Assembly: GCA_028287065.1 (NCBI GenBank)
Contig: JAQBQJ010000003.1
Location: 1 to 48,021, forward strand
Length of the DNA: 48,021 nucleotides
Origin: Labilithrix sp.
Lineage (GTDB): Bacteria; Myxococcota_A; Polyangia; Polyangiales; Polyangiaceae
Direction: 5' to 3'
The notes below the pieces were generated by a model. It worked only from the letters and a program-made list of their open reading frames with translations, was not told where the DNA came from and made no database searches. How positions within the stretch are numbered: the first letter of the stretch is position 1; each line of letters begins with the position of its first letter. The position numbers and the translations under genes were made by a program. Positions 1-48,021 of the stretch are shown one piece after another.

Positions 1-54
1 CGCGCGCCGCGCTGCCCGCCGGCGCGAGCCGGGGCTGGGATCCGCTCGGTCTCG

Positions 55-951
55 GTGCGGGACCTCTCACGTCGGGCACGACGTCGTCCGTCCTCTCTTA
101 ACGACGCGACGTACTTGCGGCGCGCGATCCAGCGCTACAAGGCGTATCTCGAGCAGGTGCCGAGCGGCGGCCGGCGCTCCGAAGCGACGGAGGCGAAGGC
201 GGATCTCGAGGCGCGCCTCGCACGCGATCCGCAGGCCCAGGCCGGCGCCGCGCCCGCGCAGGTCGAGAAGCGCAAGGCTCGCGTCACCGTGATCTCCGCG
301 ACCGTCGGCGCGCAGGCGTCGCTCGACGGCGGGCCTCCGCAGGAGCTTCCGTATTTCGGCGATCTCGAGCCCGGCAAGCATCGCGTGCGGATCTTCGCGG
401 ACGGTTACTTCGATGCCGAGCGCGAGGTCTCCGGCGACAAGCCGGTCGATCAGCCGGTCGACGTCGCGCTCGCGGAGCGGCCGGCGATCGTGACGGTGGT
501 CCTCGACACGAACGCCGACATCCTCGTCGACGGACGGCTCATCGCGACCGCTCCGCTGTCGCGACCGATCGAGGTCCCGCCCGGCGCGCACGTCCTGAGC
601 GTCTCTGCGAACGGCAAGAAGCCGCTCTCGCAGGAGGTCGTGCTCGTACGCGCGAAGCCGTTCCGTTTCGAACCGAAGCGCGAGGCAAGCGGTCAGCGCG
701 TCGTCGCGATGTCGATGCTCGGCGTCGGCGCGGCGAGCGTCGTGACCGGCGTCGTGTTCGGCATCCTCTCTCTCGGGCAGGAGCCGCGCTCGCGGCAGGT
801 GGTCTGCTCCTCTACGCGTTCGATCGACCGACCGTCAACGTGCTGCCGCCGCGCTCCGTGGAGCCTGCGCCCGCGCCGCGCTCGCCGAACCAGCCGACGG
901 ATCTCAGCGCATCGCCCATGCTCGGCCCGGGGATCTGGGGCGCCTCGATGA
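55..951 (+). CDS. PEGA-domain envelope protein, 3' end frameshifted
   Basis: Two PEGA-like beta domains are readable at about residues 75-140 and 142-205. They carry the typical pattern of a small structural substitution followed by a 'PGxHxVxxxxxGY/K' turn. A membrane segment follows at about 218-243 (VAMSMLGVGAASVVTGVVFG). After the SLGQ at about nt 780 the frame becomes Arg/Ser-rich low-complexity sequence. The next frame instead gives a believable second membrane segment and C-terminus that ends at 965. I infer an internal deletion or frameshift near nt 775-790 (or a sequence error). The frame is open to the left window edge, so the GTG at 55 may not be the true start; the first ~35 residues look out of frame too. 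The family is common in myxobacterial envelopes, where PEGA proteins are thought to bind surface or periplasmic partners. Function unknown. Confidence 0.6.
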   Translation: MRDLSRRARRRPSSLNDATYLRRAIQRYKAYLEQVPSGGRRSEATEAKADLEARLARDPQAQAGAAPAQVEKRKARVTVISATVGAQASLDGGPPQELPYFGDLEPGKHRVRIFADGYFDAEREVSGDKPVDQPVDVALAERPAIVTVVLDTNADILVDGRLIATAPLSRPIEVPPGAHVLSVSANGKKPLSQEVVLVRAKPFRFEPKREASGQRVVAMSMLGVGAASVVTGVVFGILSLGQEPRSRQVVCSSTRSIDRPSTCCRRAPWSLRPRRARRTSRRISAHRPCSARGSGAPR

Positions 952-965
952 GCGCGCGCTTCTGA
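786..965 (+). pseudogene. Displaced C-terminal part of the PEGA protein
   Basis: The +3 frame reads ALAAGGLLLYAFDRPTVNVL, a Pro-rich linker, then SPMLGPGIWGASMSARF and a TGA at 963-965. This looks like the natural end of a two-TM PEGA protein: second TM, proline linker, conserved short tail. It has no start codon or Shine-Dalgarno of its own. It is best read as the tail of the gene starting upstream, separated from it by a frame change near 775-790. The missing stretch between the two TM segments suggests that some coding sequence, not just one base, is absent. Confidence 0.5.
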
Positions 966-1001
966 TTCGAGGGCGCGCAGCTTCATGCTAAGCAAACGGC
1001 C

Positions 1002-2396
1002 ATGTTCAAGAAGGTCCTCGTCTGCAACCGCGGCGAGATCGCCCGCCGCGTCATCCGCACGTGCAAGCGCCTCGGGATCGCGACCGTCGCCATCTACTCC
1101 GAGGCCGACGCCGAAGCTCCGCACGTGAAGGACGCCGACGAGGCCGTCCTCGTCGGTCCGCCGCCCGCGAAGGACTCGTACCTGAACGTCGAGGCCATCC
1201 TTGCGGCATTGAAGAAGACGGGCGCCGACGCGGTGCATCCCGGGTACGGCTTTCTCAGCGAGAAATCCGGCTTCGCGCGTGCGGTCGCCGAGGCCGGCGT
1301 CGTGTTCATCGGTCCGCCGCCGGACGTCCTCGATGCGTTCGGCGACAAGATGAAGGCGCGCCACGTCGCGCTCTCTGCGGGCACGAGCCCCGTGCCCGGC
1401 ACCGACGAGCCGATCGCGATCGACACGCCCGAGGGCGTCGCCCACGCGAAGGAGGTCGCGGGGCGCGTCGGCTATCCCGTCGTGGTGAAGGCCGTCGGCG
1501 GCGGCGGCGGCATCGGCATGCAGGTCGTGCAGGACGAAGCCGGCATCGAGCGCGCGCTGAAGTCGTGCAGCGATCGCGGCAAGGCCAGCTTCTCGGACGC
1601 GCGCGTGTACCTCGAGCGATACGTCTCGCAGCCGCGCCACATCGAGGTGCAGGTCTTCTGCGACACGCACGGCCAGGCGTTCGCGCTCGGCGAGCGTGAG
1701 TGCAGCGTGCAGCGCCGTCATCAGAAGATCGTCGAGGAGTCGCCGTCGCCCGCCGCGTTCTTCACCGGCGAAGAAGGGGAGAAGCGGCGCCAAGGTCTCT
1801 ACGACGCGGCGCTCCGTGTCGTGAAGAAGGTCGGCTACGTCGGCGCGGGCACGTGCGAGTTCATCGCGGACGACGCGGGGAACCTGTTCTTCCTCGAGGT
1901 CAACGCGCGGCTCCAGGTCGAGCACCCCGTGACCGAGATGGTCACCGAGCTCGATCTCGTCGAGCTGCAGCTCCGCGTCGCGAGCGGCGAGAAGCTGCCG
2001 GACCTGTCGACGGTGAAGCGCAAAGGGCACGCCATCGAGGCGCGCGTCTACGCCGAGGATCCGAGCAAGGGCTTCATCCCGAAGCCCGGACCGATCGACG
2101 AGCTCACGTGGGCGTGCGGCGCCGGCGAGGTGCAGTCGCGCGCCCTGCGGATCGAGTCCGGCGTGAGCGCGGGCTCGAAGATCACGCCGTTCTACGATCC
2201 GATGATCGCGAAGGTCGTCGCCTGGGGCGAGACGCGCGACGCGGCGATCGCCGAGCTCGATCGCGCGCTCGCCGGGACGACCATCGCGCCGGCCACGACG
2301 AACCTCTCGTTCCTGCGAAAAGTGCTCGCGAGCGACGAATTCAGAGAGGGGCGCTACGACACCAAGTTCGCTGAAGTGCTCGCAAAGCGGCCGTGA
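1002..2396 (+). CDS. accC: Biotin carboxylase (acetyl/acyl-CoA carboxylase subunit)
   Basis: This enzyme carboxylates biotin on the carrier protein using ATP and bicarbonate, the first half-reaction of acetyl- or acyl-CoA carboxylase. It is 464 aa, near the usual 445-460 for a free-standing subunit. The N-terminal domain begins FKKVLVCNRGEIARRVI and contains HPGYGFLSE. An ATP-grasp domain follows with the glycine-rich loop GGGGGIGM at about 167-174. The signature FLEVNARLQVEHPVTE lies near 298-313, and the C-terminal domain includes AIEARVYAEDP. There is no biotinyl MKM motif, so a separate biotin carrier is needed, and no carboxyltransferase lies in this window. It could serve acetyl-CoA or propionyl/acyl-CoA carboxylation; sequence alone does not decide. 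Confidence 0.93.
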   Translation: MFKKVLVCNRGEIARRVIRTCKRLGIATVAIYSEADAEAPHVKDADEAVLVGPPPAKDSYLNVEAILAALKKTGADAVHPGYGFLSEKSGFARAVAEAGVVFIGPPPDVLDAFGDKMKARHVALSAGTSPVPGTDEPIAIDTPEGVAHAKEVAGRVGYPVVVKAVGGGGGIGMQVVQDEAGIERALKSCSDRGKASFSDARVYLERYVSQPRHIEVQVFCDTHGQAFALGERECSVQRRHQKIVEESPSPAAFFTGEEGEKRRQGLYDAALRVVKKVGYVGAGTCEFIADDAGNLFFLEVNARLQVEHPVTEMVTELDLVELQLRVASGEKLPDLSTVKRKGHAIEARVYAEDPSKGFIPKPGPIDELTWACGAGEVQSRALRIESGVSAGSKITPFYDPMIAKVVAWGETRDAAIAELDRALAGTTIAPATTNLSFLRKVLASDEFREGRYDTKFAEVLAKRP

Positions 2397-2503
2397 CGGC
2401 GGTCGCTGTCTGACGCGTTGCGGCAAAAGTGGGTCGCGGTGCCTTGCCTACACCGGTACCGAGGGCTATCAATGGGTCGCGCTTCAGCCTTTGCGGAGGT
2501 TTC

Positions 2504-3046
2504 GTGGCCGATTGGTACGTCTACGAGCACGACGGTGATCCGCTCGGACCGTGGTCCACGGACGCAGTTGCGAATGCGATCCTCGCGGGCAAGCTCGCGC
2601 CGGACGTCTGGGTAGCCGCGCCCGGCGGCCCGCGATGGCTGCGCGCGCTCGACGTCCCGGTCATCGCCCGGCTCGCCGAAGGCATCCCCACGAGGCCGCG
2701 ACGCGACTCGGGGCTCCGCCTGATCCCGGGGGCTCGTACCTCGGACGGAGACGGCCCGTCGTTCGGCTCCACGATGATGATCGTGAAGGACGACGAGGTC
2801 TCGCTCTCGGACTCCGACGCGTCGGCGATCAGCGCCGCGGCCTCGACGCGGCGTACGCCGAGCGCCGACGAGACCGCGAAGTACCCCGCGCGCGACTTCG
2901 TCATATCGGAGGATCCGCCGACCGATCCGGCGGGAGCGCCGTCGTCGATGACGCCCTCGTCACCCGACGTCGTCATCAACACCGAGGTCGCGACCGAAGC
3001 GCACGCGCCGAGCACCGATCGCCGCCGCCGCCGCAAGAACGGGTGA
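2504..3046 (+). CDS. GYF_2-domain protein
   Basis: A 180-aa soluble protein. Residues 1-50 form a GYF_2-type domain: ADWYVYEHDGDPLGPWSTD, then an AGKLAPDVWVAAPGG.W segment. In other bacteria this domain is often fused to membrane or signalling modules and is thought to bind peptides. The rest is a disordered, acidic/Ser-rich tail ending in a basic RRRRRK stretch. I chose the GTG at 2504 because GGAGGT (2495-2500) lies just before it and the domain starts immediately; the longer frame back to 2429 adds implausible sequence. The gene ends 6 bp from the convergent dehydrogenase gene. No enzymatic role is visible. Confidence 0.75.
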   Translation: MADWYVYEHDGDPLGPWSTDAVANAILAGKLAPDVWVAAPGGPRWLRALDVPVIARLAEGIPTRPRRDSGLRLIPGARTSDGDGPSFGSTMMIVKDDEVSLSDSDASAISAAASTRRTPSADETAKYPARDFVISEDPPTDPAGAPSSMTPSSPDVVINTEVATEAHAPSTDRRRRRKNG

Positions 3047-3047
3047 C

Positions 3048-3081
3048 CGGAACTAAGGACGGTCGACGGAACTAAGGACGG
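3048..3081. repeat. 15-bp tandem duplication at convergent gene ends
   Basis: The 15-mer cggaactaaggacgg occurs at 3048-3062 and again at 3067-3081. It lies across the stop codon of the minus-strand dehydrogenase gene. The copies are 19 bp apart, so the second copy is read in another frame and changes the last codons of that gene. Confidence 0.85.
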
Positions 3082-4015
3082 GTGGGTGGCCCGCCAGGAC
3101 TGCGAGGACGTTCGAGGCGGCGAGGGAGGCCATGGCCTCGCGCGTCGGGCGGTCGGCGCTGCCGATGTGAGGGGCGAGCACGGCATTCGGGCACGTGACG
3201 AGCGCAGGGTGGACGGCCGGCTCGGCTTCGAAGACGTCGAGGCCCGCCGCCGCGAGCGGGCCGTGGGTCAGCGCATGCGCGAGCGCGGCCTCGTCGACGA
3301 TGGGGCCGCGGGCGGTGTTCACGAGGATGGAGCCGGGACGCATGCGCGCGAGGCGCGGGCCGTCGAAGAGGTGCGTCGTCGCCGGCGTGAGCGGGCAGTG
3401 GATCGAGACGACGTCGGCGCGCGCCAACAGGTCGTCGAGCGATGCGATGAAGGTCGCCGAGAGCTCCGCCTCGAGGTCTTCGCGGAGGCGCTCGCGCTGC
3501 GTGTAGACCACAGGCATCGCGAAGCCGCGCCCACGGCGCGCCACCGCTCGTCCGATGCGCCCCATGCCGACGATGCCGAGCGTCGCGCCGTGCACGCGCG
3601 TGCCGAGCATGAACGTGGGCGTCCACCCGGTGAAGCCTCCCGCGCGCACGAGCCGGTCGCCTTCTGCGATGCGCCGCGCCGCCGCGAGCACCAGCCCGAA
3701 GGCGAGGTCGGCCGTCGCGTCCGTGAGCACGTCCGGCGTGTTCGTGACGAGCACGCCTCGCGACTTGCAGGCTGCGAGGTCCACGTTGTCGACGCCGACG
3801 GCGACGTTGGCCACGATGCGGAGGCGCGGCGATCCCTCGAGAAAAGCGGCATCGATGCGATCCGTGAGCAGCGCGACCACCGCCTCGACGTCGGCGCGGC
3901 ACGACGCGAAGGCCGCGGAGCGCACGCCGGCTTCGTCCTGCACGACGCGATGCGAGGCGGCGAGCGTCGCGACGGCGTCGCCCGGCAACGTCCCGCTCAC
4001 GAAGACGGTCGCCAT
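3053..4015 (-). CDS. D-2-hydroxyacid dehydrogenase (glyoxylate/hydroxypyruvate reductase type)
   Basis: A 320-aa NAD(P)-dependent D-isomer-specific 2-hydroxyacid dehydrogenase. The Rossmann motif GMGRIG is at 150-155. The catalytic triad is visible as Arg236 in NTARGPIVDE, a Glu in DVFEAEP (263-265) and His283 in APHIGSADRP. The family interconverts D-2-hydroxyacids and 2-oxoacids. Overall pattern (VAVGVDNVDL, NTPDVLTDATADLAFGL) resembles glyoxylate/hydroxypyruvate reductases more than PGDH (no ACT domain) or D-lactate dehydrogenase. Substrate is inferred only. It is the last gene of the minus-strand run, 16 bp after the M16 beta gene, so it may be co-transcribed with the peptidases without an obvious functional link. 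Confidence 0.9.
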   Translation of the reverse strand: MATVFVSGTLPGDAVATLAASHRVVQDEAGVRSAAFASCRADVEAVVALLTDRIDAAFLEGSPRLRIVANVAVGVDNVDLAACKSRGVLVTNTPDVLTDATADLAFGLVLAAARRIAEGDRLVRAGGFTGWTPTFMLGTRVHGATLGIVGMGRIGRAVARRGRGFAMPVVYTQRERLREDLEAELSATFIASLDDLLARADVVSIHCPLTPATTHLFDGPRLARMRPGSILVNTARGPIVDEAALAHALTHGPLAAAGLDVFEAEPAVHPALVTCPNAVLAPHIGSADRPTREAMASLAASNVLAVLAGHPPVLSSVDRP

Positions 4016-4031
4016 GCCCGCAAAACCCGCG

Positions 4032-5387
4032 TCAGTCGTGATCGAACGGGATGACCTGGTGCTCGACCAGGCCGGGGATCGCCTTCGTCACCTTGTCGAG
4101 GATCTCGCTCGCCGTACCGAGGACGATGACGACGAGATCGTTCGGCGTGAGGCGTGCGCTCACCGACGCGTTCGCGCTCTCGAGCGTGACCGCGCGGACG
4201 TGATCGAGGTAGCCGGTGTGGTAGTCGGCCGGGAGATCGAGCAGCTCCGCCTCGAGCGCCTGTCCGAGCCGCTTCGGCGCGGTGTCGATCTCGAACGCGT
4301 GCGAGCGGATCATGTAGTTCTTGATGAACGCGAGCTCGCGCGGCGTGATGCCGTCGCGGGCGAAGTCCTCGAGGAGCTTCAGCTCGAGCTCGATGCACGG
4401 CGCGCAGTCCGCCGCCGCGGGGAACGCGCCCATCGTGAACGCGTGGCGCTTTCGCTCGATCGAGAGGCGCGCGCTCGTGCCGTACGACCATCCGCGCTTG
4501 CTTCGGATCTCGCGCATCATGCGCGACGTGAACGTCCCGCCGAAGACCGCGGTCGCGGCGACGAGCGGCCAGTGATCGGGGTCGCGCGCGTGCGTGCCGA
4601 GCGTGCCGATCAGGATCTGCGTCTGCGTGCGCTCCGGCTTGTCGACGAAGAACAGGCGACGACCTGACGGGCGCGCCGGCTCGGGCAGCTCGTTCTCGAC
4701 GTGCGGGCCCTCCGGCATCGAGCGTACCAGCATCGCGCCGAGCGCCTTCGCCTCGTCCTCGGTGATCGCGCCGGCGAAGCCGAGCACCACGTCCGACTGC
4801 ACGAAGCGCTTCGCGTACGTCGCGACCACGTCGTCGCGCGTGAGCGTCTCGACGCTCGCGGGGCGTCCGGCCGCCGTGCGCGAGTAAGGATGACCCGCGA
4901 AGAGCGCGCGGCGGAACGCGAGGCCCGCGAGAGAGCGATCGTTGTCGCGGGCGTCGAGCAGCTCGGCCACGGTCTCGCGCTTGAGGCGATCGAGCTCGGT
5001 CTGATCGAACGTGGGCGTGCCGAGCACCTTCCCGAGCAGCTCGCAGAACGGCTGGAGGTTCCGCCGGATCACCTGCGCATGCAGGCTGATCGTCGACGGG
5101 CCGACGTCGAAGCCGAACTCGCCGCCGAGGCGATCGACGGCGCTCTCGATCTGCTCCGACGTCATGCCCTTGCAGCCGCGACGCATCATGCGTGCGGTGA
5201 GTCGCGACAGTCCGTCCTTGCCGTCGGGGTCGGCGAGCGCGCCGCTCCGCAAGGAGAGCGCGATCGACACGAGCGGGACGACCGTCGAGCTCTCGACGAA
5301 GCCGACCGCTCCGCCGGGGAGATCGAAGCGCGTGCTCGTTCCGTGCGTCGTGGCGGCTCGGGGCACCTTCTTCGCGGAGGTGCTCAT
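4032..5387 (-). CDS. M16-family protein, non-catalytic partner subunit
   Basis: A 451-aa M16 (insulinase/processing peptidase) fold protein. It lacks the zinc motif HxxEH: the equivalent segment after DGKDGLSRL reads TARMMRRG. The second half keeps the glycine-rich and R/Y region (RSKRGWSYGTSARLS, about 315-330) used for substrate binding in M16 beta subunits. It overlaps the catalytic M16 gene by 4 bp (ATGA at 5384-5387), so translation is probably coupled and the two proteins probably form an alpha/beta heterodimer, as known for M16B pairs. There is no signal peptide on either subunit, which suggests cytoplasmic peptide or protein processing. Expected role: substrate binding, not catalysis. 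Confidence 0.88.
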   Translation of the reverse strand: MSTSAKKVPRAATTHGTSTRFDLPGGAVGFVESSTVVPLVSIALSLRSGALADPDGKDGLSRLTARMMRRGCKGMTSEQIESAVDRLGGEFGFDVGPSTISLHAQVIRRNLQPFCELLGKVLGTPTFDQTELDRLKRETVAELLDARDNDRSLAGLAFRRALFAGHPYSRTAAGRPASVETLTRDDVVATYAKRFVQSDVVLGFAGAITEDEAKALGAMLVRSMPEGPHVENELPEPARPSGRRLFFVDKPERTQTQILIGTLGTHARDPDHWPLVAATAVFGGTFTSRMMREIRSKRGWSYGTSARLSIERKRHAFTMGAFPAAADCAPCIELELKLLEDFARDGITPRELAFIKNYMIRSHAFEIDTAPKRLGQALEAELLDLPADYHTGYLDHVRAVTLESANASVSARLTPNDLVVIVLGTASEILDKVTKAIPGLVEHQVIPFDHD

Positions 5388-6781
5388 TCGGCTGCCTGTC
5401 CCGTCGTGGCCGGCGTCTCGGGCAACACGTGGATGATGGTGCGTGCATCGAGGGTGAGATAACGGCGCGCGGCGGTGCGCATCTCGCCGGACGTCACGCG
5501 TCGGTACGCTTCGAGCCTCCGGAACGCTGCTGCCGGATCGCCGAGCACCGTGTCGTAGAACCCGATCTGCTCGGCCTTTCCGCTCGCCGTCTCGAGCGAC
5601 TGCACGAGCCCGAGCTCGAGGCGGGCCTTCGCGCGCTCCAGCTCCTCTTCGGTCACGACCTCGTCGCGGATCTTGGCGAGCTCCGCGTCGGCGCGCGCGA
5701 GGACGTCTTTGGCGGAGGTCCCGGTGCGCGCCGTGAAGTACATCTCGTAGAGGCCCGGATCCCGGAACGTCGAGACCCAGCCGCGTAGATCCGTGCAGAC
5801 CTCACGCGTCGTGACGAGCTCGCGGTACATGCGCGAAGCGCGGCCTCCGAAGAGGACCTCGTTGAGGAGCGACAGCGCGGCGTGATCCGCGTCGCCGAGC
5901 GCCGGTCCGTGGAATCCGAGCAGCACCTTCTCGCTCGCGGTGGGCTTCTTCAGGATCACCTCGCGTGACTCGAGCTGCGCCGGCTCGGGCGTCGTGTCCT
6001 CTTCGGGGATCGTCGAGGACGGAATGGCGCCGTACCCGTCGCGGATGCGTTCGAGCACGTCCTGCTCGCGGACGTCGCCGCAGATCACGATCGTCGCGTT
6101 GTTCGGCGCGTAATACGTCTTGTAGAACGCGACGCAGTCGTCGGGCGTGAAGTTCTCGATGTCGACCATCCAGCCGATCGTCGGCCAGTGATACGGGTGC
6201 TTCACGAAGGCGGTCTTGTAGAGGACCTCGTTCGCGATGCCCTCGACGTCGTCGTCGACGCGCATGCGGCGCTCGTTCGCGACGACCTCCTTCTCGCTCA
6301 CGATCTGCGGCTCGCGCAGCACGAGCTTCGCCATACGATTGCTCTCGAGCTTCACGGCGAGGGCGAACCGGTCCTTCGGGAGCGACTCGTAGTAGTAGGT
6401 CCAGTCGAGCCAGGTGGCGGCGTTCGACTCTGCGCCGTTCTCCTCCAGCTTGCGATCGAACTCGCCGGCCTTCACGCCCTCGCTCTCGTTGAACATGAGG
6501 TGCTCGAACAGATGCGCGAGCCCCGTCTTGCCGGGCTTCTCGTGGCGTGAGCCGACGCGGAACCAGGTGAAGTAGCTCATCACCGGAGCGCTGCGATCGA
6601 CGAGCACGAGCAATCGGAGCCCGTTGCCGAGCCGGAAGCGATGGACGTGCGGGACCTCTCCGCCGAGCGACGCCGCGCCGAGGTCGACGAAGGGCACGGA
6701 GCCCTCGTAGGTCCACTTCGCTGCGTCGGATGCGGCCTTCTCGTTCACACGCGCGGTGAGCGCAGCGATCTTCTGGGACAT
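5384..6781 (-). CDS. M16-family zinc metallopeptidase, catalytic subunit
   Basis: A 465-aa M16B peptidase. The inverted zinc motif HLFEH is at residues 90-94, and the distal zinc ligand is in SEKEVVANERRM (Glu170). A TWLDWTYYYESLP segment matches the conserved region after the motif. M16B enzymes degrade or process oligopeptides and unfolded segments; the exact substrate cannot be read here. The start is ATG at 6779-6781. The N-terminus (MSQKIAALTARVNEK) is not a signal peptide. It lies 49 bp after the SUKH-domain gene and overlaps the inactive partner by 4 bp, giving a four-gene minus-strand transcription unit. Confidence 0.93.
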   Translation of the reverse strand: MSQKIAALTARVNEKAASDAAKWTYEGSVPFVDLGAASLGGEVPHVHRFRLGNGLRLLVLVDRSAPVMSYFTWFRVGSRHEKPGKTGLAHLFEHLMFNESEGVKAGEFDRKLEENGAESNAATWLDWTYYYESLPKDRFALAVKLESNRMAKLVLREPQIVSEKEVVANERRMRVDDDVEGIANEVLYKTAFVKHPYHWPTIGWMVDIENFTPDDCVAFYKTYYAPNNATIVICGDVREQDVLERIRDGYGAIPSSTIPEEDTTPEPAQLESREVILKKPTASEKVLLGFHGPALGDADHAALSLLNEVLFGGRASRMYRELVTTREVCTDLRGWVSTFRDPGLYEMYFTARTGTSAKDVLARADAELAKIRDEVVTEEELERAKARLELGLVQSLETASGKAEQIGFYDTVLGDPAAAFRRLEAYRRVTSGEMRTAARRYLTLDARTIIHVLPETPATTGQAAE

Positions 6782-6830
6782 CGTCCGTGACGGAACCCCG
6801 CTTCGGGGGCGCTGTCAAGCACGTGCGCGG

Positions 6831-8714
6831 TCACCACTCGTGCATGTCGAGGACGGTGAACGCACCGTTCCTCCAGATCCACGCGTTTGCGCCGGTGAGG
6901 GCGATGATGCCGACGTCGCGTGCCGCAGCCGCGTCCTCGGGCGCGCCGGTTCCGTCGAGCTGACCCACGCGGACGAGGCGCACGGGATCCCGCCCGCCGG
7001 GGACGGCGTGGAACACCGGATCTCCGCTGCCCGCCGACACGACGCCGCCCGCGCTCGCGAGGAGGACGCCGCCGTCGTAGGCGCGCGCGGAGTAGAACGG
7101 ACGCGCGGTGCCGGCTTCCGTGAGGAAGGCCTGATGGCGCGCCGCGAGGTTCATCGGGCGCGGCGGGCCGTTCGAGACCTTCCACACCGAGCCCTCGCGA
7201 TCGAGCACGTACGAGGCGCCGCGCCACACGTCGAGGTCGGCGAGCGTCGCCTCGATGACCTGATCTTCGGTGATCGGCTGCCATTGCACCGAATCGAAGC
7301 GTGCGACGGCGCCCATGCGATCGCCGCAGACCAGCATCGACACGCGCAGACCGTGCGCGACGAGCGCCACGACGGACTCGCTGTCGTCGAGCATCGCGTC
7401 GGGCTCGAAAGGGACGAAGGAGCTGCCGTCGAACTCGAGGAGCGCACCGGCGCCCCACACGAGCACGCGCTCGCCGCCGCCGCCGATGCCGTACCACCAC
7501 GGACGTCCGTGCGTTGGGCGCTGGAGAGGGAAGCTCTGCGTGCGGCCGCCGCCGAAGCGCACGGCTTGCGTGGTCGTGAGGCCCCACATCGTGCCGTCGC
7601 GTGCGACGTAGAGATCGTTGAGCGGCTCGTCGACGTTGTGCGTCGTGGCGATGACGTTGTCGACGACGTGGAGCACGAGGCTCGACGCGTTCTCGCTCGT
7701 CGAGGCGGTGCGTCCGAGCACGTAGAAGTCGCTCGCCGACGCACCGCTCGCGGCGCGGAAGACGTAGCGGGTCGCGGCGAGGGTGGGGACGTGCATCACG
7801 CCGCGCTGGACCAGCGGCGGCTCGCGCTGCGCGCGGCGCAGATCGCGGACGTTGTCGGGGTGGCTCGGCACCGTCACCACGTCGCTGAAGAAGTTCTCGT
7901 CGCGGAAGTGACGGAGCCAGCGAAAGACGTCCTCGGCCTCGAAGACGTAGATGCCGGTGCGCAGCGATACGGCGAGCGTGAACTCGTCGACATTGAGGGT
8001 GAGCGAGGCCTTGCCGCTCGAGTCGAAGAGGCGATCGACGTCGCCGCGGACGGTGTACGAGAGCTCGCGGCCGATCAGCTCGACCACCGCCTCGACGTCG
8101 CCGGTCTCGAGGCGCCCCACGACGGGGTACTCGAAGCGGAAGCCGAGCTCGTAGAGGAGGCGCTTCAAGCGTTGCGGCATCTTCGCCGCGCTCTCGACGG
8201 ACTCTTCGCGGGCGTCCGCGACCATGTCGAGCCACTCGCCGAAGTGCGCGGCGATCGGGTTGGCCGAGCCGTTCTGCCACTCGACGATCGGCAGCTCGCC
8301 CTCGTGGCGAACGGCGGTGACGAGCCGCTTGCCTCCACCCTTGTCGAAGCAGACGAACTTCTCGGAGCTCCGGCAGAACGGCGCGTACCGCTTTGCCTCC
8401 TCGCCGCCGTAGTTGACGATCTTCGTCGCCTCGTCGGCCATCTGCTGCGAGTGCAGGAAGACCTCGGGCTCGCCGATCTTGCTGGAGACGCGCATCGCGG
8501 CCACGTAGCTCGGGGGCAGCTCGGTGCCGAGGAGCTGCGACTGCGCGGCGAGCTCCTTCATGCTGAGCGGCTCACCGAGCCGCTCCTGGTAGCCGGATTT
8601 CACGAGCACCGTGCGAATGCGCTCGAGCGCCGCGAGCGCGACGCGCGTCGGATCCACATTGCTGCGCGGCTTGATGCTCCGCGTGACCCGCTTCTTGAGT
8701 GGCGTCTTCCTCAC
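6831..8714 (-). CDS. SUKH (SMI1/KNR4)-domain protein with propeller-like C-terminal half
   Basis: A 627-aa protein of unrecognised overall family. Residues about 40-165 look like a SMI1/KNR4 (SUKH) domain: LPPSYVAAMRVSS near 67-79, CRSSEKFVCFD near 114-124, then LPIVEWQNGS and a FGEWL motif. A middle region (170-285) contains YELGFRFEYP and FRWLRHFRDE. From about 310 the sequence has repeated short beta/WD-like blades (DGTMWGLTTTQAVRFGGG, EGSVWKVSNG, NAWIWRNGAFTVLD), suggesting a beta-propeller. SUKH domains are known in toxin immunity and as adaptor modules. No adjacent toxin gene is seen, so an adaptor or sensor role is inferred. The start is GTG at 8712-8714; the Shine-Dalgarno is weak. 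It heads the run with the M16 pair. Confidence 0.7.
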   Translation of the reverse strand: MRKTPLKKRVTRSIKPRSNVDPTRVALAALERIRTVLVKSGYQERLGEPLSMKELAAQSQLLGTELPPSYVAAMRVSSKIGEPEVFLHSQQMADEATKIVNYGGEEAKRYAPFCRSSEKFVCFDKGGGKRLVTAVRHEGELPIVEWQNGSANPIAAHFGEWLDMVADAREESVESAAKMPQRLKRLLYELGFRFEYPVVGRLETGDVEAVVELIGRELSYTVRGDVDRLFDSSGKASLTLNVDEFTLAVSLRTGIYVFEAEDVFRWLRHFRDENFFSDVVTVPSHPDNVRDLRRAQREPPLVQRGVMHVPTLAATRYVFRAASGASASDFYVLGRTASTSENASSLVLHVVDNVIATTHNVDEPLNDLYVARDGTMWGLTTTQAVRFGGGRTQSFPLQRPTHGRPWWYGIGGGGERVLVWGAGALLEFDGSSFVPFEPDAMLDDSESVVALVAHGLRVSMLVCGDRMGAVARFDSVQWQPITEDQVIEATLADLDVWRGASYVLDREGSVWKVSNGPPRPMNLAARHQAFLTEAGTARPFYSARAYDGGVLLASAGGVVSAGSGDPVFHAVPGGRDPVRLVRVGQLDGTGAPEDAAAARDVGIIALTGANAWIWRNGAFTVLDMHEW

Positions 8715-8805
8715 GGAGCCTGACCAAACCCCTCGGTCCGGACAAGGCTACCGTAAGTAGAGGGGCGTGGGCGAGGTTGCGGGGGCCTCGATGTTTTTCA
8801 GCCCG

Positions 8806-10431
8806 TCATTCCCAGGCGTCCGACGTGCCGAGGAGGGCCTGGCTGATCGCGGTCTGGCCCTTGAAATCGGGCGGGACGACGGCCGCGAGGCAGCTCGTGT
8901 CCGGTGTGGTCACGGGGTTATCGAAGAAGCTCATCATGATCTTCGTCCCACAGGAGCGGTTCTCGGTCGTCGTCGAAGAGACGATGACGGTGTGCGACGC
9001 GGTCGGGATCTCGACGAAGGTCTGATGCGGCTTGTTGAAGTGGTCCTTCGCGACCTGCGCCTTGCGGAGGAGCGTCGCCGGGTCGAGGCCGCCCTGGAGG
9101 AAGAGGACGGGCGTGTCGCTCGTCGCCCAGAGGCCCGTGTACTCGTCCTTCGGGTACGTCGGCCACTTGCCGATCTGGATCTCCAGCCCGATCGTGACGT
9201 CGCGCGATACGACCGATGCTTCGCGGATCGCGGCGAGGTCGGCGGGCGTGGGGGAGGGATCCTCCCAGAGCTCCGACAGGGCGATGTTGTTCGAGAGGAC
9301 CCACCCCCACTGCTTCGCGAATTCTCCGGGCGGCTGCCTCTCGCTGAGCTTGCCCACGAGCACCTTCAGCGCCGTCACGTCCTGCGGCGCGCAGCGATCG
9401 GCGCGATAGACGACGGCCGGGATGTACACGCGGAGGGCATGATCCATCAGGAACTGACCGAACGCGCGGCGCAGGAGCACGTGCGTCGGGATCTCGGGGA
9501 CGGCGATGTCGGGGCAGTGGCCGGTCTTCAGCTTCGCGAGCAGCGCCTCGGCCTTCGCCCAAGGATCGGCGCCGAGCTTACCCATGCAGAATGCATCTTT
9601 CCCGCACACGGCGAAGAAGTCCTGCGCGGCCTCGTTCGCATCCTGGTCCTGACGCGCGAGGCTCGTGCCCGGCGGGACGAACGAATCGAAGACGACGCCG
9701 CTCGCCTGCTTCGGAAATAGCTGCAGGTAGCGATGCGCGAGGTAGGTGCCGTAGGACACGCCGTACACGAAGACCGGCTGGTTCGGCTGCTTCGCGCGCT
9801 CGATCAGGAGCCCGAGGTCGTTCGCCGCGTTCGTCGTGTTGAACGCGGCGAGGCGGTCGCCGTCCTTCGCCTTCACGTCTGCGAGGCACGCCGGCCACTC
9901 GGCGTCGCTGATGTCGATGCCCTGCTCGCTGCTCGCGGCCTCCTGCGCGGGACAGCCGAGGCGCGTCGAGCGACCGGTGCCTCGGTGGTCGGGCATGTAG
10001 AAGTCGATGTCCGGGAACTTCGTGGCGATCTGTTCGGCCATCGTCTCGAACACGTAGCCGGATGCGCCGGGCCCCCCCTGCAGCATCCACATCTGCCTCA
10101 GGCTCTTGCCACCGGCCGGCTTGAAGCGCTTCACGAACACGTCGATCGTCGGGCCGTCGGGCTTCTTCGCATCGAGCGGCGTCTTCACGGTCGCGCACTC
10201 GGCCGCGGGTCCGTCTCCCTCGCTGTGCAAGGGGCACGCGGTCCACGAGAGGGGAGCGGGCGATGCCGCGTCGGGTCCGGCATCGACGCCGGCCTCGACG
10301 TCCTGCGGCGCGACCGGCGACGGCGCCACGGGGGCATCGTCGTTCGACGACGAGCAGGCGGTGGCGAGGAGGGAGACGCCCGTGAGCGTGGAGAGCAGGA
10401 CGGCGGCGGCGAGCGAGGACTTCATGGCCAT
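8806..10431 (-). CDS. Secreted lipoprotein alpha/beta hydrolase, S33 tripeptidyl aminopeptidase type
   Basis: A 541-aa predicted lipoprotein with signal MAMKSSLAAAVLLSTLTGVS and lipobox LLATAC (Cys26), then an acidic Asp/Ala/Pro linker. The alpha/beta hydrolase core starts near 75. The oxyanion segment LQGGPGASG is at 118-126, DHRGTGRS at 148-155, and the nucleophile elbow GVSYG has Ser226. The distal Asp is in FLQGGLDPATLL and the His in PTASHTVIV. A C-terminal cysteine-containing TAP-like segment follows. This layout fits S33 tripeptidyl aminopeptidase/proline iminopeptidase-like enzymes (SlpD/E, TAP families), which trim peptides outside the cytoplasm. It lies 40 bp after the STAND regulator gene and may be part of the same transcript. 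Confidence 0.88.
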   Translation of the reverse strand: MAMKSSLAAAVLLSTLTGVSLLATACSSSNDDAPVAPSPVAPQDVEAGVDAGPDAASPAPLSWTACPLHSEGDGPAAECATVKTPLDAKKPDGPTIDVFVKRFKPAGGKSLRQMWMLQGGPGASGYVFETMAEQIATKFPDIDFYMPDHRGTGRSTRLGCPAQEAASSEQGIDISDAEWPACLADVKAKDGDRLAAFNTTNAANDLGLLIERAKQPNQPVFVYGVSYGTYLAHRYLQLFPKQASGVVFDSFVPPGTSLARQDQDANEAAQDFFAVCGKDAFCMGKLGADPWAKAEALLAKLKTGHCPDIAVPEIPTHVLLRRAFGQFLMDHALRVYIPAVVYRADRCAPQDVTALKVLVGKLSERQPPGEFAKQWGWVLSNNIALSELWEDPSPTPADLAAIREASVVSRDVTIGLEIQIGKWPTYPKDEYTGLWATSDTPVLFLQGGLDPATLLRKAQVAKDHFNKPHQTFVEIPTASHTVIVSSTTTENRSCGTKIMMSFFDNPVTTPDTSCLAAVVPPDFKGQTAISQALLGTSDAWE

Positions 10432-10471
10432 TCGAATGCCTCAGCGGCAGCTCGGTTTGGCCTAACTTCCC

Positions 10472-12796
10472 CTAACCATCGAGCCACGCGACGACCACGT
10501 CGGGATCGAGCGCGTAGCCCTCGTCCGACGTGCGCAGCACGGGCTCGAGGCCGAGGACGCGCAGGCGGCGGATCGCCATGTACACGCGCGCAGCGCCGGA
10601 CTCCGCGCGCATCTTCTCGCCGGGCCATCCGACGACGAGCATGTCGGCGACGGTGAGGGCCGCGCCTGCGTCGGAGAGGCGCCGCTCGACGAGCGCGATC
10701 AGGATCCTGCGCAGCGGGCCGCGACGACTGAGATCGATGCGGCGCGAACCGAGCTCGAGCGTTCGGCCGTCGCGCGATGCGCGGAGGGACGGGGCGGCGC
10801 GAGCGCTCTCGGACGCTCGCGTCGCCGTCTCCGACGAGGCTCGGAGCTTCGCGATGCGCGCGCGCTCGACCACGTCGTCGGTGAGGCGCGCCAGTGCCTC
10901 GAGCTCGTCGAAGCGGCGCTGGGCGAGGCGGTCGTCACCTCGGGCGGCGGCGCAGCGCGCGAGCCCGGTGCGTGCCTCGAGCTCGCCTTCGAGGTCGCCC
11001 TGCTCGATCACGCCGTCGAGCGCGGCGAGCAGGTGTAGCTCCGCCTCGTCGACGTCTCCGCCGTCGAGGAGGATGGCTCCTCGGTCCACGGTGATGCGCG
11101 CGAGATGGAAGCGATCGGCTGCGCGTTCGAAGGCGTCGCGCGACTCCGCGTTGAAGGCAGCCGCCTCGACGAGATCGCCGCGGGCGCGGTGCGCAAGCGC
11201 GAGGTTCGCGAGCGCGATGCCTTCGAGGCGCGGTGCGCCGGCGATGCGCGCGGCGGCGAGCGCACGGCGCTGATGCGCGAGCGCTGCGGCCGGGTCGTCC
11301 GACGCGAGCTCCAGGCCGCCGAGCGACTGCTCGCCCATCGCCTCGAGCCGCGGCTCGCGCGCGGCGAGCGCCTCGCGCACGGCGCGCTCGCCGTGGGCTC
11401 GTGCCTCGTCGAATCGGCCGAGCGGGCGCAGGCTGAAGCACAAGAACGCGGCGCTCCAGCCGGCGCGCGCGCGGTCCCCGATCGCCTCGGCGAGCGAGAG
11501 CGCCGCTTCGAAGTGCGGGAGCGCGGCGGCGTGGCGACCGCGGAGGCCGTCGATGCGACCGAGGGCGAGCCGCAGATCGATCTCGAGGGGCGCAAGCGTG
11601 TGCGTCGTGCCCGGTGCGGGCGTCGCGAGCGCTGCGAGCGTGTCTTCGAGCACCCGGCGGTGCAGCGCGGCGGGTCCCTGCGTGACGAGCAACGGATCGA
11701 GCGTGACGGCGAGGCGTGCAGCCGCGCCGGCGTCGTTGGTTCGCGCGTGCTCCCACGCGGCGAGGAGGTCTTCGCGATCGCGGACGAGCCGCGCCCAGGT
11801 CGAGGCGTCGTCGGAACGAGGCGCGGTGGCCTGTGCAAAGTACATGCAATGACGAGCGGCCGCTGCTGCTGCGACGCCGGCCTCGCGGGCGCGTCGACCC
11901 GCGTAGGCGCGCACGCCGTCGAGGATCGCGAACCGCGCGCCCTCGGATCCGTCGCTCGCTTCGACGAGCGAAGCTTCGACGAGCGCATCGAGCGCCGCCG
12001 CGGGCCGCGCGGTGTCGAGGACGGCGCGTGCGGCGTCGAGCGCGAAGGAGCCACGGAACACGCTCAGCGTCGCGAGCGCGTGGCGGTCCTCGTCCGAGAG
12101 GAGCGCCCACGAGGCGTCGAGCGCACGATCCAGCGCGTCGATGGCGAGCTCGCCTCCGTCGAGGCCCGAGAGGACCTGCGCGGCTCCGAGCGTCGCGACG
12201 CGTGCGGCGACGAGCTCGATCGCGAGCGGCAAGCGTCCTGCCCGCAGCGCGAGCTTCTCGGCGGTCGCGTCCGGCGGGACGCGCTCCGGAGCGAGCCGCG
12301 CGGTGCGATCGCGCAAGAGCGCGACGGCGTCGGAGAGCGGGAGCGGTCCGACCGCGACGACGATCTCGAGCGGCGCCCCGAGCCGCTCGCGTGACGTCGC
12401 CACGATCGCGACATCGGTGGTGGCGTCGACGAGGTCACCCGCGATCTCGCCCGCCGCGACCGCGACGTGATCGGCGCCGTCGAGGACGAGCACGCTGCGC
12501 CGGCCCTCGAGGCGCTCGGCGATGCGCTCGATGAGGATGCGCGCGTCGGCCGCGCGCGCCGGCAGCCCGGTGGCACGGGCGATCGCGGCGAGCACGTCCC
12601 CGCGATCGCGTGCGTGCGCGAGCGCGACCGAGCGCACGTCATGGCCGGCCTTCGCCAGCTCGGGCGCGAGCTTCTGCGCGAGCGTCGTCTTGCCGGCGCC
12701 GGGCGGACCGCGCAGGACGACGATGCGCTCGCCCGCCGCGAGATGCGCGAGCACCGCGCTCGTCTCGGCCTCGCGTCCGAAGAACCCGCGGGCCAC
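10472..12796 (-). CDS. STAND-type ATPase regulator with TPRs and C-terminal winged helix
   Basis: 774 aa. The P-loop GPPGAGKT is at 30-37, Walker B VLVLD at 102-106 with downstream IVATSRERLGAP (131-142), and a GRLPLAIELVAARV segment typical of NB-ARC/AfsR-like STAND ATPases. Residues about 330-660 are Ala/Leu-rich helical repeats of TPR type. The last ~95 residues (RRIDLSRRGPLRRILIALVE to DEGYALDPDVVVAWLDG) resemble an OmpR/PhoB-type DNA-binding domain at the C-terminus, whereas AfsR/SARP proteins carry it at the N-terminus. Predicted role: ATP-switched transcription activator whose ligand is sensed by the repeats. GTG start 11 bp after lepA, so co-transcription with lepA is likely. Target genes are unknown; the downstream hydrolase is a candidate. 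Confidence 0.82.
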   Translation of the reverse strand: MARGFFGREAETSAVLAHLAAGERIVVLRGPPGAGKTTLAQKLAPELAKAGHDVRSVALAHARDRGDVLAAIARATGLPARAADARILIERIAERLEGRRSVLVLDGADHVAVAAGEIAGDLVDATTDVAIVATSRERLGAPLEIVVAVGPLPLSDAVALLRDRTARLAPERVPPDATAEKLALRAGRLPLAIELVAARVATLGAAQVLSGLDGGELAIDALDRALDASWALLSDEDRHALATLSVFRGSFALDAARAVLDTARPAAALDALVEASLVEASDGSEGARFAILDGVRAYAGRRAREAGVAAAAAARHCMYFAQATAPRSDDASTWARLVRDREDLLAAWEHARTNDAGAAARLAVTLDPLLVTQGPAALHRRVLEDTLAALATPAPGTTHTLAPLEIDLRLALGRIDGLRGRHAAALPHFEAALSLAEAIGDRARAGWSAAFLCFSLRPLGRFDEARAHGERAVREALAAREPRLEAMGEQSLGGLELASDDPAAALAHQRRALAAARIAGAPRLEGIALANLALAHRARGDLVEAAAFNAESRDAFERAADRFHLARITVDRGAILLDGGDVDEAELHLLAALDGVIEQGDLEGELEARTGLARCAAARGDDRLAQRRFDELEALARLTDDVVERARIAKLRASSETATRASESARAAPSLRASRDGRTLELGSRRIDLSRRGPLRRILIALVERRLSDAGAALTVADMLVVGWPGEKMRAESGAARVYMAIRRLRVLGLEPVLRTSDEGYALDPDVVVAWLDG

Positions 12797-12807
12797 GCGC
12801 CGCGGCC

Positions 12808-14634
<1,827 letters not shown>

Positions 14635-14705
14635 GCTGCTGTCGAAGGGGAAGAAGAGGGGGGCCCGCGCAAAGCGCGAGTGCCGAGACGCGAGCCGGCG
14701 CGACT

Positions 14706-14984
14706 CTACTTCTTGCCGCCAGCGGCTGCAGCAGAAGGCGGCGGTTCGGACGCGCGCGCGGCGTCCATCACATCCGGCGGGCGCGGCGACTGGCTGCGAT
14801 CGTCGTCGGATTCGGGAACGAGGGCGAGCTGACCCGGGAGCATGTGCGCGTAGTGACGGAGCACCAGGTCGATCCCCTCGCGGATGTAGACGGCGACCGG
14901 CACCTTCGTGCGCTCGTGCAGGAGCTTCAGCTTGTCAGCTTGCTCCGGCGTCACGTAGATGGTGGTCGAAATCTTCTTACGCAC
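14706..14984 (-). CDS. Ribbon-helix-helix (CopG-like) protein
   Basis: 92 aa. The N-terminal ~45 residues match a ribbon-helix-helix DNA-binding fold: strand [11 protein letters not shown], helix [15 protein letters not shown], then [17 protein letters not shown]. The remainder is a disordered Ser/Pro/Ala tail ending GGKK. RHH proteins bind short tandem DNA sites as dimers and often repress their own promoter or act as antitoxins. No toxin-like gene is adjacent: the next gene on the strand is lepA, 71 bp away. The start is GTG at 14982-14984 with AGGAAA about 8 bp upstream. The AT-rich upstream region with repeated ACGT cores (15119-15157) is a plausible operator. Confidence 0.8.
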
Positions 14985-15322
14985 GAGATGATTTCCTGTT
15001 GTGTTCTAGCGCCTTAGCTGTGAGTTCTCACGCGGGTTCGGGCGTTCGAGCCAAGCTCGTAACGCAGTCCCAGACCTGCCGCCAGCACCGTTTCCGTGTC
15101 CGATGCGATGAAGATACACTACGTGAACATACGTGACGGTCAAGCGCGACCATACGTCTCGTGTAAAATGCATCTTCTGTCGCCAATAGCTGTGTCTTAT
15201 CAGATAATTGTCCACAATCGACCGCGTGGCGAGCGGCGGTCGGGGGGCGCATCTTGCAGCCCAGCCTCGAGGCCGTTTATGGTTGTCGCGGCGCGGCGTT
15301 GGGCGTGCCGAGAGAGAGATCT
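14985..15322. promoter_or_regulatory. AT-rich divergent intergenic region with phased ACGT sites and palindromes
   Basis: A 338-nt stretch between the divergent RHH and lipoprotein genes. The part at 15100-15220 is clearly less GC-rich than its surroundings. It holds tacgtga at 15120-15126 and 15130-15136, exactly 10 bp apart, and a third atacgt at 15152-15157. There is also a perfect palindrome ttatcagataa (15197-15207) and attgtccacaat (15207-15218). A TAAAAT (15164-15169) and a GATAAT (15203-15208) could be -10 elements but lack good -35 partners. I found no convincing coding frame here. It probably carries the promoters and operator(s) for both flanking genes. Confidence 0.45.
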
Positions 15323-16114
15323 ATGTCTTACGGCTTTTTGAAGGTGGGCGCGGCGACGCTCGCCGTGGCGGTGCTCGCCGGCGCGGGGATGACGGCGTCG
15401 ACGGGATGCGGCGACAGCGCCTCCGGCGTCGCGAACGCCAAGCTGCCCGACGGTGTCCGGTCGCAGGTCATCGAGCACGAGCCGTGCGACGAGTCCGGCA
15501 ACAAGGTCGAGATGCTCGACGCCAACAACGACGGCAAGCCGGACATCAAGCGCGTGTCGAAGGGCGGTCGCGAGATCTGCCGGATCACCGACCTGAATCA
15601 CGACGGCAAGCCGGACATGTTCGAGTACTACGACCAGACCGGCGCGCTTCGCCGCCGGGAGGCCGACTACGACGACAACGGGATCGTCAACTCGATCGAG
15701 CACTTCGAGAACGGCAAGCTCGTTCGGCGGGAGCTCGACACGACCAACCAGGGTCGCATCGACACGTGGGACTTCTTCGACCCCGCGACGGGCAACCGTA
15801 CCAAGCGAGAGCGCGACGCGACCGGCGACGGCAAGATCGATCAGTGGTGGACCTACGACGGCGAGAAGGTGACCATCGCGATGGATCGTAACGGCGACGG
15901 TCTGCCCGATCCCGATACGACGATCACGCTCGGTGGGGGCGGTCAGGTCGTCGCCGATGCAGGCACGGCGAGCGCCACGCCCGCGCCCGCGGCGCCCCCG
16001 CCGCCGACGCTCTCGATGCCGAGCCCGAACAGCGAGCCGGCGCCGCCGGTCACTCCGGCGTCGCAAGACGCGGGGATCGCTGGCAAACCGCAGCGCGGAG
16101 GAGCCAAGCGATGA
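15323..16114 (+). CDS. Lipoprotein with DxDxDG calcium-type repeats (first of a pair)
   Basis: 263 aa. The signal ends in a lipobox-like TASTGC (Cys29). The body has at least six copies of an EF-hand-loop-like motif about 20-25 residues apart: DANNDGKPD, DLNHDGKPD, DYDDNGIVN, DTTNQGRID, DATGDGKID and DRNGDGLPD. The last 60 residues are a Pro/Ala linker. Such loops usually bind Ca2+ in dockerins, thrombospondin type 3 repeats or VCBS proteins; binding here is inferred. The chosen ATG at 15323 follows AGAGAG and gives a clean signal peptide; the frame extends upstream to 15254 without support. It overlaps the next lipoprotein by 4 bp (ATGA). Confidence 0.82.
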   Translation: MSYGFLKVGAATLAVAVLAGAGMTASTGCGDSASGVANAKLPDGVRSQVIEHEPCDESGNKVEMLDANNDGKPDIKRVSKGGREICRITDLNHDGKPDMFEYYDQTGALRRREADYDDNGIVNSIEHFENGKLVRRELDTTNQGRIDTWDFFDPATGNRTKRERDATGDGKIDQWWTYDGEKVTIAMDRNGDGLPDPDTTITLGGGGQVVADAGTASATPAPAAPPPPTLSMPSPNSEPAPPVTPASQDAGIAGKPQRGGAKR

Positions 16115-16941
16115 TCGGCAAGACCCTGACGGTGCTCGTTCCCTGCGCCCTCGGCGTGATGGCGGCCGTCTCGCTCGGCGCGTGCGGTGGCTCTTCGTCG
16201 ACGAAGGCCGCGCAGACCGTGAGCGCGCCCGGCGGCACGAAGGATCAGAGCAAGTGGCCCTCCGACGATCGCACGATGTGCGATTGGAAGAACAAGCCGG
16301 AGCTCGAGGTCAGCGAGTCCTCCGGTCCCGGCGCGCTTCGTCCGAACGTGCGTCGCATCTTCAAGACGTTCGGCGAAGCCGAGGCGCGTCACAAGACGCT
16401 CGTGTGCCGCGAGATCGACACGAACCTCGACGGCATCAAGGACGTCGTCCGCACCTTCAACGCGAAGGGCGAGGCGATCCACGAGGAGTCGGACCGCAAC
16501 TACGACGGCCGCATCGATCTCTGGATCAACTTCGTCGACGGCCGGCTCGCTGAAGAAGACGTCGACACCAACAGCGACGGCAAGCCCGACGTCTGGAAGT
16601 TCTACGTCAACGGCCAGCTCCAGCGCATCCGCCGCGATCGCAACTTCGACGGCAAGGCGGACATCTGGGAGATCTACGCGCGCGGCCGCCTCGAGCGCGT
16701 CGGGCTCGACGACTCCTACGACGGACACGTCGATCGGTGGGATCGCGACGAGCAGCTGAAGTACGAGGCCGAGGCCGCGGACCGCAAAGCGCGTGACGAG
16801 ATGGTAAACGCCGAGATGGCCGCGCGTGCGGACGCCGGCGGCGGTGGCGGTGGCTCGACGTCCGGCGGCGACGCGGGTTCGGGCGGCGCGAAGGACGCGG
16901 GCGCGCCCAAGGCCGTGACTCCGACGCGTAAGAACAAGTAG
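16111..16941 (+). CDS. Lipoprotein with DxDxDG calcium-type repeats (second of a pair)
   Basis: 276 aa with signal MIGKTLTVLVPCALGVMAAV and lipobox SLGAC (Cys25). The central part repeats a DxNxDGxxD loop followed by an aromatic strand: DTNLDGIKD, DRNYDGRIDLW, DTNSDGKPDVWKFY, DRNFDGKADIWEIY and DDSYDGHVDRW. The C-terminus is a Gly/Ala/Ser-rich tail ending in Lys/Arg. It is clearly paralogous in design to the upstream gene and translationally coupled to it (16111-16114), so the two probably act together at the outer surface or periplasm. No enzymatic domain is visible. Confidence 0.85.
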   Translation: MIGKTLTVLVPCALGVMAAVSLGACGGSSSTKAAQTVSAPGGTKDQSKWPSDDRTMCDWKNKPELEVSESSGPGALRPNVRRIFKTFGEAEARHKTLVCREIDTNLDGIKDVVRTFNAKGEAIHEESDRNYDGRIDLWINFVDGRLAEEDVDTNSDGKPDVWKFYVNGQLQRIRRDRNFDGKADIWEIYARGRLERVGLDDSYDGHVDRWDRDEQLKYEAEAADRKARDEMVNAEMAARADAGGGGGGSTSGGDAGSGGAKDAGAPKAVTPTRKNK

Positions 16942-17081
16942 AGGGACGTGTGCCATCGCGGTGTGCCACGCGGGCCTCCGCATGGCGCAGCATGCGTGGC
17001 CCATGCGACCGCGCGCGGACGATCGAGCGTGATTTGCGGCCGATCGCGCGTTGGCGCGCCTCGTGCTCCGTGGCGCACATC

Positions 17082-17573
17082 ATGAAGACGCTGGCGACCG
17101 GGATGACGTTGGGGCTCGTGGCGATGCTCTTCGCGGCGTGCGGAGGGACGATCGACGGCGGCATCCCCAACAGCAGCGGCAGCGGCGGCGGTGGAGGCGA
17201 CGCCGGCAAGACGTGCTCGCCGCTGCATTGCCCGCAGAGCACGTCGGCGGTCGACACCGACGGCGACGGCTGCGTCGAGAGCTGCGTCCACACGGCGTGT
17301 CCCGCGATTGGGTTCGACTGCGCGCGCGGATGGGCGCCGAAGGACACGAACGCGGACGGCTGCCTCGACACGTGCGAGAAGAACGCCTGTCCCGAGTTCC
17401 TCGGCGACTGCGCCGCGGGGAGCACGCCCGCCGACTACGACGGCGACGGCTGCCTCGACGGCTGCAAGCCCGTCGCGTGCCCGCCCGTCGCGATCGACTG
17501 CGCGCCCGGCAGCACGCTGGTCGATCAGGACGGCGACGGCTGTCCCGAGACGTGCGTGCAGCTGAAGAAGTGA
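17082..17573 (+). CDS. Small Cys-rich lipoprotein with DGDGC repeats
   Basis: 163 aa. Signal MKTLATGMTLGLVAMLFAAC with lipidated Cys20, then a Gly/Ser linker. The mature part contains four similar units of about 30 residues, each with a C-P...DxDGDGC.(D/E)xC core: DTDGDGCVESC, DTNADGCLDTC, DYDGDGCLDGC and DQDGDGCPETC. These combine an Asp-rich calcium-like loop with conserved cysteines likely to form disulfides. ATG 17082 is preferred over the longer frame because the signal peptide starts there. It ends 1 bp before the stop of the convergent PHP gene. Function unknown; it belongs with the two upstream DxDxDG lipoproteins by style and location. Confidence 0.78.
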   Translation: MKTLATGMTLGLVAMLFAACGGTIDGGIPNSSGSGGGGGDAGKTCSPLHCPQSTSAVDTDGDGCVESCVHTACPAIGFDCARGWAPKDTNADGCLDTCEKNACPEFLGDCAAGSTPADYDGDGCLDGCKPVACPPVAIDCAPGSTLVDQDGDGCPETCVQLKK

Positions 17574-17574
17574 T

Positions 17575-19200
17575 TCAGCGACGCTCGCGCGCGCGGGCGA
17601 TCGCGAGACCTGCGAGCGCGAGGCCGGCGACGGCGATCGGCCAGCGCGGAGCCCCCGAGCCCGGCTCGCGTGCGATGACGGCGCAGCCTCCGCCGTCGTC
17701 GCTCGCGGCCGCATCGGCGCGAGTGTCCGGGCCGGAGGCGTCGAGCTTCAGCCATACGTGGCTCGTGACGGTGAGCGGGGCGCCGTCGAAGAGCACCTCG
17801 GCGCGCCAGCGATCCTCGCCCTGCGCCGGCGCGTCGACGATCGTCTCGTAGACGAACGGATCGGTGGTGACGTCGACCGGCTCGCCCGCGGGTACGCCGT
17901 TCTTCACGAGCCGGACCTGATGAGCATCGCCCGGGATGCGCCCGCTGATCTTCGCGCGGAGGACGACGCTGCGCACGCCGACGGTGTCGCCGGGGAAGGC
18001 GAGGGCATCGCCGCCGCCCTCGTGCGCGGCCGCCTCGAGCTCGCACATCGGGTCCGTGGGTCCCTCGAGCTTCACGACGGTCGCGCCCTGGCGAATGCCT
18101 TCGAGGATGCCGGCGACCGACAGCTCGCGCGCGCGGATCAGCGTCGTGGGGCTGCCGATCGGGCTCTCGACGTTGCCGTCCGACACGCCGGCGCGATGAT
18201 CGTCGCTCCCGCCGAGCGCCGGGATCTTGATGCCCTTGTCGAGGAGCTTGTCCCAGAAGGCGATCGCGTTCGCCGAGAAGAGCGCGGCCCCCTTCGTGAG
18301 CGCGCCGGTGCCGATCTCGACGCCGCCGATCTTCTGCGGAGCGAGCTCGTGCCGCCACGAGCAGCCGATGCAGAGATCCGCGACGTCGAGCGCGGGATGA
18401 TTGATGCTGAAGATCGCGCCCTGGGCGAGGATCTGATCCGCGGCGCCCTCGATGGTGACGCCCGGCTGACCGATCTTGTGATCGACCCACTTCGTCGCGC
18501 CGATGGCGTTCGCGTGGCCCTTGTAGGTCGTGTACTCGATGCCCGGGATCAGCAGGAACGCGGGCTCCGTCGCTTGCACGTCCTCGAAGAAGTCGAGCTG
18601 CGTGATCGTGTTGTGATCGCTGAGCTCGATGAAATCGAGGCCGCGCGACTTCGCGAGCGCGACGTTCGCCTCGAGCGTGGGCTTCGCGTCGGTCGACTCC
18701 TTCGAGTGCACGTGGAAGTCGCCGGCGTAGTAGCGAAGCTCCGTCTTGCGAGCGGCCGCGACCTGGTACGGCTTGCGCGTCACGGGCGCGAGCGTGGGCG
18801 TGGTGCGGAGGTCGATCTCGACGTGGTAGACCGCCGGCGACGCGACGACCTTCGCCTTGCCGACGATCACGCGCCACGTGCCGGGCTTGATGGGCCCCGG
18901 GACGTACGCGCGTGATGCCGCGGTCTCGCCGATGATCGTGGGCTCGCTCGTGCCGCCGCCCCAGCCTCGATAGCCGTCTTGATCGAGCACGCCCCAGTCG
19001 AGGATGTTCGCGTCGGACTTGTCGTCGTGGCGAATCTCGATCTCCTTCGTGCCGGCGGGGACCTCGAAGTCGAGGAAGAAGTGATCGAGGCCGCCTTCGG
19101 GTACGTCGCCGTCCTTCACGATCGGCGCAGCCGCCGCGGTGCTCGCGCGCAGCGTGATCAGCGCTAGCCAGCAGAAGGCCACGAGGCTACGAGGGAACAC
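17575..19200 (-). CDS. Secreted PHP-domain metal-dependent hydrolase with MYXO-CTERM-like tail
   Basis: About 541 aa from the GTG at 19198-19200. The start is uncertain: GTG codons also lie at 19219-19221 and 19180-19182. N-terminal signal VFPRSLVAFCWLALITLRAS. A beta-rich pre-domain contains GTWRVIVGKAKV. The PHP domain has HVHS (in GDFHVHSKES), ELSDHNT, IPGIEYTTYKGHANAIG, INHPALDVADLCIGCSW and GGSDDH, the metal ligands of PHP phosphoesterases. The C-terminus GGGCAVIAREPGSGAPRWPI plus TM plus RARERR resembles a MYXO-CTERM sorting signal with its conserved Cys. So the enzyme is probably exported and surface-anchored; the substrate (phosphoester) is unknown. Only 21 bp separate this start from the divergent rluB-type gene. 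Confidence 0.82.
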   Translation of the reverse strand: MFPRSLVAFCWLALITLRASTAAAAPIVKDGDVPEGGLDHFFLDFEVPAGTKEIEIRHDDKSDANILDWGVLDQDGYRGWGGGTSEPTIIGETAASRAYVPGPIKPGTWRVIVGKAKVVASPAVYHVEIDLRTTPTLAPVTRKPYQVAAARKTELRYYAGDFHVHSKESTDAKPTLEANVALAKSRGLDFIELSDHNTITQLDFFEDVQATEPAFLLIPGIEYTTYKGHANAIGATKWVDHKIGQPGVTIEGAADQILAQGAIFSINHPALDVADLCIGCSWRHELAPQKIGGVEIGTGALTKGAALFSANAIAFWDKLLDKGIKIPALGGSDDHRAGVSDGNVESPIGSPTTLIRARELSVAGILEGIRQGATVVKLEGPTDPMCELEAAAHEGGGDALAFPGDTVGVRSVVLRAKISGRIPGDAHQVRLVKNGVPAGEPVDVTTDPFVYETIVDAPAQGEDRWRAEVLFDGAPLTVTSHVWLKLDASGPDTRADAAASDDGGGCAVIAREPGSGAPRWPIAVAGLALAGLAIARARERR

Positions 19201-19221
19201 CGGGAAAGCATCGCACCGCAC

Positions 19222-20253
19222 ATGGAACGCATCCAGAAGATCCTCGCCGCGGGTGGCATCGCCTCCCGCCGCGCCGCAGAGAAGCTCATCACCGAGGGGC
19301 GCGTGCGCGTGAACGGGCGCATCGTCAGCGAGCTCGGCGCGAAGGCCGATCCGCGCCAGGACCGCATCGAAGTGGACGGGAAGCGCGTGACCGCGGAGCG
19401 CCACGTCTATCTCGTCCTCCACAAGCCGCGCGGCGTGGTGGCCACGATGAGCGATCCCGAGGGCCGTCCCACGGTCCGCGAGATCCTCGCCCCGGTCGGC
19501 GCGCGCGTCTATCCGGTCGGGCGTCTCGACTTCGCCACGAGCGGCGTGCTGCTCGCGACGAACGACGGCGACTTCGCCGAAGGGCTCCTGCATCCGAAGC
19601 GCGCCGTGCCGAAGACCTACGTGGTCAAGGTGAACGGCAAGATGAAGGCCGAGGACATGGACCGCTGGCGCGAGGGCGTGCAGCTCGAAGACGGCATGAC
19701 GCAGCGGGCGGAGGCGAAGACGCTCCGCTTCGAAGGCGACAAGACCTGGTTCGAGCTCACGATCAAGGAAGGCCGCAACCAGCAGATCCGTCGCATGGGC
19801 GAGGCGACTGGCTTCCTGGTCATGCGCCTCGCGCGCATCGCGTTCGCGCAGATCACGGCCGAAGGGCTGCGCCCGGGCGAGTGGCGTCACATGACGCGCG
19901 AAGAGCTCGTGCAGCTCAAGAAGACGTACGGCGTACCGAAGTCGATCCCGGCGCCGCCCGAGAACGTGATGACCAACACGCGCCGGACGCGCGCGGTGCA
20001 TCCCGATCGCGGCGCACGTCCCGGCAGCGACGAGCGCGCACGTCGTGGTCCGGGTCCCGGCCGCCCTGGTCCGGCACGCCCCGCACGCGAGCAGCGCGCG
20101 ACGCCTTCGGCGGCTACGCCGGCGCCGCGTGGACCCAACACGCATCGCTCGAGCGGTCGCGGCAGCAGCGTTCGTCGTGAGCCCGCGACCGCGAACGCCG
20201 TGAGCAGCACGCAGGATTCCGATCGCGTGAAGAGCCGCCCGCGCCGCCGCTGA
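19222..20253 (+). CDS. rluB: 23S rRNA pseudouridine synthase, RluB/RsuA family
   Basis: 343 aa. N-terminal S4 RNA-binding domain (MERIQKILAAGGIASRRAAE, about 1-48). The catalytic domain has the RsuA/RluB signature GRLDFATSG with the nucleophile Asp103, then KTYVVKVNGK and IKEGRNQQIRRMGEA. The family isomerises one uridine in rRNA; RluB-type (23S, near position 2605) fits the sequence better than RsuA, but RluE/F cannot be excluded. From about residue 250 a ~90-residue Arg/Pro/Ala-rich disordered basic tail follows, longer than in Escherichia coli RluB and probably RNA-binding. The gene ends just before a strong palindrome. Confidence 0.93.
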   Translation: MERIQKILAAGGIASRRAAEKLITEGRVRVNGRIVSELGAKADPRQDRIEVDGKRVTAERHVYLVLHKPRGVVATMSDPEGRPTVREILAPVGARVYPVGRLDFATSGVLLATNDGDFAEGLLHPKRAVPKTYVVKVNGKMKAEDMDRWREGVQLEDGMTQRAEAKTLRFEGDKTWFELTIKEGRNQQIRRMGEATGFLVMRLARIAFAQITAEGLRPGEWRHMTREELVQLKKTYGVPKSIPAPPENVMTNTRRTRAVHPDRGARPGSDERARRGPGPGRPGPARPAREQRATPSAATPAPRGPNTHRSSGRGSSVRREPATANAVSSTQDSDRVKSRPRRR

Positions 20254-20264
20254 CCCCTTCGACA

Positions 20265-20355
20265 GTCGAGACCGAGACCGAGAAGTCTGAGAAAAGCGCG
20301 AAGGCGTCCCGCATCTTCGCGCTTTAGCGCTTTTCTCAGACTTCTCGCTCTCGAC
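20265..20355. terminator. Long bidirectional palindrome between convergent genes
   Basis: A perfect 21-bp inverted repeat (20279-20299 with 20327-20347) continues outward with one 6-nt indel and a mismatch to 20265 and 20355. Inside, an 11-bp hairpin (20293-20303 with 20315-20325) uses part of the same left arm, so the two folds compete. It sits between the ends of the pseudouridine synthase gene (+) and the TPM gene (-), as expected for a shared terminator. There is no long T-tract, only tttt inside the arm. Confidence 0.7.
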
Positions 20356-20361
20356 CCATTG

Positions 20362-21201
20362 CTACCAGTCGTCGCTCGAGCCTCCGCCGCCGGAGCTGCC
20401 TCCTCCGCCGCCGTAGCCGGACCCGCCGCCGCCGCCGCCGCCACCGCCGCCACCGCCCCAGCCTCCGCCTCCTCCGCCTCCGCCTCGACCGAAGAAGAGG
20501 AAGAAGAACAGGATCTGCCGGAACGCCGGGGACACGATCGCGAGGATGATGACGAGCAGGATCGCGATGCCGGTGCCGATCGTCTTCACCGAGCGGCTGA
20601 GCACGCTCGGCGGCGCCTGCGCTCCGCGCCCGCCGTTGCGGTTCGTCTTCGACGCTCTCGGGTCCTTGCCGGGATCGCTCACGCCGCCAGGCGTGCCGCT
20701 CACGAGCTCGTGGAGGATCGCGTCCGTCCCCTTGTCGGCGGCTTCGAAGTACTGACCCTGCTTCAGAAGCGGGTTGATCACATCGCGGTTGATGTGGCTC
20801 GACTGCAGATCGGTCAGCGCGCCGCCCACGCCCGCGCCGGTCTCGATGCGCGTCTTCTTCTCCTGCGGTGCGATCACGAGGAGGACGCCGTCGTCACCCT
20901 TCTTCGTGCCGACGCCCCAGGTGCGGAACGTCGTGTACGCGACGTCCGAGATGTCCTCGCCCTCGAGCGAGGCCGGGATGAACACCACCACCGCGAAGCC
21001 GGTCGTCTTGCGCGCCTCGTCGAGCTTGTGGTCGAGGCGCAGGACCTGATCCGGCGTGAGCAGCCCCGCGGAGTCCATGACGTGGCCGTTGATCGGCGGC
21101 GGCTTGAAGGCCGCGCTCGCCGTCGCCGTCCACAGCATCAGCGCGAGAGTCATGAGGAACGTCATGACTCCGAGCGCGCGGGGCAGACGGAGCGAGGTCA
21201 T
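20362..21201 (-). CDS. TPM-domain membrane protein with Gly-rich C-terminus
   Basis: 279 aa. Signal peptide MTSLRLPRALGVMTFLMTLALM, then a TPM (YgcG/TLP18.3-Psb32-MOLO1) domain at about 33-160: GHVMDSAGLLTPDQVLRLDH, WGVGTKKGDDGVLLVIAPQEKK and IETGAGVGGALTD. One membrane segment lies near 205-235 (IAILLVIILAIVSPAF), followed by a tail that is almost only Gly with Trp, Tyr and Ser (GGGG repeats, ending SSDDW). TPM domains in some families have acid phosphatase or photosystem-repair roles; the bacterial role is poorly known. ATG 21201 gives the signal peptide directly; upstream in-frame sequence to 21408 is Arg/Ser-rich and unlikely to be coding. Confidence 0.88.
   Translation of the reverse strand: MTSLRLPRALGVMTFLMTLALMLWTATASAAFKPPPINGHVMDSAGLLTPDQVLRLDHKLDEARKTTGFAVVVFIPASLEGEDISDVAYTTFRTWGVGTKKGDDGVLLVIAPQEKKTRIETGAGVGGALTDLQSSHINRDVINPLLKQGQYFEAADKGTDAILHELVSGTPGGVSDPGKDPRASKTNRNGGRGAQAPPSVLSRSVKTIGTGIAILLVIILAIVSPAFRQILFFFLFFGRGGGGGGGGWGGGGGGGGGGGGSGYGGGGGSSGGGGSSDDW
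20372..20500. repeat. Gly-codon low-complexity tract
   Basis: A near-continuous run of ccg/cct/gcc triplets on the + strand. It encodes the poly-Gly tail of the TPM protein on the minus strand. Triplet slippage here would change tail length without breaking the frame. Confidence 0.7.
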
Positions 21202-21274
21202 CGGTGCCCAATGTAATGCCACGAATCGAGCACGCGAGCCTCGATTCTCGTAGCTGAGCCGAAACGCGGTCATC

Positions 21275-24200
21275 TCACGGCGCCGGCGTCTCGGCGGGCT
21301 GCGCCTGATCCGGCTCCACCGGCTTCGGCGCCGTGCGCGCCGACTTCGCGAGCGGATCGACGAGCTGCGCCGGAAGCGCCCAGTCCTTCGTGAAGAGGCC
21401 GCCTGCACGCAGCGATCCCGCGCCGAGCAACACCTGGCCTCGCGAAGGTGCGACGCCTTCGTCCCAGACCACGAAGTCGGGAAGGAGATCCGGCAGCGAC
21501 ATCGCGCGCAGCATCCCCGGCACGTCCGCGCCGGCGACCACGACCACGTAACGATCGGGACGCAGCGGGTTCGGGTGAACGAACGCCGCTCCGAGCTCCT
21601 TGCCGGTGAATCGCTCGCGACCCAGCGTGACCGCGCCGGCGTCGACGTGGATCGGGAACGCGCTCGTCTTCTCGAGGGCCGCGAGCACGCGGTTGTTGCG
21701 CCCTACCAGGAACAACGCGCGGTCGTTCGCGAGCGGCTCGTTCTTGGCGAGGAAGTCCGCATCGCTCATGACGGGATAGGCGACCTGCACGCCGGGCCGG
21801 ATCTTCGCGAACGCGCGTGCGACCTGCTCGTTCGCGCGCGCTTCGCCTTCGCCGTCGCCGTACACGAAGAGGATCGGCTCCGAGAACACGTCGCGGATGG
21901 GACCGGTGACCGTTCCGTGCTTGTACGGGCCGGCGTGCGAGAGCGGCCCCTTGCGCCACACCGCGCGCGTCGCTGCTCCGGAGGCCGGCTCGCGCCCGAG
22001 CACCAGCTCCTCGTTCTCGTCGAACGCGATCCGCTGCCCGTCGATGGTCACCGTGACCGCCGCGCCCCCGAGGAGCTGCGGATCCCGCGCGAAGCTGACC
22101 TGCGCGATGCCGCTCGTCGTCGCGCTGATGCTCTTCGACTTCGACTGGACGCGCGCGTCGATGTCGCCCCAGCTCGAGACGTTCGTGAGCTCGTCGACAG
22201 TGACCCACGCGCTCTTGTTCCAGCGCGTGCGCGTGGTCTTGAACCGCACGTGCGACGGATGGAGGCTCACCTGCCGGTTGAAGAGCCACGTGAGGCCCTT
22301 CATGTCCTCGTAGGTCTGCTGCCACACGTTGTGGCCGGCCTCGGGGTGCTCGTGCTTCACCGAGAAATTGAGCTTCTCGTAGCGCTCGATCAGGACGCCG
22401 CTGTTCTCCTCGGGCAGGTCCTGCGTGCCGTGGACGATGAAGAGCGGAAGGTGCTCGCCGTTCTCCGCCCACATCACGTTCGAGCGCTCCTCGGCGAGGT
22501 AGCGCTCCCATGGGCGCATGCCGCGTCCCGACACGTCGCTGCGGATCAGATAGCTGTGGTAGCCGCAGAGCGGCTCGGCCGCGGCGAACACGTGCGGTCG
22601 GTGCAGCGGCACGGAGGCCGAGCCGATGCCGCCCATCGACATGCCCGTGATCGTCACGCGCGTCGGATCGATCGGATAGCGCCGCAGCGCCCACTCGACC
22701 GCGCTCATGACGTCGGTCTCGCCGAGCTCGCGATACAGCGAGTTGCCGTGACCGAACGGCGTGATCACGAACGCGTCGGCGTCGGGCAGCTTGCCCACGT
22801 GACGGTCCTCCCAGCCTTGCTCGTGCTTCGGATCGTCGCCGCCGAACAGCCAGCGCATCACGCCCATCGAGAAGCCATTGAGGCCGTGGAGCCCGACGAC
22901 GAGCGGGTACTTGCGCGACGCGCTCGGCTTGTACCAGGGCGGCACGTACACGCCGACCTCGGACAGGTCGCCATCGATCGGCGAACGCAGCGCGCGTCGC
23001 ATCGGGCCCGTGCGTCCGTCGAACGGATCGACGCTGCGCTCGAGGTTCGCCGCGAGACGATCGAGCTCGCGCGCCTCGTCGATCTGCGCCTCGATGTCGC
23101 CGTCGCCGCGCGACAGGAGGCCGGCGAGCCGGCGCGTGAGGTACTTCACCGAATCGAGCGAGCCCTCGCCGAGGAACGGCGCGTCGGCCGGGACCTTCGC
23201 GATCGCACGCTCCGCGCGCGCGACGGCCTGCTCGGCGATCGGTCGCGACGGCAGGCTGCTCCTCACGACGCGGCCTGCCACCGTGGTCTCGAGCGTGAGC
23301 GGCGCCGCGAACGGCGTGAGCGAAGGCAGCGTGACGACGGCCTCGCCGGCGCCCGCGGAGGTCACCGGAACGCCGCCGGCCTGGAGATCGAACACGGGCT
23401 CCTCGCCGGGGCCGCGCACGAGACGCGCGCTCACCGGAACGGGCACGCCGCGAGGCCCGCCGTCGGGGAAGCGGACGGAGACCTTCGGACGATACCTCGG
23501 CGGATCGACGGTTCCGTCGAAGGCGCGATCGAGCGACACCGAGACCATCTTGGTCACGAGCGTGCGCGCATCGTCCGGGATCGTTCCGGGCAGTCGTAGA
23601 TACGCGCCGGGCGGCGGCGTGAGCGTCGCGTCCACGAAGCGCGCTCGGAACGCCCAGGCCCCGTCGCGTTGGTGCAGCTTGAGCACCACGCTGTGATCGC
23701 CGGCCGTGAGATCGAGGGGCACGATGTCGTCGTCCTCGCGGACGGGACGACCGTCGTCGCGCGTGAGCACCACGCGACCGTCGACCATGACGCGGACGCC
23801 GTCGTCGACGCCGAGCAAGAGGAGGTAGCGCCCCGCGCGCTCGACATGCAGCGAGCCGGCGGCATACGCGACGAGGTCGGGGCCGGGCAGCTCGAGGGCG
23901 GCCCGGAGATCGAGCGCGCCTTCGCTGCTCGACACGATCGTCCAGCGCGCGGCGGGCTTCTTCTTCGTCGCGCCGAAGTCACGCTCGGCGCCGAGCGTTG
24001 CGCCGGATACCGGCGAGAGCGACGTCTCGTCGACGCCGGCCGGTGCGGTCTCGAGCGCGGGACGCGATGCCTTGAACGGACCCGCGACGAGCCATGCGCC
24101 GAGGGTGCCGCGCGAGACCGAAGGCGCGATCCGCACGTCGGTCGCCGGTGCGCGCGCCTCCGCATCGAGCCGTGCCGTCTCGGCTGCGGCCGCGACGCTC

Positions 24201-24382
24201 GCCGCGCGGGCCGCCGGATCGAACGGCGAAGGCGCGGGGCGCGCGTCGGAGGGAGAAGAAGAGGAGGAAGAGGCCGCGGCAGGGGCCGCCGGTGCGGAGT
24301 CCGCGGACGATGCAGCGAGAGCGAGCGCGGTGACGAGCGCGACGGGAGGGAGGGGGAGTAGGGGAAGCGCTCGTCGTCTCAT
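21275..24382 (-). CDS. Large secreted alpha/beta hydrolase with PA14-like N-terminal domain
   Basis: 1035 aa. Signal peptide (MRRRALPLLPLPPVALVTAL) followed by an Ala/Ser/Pro linker. Residues about 90-255 resemble a PA14-like carbohydrate-binding sandwich (GTLGAWLVAGPF, DDGVRVMVDGRVVL). The alpha/beta hydrolase core is at about 465-705: YPLVVGLHGLNG, nucleophile elbow GMSMGG with Ser582, HGTQD with Asp655, and EAGHNVW with His684. This resembles esterase-D/PHB-depolymerase-like and prolyl oligopeptidase-type hydrolases. The last ~320 residues have no recognisable family and end in a Pro/Ala tail. Probably an extracellular esterase or peptidase acting on a polymer; substrate unknown. It ends 73 bp from the TPM gene start and begins 1 bp after the cupredoxin stop. 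Confidence 0.85.
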   Translation of the reverse strand: MRRRALPLLPLPPVALVTALALAASSADSAPAAPAAASSSSSSPSDARPAPSPFDPAARAASVAAAAETARLDAEARAPATDVRIAPSVSRGTLGAWLVAGPFKASRPALETAPAGVDETSLSPVSGATLGAERDFGATKKKPAARWTIVSSSEGALDLRAALELPGPDLVAYAAGSLHVERAGRYLLLLGVDDGVRVMVDGRVVLTRDDGRPVREDDDIVPLDLTAGDHSVVLKLHQRDGAWAFRARFVDATLTPPPGAYLRLPGTIPDDARTLVTKMVSVSLDRAFDGTVDPPRYRPKVSVRFPDGGPRGVPVPVSARLVRGPGEEPVFDLQAGGVPVTSAGAGEAVVTLPSLTPFAAPLTLETTVAGRVVRSSLPSRPIAEQAVARAERAIAKVPADAPFLGEGSLDSVKYLTRRLAGLLSRGDGDIEAQIDEARELDRLAANLERSVDPFDGRTGPMRRALRSPIDGDLSEVGVYVPPWYKPSASRKYPLVVGLHGLNGFSMGVMRWLFGGDDPKHEQGWEDRHVGKLPDADAFVITPFGHGNSLYRELGETDVMSAVEWALRRYPIDPTRVTITGMSMGGIGSASVPLHRPHVFAAAEPLCGYHSYLIRSDVSGRGMRPWERYLAEERSNVMWAENGEHLPLFIVHGTQDLPEENSGVLIERYEKLNFSVKHEHPEAGHNVWQQTYEDMKGLTWLFNRQVSLHPSHVRFKTTRTRWNKSAWVTVDELTNVSSWGDIDARVQSKSKSISATTSGIAQVSFARDPQLLGGAAVTVTIDGQRIAFDENEELVLGREPASGAATRAVWRKGPLSHAGPYKHGTVTGPIRDVFSEPILFVYGDGEGEARANEQVARAFAKIRPGVQVAYPVMSDADFLAKNEPLANDRALFLVGRNNRVLAALEKTSAFPIHVDAGAVTLGRERFTGKELGAAFVHPNPLRPDRYVVVVAGADVPGMLRAMSLPDLLPDFVVWDEGVAPSRGQVLLGAGSLRAGGLFTKDWALPAQLVDPLAKSARTAPKPVEPDQAQPAETPAP

Positions 24383-24383
24383 C

Positions 24384-24809
24384 TCACTGCACGATGATCG
24401 TGCCCTTCATTCCGGAGCTCACGCAGTGCGGCTCGCAGAAGTATTCGAACGTGCCGGCGGTCGGGTACGTGTGCGTGAACGTGTCGCCCACGGCGCTCTT
24501 GAGGCTGCCGGTGCCGTACGCGCCGTCGCTCTTGCAATTCGCACCGGACGTCACGGTATGCGCGCCGCCCGCCCAGGTCCACGTCACCGTATCGCCGGGC
24601 TTGATGGTCAGCGTGGCCGGGACGAACTGGTTGCTCTTGACCGTCACGGCATTGCCCGCGGGCGCGCCGCTGTCGGGCGTCGTGCCCGACGTGCCTGAGG
24701 TTCCGGACGTTCCGGACGTTCCGGACGAGCCCGTGGTGTCCGTGGTCGACGAACAAGCCGCGACCACGGTCGTGAGGGCGAGAGCGAAACCGAGCGCAAG
24801 CTTCTTCAT
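24384..24809 (-). CDS. Cupredoxin (plastocyanin-like) lipoprotein
   Basis: 141 aa. Signal with lipobox VVAAC (Cys19), then a Thr/Ser/Gly linker built of SGT repeats. The cupredoxin domain is at about 53-141. The type 1 copper ligands are visible as His84, Cys125, His128 and Met134 (GGAHTVTSG and FEYFCEPHCVSSGM). Such proteins carry electrons one at a time in the periplasm or at the outer surface. The ATG at 24809 has a GGAGGT Shine-Dalgarno, which is paired in a predicted hairpin (see the separate entry). The stop is adjacent to the large hydrolase start, so the two genes are likely co-transcribed. Confidence 0.93.
   Translation of the reverse strand: MKKLALGFALALTTVVAACSSTTDTTGSSGTSGTSGTSGTSGTTPDSGAPAGNAVTVKSNQFVPATLTIKPGDTVTWTWAGGAHTVTSGANCKSDGAYGTGSLKSAVGDTFTHTYPTAGTFEYFCEPHCVSSGMKGTIIVQ
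24692..24730. repeat. 9-bp tandem repeat in the cupredoxin linker
   Basis: Three exact copies of ttccggacg (24701-24709, 24710-24718 and 24719-24727) with degenerate flanks. On the coding strand they encode the repeated Ser-Gly-Thr linker between the lipid anchor and the copper domain. Confidence 0.85.
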
Positions 24810-24813
24810 GGAG

Positions 24814-24831
24814 ACCTCCAAAGTCGGAGGT
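24814..24831 (-). promoter_or_regulatory. Hairpin covering the cupredoxin Shine-Dalgarno
   Basis: On the minus strand the sequence reads acctcc-gactttt-like loop-ggaggt: a 6-bp GC-rich stem (24826-24831 with 24814-24819) and a 6-nt loop. The ggaggt is the Shine-Dalgarno 4 nt before the ATG. When folded, the ribosome site is hidden. Translational control is an inference. Confidence 0.4.
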
Positions 24832-24982
24832 GCGACGCTACCCGCGCAAGCGCGACGTTGGCAACGTTCCAGGTGGGGCTCCGCCCCTCGCTTTGCGAGC
24901 CTCCCCGTGATGCGACCTGCCCGGCGTGAATCGCCTTCGGCGACCGGCGCTGCGCGCCGAGACACGCCTGAGTTGTCGCCGC
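24832..24982. other. Intergenic region with small palindromes
   Basis: Between the zinc-ribbon gene and the cupredoxin gene, both on the minus strand. It holds a short palindrome acgttggcaacgt (24855-24867) and a GC-rich stem ggggctccgcccc near 24874-24886. These could be an operator and the terminator of the upstream gene. No coding potential seen. Confidence 0.35.
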
Positions 24983-25465
24983 TCAGTCGACGAGGCCGTG
25001 CGCGAGGGTGCGGGCGTCGTCCTTGAAGAGGATCTCGACCTTCTTGCCCTCGAGCAGCCGCGTCACGATCCCGTCGCCGAACTTCGAGTGGCGGACGAGA
25101 TCGCCCTCTTCGAAGATCTCGCTCACGCGGTAGGGACGGAACTCGCTCACCGCGCGCCCGTTGACCGATTTTTCCCACGTGCGCTCGCGGTCCATGACCG
25201 CCTGCTGCGCCTTCGTCGGACCACGCGTCGAGCGCGGTCCACTGCTGCTCGCGGAGCTGGACCCGGAGGATGCGCGCGACGAACCGCCTGCAGGAGCCTT
25301 GTCGCCGGGCGCACGTGCCCGGAAGTTGTGGTGCGAGTTGCACGTCGAGCACTCGACGCGCACCGGGGTCGTGCCGACCATCGCAATGATCCGATGATTC
25401 AGCACGAGCTTGCACTTCGTGCACCAGCTGTCGACCTCACCCCCCGCTTTGAGCGGTTTCGCCAT
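24983..25465 (-). CDS. Zinc-ribbon protein with UvrD/PcrA-type C-terminal tudor-like domain
   Basis: 160 aa. The N-terminus has a four-Cys zinc ribbon: Cys15-x2-Cys18 (SWCTKC) and Cys39-x2-Cys42 (ECSTCN), followed by HH. A Ser/Gly/Pro linker joins it to residues about 110-160: FEEGDLVRHSKFGDGIVTRLLEGKKVEILF. That segment resembles the small RNA-polymerase-binding tudor-like domain at the C-terminus of PcrA/UvrD helicases and related CarD-like modules. It may therefore bind RNA polymerase or nucleic acid; this is inference. ATG at 25463-25465. No operon partner is obvious. Confidence 0.75.
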   Translation of the reverse strand: MAKPLKAGGEVDSWCTKCKLVLNHRIIAMVGTTPVRVECSTCNSHHNFRARAPGDKAPAGGSSRASSGSSSASSSGPRSTRGPTKAQQAVMDRERTWEKSVNGRAVSEFRPYRVSEIFEEGDLVRHSKFGDGIVTRLLEGKKVEILFKDDARTLAHGLVD

Positions 25466-25528
25466 GGCGCCCTTATAGCAAGAGCGCGCGTTCTCGTGGG
25501 GCCGATCACGCGTCGGTCATCGAGAGCG

Positions 25529-26152
25529 TCACGGAGAGCTGCGCGAACCTCGTCCTCGTGGAGAAGATCTCTGCGCGTCCGCGCCGTCGCGGCGCACGTT
25601 GACGGAGGTCTTCACCTCGGGGCGGGGAAGTGGACGCCGGCTGGGCGGCTCTCGGTCGTGTTCGGCGCCCTCGCCCTCGCCTTCACTCGCTTCGGCTGGC
25701 TCGTCGCGCGCGAGCTCGTCGTCGCCGCCGTCGTTGTTCTTGCGCGGCTCGCGCCCGTCGTTCGGCGTGAAGCGGATCGTCGTGTTGACCTCGAATTGCA
25801 CCGTGGTGAGGAGCTTCTGCAGCTCGCCGGAGAAATTCGTGTGCTCGAGGAAGTCGCGTATCTCCTTCGCGACGACGCGGAAGAGACCGTTCTTCGTGTC
25901 GTCGATCTGCTGCAAGAGATAGTGCGCGACCTCCTTCGGGACCTTGAGGTCGTGGACGAACTGTTTGAGGTTGTCCGGCGACTCGCGCGCCTTCTCGACG
26001 CCGATCTCGATCGCCCGCTTCAGGATCTCGGGGATGACGCTCTCGAGGCGCGCACGAACCCGCTCCTTCGCGCTCTCCCGGACGGTCTCCTTGCCGCTCC
26101 CCGAAGGAAGCGGATCGGACGGGAAATCGTCGTGCGGGTCCTCGTCGCTCAT
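25529..26152 (-). CDS. Conserved hypothetical protein, acidic C-terminus
   Basis: 207 aa, soluble. Residues about 20-130 are well-ordered and amphipathic: VRARLESVIPEILKRAIEIG, LKVPKEVAHYLLQQIDDTKN and GLFRVVAKEIRDFLEHTNFS, then a short beta segment FEVNTTIRFTPND. The last ~70 residues are charged and disordered. The helical core looks like a small protein-interaction or DNA-associated domain, but I do not recognise a family. ATG at 26150-26152. Flanking genes give no clear functional clue. Confidence 0.65.
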   Translation of the reverse strand: MSDEDPHDDFPSDPLPSGSGKETVRESAKERVRARLESVIPEILKRAIEIGVEKARESPDNLKQFVHDLKVPKEVAHYLLQQIDDTKNGLFRVVAKEIRDFLEHTNFSGELQKLLTTVQFEVNTTIRFTPNDGREPRKNNDGGDDELARDEPAEASEGEGEGAEHDREPPSRRPLPRPEVKTSVNVRRDGADAQRSSPRGRGSRSSP

Positions 26153-26207
26153 GGCTGCGTACTAGCGCCCGACCGGAGACGCGTCAACGCGACGCGTTAT
26201 CATCGTG

Positions 26208-26645
26208 TCAGGCTGCCGCGCTCTCGAGGATCCGGCTGATCCCGGCCGCAGCCTGGTCCAGATCGCGCTCGACGCCCTCACCGGCCTCTCGCCCTTCGCC
26301 GCGGCGCTGGCGGCGTGCACAGAGGAGGACCTCCTGCCCGCCGATCACGAGCGCGCGGATCTCGACGTCGCGCCGGAGCGTCTCGACCCGCGACGTGACC
26401 GAGTCGGTCATGCTGGCCCAGCTTCCGTCCGCGAGGAGCGGAGCATACGCGGCGAGCTCTTCGCAGACCGGCCATGATCCCGCGCCCGCGACGACGACGC
26501 CGGAGGTATCGGCGACGACGATCGCATCGAGCTCGCCGCGCGACCGTGTCTCGCTGAGCTGATAGTGGAGGGCCACGAGCGGATCGGCGCTGCGACGACG
26601 GCGGCGGTCTTCGGCGGAGGTACCCGAGAGCCCAACGTGATTCAT
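26208..26645 (-). CDS. Roadblock/LC7-like small protein
   Basis: 145 aa. After a basic N-terminus, residues about 25-110 have the pattern of a roadblock/LC7 fold: a strand ELDAIVVADTSGVVVAG, a helix region around VCEELAAYAPLLADG, and a strand RALVIGGQEVLLCARR. In myxobacteria and other bacteria such proteins often work with small Ras-like GTPases (MglA/MglB-type). No GTPase gene is adjacent, so the assignment is tentative. It is divergent from the FHA-domain gene, with 148 bp between the starts. Confidence 0.55.
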   Translation of the reverse strand: MNHVGLSGTSAEDRRRRRSADPLVALHYQLSETRSRGELDAIVVADTSGVVVAGAGSWPVCEELAAYAPLLADGSWASMTDSVTSRVETLRRDVEIRALVIGGQEVLLCARRQRRGEGREAGEGVERDLDQAAAGISRILESAAA

Positions 26646-26793
26646 GGGCGAAAGTGTCGCGCGCGCGTTCCGAGCGGGCCAAGTTCGAGCGGGCGAACGC
26701 GTGAGCCACGACGCTCGCGAAACGACGCACTGCGGCGAATGGCCTCGCGCGTTGGCTTGGGCAGGCGGTGGGAACGTGCGAGACTAGCCGGGC

Positions 26794-27918
26794 GTGTACC
26801 TCGTCGTCCCTCCCGGCGGCTGCTTCCCCGAGACGCGGCGCATCGAGCTCGGACCGGGCGCGCTGACGATTGGTCGCGCCGAAGGCTGCGAGATCCGCGT
26901 CGACGTGCCCGGCGTCGACCAGGAGCACGCGAAGATCAGCGAGGTGGCCCTCATCGCGCTCGGACCCGACTGCGCCATCGGCGACGTGCCGCTCGAGCAG
27001 GGCTCGCGTCGTCTCGTCATGCCCGGCGACGAGATCCAGATCGGCAGCGTCGTCGTGGCGCTCGAGGGCACCGACCCGAGCCTCGTGCCGCCTCCACCCG
27101 GCGGCCTGCGCGGAACCGATCCGATGATCGGCGCGCCGCACAAGGTCGAAGCGCCGCGCGTGCGTGTCGTCGAAGGCTCGCCGTTCGGCGACGAGCTCAT
27201 GCTCACCGACGAAGGTCGCGAGTACCTGATCGGTCGCGGCCCGAAGTGCGATCTCGTCCTCGACGACCGCGAGGTCTCGCGCGAGCACGTGAAGGTGATG
27301 CGCAAGGGCTACTCGGTCTACGTGCAGGACCTCTCGTCCACGCGCGGATCGTGGCTCGGACGATCGACCGTCTACACGGGAGCGACCGTCGAGTGGTCGC
27401 GTCCGCGCATGCTGCGCGTCGGCGCGACCGTGCTCTCGCTCGAGCTGCCCGAGGCGATCCGCCGATCGGCGCCGGGCGCGCAGGCGAGCGCGCCGATGAC
27501 GCCGCCGCCTCGAAGGAAAGGCAAGGGCTCGCAGACGACCACGCCGTCACCCGGCGGCGTCGCGTATCGCGGCTCGAACGCGCTCACGCCCGCTCCGTCG
27601 CAACCGCCGCCCGGAAGCGCGGCGGCTGCCGCCGTTGCCGAGGACGCGAAGGCGACGCGCAAGATCGGTCAGTTCCAGCTCGATGGCTCCGCGGCGATGG
27701 TGCCGCACGTCGCGCCGCCGCCGGGCGTGGCGATGGCTCCCTCCGTGGCGCCGGCCCCCGGCTCGTCGCCGCGCCTCGGCTCGCTGCCTCCGCCGAGCCG
27801 GAAAGCGTGGAAGAAGACGGGCCCGACGATCGGCAAAGCCTCGGGGCTCCTCCTGCTCGCGCTCGCGGGGCTCGTGATCCTCGGCGGGCTTTTCGTCGTG
27901 TTCTCGCTCCTCGAGTGA
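26794..27918 (+). CDS. Double FHA-domain protein with C-terminal membrane anchor
   Basis: 374 aa. The first FHA-like domain (about 1-90) is degenerate: GPGALTIGRAEGCEIRVDVP and QEHAKIS are present, but later residues are not conserved. The second (about 128-220) has IGRGPKCDLVLDD and the phospho-Thr-binding SREH, but the usual Asn of the NGT motif is Arg (SSTRGSWLG). A long Pro/Ala/Ser linker follows, then one C-terminal TM (LLLLALAGLVILGGLFVVF). So this is a tail-anchored cytoplasmic phosphothreonine reader. It probably serves one of the many Ser/Thr kinases of such genomes; partner unknown. GTG start; a hairpin terminator follows the stop. Confidence 0.85.
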   Translation: MYLVVPPGGCFPETRRIELGPGALTIGRAEGCEIRVDVPGVDQEHAKISEVALIALGPDCAIGDVPLEQGSRRLVMPGDEIQIGSVVVALEGTDPSLVPPPPGGLRGTDPMIGAPHKVEAPRVRVVEGSPFGDELMLTDEGREYLIGRGPKCDLVLDDREVSREHVKVMRKGYSVYVQDLSSTRGSWLGRSTVYTGATVEWSRPRMLRVGATVLSLELPEAIRRSAPGAQASAPMTPPPRRKGKGSQTTTPSPGGVAYRGSNALTPAPSQPPPGSAAAAAVAEDAKATRKIGQFQLDGSAAMVPHVAPPPGVAMAPSVAPAPGSSPRLGSLPPPSRKAWKKTGPTIGKASGLLLLALAGLVILGGLFVVFSLLE

Positions 27919-27928
27919 GGAACGCGCT

Positions 27929-27956
27929 CGCCTTGCGCAAAAACATGCGCAAGGCG
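27929..27956 (+). terminator. Stem-loop after the FHA gene
   Basis: An 11-bp perfect stem (27929-27939 with 27946-27956) with a 6-nt A-rich loop, 11 nt after the FHA stop. No U-tract follows, so it may act by slowing polymerase, stabilising the 3' end, or with Rho. It precedes the GTG of the next gene by 38 nt. Confidence 0.6.
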
Positions 27957-27993
27957 GGTTGCTCCGCAGGCAACGCCGAGCTAGCAACCTTGC

Positions 27994-28317
27994 GTGTTGA
28001 CGAGCCCGACCCCCGCCTTCGGTACCGGCGACCTCGTCGAGGTGGATGCGGCGTCCGTTCGCGCCGTCGCGCGTGTGCGTGAGTCGTCCGTCGCCGGCCG
28101 GCTCCACGTCGCCCTCGAGATGGGCGAGTACCTGCCCTGGGTGGATGCCGACGTGCAGATCCGTCACTTCGGGAACGACGTCTCGCGCTCGTGCACCGCG
28201 CGCATCCTCCACGCCGGCGCGAGCACCGCGCTCCTGCAGATCATCGCGAGCGTCGAGGAACTACCGCCTTCCGACGTGCGCGGCCCCTTCGACACGCTGC
28301 CGCTGCTCGAAGAGTAG
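27994..28317 (+). CDS. Small PilZ-like hypothetical protein
   Basis: 107 aa, probably all beta: GTGDLVEVDAASVRAVARVRE, VALEMGEYLPWVDADVQIRHF and TARILHAGASTALLQII. This resembles a PilZ-type barrel, but the RxxxR and D/NxSxxG c-di-GMP motifs are not clear, so ligand binding is doubtful. GTG start at 27994 (TTG 27997 is an alternative), 38 nt after the FHA-gene hairpin. No signal peptide. Function unknown. Confidence 0.55.
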   Translation: MLTSPTPAFGTGDLVEVDAASVRAVARVRESSVAGRLHVALEMGEYLPWVDADVQIRHFGNDVSRSCTARILHAGASTALLQIIASVEELPPSDVRGPFDTLPLLEE

Positions 28318-28401
28318 ACTCGGCAATCCGTGCCAGCTCATGCAGCGTGCGGGGAGGCGTGAGTTGTCGCGCGCCTGCCGCCGTGGCAAAGGAAGAGGGC
28401 C

Positions 28402-29760
28402 ATGTGCACTTGCCATAGCGAGCTGTTTGCGAAGCGCCGTCGTGCTTTCCTCGAAGCGGTGACGGCGCGCTCGCGTGCCGTGAGCGACGGAGACGCCGTT
28501 TGCGTCTTTCCGGCCGCGCCGGTGTTCACGCGCAACAACGACGTCGAGCACGACTATCGGCAGGACTCCGACCTCTTCTACCTCACCGGGTTCAACGAGC
28601 CGTCGACCGTCCTCGTGATGGACGGCAAGTCCGCCGGACCCGACGGCGCCGCCGAGTATCGCTCGACGATGTTCGTGCGCCCGCGCGACGCCGATCGCGA
28701 GATCTGGGACGGACCGCGCTTCGGCGTGGACGGCGTGAAGGAGCACTTCGGCGCCGACGAGGCATTCACGATCGACAAGCTCGCCGACGAGCTCCCGAAG
28801 CTCTTCCAGAACAAGAAGCGTCTCTACTACCGGCTCGGCGTGAACCGCTCGATGGACGACAAGGTCCTCGAGGCGATCGACCGCACGCGTGCGCGCGCGA
28901 AGCTCGGCTTCACGTGGCCCGTCGAGATCGTCGACCCCGGCACGATCCTCCACGAGATGCGCCTTTTCAAGTCGAAGGACGATCTCGACGCGATGCGGAA
29001 GGCCGCGGACATCACCGCCGAGGCGCACATCCGCGCGATGGGCGCGACCAAGCCCGGCATGCACGAGTTCCAGGTCGAGGCGATGCTCCTCGAGACCTTC
29101 CGCGCGCACGGCTCGGAGCGCGCGGCGTACGGCAGCATCGTCGGCTCGGGCGCGAACGCGACGATCCTGCACTACCGGCAGAACAACAAGAAGATGGAGC
29201 AGGGCGAGCTCCTCCTCATCGATGCCGGCGCCGAGTACGACTACTACGCCGCGGACGTCACGCGCACGTTCCCGGTCGGCGCGAAGTTCTCGAAGCAGCA
29301 GGAGGCGATCTACCAGCTCGTCCTCGATGCGCAGGAGGCCGGCATCGCGAAGACGGTGAAGGGCTCGACGCTCGAGCAGATCCACGCCGAGTGCGTGAAC
29401 GTCATCACGAGCGGCCTCGTGAAGCTCGGACTCTTGCAGGGCGAGGTCGAGCAGCTCGTGAAGGACGAGGCGTACAAGCCGTTCTTCATGCACAAGACGA
29501 GTCACTGGCTCGGCATGGACGTGCACGACGTCGGCAACTACTACCTCGGTGGCAAGGCGCGTCCGCTCGAGCCGGGGATGGTTCTCACCGTCGAGCCGGG
29601 CATCTACATCGGCAAGGACTACGACAAGGTGCCGGCGGAGTGGCGCGGCATCGGCGTTCGCATCGAGGACGACATCCTCGTGACCGACGGCGCGCCCGAC
29701 AACCTCACGCAGGCGATCCCGAAGACGGTGGCGGAAGTTCAGCGGGCGCCTCTGGCGTAG
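28402..29760 (+). CDS. pepP: Xaa-Pro aminopeptidase (M24B)
   Basis: 452 aa, matching the usual ~440. The N-terminal domain contains VEHDYRQDSDLFYLTGF. The pita-bread catalytic domain holds the metal ligands: LLIDAGAEYDYYAADVTRTFP (two Asp), HKTSHWLGMDVHDVG (His), VLTVEPGIYIG (Glu) and GIGVRIEDDILVT (Glu). It removes an N-terminal residue from peptides with Pro at position 2. The start is ATG 28402 with GGAAGAGG about 5 nt upstream. Its 3' end overlaps the convergent DUF2062 gene by 56 bp. Confidence 0.94.
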   Translation: MCTCHSELFAKRRRAFLEAVTARSRAVSDGDAVCVFPAAPVFTRNNDVEHDYRQDSDLFYLTGFNEPSTVLVMDGKSAGPDGAAEYRSTMFVRPRDADREIWDGPRFGVDGVKEHFGADEAFTIDKLADELPKLFQNKKRLYYRLGVNRSMDDKVLEAIDRTRARAKLGFTWPVEIVDPGTILHEMRLFKSKDDLDAMRKAADITAEAHIRAMGATKPGMHEFQVEAMLLETFRAHGSERAAYGSIVGSGANATILHYRQNNKKMEQGELLLIDAGAEYDYYAADVTRTFPVGAKFSKQQEAIYQLVLDAQEAGIAKTVKGSTLEQIHAECVNVITSGLVKLGLLQGEVEQLVKDEAYKPFFMHKTSHWLGMDVHDVGNYYLGGKARPLEPGMVLTVEPGIYIGKDYDKVPAEWRGIGVRIEDDILVTDGAPDNLTQAIPKTVAEVQRAPLA

Positions 29761-30250
29761 TCGCCACAGTCGGCGTAGTCGCCGCGCCGGCTTCTGCTTC
29801 GGCCTTCGCCGCGGCGCGTGCCTTCCGCACGTCGCGACGGCGCGCGACCGCATACGCGAGGAGGCCCATCACGAGGCCGATCGCACCGCCGACGGGGAAC
29901 ATCCCGATGCACCAGTCGAGCAGCAGGTTCGGCGCCTGCTCGAGCGCGTTGTCGCGCGTGATGTCGAGATACGTGCCGGTGCGGATGCGATGCGAGACCT
30001 GCACCTCCGCGAGCGCGATGAACGGCAGCATGATCATGTTCGAGATGCGCGAGCCGAGCCACGCGAAGAGCCGGTTCTTCCGCGCGAGCGTCGCGAGCCC
30101 CATGGCGATCGGCCCGTGGATCCCTATCGCGGGCGTACATCCCGCAAACGCCCCGATCGCGACCGCCCATCCGATCTCGCGCGGCGTGGCGCGCTCGGAC
30201 TTGGCGAGCTTCCAGAGGAGCTTCAGCTTTTCCCAGAGGCGGCCGAACAA
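29705..30250 (-). CDS. DUF2062 membrane protein
   Basis: About 181 aa from a TTG at 30248-30250. The domain begins RLWEKLKLLWKLAKSERATP and has the DUF2062 pattern IGWAVAIGAFAGCTPAIGIHG and NRLFAWLGSRISNMIMLPFI, with two or three membrane segments and a basic Ala/Glu/Pro tail. Function unknown in the family. No ATG or GTG lies between the TTG and a distant ATG at 30466. Starting there would translate the hexamer repeat element into Gly-Thr and Phe-Leu repeats, so I reject that longer form. The 3' end overlaps pepP by 56 bp. Confidence 0.7.
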   Translation of the reverse strand: MFGRLWEKLKLLWKLAKSERATPREIGWAVAIGAFAGCTPAIGIHGPIAMGLATLARKNRLFAWLGSRISNMIMLPFIALAEVQVSHRIRTGTYLDITRDNALEQAPNLLLDWCIGMFPVGGAIGLVMGLLAYAVARRRDVRKARAAAKAEAEAGAATTPTVATTPEAPAELPPPSSGSPA

Positions 30251-30302
30251 GGGGGAAAGGGTAGCAGATGAGGGGGCGACGGCGGCGACCCGGGGAGGGA
30301 GC

Positions 30303-30430
30303 GAAAAGAGAACAGGGAACAGGAACAGGAACAGGGATGGGGATGTGAAGTCCCCCGCGCCCCCCGTCGCGCGTCTCGAAATTCCGATTCCTGTTCCTGT
30401 TCCTGTTCCTGTTACCTGTTCTCTTTTTTC
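30303..30430. repeat. Inverted-repeat element with hexamer arms (copy 1)
   Basis: The left arm (30303-30335) is gaaaagagaac followed by tandem ggaaca units. The right arm (30387-30430) is tandem tgttcc units followed by acctgttctctttttt. The arms are reverse complements apart from one extra unit and small indels, and enclose about 50 nt with its own short stem (gggga with tcccc). It lies between the divergent DUF2062 and xerC genes. A second copy is at 47909-48021. Confidence 0.85.
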
Positions 30431-30477
30431 TTGGTTTCTCGTCTTCCGCTGCGCCCGTCGGTACAACTCAGAGAGCC

Positions 30478-31494
30478 GTGTCTCTCCGCGACCTCAAATC
30501 CCAATTCCTCGTCCACCTCACCGACGAGCGTCGCGCTTCTCCCAATACCGTCTCCGCCTACGGGCGCGATCTCGATGCGCTGCTCGCGTTCGTGGACAGT
30601 CGCGCGGACTCGCTGCCGTCGCGGAGGCCGAGGCGCGACACGCCCCTGCGCGGGGCGCAGGTCGCGGCTGCGACGCTCGATCTGTTCCTGCTCCGCGCAT
30701 GGCTCGGTGAGCTCGCGCGCACGTGCAAGCCGAGCTCCGTCGCTCGCAAGATCGCGAGCGTCCGCGCCTTCGGACGATGGATGAAGCGGCAGGGCCACGC
30801 GCGCATCAATGCCGCCGAGCAGCTCAAAAGCCCCAAGGTCCGGCGTGAGCTGCCCACGTTCCTCTCCGCCGAAGATGCCGCGTCGCTCGTCGAATCGCCC
30901 GATCTCGACAACGTCGCCAATCGACCCGCCACGTCGAACGCCGAGCGCGCACGCCGCAACGCGCTCGTCCTCCGCGACCGCGCGGTCCTCGAGCTGCTCT
31001 ACGGCGGCGGGCTCCGCGTCGCCGAAGCATGCACGCTCGACCTCGGTCAGCTCTCGCTCGACGAGCGAACCGTCCGCGTCATCGGCAAGGGTCGGAAGGA
31101 GCGCATCGTTCCGCTCGGCACGAAGGCCATCGAGGCGATCTCGCGTTGGCTCGAGCTCCGCGGCGCGCTCGCGCATGCACGGACGCGCTTCCTCGACCCG
31201 CATGCCGTGTTCGTATCGACGCGCGGACGCCGGCTCAACACACGCGCGGTTCAGCTCATCGTCCGGCGTTACGGGCTCGTGTCGGTCGGGCGCACCGATC
31301 TCCACCCGCACGCGCTGCGGCACACCTGCGCGACCCATCTCCTCGACGGCGGCGCGGATCTCCGCGTGATCCAGGAGATGCTCGGCCATGCGTCGCTCTC
31401 CACGACGCAGCGGTACACGCACGTCTCCGTTGCCCACCTCCTGAAGGTCTACGACGCAGCCCATCCGCTTGCGAAGTCGAAGACGAAGGGCTGA
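30478..31494 (+). CDS. xerC: Tyrosine recombinase, XerC type
   Basis: 338 aa. N-terminal SAM-like core-binding domain (SPNTVSAYGRDLDALLAF). The catalytic domain has Arg180 (GGGLRVAEA), Lys204 (KGRKERIVPLG), His278-x2-Arg281 (HPHALRHTCATHLL), His304 (LGHAS) and Tyr313 (TQRYTHVS), all present. It fits chromosomal XerC/XerD dimer-resolution recombinases by length and the pattern VIQEMLGHASLSTTQRYTH. XerC versus XerD cannot be separated by eye. There are no cargo genes, att repeats or integron features around it, so it is probably housekeeping. GTG start 48 nt after the hexamer element. Confidence 0.9.
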   Translation: MSLRDLKSQFLVHLTDERRASPNTVSAYGRDLDALLAFVDSRADSLPSRRPRRDTPLRGAQVAAATLDLFLLRAWLGELARTCKPSSVARKIASVRAFGRWMKRQGHARINAAEQLKSPKVRRELPTFLSAEDAASLVESPDLDNVANRPATSNAERARRNALVLRDRAVLELLYGGGLRVAEACTLDLGQLSLDERTVRVIGKGRKERIVPLGTKAIEAISRWLELRGALAHARTRFLDPHAVFVSTRGRRLNTRAVQLIVRRYGLVSVGRTDLHPHALRHTCATHLLDGGADLRVIQEMLGHASLSTTQRYTHVSVAHLLKVYDAAHPLAKSKTKG

Positions 31495-31514
31495 CCTGTA
31501 GTAGAACTTCGCCC

Positions 31515-33929
31515 GTGCTTCGCGCGCTGCTCCGCCTCCTGCTCGCTCTCGGGGGCGCCGCCACGGCGGCGTTCCTGGTCGCGTTGCTCGAGGCACGCGT
31601 CGTCGGCAGCGCGATCGTCGAAGGCGGAGCGCCGGTCGCGCCGCCGTTCGGCGCGCTGATCATCGCGGACCTCGGCGTCCTCTTCCCGGTCGCGTTCGGC
31701 GTGGCCTCTGCCGTCGCCATGGCCGCGCTCGTGCTCGAGCCGGGCGACCCGAAGGCGCCCGCCGAGTACTTCGCGGTCCTCCGCAAGGGCCCGATGATCT
31801 CGCGCCTCCGCGCCGCCGCCGCCGCGCCGCTCGTCGTGTTCGCGACGTTCGCGTGGACGCTCGGCTCTGCCCACGCCGGTCGCGCTGCGCTCGCGACCGG
31901 AAGGCCGACCGAGGCCGGCCTCACCGTCGGTCTCGCCTCGGTGTCGATCCTCCTTGCGATGGTCGCCGTCGCGACGTCGCTCATGCCGATCACCCGTCGC
32001 ATCCTCGCGATCGGCAGCAACTCCGTCCCGCAGCTCGTGGACCCGCTCGTCACCGGAGGTCTCGCGCTCGGTGTCGTGCTCCTTCTCTTCGCGGTGGGCA
32101 TCGCGACCGGCGACACGGGCGGCGAGGGCGGTCTCCTCGGGATCTTCGGCGTGCTCAAGCGCGAGGAGCTCGATCTTCGTCCCGTCGCGAACGCAGCGCT
32201 CCTCGCCGGCGGCGCATACATCGCGCCCATTGCCTTCGGACGCGGCAGCTTCACCGACGCTCGCGGCCAAGCCAAGCCGGGCCCGATCGGCGCCGCCGCC
32301 GGCGCGTTCCTCATGATCCTCATCGGCGGGGGGCTCTGCGTGCGTGCGTCGAGCGCGCTCGACACGGACGCCGTCGTCGCGCACGGACTCGAGAAGCACG
32401 CGCCGCTCGGCAAGATCTCCCTCGCGCTCCTCCGTCGCACGAGCGACCACGATCACGACGGCTTCGCCGCGCACTACGGCGGCGGCGACTGCAACGACGG
32501 CGATCCGAAGATCAACCCCGGCGCGATCGACACCGCCGGCAACGGCATCGACGAGGACTGCTCCGGCGCGGACACGCCTGCGTACGTCCCGCCGGTCGTC
32601 GCCGTCAAAGAGCAGCCGAAGAAGAAGCGCCGCACGTACAACGTCGTGCTCTTCACCGTCGACACGCTGCGGACCGATCTCGGCTTCCTCGGCTACCCGA
32701 AGCCCACGTCGCCGAATCTCGACGAGCTCGCGAAGAAGGGCACCGTCTTCGAGCGCGCGTACTCGATGGCGTCGTACACGGGCAAGAGCGTCGGCCCGAT
32801 GATGATCGGGAAATACCCGAGCGAGACGTACCGCGACGGCGGCCACTTCAATACGTATTTCCCGAAGAATACGCTCATCGCAGAGCGCGTCCGCGACGGC
32901 GCGAAGGTCCGCACGTTCGCCGCTCATTGCCACTGGTACTTCCGGTTCCCGACCGGTCTGAACCAGGGCTTCGATGCGTGGGACACCTCGGCGATCCCGC
33001 CGGGCATGGGCGACAACGACACGAGCGTGACGAGCGAGCGCATGAGCGATCTCGCGCTCAAGCTCCTGAAGAAGCCGGAGAACACGTCGCCCGGCTCGGG
33101 TGGCGCGAGCGACCCCGGCGGCGACGCAGGTGCGAACGAGGACGCCGGCGGCGCGATTCCGGCGCCGACCGCCGCCTTCACCATCGACGGCGGCGGAGGC
33201 TCCGGCGCGAGCGATCGCCGCTTCTTCGCGTGGTTCCACTTCTTCGATCCGCACGCGCAGTACGTGCCGCATCAAGGCGCGCCTGATTTCAGCGGCGGAC
33301 CGCTGCCGACGAAGGCCATCTACGATCAGGAGGTCTGGTACACGGACCTGCACATCGGCAAGGTGCTCGACTACATCAAGTCGCAGCCGTGGGCGGAGGA
33401 CACCGCGATCGTCCTCACTGCCGATCACGGCGAGGCCTTCTCCGATCACGGCATGAACTGGCACGGCGCCGAGATCTGGGAGTCGCTCATCCGCGTGCCG
33501 CTCCTCGTCTACGTGCCCGGCGCGAAGCCTCGTCGCGTGTCGGTCAAGCGATCGCACATCGACATGGCGCCCACGCTGCTCGAGCTGATGGGCGGACCTC
33601 CCGACGAGGAGGGCGAGCTCCGCGGCACGAGCCTGCTCGCCGACGTGTTCCTCCCCGACGGCGAGGAGCACGAAGAGCGCGACGTGTTCGTCGACATGCC
33701 CGCCGGTCCGTACAACGGCATCCGCCGCGCCGTGATCACGGGGCCCACGCCCGGAATGAAGCTGATCAACTCGGGCGGCGCGACGAACATGCTCTTCGAT
33801 CTCGCCAACGACCCGAGGGAGGCGCGCGACCTCGCGAGCGACAAGGAGAAGCTCGCGCCCGTGCTCGAGCGCCTCCAGGCGATCCGCGCGCGCCTCAAGG
33901 AGGTCGACGTCAAGCCCGACGCTCCGTGA
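31515..33929 (+). CDS. Membrane-anchored sulfatase-fold enzyme with MopE-type metal motif
   Basis: 804 aa. About six membrane segments lie in residues 1-280 (LLRLLLALGGAATAAFLVAL through AGAFLMILIGGGL). A MopE-type Asp/Cys motif at 311-351 follows: DHDHDGF, GGGDCNDGDPKINPG and DEDCSG. The alkaline-phosphatase/sulfatase fold starts near 375, with metal Asp383 (FTVDTLRTD), SPNLDELAKKG and later TADHGEAFSDHG. The nucleophile segment reads ASYTGKSVGP. The C/S-x-P-x-R sulfatase motif is missing and Thr422 sits in its place, as in phosphoethanolamine transferases. So it may transfer or hydrolyse phospho-groups on envelope molecules. GTG start 20 bp after xerC; the 3' end overlaps gph by 20 bp. Confidence 0.83.
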   Translation: MLRALLRLLLALGGAATAAFLVALLEARVVGSAIVEGGAPVAPPFGALIIADLGVLFPVAFGVASAVAMAALVLEPGDPKAPAEYFAVLRKGPMISRLRAAAAAPLVVFATFAWTLGSAHAGRAALATGRPTEAGLTVGLASVSILLAMVAVATSLMPITRRILAIGSNSVPQLVDPLVTGGLALGVVLLLFAVGIATGDTGGEGGLLGIFGVLKREELDLRPVANAALLAGGAYIAPIAFGRGSFTDARGQAKPGPIGAAAGAFLMILIGGGLCVRASSALDTDAVVAHGLEKHAPLGKISLALLRRTSDHDHDGFAAHYGGGDCNDGDPKINPGAIDTAGNGIDEDCSGADTPAYVPPVVAVKEQPKKKRRTYNVVLFTVDTLRTDLGFLGYPKPTSPNLDELAKKGTVFERAYSMASYTGKSVGPMMIGKYPSETYRDGGHFNTYFPKNTLIAERVRDGAKVRTFAAHCHWYFRFPTGLNQGFDAWDTSAIPPGMGDNDTSVTSERMSDLALKLLKKPENTSPGSGGASDPGGDAGANEDAGGAIPAPTAAFTIDGGGGSGASDRRFFAWFHFFDPHAQYVPHQGAPDFSGGPLPTKAIYDQEVWYTDLHIGKVLDYIKSQPWAEDTAIVLTADHGEAFSDHGMNWHGAEIWESLIRVPLLVYVPGAKPRRVSVKRSHIDMAPTLLELMGGPPDEEGELRGTSLLADVFLPDGEEHEERDVFVDMPAGPYNGIRRAVITGPTPGMKLINSGGATNMLFDLANDPREARDLASDKEKLAPVLERLQAIRARLKEVDVKPDAP

Positions 33930-34590
33930 GATCGCGGAGCACGGCCGCGAGCTCGGCCAGCGACTCGCAGAGGAGATCGGGGTCGCTCGCGACGAGGCGC
34001 TCGTGCTCCGCGATGCCCGGCACGCCGATCGTGAAGCAACCGGCAGCCTTGCCGGCGCCGATGTCCTGAGGGCCGTCGCCGATCATCCATGCGGCACTGG
34101 CGCTCACGCCGAGACGCGCGACGACGTTGCGGACGCCGTCGGGCGCGGGCTTGAGCGGTCCGTCCCCGCCGGCCCAGATCACCGGGAAAAATGGGCTGAT
34201 TTCGAGCGCGGCGAGGACGGCCAACGTCACGTCGCGCGGCTTGTTCGTGACGACGGCACATGGAAGCGAAGCGGCACGCGCGACGTCGAGGACGTCACGA
34301 ACGCCGGGCAGCACGACCGTGTGCACGCAGGGATGCGCGAGATAGCTCGCCTTGAACGTCGCGAGCGCGGCCTCGACGAGCGGATCGTCCTCGGCGGCGG
34401 CGAAGGCGCGCGCGACCAGCGCGCGGGCCCCGTCGCCGACCATCGAAACGATCGTTTCGACCGCGAGCGGCTCGCGTCCGTGGGCCACCCGCGCTGCGTT
34501 GCAGGCGGCGGCGATGTCACTCCGCGAGTCGATGAGCGTGCCGTCGAGATCGAACAGCAGCGCGCGCGGCGCGGGAAGGTCCGAGGTCAA
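33910..34590 (-). CDS. gph: HAD-superfamily phosphatase, phosphoglycolate phosphatase type
   Basis: 226 aa. HAD motif I LLFDLDGTLIDS (nucleophile Asp14), a helical cap (about 20-95), motif II VVTNKP, motif III Lys in GPLKPAPDG, and motif IV WMIGDGPQDIGAGKAAG. The pattern matches Gph/PGPase-like enzymes that dephosphorylate 2-phosphoglycolate, a by-product of DNA repair and oxygenase activity; other small sugar phosphates are possible. ATG at 34588-34590 overlaps the stop of the sigma-factor gene by 4 bp, so the two are translationally coupled. The 3' end overlaps the convergent sulfatase-fold gene by 20 bp. Confidence 0.88.
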   Translation of the reverse strand: MTSDLPAPRALLFDLDGTLIDSRSDIAAACNAARVAHGREPLAVETIVSMVGDGARALVARAFAAAEDDPLVEAALATFKASYLAHPCVHTVVLPGVRDVLDVARAASLPCAVVTNKPRDVTLAVLAALEISPFFPVIWAGGDGPLKPAPDGVRNVVARLGVSASAAWMIGDGPQDIGAGKAAGCFTIGVPGIAEHERLVASDPDLLCESLAELAAVLRDLTERRA

Positions 34591-35183
34591 GCCGCGCGAG
34601 TGTACTCCACGACCTCGTCGCGTTCGAGCAGCGTGCGGAGACGCGTACGCGCGCGGTGCAGCCGCGAGCGAACGGCGCTCTCCGTGATCGAGAGCTTGTC
34701 GGCGATCTCCTGGAGCCCGAGATCGAGGTGGTAGTGCGCGACGACGACGTCGCGGTAGTCCTCGGGCAGCTCCTTCAGCGCGTCACGCACGCGCGCGTCG
34801 CGCTCGCGGTTCGCCGCGCCTGCGTCGATCTGGACGATCTCGTTGTCGTTGACCGACGGGAGCGTCGCGAGCTCCTCCCAGTCGAGACCCTCGACGACGC
34901 GCGCGCGATGACGGCGCCGCGAGCGCATCAACATCAGCGCCTCGTTCGCGGTCACGCGGAACAACCACGTCGAGAAGCTCGACTCCGCGCGGAACGAACC
35001 GAGACGACGGACGATCTGCATCAGCGTCGCCTGGAGCAGATCACGGCGGTCCTCGTCGCTCACCGGATACCGGAGGAGCTGGCGCTCGACGTGCGGCTTG
35101 ATCATGCGGAGCACGTGGTCGAGGGAGGCGGTGTCGCCATTGACTGCGCTCTCGAGAATGTCGTGTTCGATGGCGAAGGCCAT
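34587..35183 (-). CDS. ECF-type RNA polymerase sigma factor
   Basis: 198 aa. Sigma region 2 is at about 22-88 (MIKPHVERQLLRYPVSDEDR, DLLQATLMQIVRRLG, STWLFRVTANEALMLMRSRR). Region 4 is at about 130-190 (LKELPEDYRDVVVAHYHLDL, LQEIADKLSITESAVRSRLH). There is no region 1 or 3. The start is ATG 35183 with AAGGA about 10 nt upstream; in-frame sequence further upstream comes from a REP-like repeat and is rejected. The next gene is a phosphatase, not an anti-sigma factor, which is unusual for an ECF operon. Regulation and targets are unknown. Confidence 0.92.
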   Translation of the reverse strand: MAFAIEHDILESAVNGDTASLDHVLRMIKPHVERQLLRYPVSDEDRRDLLQATLMQIVRRLGSFRAESSFSTWLFRVTANEALMLMRSRRRHRARVVEGLDWEELATLPSVNDNEIVQIDAGAANRERDARVRDALKELPEDYRDVVVAHYHLDLGLQEIADKLSITESAVRSRLHRARTRLRTLLERDEVVEYTRAA

Positions 35184-35384
35184 GATGATCAATCCTTGTG
35201 GTCGGGTTCGCGGGTCGAGGCAGTCACCCCCTCTTGCGACCGCCGTGCCGACGCGATGTCGCGCCTCCGTTGCGAACATTGCTCGCTTTTCTCGGAATGC
35301 TCCCGCTCGACCCCCTGTAGCCGTTCCCGACAGGTGCCGGGATCCCTTCGCGTGGCCGCGCGCGTGACCCGCTCCCTTCTCCCA

Positions 35385-35409
35385 CCCCTCTCCCGCTCCG
35401 GGAGAGGGG
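35385..35409. repeat. REP-like palindrome
   Basis: A perfect 10-bp stem (35385-35394 with 35400-35409), cccctctccc/gggagagggg, with a 5-nt loop and flanked by gctcccttctcccac and aagggggtgag. This is the familiar REP-type palindrome of many bacterial genomes. It sits in the 401-nt gap between the sigma factor gene (-) and the kinase gene (+). Confidence 0.75.
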
Positions 35410-35448
35410 AAGGGGGTGAGGCGGGTGGATCCCCGAAGGAGGTTGAAA

Positions 35449-35508
35449 ATGTGGACGTTCCCGCGGCGCCCGCCGCGTCCGCTGCGACGCCAGGGTATGC
35501 CCATGTAA
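35449..35508 (+). CDS. Putative 19-aa Arg/Pro-rich leader peptide upstream of the kinase
   Basis: ATG at 35449 follows a consensus Shine-Dalgarno aaggaggt (35436-35443, 5-nt spacing), the best one in this region. The frame reads MWTFPRRPPRPLRRQGMPM and stops at TAA 35506-35508, 76 nt before the kinase ATG. Pro-rich segments such as RPPRP slow ribosomes, so this could be a regulatory leader peptide. It could also be a small functional peptide or chance. No homologue is recognised. Confidence 0.35.
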   Translation: MWTFPRRPPRPLRRQGMPM

Positions 35509-35584
35509 GCTGCCGAGATTGCTGCGATCTTTCCCGGTTTTCGTTCTTGGTTCAGGTCGCTCTCGGGCGCTACGCTTCGTGAGC

Positions 35585-37195
<1,611 letters not shown>

Positions 37196-37208
37196 AGGTG
37201 AACGGACG

Positions 37209-38225
37209 GTGAGGGTTCTGAAGGTCGCGGCGTCGCTCGCTCTGGTGCTCCTCACCAGCAGTGCGGCCGCGCAGACGAACGAGGCCGACGCGGAGCGTCT
37301 CTTCCGCGAGGGACAGAAGCTCCTCGAGGAGCGTCGGTTCGGCGAAGCGTGTCCGAAATTCGAAGCGGCTTACTCGAAGGATCACTCGCTCGGGACGCTC
37401 ATCAACCTCGCGTTCTGTCACAAGGAGCAGGGCGCGCTCTGGTACGCGTGGCTCGAGTTCCGCGAGGCCGAGGTGAAGGCGACGGAGCTCAATCGTACCG
37501 ACCGTCGCGAGTTCGCGAAGCAACGGCTCGTCGAGCTCGAGAAGCAGCTCCCGAAGGTCATCCTCGACAACCCGCAGAAGGTGCCGCTCACCGACGTGCT
37601 CGTCGAGGATCGCAAGGTCTGGGAAGCGGAGCGTGGCGCGGTGTTCGCGGCGGAGGCGGGGCAGCGTCGCTTCATCTTCAAGGCGAAGGGCAAGAAGAAC
37701 GCGGCCGTGATGGTCAATGTCGTGAAGGGCGACAGGCCGCAGCGCGTGACTGTCCCCGAGATGGAAGACGGCGCCGAGGCGCCCGCACCGAGCGATCGCG
37801 CGCCCGAGCCTGCGCCGGCGAAGCCCGACGCGGCTGCGTCCTCCGATTCGAATCGCGGCTCGACGCAGCGCACGCTCGGCTGGGTCGCGCTCGGCGTCGG
37901 CGGCGTTGCCGCGATCATCGGCACGATCGAGGGCATCGCGACGTTCTCGAATCCCTGCCACGGCGGGAAGGTCGGGCCCGAGTGCACGCCCGAGGAGCGC
38001 GACTCCGGCAGCTCGACGGGCGCGATCTCGGACGTGTCGTTCGTGGTCGCCGGACTCGCTGTGGCAGGCGGTCTCGTGCTGCTCCTCACGGCTCCGTCTG
38101 CGTCGCCTCCGCCCGCAGCGACCGCGGCCACGCGCGTCGTGCCGCGGAGCGCTGCCTCGCGGCGTTCGATCTCGGTGACACCGAAGATCGGGCTCGGCTG
38201 GGCCAGCCTGTCCGGCACGTTTTGA
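37209..38225 (+). CDS. TPR/two-TM envelope protein paired with the kinase
   Basis: 338 aa. Signal peptide VRVLKVAASLALVLLTSSAA (GTG start with AGAGGTGA 8 nt upstream). A TPR-like region at about 25-95 (AERLFREGQKLLEERRFGEA, LGTLINLAFCHKEQGALWYA) is followed by a small beta domain (PQKVPLTDVLVEDRKVWEAE) and a Pro/Ala linker. Two membrane segments (LGWVALGVGGVAAIIGTIEG and VVAGLAVAGGLVLLLTA) flank a loop with two Cys. The last ~30 residues are exposed. This layout recurs next to Ser/Thr kinases in myxobacteria; the function is unknown. Transcribed with the kinase gene. Confidence 0.8.
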   Translation: MRVLKVAASLALVLLTSSAAAQTNEADAERLFREGQKLLEERRFGEACPKFEAAYSKDHSLGTLINLAFCHKEQGALWYAWLEFREAEVKATELNRTDRREFAKQRLVELEKQLPKVILDNPQKVPLTDVLVEDRKVWEAERGAVFAAEAGQRRFIFKAKGKKNAAVMVNVVKGDRPQRVTVPEMEDGAEAPAPSDRAPEPAPAKPDAAASSDSNRGSTQRTLGWVALGVGGVAAIIGTIEGIATFSNPCHGGKVGPECTPEERDSGSSTGAISDVSFVVAGLAVAGGLVLLLTAPSASPPPAATAATRVVPRSAASRRSISVTPKIGLGWASLSGTF

Positions 38226-38291
38226 GCGGCACGCGTCGCGTCCGCGCAGCCCCCATTTGACGGGCGAGCGTGCGCGTGCGACGCGTGGGCC

Positions 38292-39578
38292 GTGGACCGT
38301 GTCCTTCCGCGCTCGCTCGAGCATCCGCTGCCCGCGGGCATGCGCGACCTCCTCCCCGAAGAGGCCGCGAATCAGCGCGCCCTCTCGCGCACGGTGCTCG
38401 ATCGGTTCGCGCTCTTTGGTTACCGGCTCGTCACGCCGCCCGCGTTCGAGCTCGCGCACGTCGTCGAGCGCGGCCTCGGCACCGCCGCGTCGACGGACAT
38501 GCTGCGCTTCATCGAGCCGGAGTCGGGCGACGTCGCCGTGCTCAGGCCGGACATGACCCCGCAGATCGCGCGCATCGTCGCGACGCGCATGCGCGACCAC
38601 GCACCGCCGTATCGCCTCGCCTACGAGGGCACCGTCGTGCGCCGGCGTTCGGGCCGCGCGAAGAAGCATCGCCAGATCCCGCAGGTCGGCGTCGAGCTGT
38701 GCGGCGTGTCCGACGTGAGCGCCGATCTCGAGCTCCTCGAGCTCGCGGCCGATGCGCTCGCGGCGGCGGGCCTCGCGAAGTTCACGATCGACGTCTCCGA
38801 TGCCGGCATCGTCCGCGAGCTGCTCGCCGACGTCCCCATGGACCGAGCGTCCGACGTGACGATGGCGCTCGCGAAGAAGGACGAGGCCATGCTCGCCGAG
38901 CACGCGAAGGGCCTCGCATGCGCCGCGGCGCTCCTCGCGCTGCCGCGGTTGCACGGCGGTCGTGCGGCGCTCGAGGAGACGATCAAGGTCGTGTCCGTGA
39001 ATGCGCGCGCACGAGCCGCCGCGCAGCGACTGCTCGCGCTGTTCGACGGCGCGGCGGCGCGCGGTCTCGGGCCGTTCCTCACGGCAGATGCCGGCGAGGT
39101 CCGCGGCTTCGCGTACTACACGGGCACGACGTTCTCGATCTATGCGGACGGTCCTGGCGAGCCGATCGGCGCCGGCGGACGGTACGACGAGCTCCTGTCG
39201 CGCTTCGGCGCTCCGATGGCCGCGGTCGGGTTCGGTCTCGATCTCGATACGCTCGCGTGGGCACTCCGCGTCGCGGGCGCACGCTCGCTACCGCGCAACG
39301 GCGTCGTGTACGTCGGGCCCGCGGACGACGGCCGGGTGGCGGCGCTCCGCCGTCGCGGAATCGCCACGGTCGCGATCGGCTATCACGACGCTGCGCTGGC
39401 TCATGCGCGCGCGTGGGGCTTCGCGGCGGTATGGAACGGCGCGACGTTGTTCGACGTACGGACCGAAGCCGCGACCACGATCGACGTGCAGGCCCAGGCC
39501 GACGCACGTAGCGACGCCGATCGCGCCTCTGGCATCGTCCTTCGCATGCTAGAGAGTCTCTCAACTCGAGGAGCTTGA
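38292..39578 (+). CDS. hisZ: ATP phosphoribosyltransferase regulatory subunit (HisZ)
   Basis: 428 aa with a class II aminoacyl-tRNA-synthetase-like fold: PAGMRDLLPEEAANQRALSR, motif 2 region RLAYEGTVVRRR, QVGVELCGVSD and GGRYDELLSRFG. It lacks the HisRS C-terminal anticodon domain, and the gene precedes purA, so HisZ, the regulatory partner of a short HisG, is preferred over HisS. HisZ activates and confers histidine feedback on the first step of histidine synthesis. GTG start. The last ~80 residues are divergent. No short HisG lies in the window. Ends 3 bp before purA. Confidence 0.85.
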   Translation: MDRVLPRSLEHPLPAGMRDLLPEEAANQRALSRTVLDRFALFGYRLVTPPAFELAHVVERGLGTAASTDMLRFIEPESGDVAVLRPDMTPQIARIVATRMRDHAPPYRLAYEGTVVRRRSGRAKKHRQIPQVGVELCGVSDVSADLELLELAADALAAAGLAKFTIDVSDAGIVRELLADVPMDRASDVTMALAKKDEAMLAEHAKGLACAAALLALPRLHGGRAALEETIKVVSVNARARAAAQRLLALFDGAAARGLGPFLTADAGEVRGFAYYTGTTFSIYADGPGEPIGAGGRYDELLSRFGAPMAAVGFGLDLDTLAWALRVAGARSLPRNGVVYVGPADDGRVAALRRRGIATVAIGYHDAALAHARAWGFAAVWNGATLFDVRTEAATTIDVQAQADARSDADRASGIVLRMLESLSTRGA

Positions 39579-39581
39579 TCG

Positions 39582-40868
39582 ATGCCGGCCATCGTGATCG
39601 TGGGCGCGCAATGGGGCGACGAAGGCAAGGGCAAGATCGTCGACATCTACACCGAGCACGCCGACATGGTCGTGCGCTTCGGCGGCGGCCCCAATGCAGG
39701 CCACACGCTGGTGGTGGGTAACGACAAGCTCGTCGTTCGTCTCGTACCGAGCGGCATCCTGCGCGCCGAGACGATGTGCGTGCTCGCGCAGGGCATGGTC
39801 ATCGATCCGCGCAGCCTCGTGACCGAGCTCGACGAGCTCGAGCGCCGCGGCATCCACACGAAGGGACGGCTGCTCGTCTCCGACCGCGCGCACGTCATCC
39901 TGCCGTACCACGTGCTCGTCGACGGGCTCCGCGAGAAGGGCAAAGACGCGATCGGCACGACGAAGCGCGGGGTCGGTCCTTGCTACGAGGACAAGGTCGC
40001 ACGACGCGGCATCCCGCTCGGCGCGTTCCGCGATCCGAAGCGGCTCCGCGAGCTCGTCGCGCGTGCGCTCTCCGACTGGACGCCGATCATCCAGCACCTC
40101 GGTGGCGGCGAGGTGCCGGTGCCGAGCGTCGACGAGACGCTCGCCGCGATCGAAGAGGCGAGGGGACGCATCGTCCCGATGCTCGTCGACTCGCAGGCGC
40201 TCGTGGAGCGCACCGTGCGCGCCAAGAAGAGGGTCGTGCTCGAGGGCGCGCAGGGCACGCTGCTCGACGTCGACCACGGCACGTACCCGTTCGTGACGTC
40301 GTCGACGCCCACCGCGGGCGGCGCATGCGTCGGCGCGGGCATCGGCCCCACGCGCATCGACGAGGTGGTCGGTCTCGTGAAGGCGTACACGACGCGCGTG
40401 GGCGGCGGTCCGTTCCCGACGGAGCTGCACGACGACGTGGGCGAGCGCATCCGGAAGATCGGCGCGGAGTTCGGCTCGGTGACGGGACGTCCGCGGCGGA
40501 CCGGCTGGCTCGATCTCCCGGCGCTGCGATACGCGGTGCGCGTGAACGGCCTCGACGCGCTCGCGATCACGAAGCTCGACGTGCTCACCGGCCTCGACGA
40601 GGTGAAGGTCTGCGTCGCCTACGAGACGAAGAACGGCCGCTCCGAGGACGTCCCGATGGACGAGCTCGATACGGTGAAGCCCGTTTATCAGAGCTTCCCG
40701 GGTTGGAAGGAGCAGCTCGGCGCGGCGCGCGCGATGGCGGATTTGCCGAAGGCCGCGCGCACGTACCTCGAGTTCGTCGAGAAGCAGGCGGAGTGCCCGT
40801 ACATCCTGGTGAGCGTCGGCCCGGCGCGCGACGAGACGATCGTGCTGCGCGACCCGTTTGCGCTGTAG
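39582..40868 (+). CDS. purA: Adenylosuccinate synthetase
   Basis: 428 aa, the family's usual length. The GTP loop GAQWGDEGKGK (8-18), GGPNAGHT (about 35-42), GTTKRGVGPCYEDK and RRTGWLDLPALRYA are all present, as are the C-terminal guanine-site residues. It makes adenylosuccinate from IMP, aspartate and GTP, the first committed step to AMP. ATG with gaggag upstream; the gene starts 3 bp after hisZ. The hisZ-purA order is a known arrangement in proteobacteria. Confidence 0.97.
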   Translation: MPAIVIVGAQWGDEGKGKIVDIYTEHADMVVRFGGGPNAGHTLVVGNDKLVVRLVPSGILRAETMCVLAQGMVIDPRSLVTELDELERRGIHTKGRLLVSDRAHVILPYHVLVDGLREKGKDAIGTTKRGVGPCYEDKVARRGIPLGAFRDPKRLRELVARALSDWTPIIQHLGGGEVPVPSVDETLAAIEEARGRIVPMLVDSQALVERTVRAKKRVVLEGAQGTLLDVDHGTYPFVTSSTPTAGGACVGAGIGPTRIDEVVGLVKAYTTRVGGGPFPTELHDDVGERIRKIGAEFGSVTGRPRRTGWLDLPALRYAVRVNGLDALAITKLDVLTGLDEVKVCVAYETKNGRSEDVPMDELDTVKPVYQSFPGWKEQLGAARAMADLPKAARTYLEFVEKQAECPYILVSVGPARDETIVLRDPFAL

Positions 40869-40990
40869 CGGAGCGAAGACTCGAGATCTTGTCGCCAAGG
40901 CTGGCGTCCCTCTCGTCTCCCGCCGCACCTCAACCGTTTCGGTTTCACACCGTGATGCGCGAACGCCCGGCCTGACCTACTCTTCCCTGC

Positions 40991-41935
40991 GTGGTTCCCG
41001 CATCTGCGCTCCTGATCTCCATCGCCGTCTTCGGACAGGCCGGGCAGCCCCAGGGCGCGTTCGGTGCGGCGCGGCCTGCGGAGTGCGGCGTGCAAGAGGG
41101 CTTCAAGGCCGCGAACAAGTGGGAGCGCGCGAAGGAGCCGAGCCTGCAGAGCTACTGCACGCTGCTCGCGAGCGGGACCGCGAAGCTCGTCAACGGCGGC
41201 GCGCTCGCGAAGGAGGTGCCCGCGATCGCCGACGACGCGGACAAGCTCCTGCCCGGTCGCGCCGCGCCGAGCGTGCTCAAGGGCCGCGCGCTCCTCAAGC
41301 TCGGTAAGCCCGCCGATGCGCTCGCCGCGCTGAAGGAAGCGCGCGCCCGCGACGACCGCGCGCTCGACGACCCCGTCGCGCTCCTCGCGTGGGCACGCGC
41401 GAACGCGCGCACCGGTCACTTCGACGAAGCCGCGCAGGCGTATCGCGCCGCGCTCCCGCGCACGAGCGCGCTCTCGGCCGCCGAGCGCAGCACCGCCTCC
41501 TTCGAGGCCGGCATGATCGTCATGGCGCAAGGGCCGAAGACCATCGACGACGCCGTCGCGATGCTCCGTCAGGCACGGCGCGAGGCGCAGGATTCGATGC
41601 AGGTTGCATCCGTCGTGGCGCTCGCGCTCGCGCTGGATCGCTCGGGTCAGAAGGACGAAGCGAAGGCGGTCCTCGCCGAGCGCGTTCGCTCCGACGCGAA
41701 GCCGGTCCTCTCCGATGCGCGCATCGCGGATGCGCTCGCCGATGCCGGCGTGGCCCACGAGTCCGACGCGCTCCTCGGGACCGCGCTCGAGGTCACGGAT
41801 CCGAGTGCCGCGCGCGACGTCTGGCGCCGCTACGCCGAGGGCGCAGGCGGGAAGGGTCCGTGGTCCGATCATGCGCGCGCCCACGAGGGCTCTTCTCCTC
41901 CTCGCAAACCCGCGCCGAAGGAGAAGTCGCGATGA
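40991..41935 (+). CDS. Exported TPR-repeat protein
   Basis: 314 aa. A short signal-like N-terminus (VPASALLISIAVFGQAG) from a GTG start, then Ala-rich helical repeats of TPR type (GRALLKLGKPADALAALKEA, LLAWARANARTGHFDEAAQA, LALALDRSGQKDEAKAVLAE). The tail is basic (KPAPKEKSR). Probably a periplasmic scaffold. It overlaps the next gene by 4 bp (41932-41935), the first step of a three-gene coupled operon. Function unknown. Confidence 0.75.
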   Translation: MVPASALLISIAVFGQAGQPQGAFGAARPAECGVQEGFKAANKWERAKEPSLQSYCTLLASGTAKLVNGGALAKEVPAIADDADKLLPGRAAPSVLKGRALLKLGKPADALAALKEARARDDRALDDPVALLAWARANARTGHFDEAAQAYRAALPRTSALSAAERSTASFEAGMIVMAQGPKTIDDAVAMLRQARREAQDSMQVASVVALALALDRSGQKDEAKAVLAERVRSDAKPVLSDARIADALADAGVAHESDALLGTALEVTDPSAARDVWRRYAEGAGGKGPWSDHARAHEGSSPPRKPAPKEKSR

Positions 41936-43014
41936 GCTCCCGACGCCGCGCTCTGAATTCTCTGTCCTCTGTTCTCTGTCCCCTGTTGTCTGTTCTCTTT
42001 TTCTCGCTCTCTTCTTCCGCGGACACGCCTCCTTCGGTCTGGGACCGCGCCCGCGACCCCGCTGCGGCCGACTCGTACCGCATCCATCTCGAGGTGCAGC
42101 GCCGGCTCGCGCAGTCGCAGACCGCGTTCGATTTCGGCTTCTTTTCCGGGTCGAACGAGTCGCTGAAGCTCCAGGTGCGCACGATGCTCGAGCGCATCCA
42201 CGCCGATCAGAGCCCGGACGTCCGCCTTCGCTTCGACCTCGGCGCCGTCTACGTGATGCTCGGGCGCACCGATGCCCCCGAGCTGTACAAGCAGGCGGCC
42301 GACGTCCTCACGCGCGCCCTCGAGATGGCCCCGGACCATCCCGCCGCCGAAGAGGCGTGGAGCAACCTCGCCGACGCGTGCGGCCACATCGGCGATCACG
42401 CGTGCGAGCGTCGCGCGTACCGGATGGTGCTGCGGCTCCGCACCGACGAGGACGAGCACGGCACGTCGACGTTGAACCTCGCCGAAACGGAGATGCACCT
42501 CGGCAACCTCAAGGAAGCGATCGACGGCTATCGCGAGGCCTTGCGCATCGCCGGACGTTTCCCTTCGCGCACGCTCGCGCCGCTCGCGATCTGGGGTCTC
42601 GCCGTCGCGCTCGATCGCGCGGGCGATCGAGCGGCGGCCGACAAGGAAGCGCTGCGCGTGATCCAGATGCAGCAGTCGTCGGGGCTCACGGGTCTCTTGC
42701 GCTCGTCGGGGGTGTTCTTCTATCCGGACTACGAGATCAGCTGGTACGACGGCGTCGGCGCATCGGCGCTCGCGCGCGCGGCGACCACGCCGGCCGATCA
42801 AGCGCGCCACTGGAAGACCGCCGAGGACGCGTTCGCGGCGTATGTCCGTGGCGCGTCGCGTCCGGGGGGTGGGGGGCAGGCCACGATCGATCGCTGGGTC
42901 GAGCTCGCGAAGGTGCATCAAGCCGCGGCGAAGACCGAGCGCGAGAAGGCCGAGAAGAAGCGCGGCAAGCTCCCGCCGCAACCGCAGCTCGACGACGAGG
43001 ACACGACGCTATGA
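41932..43014 (+). CDS. Exported TPR protein whose signal peptide is encoded by pyrimidine repeats
   Basis: 360 aa. The N-terminus RRRALNSLSSVLCPLLSVLF then FSLSSS-ADTPP is a plausible Sec signal, encoded by a tandem pyrimidine heptamer array (41960-41994). The mature protein has TPR repeats: VRLRFDLGAVYVMLGRTDAP, HPAAEEAWSNLADACGHIGD, TSTLNLAETEMHLGNLKEAI and WGLAVALDRAGDRAAADKEA. The acidic C-terminus is followed by a 4-bp overlap with the TIGR02757 gene (43011-43014). It forms an operon with the TPR gene upstream. Function unknown. Confidence 0.78.
   Translation: MSSRRRALNSLSSVLCPLLSVLFFSLSSSADTPPSVWDRARDPAAADSYRIHLEVQRRLAQSQTAFDFGFFSGSNESLKLQVRTMLERIHADQSPDVRLRFDLGAVYVMLGRTDAPELYKQAADVLTRALEMAPDHPAAEEAWSNLADACGHIGDHACERRAYRMVLRLRTDEDEHGTSTLNLAETEMHLGNLKEAIDGYREALRIAGRFPSRTLAPLAIWGLAVALDRAGDRAAADKEALRVIQMQQSSGLTGLLRSSGVFFYPDYEISWYDGVGASALARAATTPADQARHWKTAEDAFAAYVRGASRPGGGGQATIDRWVELAKVHQAAAKTEREKAEKKRGKLPPQPQLDDEDTTL
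41960..41994. repeat. Pyrimidine heptamer array inside a signal peptide
   Basis: Five in-register heptamers: ctctgtc, ctctgtt, ctctgtc, ccctgtt, gtctgtt. They run into ctctttttctcgctctc. The unit and the final ctgttctcttttt resemble the right arm of the hexamer element at 30303-30430. The array is coding and provides most of the hydrophobic core of the signal peptide. Confidence 0.7.
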
Positions 43015-43961
43015 GCGCGCGCGCTGCAGCGAAGCGCGCCGAACGCGACGCTGCGGTGAAGGCCGCCCTCGACGTGGTGCGGGCGAGGGAAGACCTGCGC
43101 GCGCGCCGCGGCAACGATCCCGTCGAGTTCGTGCATCGTCATCGCGCGCGCGAGGATCGCGAGCTCGTCGCGCTCGTGGCCGCGAGCTGTGCGTTCGGCA
43201 ACGTGAAGGCAATTCGCCTCAAGCTCGCCGAGCTCCTCGATCGCGTCGGCCCGCGTCCCGCGCGCGCCGCCGACGATCCCGAGGCGCTCGCGAAGCGGCT
43301 CGCGGGCTTCAAGCATCGCGTCTTCCGTGGCGAGGACCTGGCGAAGCTCCTCATCGGTGCGCGCCGCGTGCAGCGCTCCGCCGGCTCGCTCGGCGGCGCG
43401 TTCGAGCGCGAGCTCGCCCGGGTCGATCGCGAGGATCCCGAGGCCGAGCCCGAGGCCCGCGTGCGCGAGGCGCTCGCGTCGTTCTGCGATCGCATCCGCG
43501 CCGAAGGCGGGCTGCCGAAGACGGGCGAGGCGGACCCGAGCGGCCGTCGCGGCCCCGCGCACCTCCTGTCGGACGCGCGGGCGGGGAGCGGAGCGAAGCG
43601 CCTCCTCCTCTTCTTACGCTGGATGATCCGCCCGGCCGACGGCATCGACCTCGGGATGTGGCGCGTGCCGGCACAGCGGCTGCTCGTGCCCGTCGACGTG
43701 CACATCCACAAGCTGGCTCGTAACCTCGGCCTCACGCGGCGGCGGGATCTGTCCTGGAAGACGTCCGTCGAGATCACCCGAGCGCTGGCGCGGCTCGATC
43801 CGGAGGATCCGACGCGCTACGACTTCTCGCTGTGCCACATGGGGATGGTGCAGCGCTGTCCCTCGCGCCCCGACGCAGCGCGCTGCGAAGGATGCGGCGT
43901 GCGCCCGGTCTGCGTGCACTGGAAGGACCGGCGCGGCAGGAACACTGTGTTAACCGCGTGA
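43011..43961 (+). CDS. TIGR02757/DUF2400 family protein
   Basis: 316 aa. Matches the TIGR02757 pattern: NDPVEFVHRH, LVALVAASCAFGNVKAIRLK, and FLRWMIRPADGIDLGMW, RLLVPVDVHIHKLARNLGLT. The C-terminus has CPSRPDAARCEGCGVRPVC, a four-Cys cluster (C-x8-C-x2-C-x5-C) like the iron-sulfur loop of HhH-GPD DNA glycosylases. The helical core is also HhH-GPD-like, so DNA repair is an inference; the family's activity is not established to my knowledge. ATG 43011 overlaps the upstream TPR gene by 4 bp. Confidence 0.88.
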   Translation: MSARAAAKRAERDAAVKAALDVVRAREDLRARRGNDPVEFVHRHRAREDRELVALVAASCAFGNVKAIRLKLAELLDRVGPRPARAADDPEALAKRLAGFKHRVFRGEDLAKLLIGARRVQRSAGSLGGAFERELARVDREDPEAEPEARVREALASFCDRIRAEGGLPKTGEADPSGRRGPAHLLSDARAGSGAKRLLLFLRWMIRPADGIDLGMWRVPAQRLLVPVDVHIHKLARNLGLTRRRDLSWKTSVEITRALARLDPEDPTRYDFSLCHMGMVQRCPSRPDAARCEGCGVRPVCVHWKDRRGRNTVLTA

Positions 43962-44003
43962 CTTTGCCTGACCTTTCGTGACACGCTTTGTGGGCCCGAG
44001 TCT

Positions 44004-45134
44004 ATGGCCGCAGCGAAAAAACAGTTCCCGCTCGACGCGCTCCGGACCGACGGCTGGTTCGAACGCATCGGTGAGGGGATCGGCAGCTTCCAGGCGCTCT
44101 GCGAGATCGTGGGCGAGCGGTTCTTTGCGTTCTCGATCATCGTCGGCGCGCGGATCACGGCGCTCACGATCGACCGCCGGAGCCCCGACCAGACGCTCGT
44201 CGACTTCGTCGTGGGCTCGGCCGAGACCGACGGGGACCTCGAGCCCCAGCGCCTCACGCTCGCGGATTTCCGCCGTCGCCTCGTCGGAGCGCTCCTCGTC
44301 GAAGAGGAGAAGCACGCGCCTCCGCCCGAACGCGACACGGACGTCGAGGCCATCCAGCTCTTCATCGGCGTGCGGTACCTGCTGCTCGCGCCGCTCTACG
44401 GCTACTCGCTCGTGTCGCTCGGCATGGCGGGCGGCGACGAGGGCGAGCTCACGGTCCTGCACGACGGCGTCGAGGAGAAATACGACCTCGACGGCTTTCG
44501 CCTGCGCGTCCGCTCGCACGTCCGCGAGGAGCTCGATCGCGTCGCGACGGGCGCTCGATCGGCGATCGATCTCTCGAAGGTCGCCGAGGCCGAGGGCTGC
44601 GCGTTGCGCAAGGAGTGGCCGAAGGTCATCGCGCTGCTCGGCACGTGGCCGGCGCCGCTCGCGATCTTCCTGCGAACGCCCGAAGGGCAGATGCTCGCGC
44701 CGGAAGCACGCGCGCTCATCGCCAAGGGCCTCGGTCTGCTCGGCTCGGCGTGCGTCCACCTCGGCGAGATCGAGCAGGCGGAAGAAGTCTTCCGCATCGG
44801 CATCCAGTACGCGCAAGAAGGCATGGCGGCGGCCGAGCTGTTCCGCAGGCTCGGCGAGGCGCTCCTGATCAACGAGCGCCCGGGCGAGGCGATCGGCCCG
44901 CTCCGTCGTGCCCTCGCGTTCGGCGGTCTCCCGCAGGAGGTGCTCCCTCCGCTCGCGCGCGCGCTCTGCAAGCGCGGTCGCTACGTCGCCGCGTTCGCGT
45001 GCCTGAAGGACGCGCTCGCCGCAGGAGCTCCCGAGAAGGAGCTCGCCGAGGACATCCGCGAGGTCGAGACCAAGCTCGGCCCCGCGCTCACGGCCTGGAA
45101 GGCCGTGATGATCACCTCGGAAAAAGCGAGCTGA
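44004..45134 (+). CDS. Hypothetical protein with C-terminal TPR-like repeats
   Basis: 376 aa, cytoplasmic. Residues 1-190 form an unrecognised domain (FFAFSIIVGARITALTIDRR, IQLFIGVRYLLLAPLYGYSL). From about 225 it has TPR-like helices: LGLLGSACVHLGEIEQAEEV, ELFRRLGEALLINERPGEAI and LARALCKRGRYVAAFACLKD. No catalytic motif. ATG at 44004. It precedes the PEGA-like envelope gene by 36 bp and could be co-transcribed with it. Function unknown. Confidence 0.68.
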   Translation: MAAAKKQFPLDALRTDGWFERIGEGIGSFQALCEIVGERFFAFSIIVGARITALTIDRRSPDQTLVDFVVGSAETDGDLEPQRLTLADFRRRLVGALLVEEEKHAPPPERDTDVEAIQLFIGVRYLLLAPLYGYSLVSLGMAGGDEGELTVLHDGVEEKYDLDGFRLRVRSHVREELDRVATGARSAIDLSKVAEAEGCALRKEWPKVIALLGTWPAPLAIFLRTPEGQMLAPEARALIAKGLGLLGSACVHLGEIEQAEEVFRIGIQYAQEGMAAAELFRRLGEALLINERPGEAIGPLRRALAFGGLPQEVLPPLARALCKRGRYVAAFACLKDALAAGAPEKELAEDIREVETKLGPALTAWKAVMITSEKAS

Positions 45135-45170
45135 ACCGGATCTCCGGTGGTCGTCGTCGCGGGGCGAGCA

Positions 45171-46070
45171 ATGCGGTCTCGGCGGTCTAGCGCGATGGCG
45201 ATCACCTTCGTGGTGGCGGCGCTCGCGAGCCCGCACACGGCGGCGCGCGCGCAGAGCGCGGCCAAGCCGAGCGCATCGTTGCCCGACAAGGAGGCATGCG
45301 TCTCGGCGTTCGATCGAGGACAGCGCGCACAGTCCGACCGCGCGCTGCGACGCGCGCTCGGCGATCTCATCGTGTGCTCGCAGGAGAGCTGCCCCACGGT
45401 GCTGCGGGCCGACTGCGCCGGCGTGCTCGCCGAGGTGCGCTCTGCGCTGCCCACGATCGTGCTCGCGGCCGACGACGGCAACGGGCACGAGCTCACCGAC
45501 GTGAAGGTCTACGCCGGCAAGGAGCTCATCGTCTCGCAGCTCGACGGCCGCGCGATCCCCGTCGACCCGGGCACGTTCGAGCTGCGCTTCGAGCGCGCGG
45601 GTCAGCCGCCGCTCGTCACGTCGCGGACGATCCGCGAGGGCGAGAAGAGCCGCGTCATCCGCGTGTCGATGGGCGGCGGCGCGGGCTCGGCGTCCGCTGC
45701 AGCGCGGCCGATCGGTCCGGACGCTGCCGAGTCGCCCGCAGGCAAGCGCACGGTGATCGGTTGGGTGCTGCCCGGCGCGCTCGCCGGCGTCGGGCTCGCG
45801 GGGCTCGGCGTCGCGCTCGTGACACGTCTCTCGTTCGACAGCCGCGTCGACGACCTTCGCCAGAGCTGCGCGCCGGAGTGCTCGCAGGATCAGAGGAGCG
45901 ACCTCTCGGGCACGCTCGTCACCTCCAACGTCGCGCTCGGCGTCGGGCTCGGCATGCTCGCGCTCTCGGTCGTCTCCTGGATCCTGACGACGCCGCCCTC
46001 GGGCGCGACGTCGACTTCCGCGCACGCGGCGCACGTGGCCCGCGCCACAGCAAGAGGCATCACGTGGTGA
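45171..46070 (+). CDS. PEGA-like envelope protein with two TM segments
   Basis: 299 aa from ATG 45171 (45195 is an alternative start). Signal peptide ending ARAQS. The N-terminal Cys-rich helical part (ACVSAFDRGQRAQSDRALRR, CSQESCPTVLRADC) precedes a PEGA/carboxypeptidase-regulatory-like beta domain (VKVYAGKELIVSQLDGRAIP, PGTFELRFERAGQPPL). Two membrane segments follow (VLPGALAGVGLAGLGVALVT and VALGVGLGMLALSVVSWILT) with a Cys-containing loop between them. The plan is the same as the proteins at 37.2 kb and 0.05-0.97 kb. It overlaps the following lipoprotein by 4 bp (GTGA). Function unknown. Confidence 0.77.
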   Translation: MRSRRSSAMAITFVVAALASPHTAARAQSAAKPSASLPDKEACVSAFDRGQRAQSDRALRRALGDLIVCSQESCPTVLRADCAGVLAEVRSALPTIVLAADDGNGHELTDVKVYAGKELIVSQLDGRAIPVDPGTFELRFERAGQPPLVTSRTIREGEKSRVIRVSMGGGAGSASAAARPIGPDAAESPAGKRTVIGWVLPGALAGVGLAGLGVALVTRLSFDSRVDDLRQSCAPECSQDQRSDLSGTLVTSNVALGVGLGMLALSVVSWILTTPPSGATSTSAHAAHVARATARGITW

Positions 46071-47275
46071 CGCGACGCGAGAGGCTTCTCCGTGCCGCGC
46101 TCGCCGTCGCGCTCGCGACGGGCGCCTCCGCGATGATTGCGCTCGCGTGCGGTCCCGGCGACCTCGCGGATCTCACGGCGGGCCGTCCCGACAGCGGCGC
46201 CGACATGCAAGACGCGGCGGACGCGGCGATCTGCATCCATGCGGGGCCTCCCGCGCGCCCGACGACGTCCGACGGCCCGAACACGCCGAGCCTGGTGTTC
46301 GCGTTCGACGGTATCCGCTTCGACACCACGGAGGTCGCGGACGCGTCCTCGCCGAAGCCGCAGGGCCTCGATCTCGACAACACGTGCACGTGCCCCGAGA
46401 TGAACCTCGAGCCCGAGTCGTGCATCCCTCAGGACGCCGGGGGCATGAAGCGCCCGTGCGACGGCGTAGACGGTCGCGACAATGCCGCGGGTCCGCTGCT
46501 CGCGGGCGCGGGCACGGCCGGCAAGGGCGTGGGGCCCGCCGCGTTCCAGGAGCAGATCCGGGCCGGCGCGTTCAACGTGATCGCTGTCCTCTCGGGCTGG
46601 AACGGCCAGCAGGACGATCCCTCGGTCGTCGTGGGCATCCAGCTCTCCCGCGGCACCGAGGGCAGCCAGAGCGACGCCGGGCGCGACTTGCCGAAGTTCG
46701 ATGGCACCGACGTGTGGACGGTCACGCCGGACTCCGTGCTCGGCGGCAGCGCGCTCGTCGGCAAGGACTGCCGGACGATCCCCGCCACGTGCATCCCCGT
46801 GAACACGGACACGATGGCGTACATCCGCGAAGGCGTGCTCGTCGCGCACCTCGATCTCGCGCTGCCGATCTTCACCAACGGCCGCTCGTTCACGCTCGAG
46901 TTCGCGGCCGCGACGATCACCGCACGAGTGGTCGACGACGGGCCGGTGCGGCGCGTCATCGGAGAAATCGCCGGCCGCTGGCCGATCGAACGGCTGCTGC
47001 CCTCGCTCGCGAAGCTCCCGAACATCATCGAGCCGGGCCCGCTGTGCGCGACGGATTCCGGTCTCGAGATTTATCGCCTGATCAAGAAGAGCGCCTGCGA
47101 GGGCATGGACCTCACGGCGAATCCCGCGCTCGATCGGACGAACGCGCGCTGCGACGCGATCAGCAACGCAATCTCGTTCTCGGCCGTGACCGCGACCGTC
47201 GGCACGGTGTACGAGACGCCGAACGCGACGCCTCAGTGCGTCGGGTTCGAGGACAGCTGCGAGAGCAACAAATAG
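46067..47275 (+). CDS. Predicted outer-membrane lipoprotein
   Basis: 402 aa. Signal VTRRERLLRAALAVALATGA with lipobox IALAC (Cys28) and an Asp/Gly/Ala-rich segment. The mature part is beta-rich with several Cys (TCTCPEMNLEPESC, CRTIPATC, CVGFEDSCESNK) and no known domain. GTG 46067 overlaps the upstream stop by 4 bp (46067-46070). It ends 7 bp from the convergent deformylase gene. Function unknown; coupling to the PEGA-like protein suggests a shared envelope role. Confidence 0.75.
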   Translation: MTRRERLLRAALAVALATGASAMIALACGPGDLADLTAGRPDSGADMQDAADAAICIHAGPPARPTTSDGPNTPSLVFAFDGIRFDTTEVADASSPKPQGLDLDNTCTCPEMNLEPESCIPQDAGGMKRPCDGVDGRDNAAGPLLAGAGTAGKGVGPAAFQEQIRAGAFNVIAVLSGWNGQQDDPSVVVGIQLSRGTEGSQSDAGRDLPKFDGTDVWTVTPDSVLGGSALVGKDCRTIPATCIPVNTDTMAYIREGVLVAHLDLALPIFTNGRSFTLEFAAATITARVVDDGPVRRVIGEIAGRWPIERLLPSLAKLPNIIEPGPLCATDSGLEIYRLIKKSACEGMDLTANPALDRTNARCDAISNAISFSAVTATVGTVYETPNATPQCVGFEDSCESNK

Positions 47276-47282
47276 CCCGCGC

Positions 47283-47858
47283 TCACGAGCCGAACTTGGC
47301 GACCAGCGCCTTCGCGCGCTCCACGAACGCAGCCATGTGATGGCGCTCGAAGTCGGCCCACGTCGCGAGCGACCGCGTGTCCTCGACGCGATCGAGGAAC
47401 ACCTTGCCGTCGAGGTGATCGACCTCGTGCTGGAACGTGCCGGCGGTGAGGCCCTTCACGTCGAGCTCGACGTCCTTGCCGTGCCGATCCCAGGCGCGGA
47501 CGTGGACGCCGGTGAACCGGCGGACCTCGCCGCGAAGGTTCGGGACGCTCAGGCAGCCTTCGTAGTTGAGGAAGGTGTCGTCCGTGGTCGGCGTGACCTC
47601 GGGGTTCACGAGGATGGTGAGCGGAAAGTTCGGCTTGTAGGGGTACCGGGGGTTGTTGCGGACCTCGATCGCGCAGATGCGGATGGGCTCGTAGACCTGA
47701 TTGGCCGCGAGCCCAGCGCCGTTGGCGTCGTGCATGGTCTCGACGAGGTCGTCGATGAAGGCCTGGACCGCGGGGGAGGCGAGCTCGTCACGGGTGAGGG
47801 GGCGGGAGAGCTGGCGGAGGACGGGGTGTCCGAGGGTGGCGATTTTGCGGATGGCCAT
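47283..47858 (-). CDS. def: Peptide deformylase
   Basis: 191 aa. The three family motifs are present: GAGLAANQ (47-54), EGCLSV with the metal-ligand Cys102, and QHEVDHLDG with His144, Glu145 and His148. It removes the N-formyl group from new proteins at the ribosome exit. No fmt gene follows on this strand within the window. ATG at 47856-47858. The hexamer element begins 50 bp upstream of this gene. Confidence 0.95.
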   Translation of the reverse strand: MAIRKIATLGHPVLRQLSRPLTRDELASPAVQAFIDDLVETMHDANGAGLAANQVYEPIRICAIEVRNNPRYPYKPNFPLTILVNPEVTPTTDDTFLNYEGCLSVPNLRGEVRRFTGVHVRAWDRHGKDVELDVKGLTAGTFQHEVDHLDGKVFLDRVEDTRSLATWADFERHHMAAFVERAKALVAKFGS

Positions 47859-47908
47859 CGAGAGGAGAAGGGTAGCACCGGCGGGTGGTGGGGCCGGTGA
47901 GGTCAGAG

Positions 47909-48021
47909 GAGAACAGGGAACAGGAACAGGAACAGGAACGGGGATTTGAATGGGGCGTGACTCGGACGGCGACGTGATCGGTCGCGGTTACGCTCGTTCC
48001 AATTCCTGTTCCTGTTCCTGT
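47909..48021. repeat. Inverted-repeat element with hexamer arms (copy 2, cut by window edge)
   Basis: The left arm (47909-47936) is identical over 28 nt to that of copy 1 at 30308. The right arm begins at 48002 with attcctgttcctgttcctgt and runs off the window. The core is about 65 nt, longer than copy 1, with shared ggggat and tgaa words near the left arm. It lies upstream of the deformylase gene. Confidence 0.85.

Follow-up and report, generated by a model that had tools for sequence, protein, structure and literature searches.

The draft genome of Labilithrix sp. carries two families of small dispersed repeats, A and B, that have common ends (GAGAACAGG...CCTGTTCTC) and different hexamers. 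Copies of both families lie in unrelated flanks, with sharp ends and mostly between genes. We are somewhat inclined to regard both as REPIN- or TIR-dimer-like non-autonomous elements spread by RAYT (Y1 HUH) transposases. Both are probably mobile elements that belong with RAYTs, unusual in how their arms are built, and we infer that RAYTs mobilise them.

The window, i.e., the whole stretch of DNA that was analysed, is 48,021 nucleotides long and constitutes the entire contig G000:C42. Its relevant features are the following:

30304 to 30427: full A element, consisting of left arm, core and inverted right arm; read directly
30304 to 30351, plus strand: left arm of the full A element; AAAA, GAGAACAG and six hexamers (GGAACA three times, GGGATG twice, TGAAGT)
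30352 to 30379: core of the full A element, 28 nt
30380 to 30427, minus strand: inverted right arm of the full A element; on the minus strand AAAA, GAGAACAG, GTAACA, then GGAACA three times
47905 to 48021: second A element, incomplete at the contig end; the left arm occupies 47905-47952 and the right arm begins at 48001
41955 to 42002, minus strand: solo variant arm with the AAGAGAACAG end as in A arms, in the first codons of the open frame 41932-43014
30478 to 31494, plus strand: XerC-like tyrosine recombinase gene (NCBIfam TIGR02224); adjoins the element and is not part of it
29705 to 30280, minus strand: divergent neighbour gene of the element, start codon position not fixed; adjoins xerC in 11 of 11 congeners

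The full element contains a 46 nt inverted repeat that is 85% complementary. The original prediction had placed two copies at 30303-30430 and 47909-48021 with 28 nt of their left arms identical; both copies are real, read here at 30304-30427 and 47905-48021, and share the identical stretch GAGAACAGGGAACAGGAACAGGAACAGG. The second copy is incomplete because the contig ends within it. Family B with its common ends, the RAYT neighbourhood and the solo arm at 41955-42002 had not been mentioned. This solo arm makes up the first codons of its open frame, where a signal peptide was recognised by eye, and is apparently a repeat arm taken into coding sequence. The XerC-like protein scored 300.3 bits against TIGR02224, under the cut-off of 335.15, and its divergent neighbour is presumably DUF2062-like. 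None of 4227 Rfam families was matched by covariance models at the gathering threshold over positions 29900-30900. Elsewhere in the window, at 20273-20353, two 34-nt arms that are 91% complementary face each other across 13 nt; this inverted repeat holds neither the A nor the B word.

The source assembly is a draft of 7,092,405 bases in 577 contigs and is 72% complete. Within these 7.09 Mb, family A occupies at least 37 dispersed sites by our own count, comprising 32 found with the 18-mer GGAACAGGAACAGGAACA and five added from the 13-mer GAACAGGAACAGG (among the 100 of its 121 matches that were listed). The 18-mer has 63 exact matches in the genome and its reversed-word control has none; the 121 matches of the 13-mer compare with two for the control word. 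Family B, with units GTGATG and GAAAYG, gave 44 exact word matches in at least 39 sites (own count), and the palindrome AGAGAACAG...CTGTTCTCT was found in 17 places in the source genome and in 0 of 37 relatives. The earlier suggestion of a genome-wide small repeat is borne out; the repeat is probably mobile. Copy numbers are lower bounds, since 15 of the 35 A sites are located at the edge of a contig. Full inverted doublets were scored by script at 19 of 35 A sites and 22 of 33 B sites, with contig-cut sites counted as solo. A comparison sample of 713 kb held no A, two B and 11 arrays of the GGGCAC kind; its zero for family A is biased, because C1, C42 and C55, which were excluded from it, hold A copies.

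Several loci and repeats were observed alongside these families. At C157:1-300 (L042), the flank of an A element seems by eye to recur beside it as a perfect inverted copy, which may be a fold-back made in assembly. A tandem duplication of ~240 nt at C431:3430-3820 (L057) holds one A arm and one B element, and the solo A arms at C307:10614 and C477:43149 (L052, L061) lie in called genes, where by eye they would encode Pro-Val-type repeats. A third hexamer kind, (GGGCAC)n, is likewise dispersed, often followed by GTGTACGGG or GGTACGGG and partly beside RAYT genes (C217:12381 and 13722, C352, C126, C18 and C47; L129, L136, L247, L167, L195). Two more features are concentrated around several RAYT genes (L041, L059, L128, L130, L242): the dispersed repeat CCGGAACTAAGGACGG and CGAACC-NN-GGTTCG hairpins.

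Among the genomes searched, the elements are confined to the source genome. Neither arm word was found in the 11 congeners, and the 37 relatives searched for the B word gave no match. The A word occurs in one of 57 relatives (G039), there in low-complexity sequence, and a 22-mer searched against GTDB species genomes, with source-genome records possibly excluded, gave one match, in a Synechococcus bin, that reads as a coding stretch; on these grounds both matches were rejected as further copies. The two divergent genes that enclose the window copy stand side by side in all 11 congeners without the element, and the spacers of the pair, ~30 to 195 nt long, revealed no such arm on reading in any of the 11. 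Of the checks proposed with the original prediction, the arm-word search returned dozens of copies here, with the A word in 0 of 11 congeners, and the look at orthologous sites showed them to be empty. Judged from these genome sequences, the window element is best read as gained in the source lineage.

Forty-nine A arms align gap-free, conservation setting in sharply four bases before GAGAACAG; the outer hexamers are nearly invariant, and conservation fades inward with a six-base rhythm (GRAY plus two freer bases). A similar ladder, of GTGATG and then GAAAYG units, is found in 55 B arms. In 37 of the 49 A arms the first GAATT stands in the common hexamer register (offset 27, 33 or 39), while it is off by one in six and absent in six. 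Exact GGAACA units number two to four per arm (32 arms), and these counts differ mainly because inner units (4 to 6) are substituted. Slippage, which had been suggested from unequal unit numbers, is contradicted for most arms by the common register. Core halves, judged by eye, are of few kinds and combine freely.

The long hairpin that had been predicted does form: the window copy folds as RNA at -80.4 kcal/mol (z -12.3 against 200 shuffles) and as DNA with a z of -10.7, and the hairpins of A and B copies are generally very stable. The pairing of inner units, however, is not maintained within elements. Arm co-variation was absent in family A (0.566 within vs 0.560 between elements, P 0.45, 16 elements) and in family B (0.902 within vs 0.911 between, 22 elements), and a compensated hairpin was rejected on this ground. 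Given this independence of an element's two arms, the kept unit seems to be the arm sequence and not exact pairing.

To describe gene context, genes were called with a home-made codon-score caller around 68 sites (35 A, 33 B) that were chosen for carrying elements. Only eight of these sites lie in called genes, in surrounding DNA with a coding fraction of 0.888; 23 are at contig edges and were left unclassified. The 37 classified sites fall between co-directional (20), divergent (9) and convergent (8) genes, close to the shares of intergenic bases of these three kinds (48, 34 and 17%). At 17 of the 20 copies between co-directional genes, the upstream stop is nearer than the downstream start. 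The expectation that copies lie at gene starts or between divergent genes therefore holds for the window copies but not for the family. Proximity to stops would suit transcript-end structures, either bidirectional terminators or mRNA stabilisers, selected at each site, with spread being secondary. The hairpins, very stable on both strands, and the T runs frequent behind A elements also point in this direction. We nevertheless consider this explanation unlikely, given that T runs are missing in most B elements, that inner arms do not co-vary within elements of either family, and that divergent genes enclose nine of the 37 classified sites as well as the window copy. A terminator scan of positions 30100-30700 yielded no terminator-like site, with a 3-8 nt loop limit that may miss the long arm.

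Slightly less probable still is a MITE of the classical type, mobilised by a DDE transposase, the autonomous copy of which would reside in the missing part of the 72% complete assembly. Size, inverted ends, dispersal and intergenic bias are all consistent with it. Bacterial MITEs, as outlined in excerpts of PMC3733652, are non-coding, 70-300 bp long, have inverted ends and lie near genes, and A and B resemble them in each of these respects; they differ from them in showing no target-site duplication and having no known parent IS. Across 14 A and 20 B elements, the longest direct repeats were not above those of shuffles, the observed mean being reached by 0.36 (A) and 0.155 (B) of the shuffles. 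The missing duplication speaks against a DDE MITE. It suits spread by RAYTs, since transposition by Y1 enzymes is expected to leave no target-site duplication. Low-complexity expansion in place or an assembly artefact, at which the hexamer units, the 577 contigs with 15 of 35 A sites at their edges and the fold-back flank seen by eye on C157 might hint, is very improbable and already largely refuted by the sharp ends in unrelated flanks, the full copies within many contigs with different neighbours, and the 63 matches against none for the reversed word.

The reading that we prefer, spread by RAYT transposases, draws on the copy numbers, the sharp onset of arm conservation, the empty gene pair of the congeners and the Y1 genes of the source genome. 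A profile search identified 13 Y1_Tnp matches, all above the Pfam Y1_Tnp cut-off, one of which, to judge from its length and the hairpins beside it, is an ordinary IS200-type gene. In a protein search that scored 25 of the 43 initial candidates from this genome, 19 RAYT-type matches emerged; several are fragments, and more than one may derive from a single gene. Fifteen of the 19 have HxH as well as Tyr where these are expected. Scores against the NCBIfam REP-associated transposase model were 50.8 and 33.4 bits, compared with a cut-off of 80. A subgroup with 78% or more identity to the protein of C155 (C155, C217, C129, C153 and C126, the last two being fragments) was detected only in the source genome among 108 searched, with the best match elsewhere at ~50%. 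The number of RAYTs was dropped as a mark of the source genome: the Y1_Tnp profile search gave 13 matches here vs 0-3 in the 11 congeners, but the protein search returned 9, 6, 6, 2 and 7 RAYT-type matches in five congeners (nine in G003), none in the other six, and 17 in the family member G101.

A or B arms lie within 1.5 kb of six of the 19 RAYT-type matches (8 sites). The contigs concerned are:

Loose A-arm matches within 1.5 kb of a RAYT: C155, C321, C230, C66, C153
Loose B-arm matches within 1.5 kb of a RAYT: C230, C153, C250

Once gene density is corrected for, 1.78-2.49 sites would be expected where these eight were observed (P 0.0005-0.004), in a test for which the observed sites were entered by hand and the genome totals assumed (34, 39, 75, 105); apart from the intergenic fraction, the P values are independent of the 713 kb sample. 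Seven of eight solo arms are oriented toward the RAYT gene (P 0.035), and one (C230) points outward. No intact RAYT among the 19 matches has like arms (A and A, or B and B) on both sides. Two-sided loci are mixed, with B and A at C230 and A and B at C153, where the RAYT is a gene fragment and another gene seemingly precedes the B arm. At 13 of the 19 matches, many of them cut by contig ends, there is no A or B arm within 1.5 kb. At C217, inverted repeats of ~240 nt that are 73% alike stand on either side of the RAYT, each with a (GGGCAC)n array as its outer end; this arrangement speaks for a role of RAYTs, as does the C155 subgroup. In relatives, hexamer arrays were present near 2 of 28 and 0 of 11 RAYT loci examined, and arrays beside RAYTs were rejected as a general rule. 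The lack of like arms on both sides of an intact RAYT, the outward arm, the 13 matches with no arm nearby, the scarcity of arrays near RAYTs of relatives, the REP-associated scores under the cut-off and the absence of a GTAG tag weigh against a role of RAYTs. So does the abundance of RAYT genes in relatives without the elements. RAYT flanks are, moreover, gene-poor (38% intergenic vs 9.6%), and small repeats may gather in the same gene-poor places.

In their working, A and B appear to resemble the TIR families of TIRtrons (Di Nocera et al. 2013, PMC3733652) more closely than REPINs (Bertels and Rainey 2011, PMC3116915), as far as the excerpts of these papers describe them. TIRtrons (TIRYT) are RAYT-like genes with surrounding inverted repeats of several kinds, unrelated to GTAG REPs, and TIR copies are dispersed, many as dimers (PMC3733652, in excerpt). 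RAYT-like genes and dispersed, often dimeric inverted repeats are thus the shared features. In contrast to the TIRtrons so described, A and B arms are hexamer ladders in fixed register, the two families have one common end, and no RAYT was found between a pair of A arms or a pair of B arms, the framing being mixed or one-sided; with framing this incomplete, A and B are candidate members of the TIRtron class. The C217 locus, with its (GGGCAC)n ends, shows in outline the arrangement expected of a TIRtron, a Y1 gene between long inverted repeats of which dispersed copies exist as well.

REPINs, in the portion of PMC3116915 considered, are extragenic, RAYT-associated pairs of inverted repeats that form a hairpin, with solo repeats also occurring. 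A and B are alike in all these traits, including the inverted hairpin-forming doublets of classical REPINs, whereas their single arm is a purine-rich ladder with no hairpin of its own (by eye) and no GTAG. The TnpAREP enzymes tested in the work excerpted from PMC8266576 recognise GTAG plus a small hairpin; the likeness to that system is the presumed Y1 HUH transposase partner, and the difference is that A and B arms have neither tag nor small hairpin. Since GTAG at the arm end is absent from the consensus of 49 A and 55 B arms, the two families are not members of the GTAG REPs. A literature search with three arm words in open-licence PMC papers returned no title on bacterial repeats.

We propose the following mechanism. 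An A or B element would be a non-autonomous unit of two inverted ~48 nt arms with a short, variable core between them. One of the RAYT-type Y1 (HUH) transposases that the source genome encodes would recognise the arms in single-stranded DNA, act at the common GAGAACAG ends and, taking A and B arms alike, insert the element elsewhere. Inserted copies would survive mainly behind stop codons, where the hairpin would be least harmful; there it may affect transcript ends, which is a plausible effect. More tentatively, and with considerable doubt, we suggest that the transposase might read the six-rung hexamer ladder as linear sequence and not as a tagged hairpin. Single arms would then be exchangeable modules, any two arms with GAGAACAG ends, A or B, around any core would make a mobile unit, and the choice of hexamer would define families that coexist in one genome.

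The data on A and B also carry a warning that draft assemblies in this group break where such elements lie. The graded conservation, with the outer arm fixed and the inner arm free except for its six-base rhythm, would amount to a natural mutational scan of possible enzyme contacts. If a RAYT of the source genome does accept hexamer arms, the ladder would be a new kind of target beside the GTAG and hairpin described in the excerpts of PMC8266576. It would also reveal the way in which new specificities emerge among repeat families, and how several families can share a single genome, here A, B and the GGGCAC kind.
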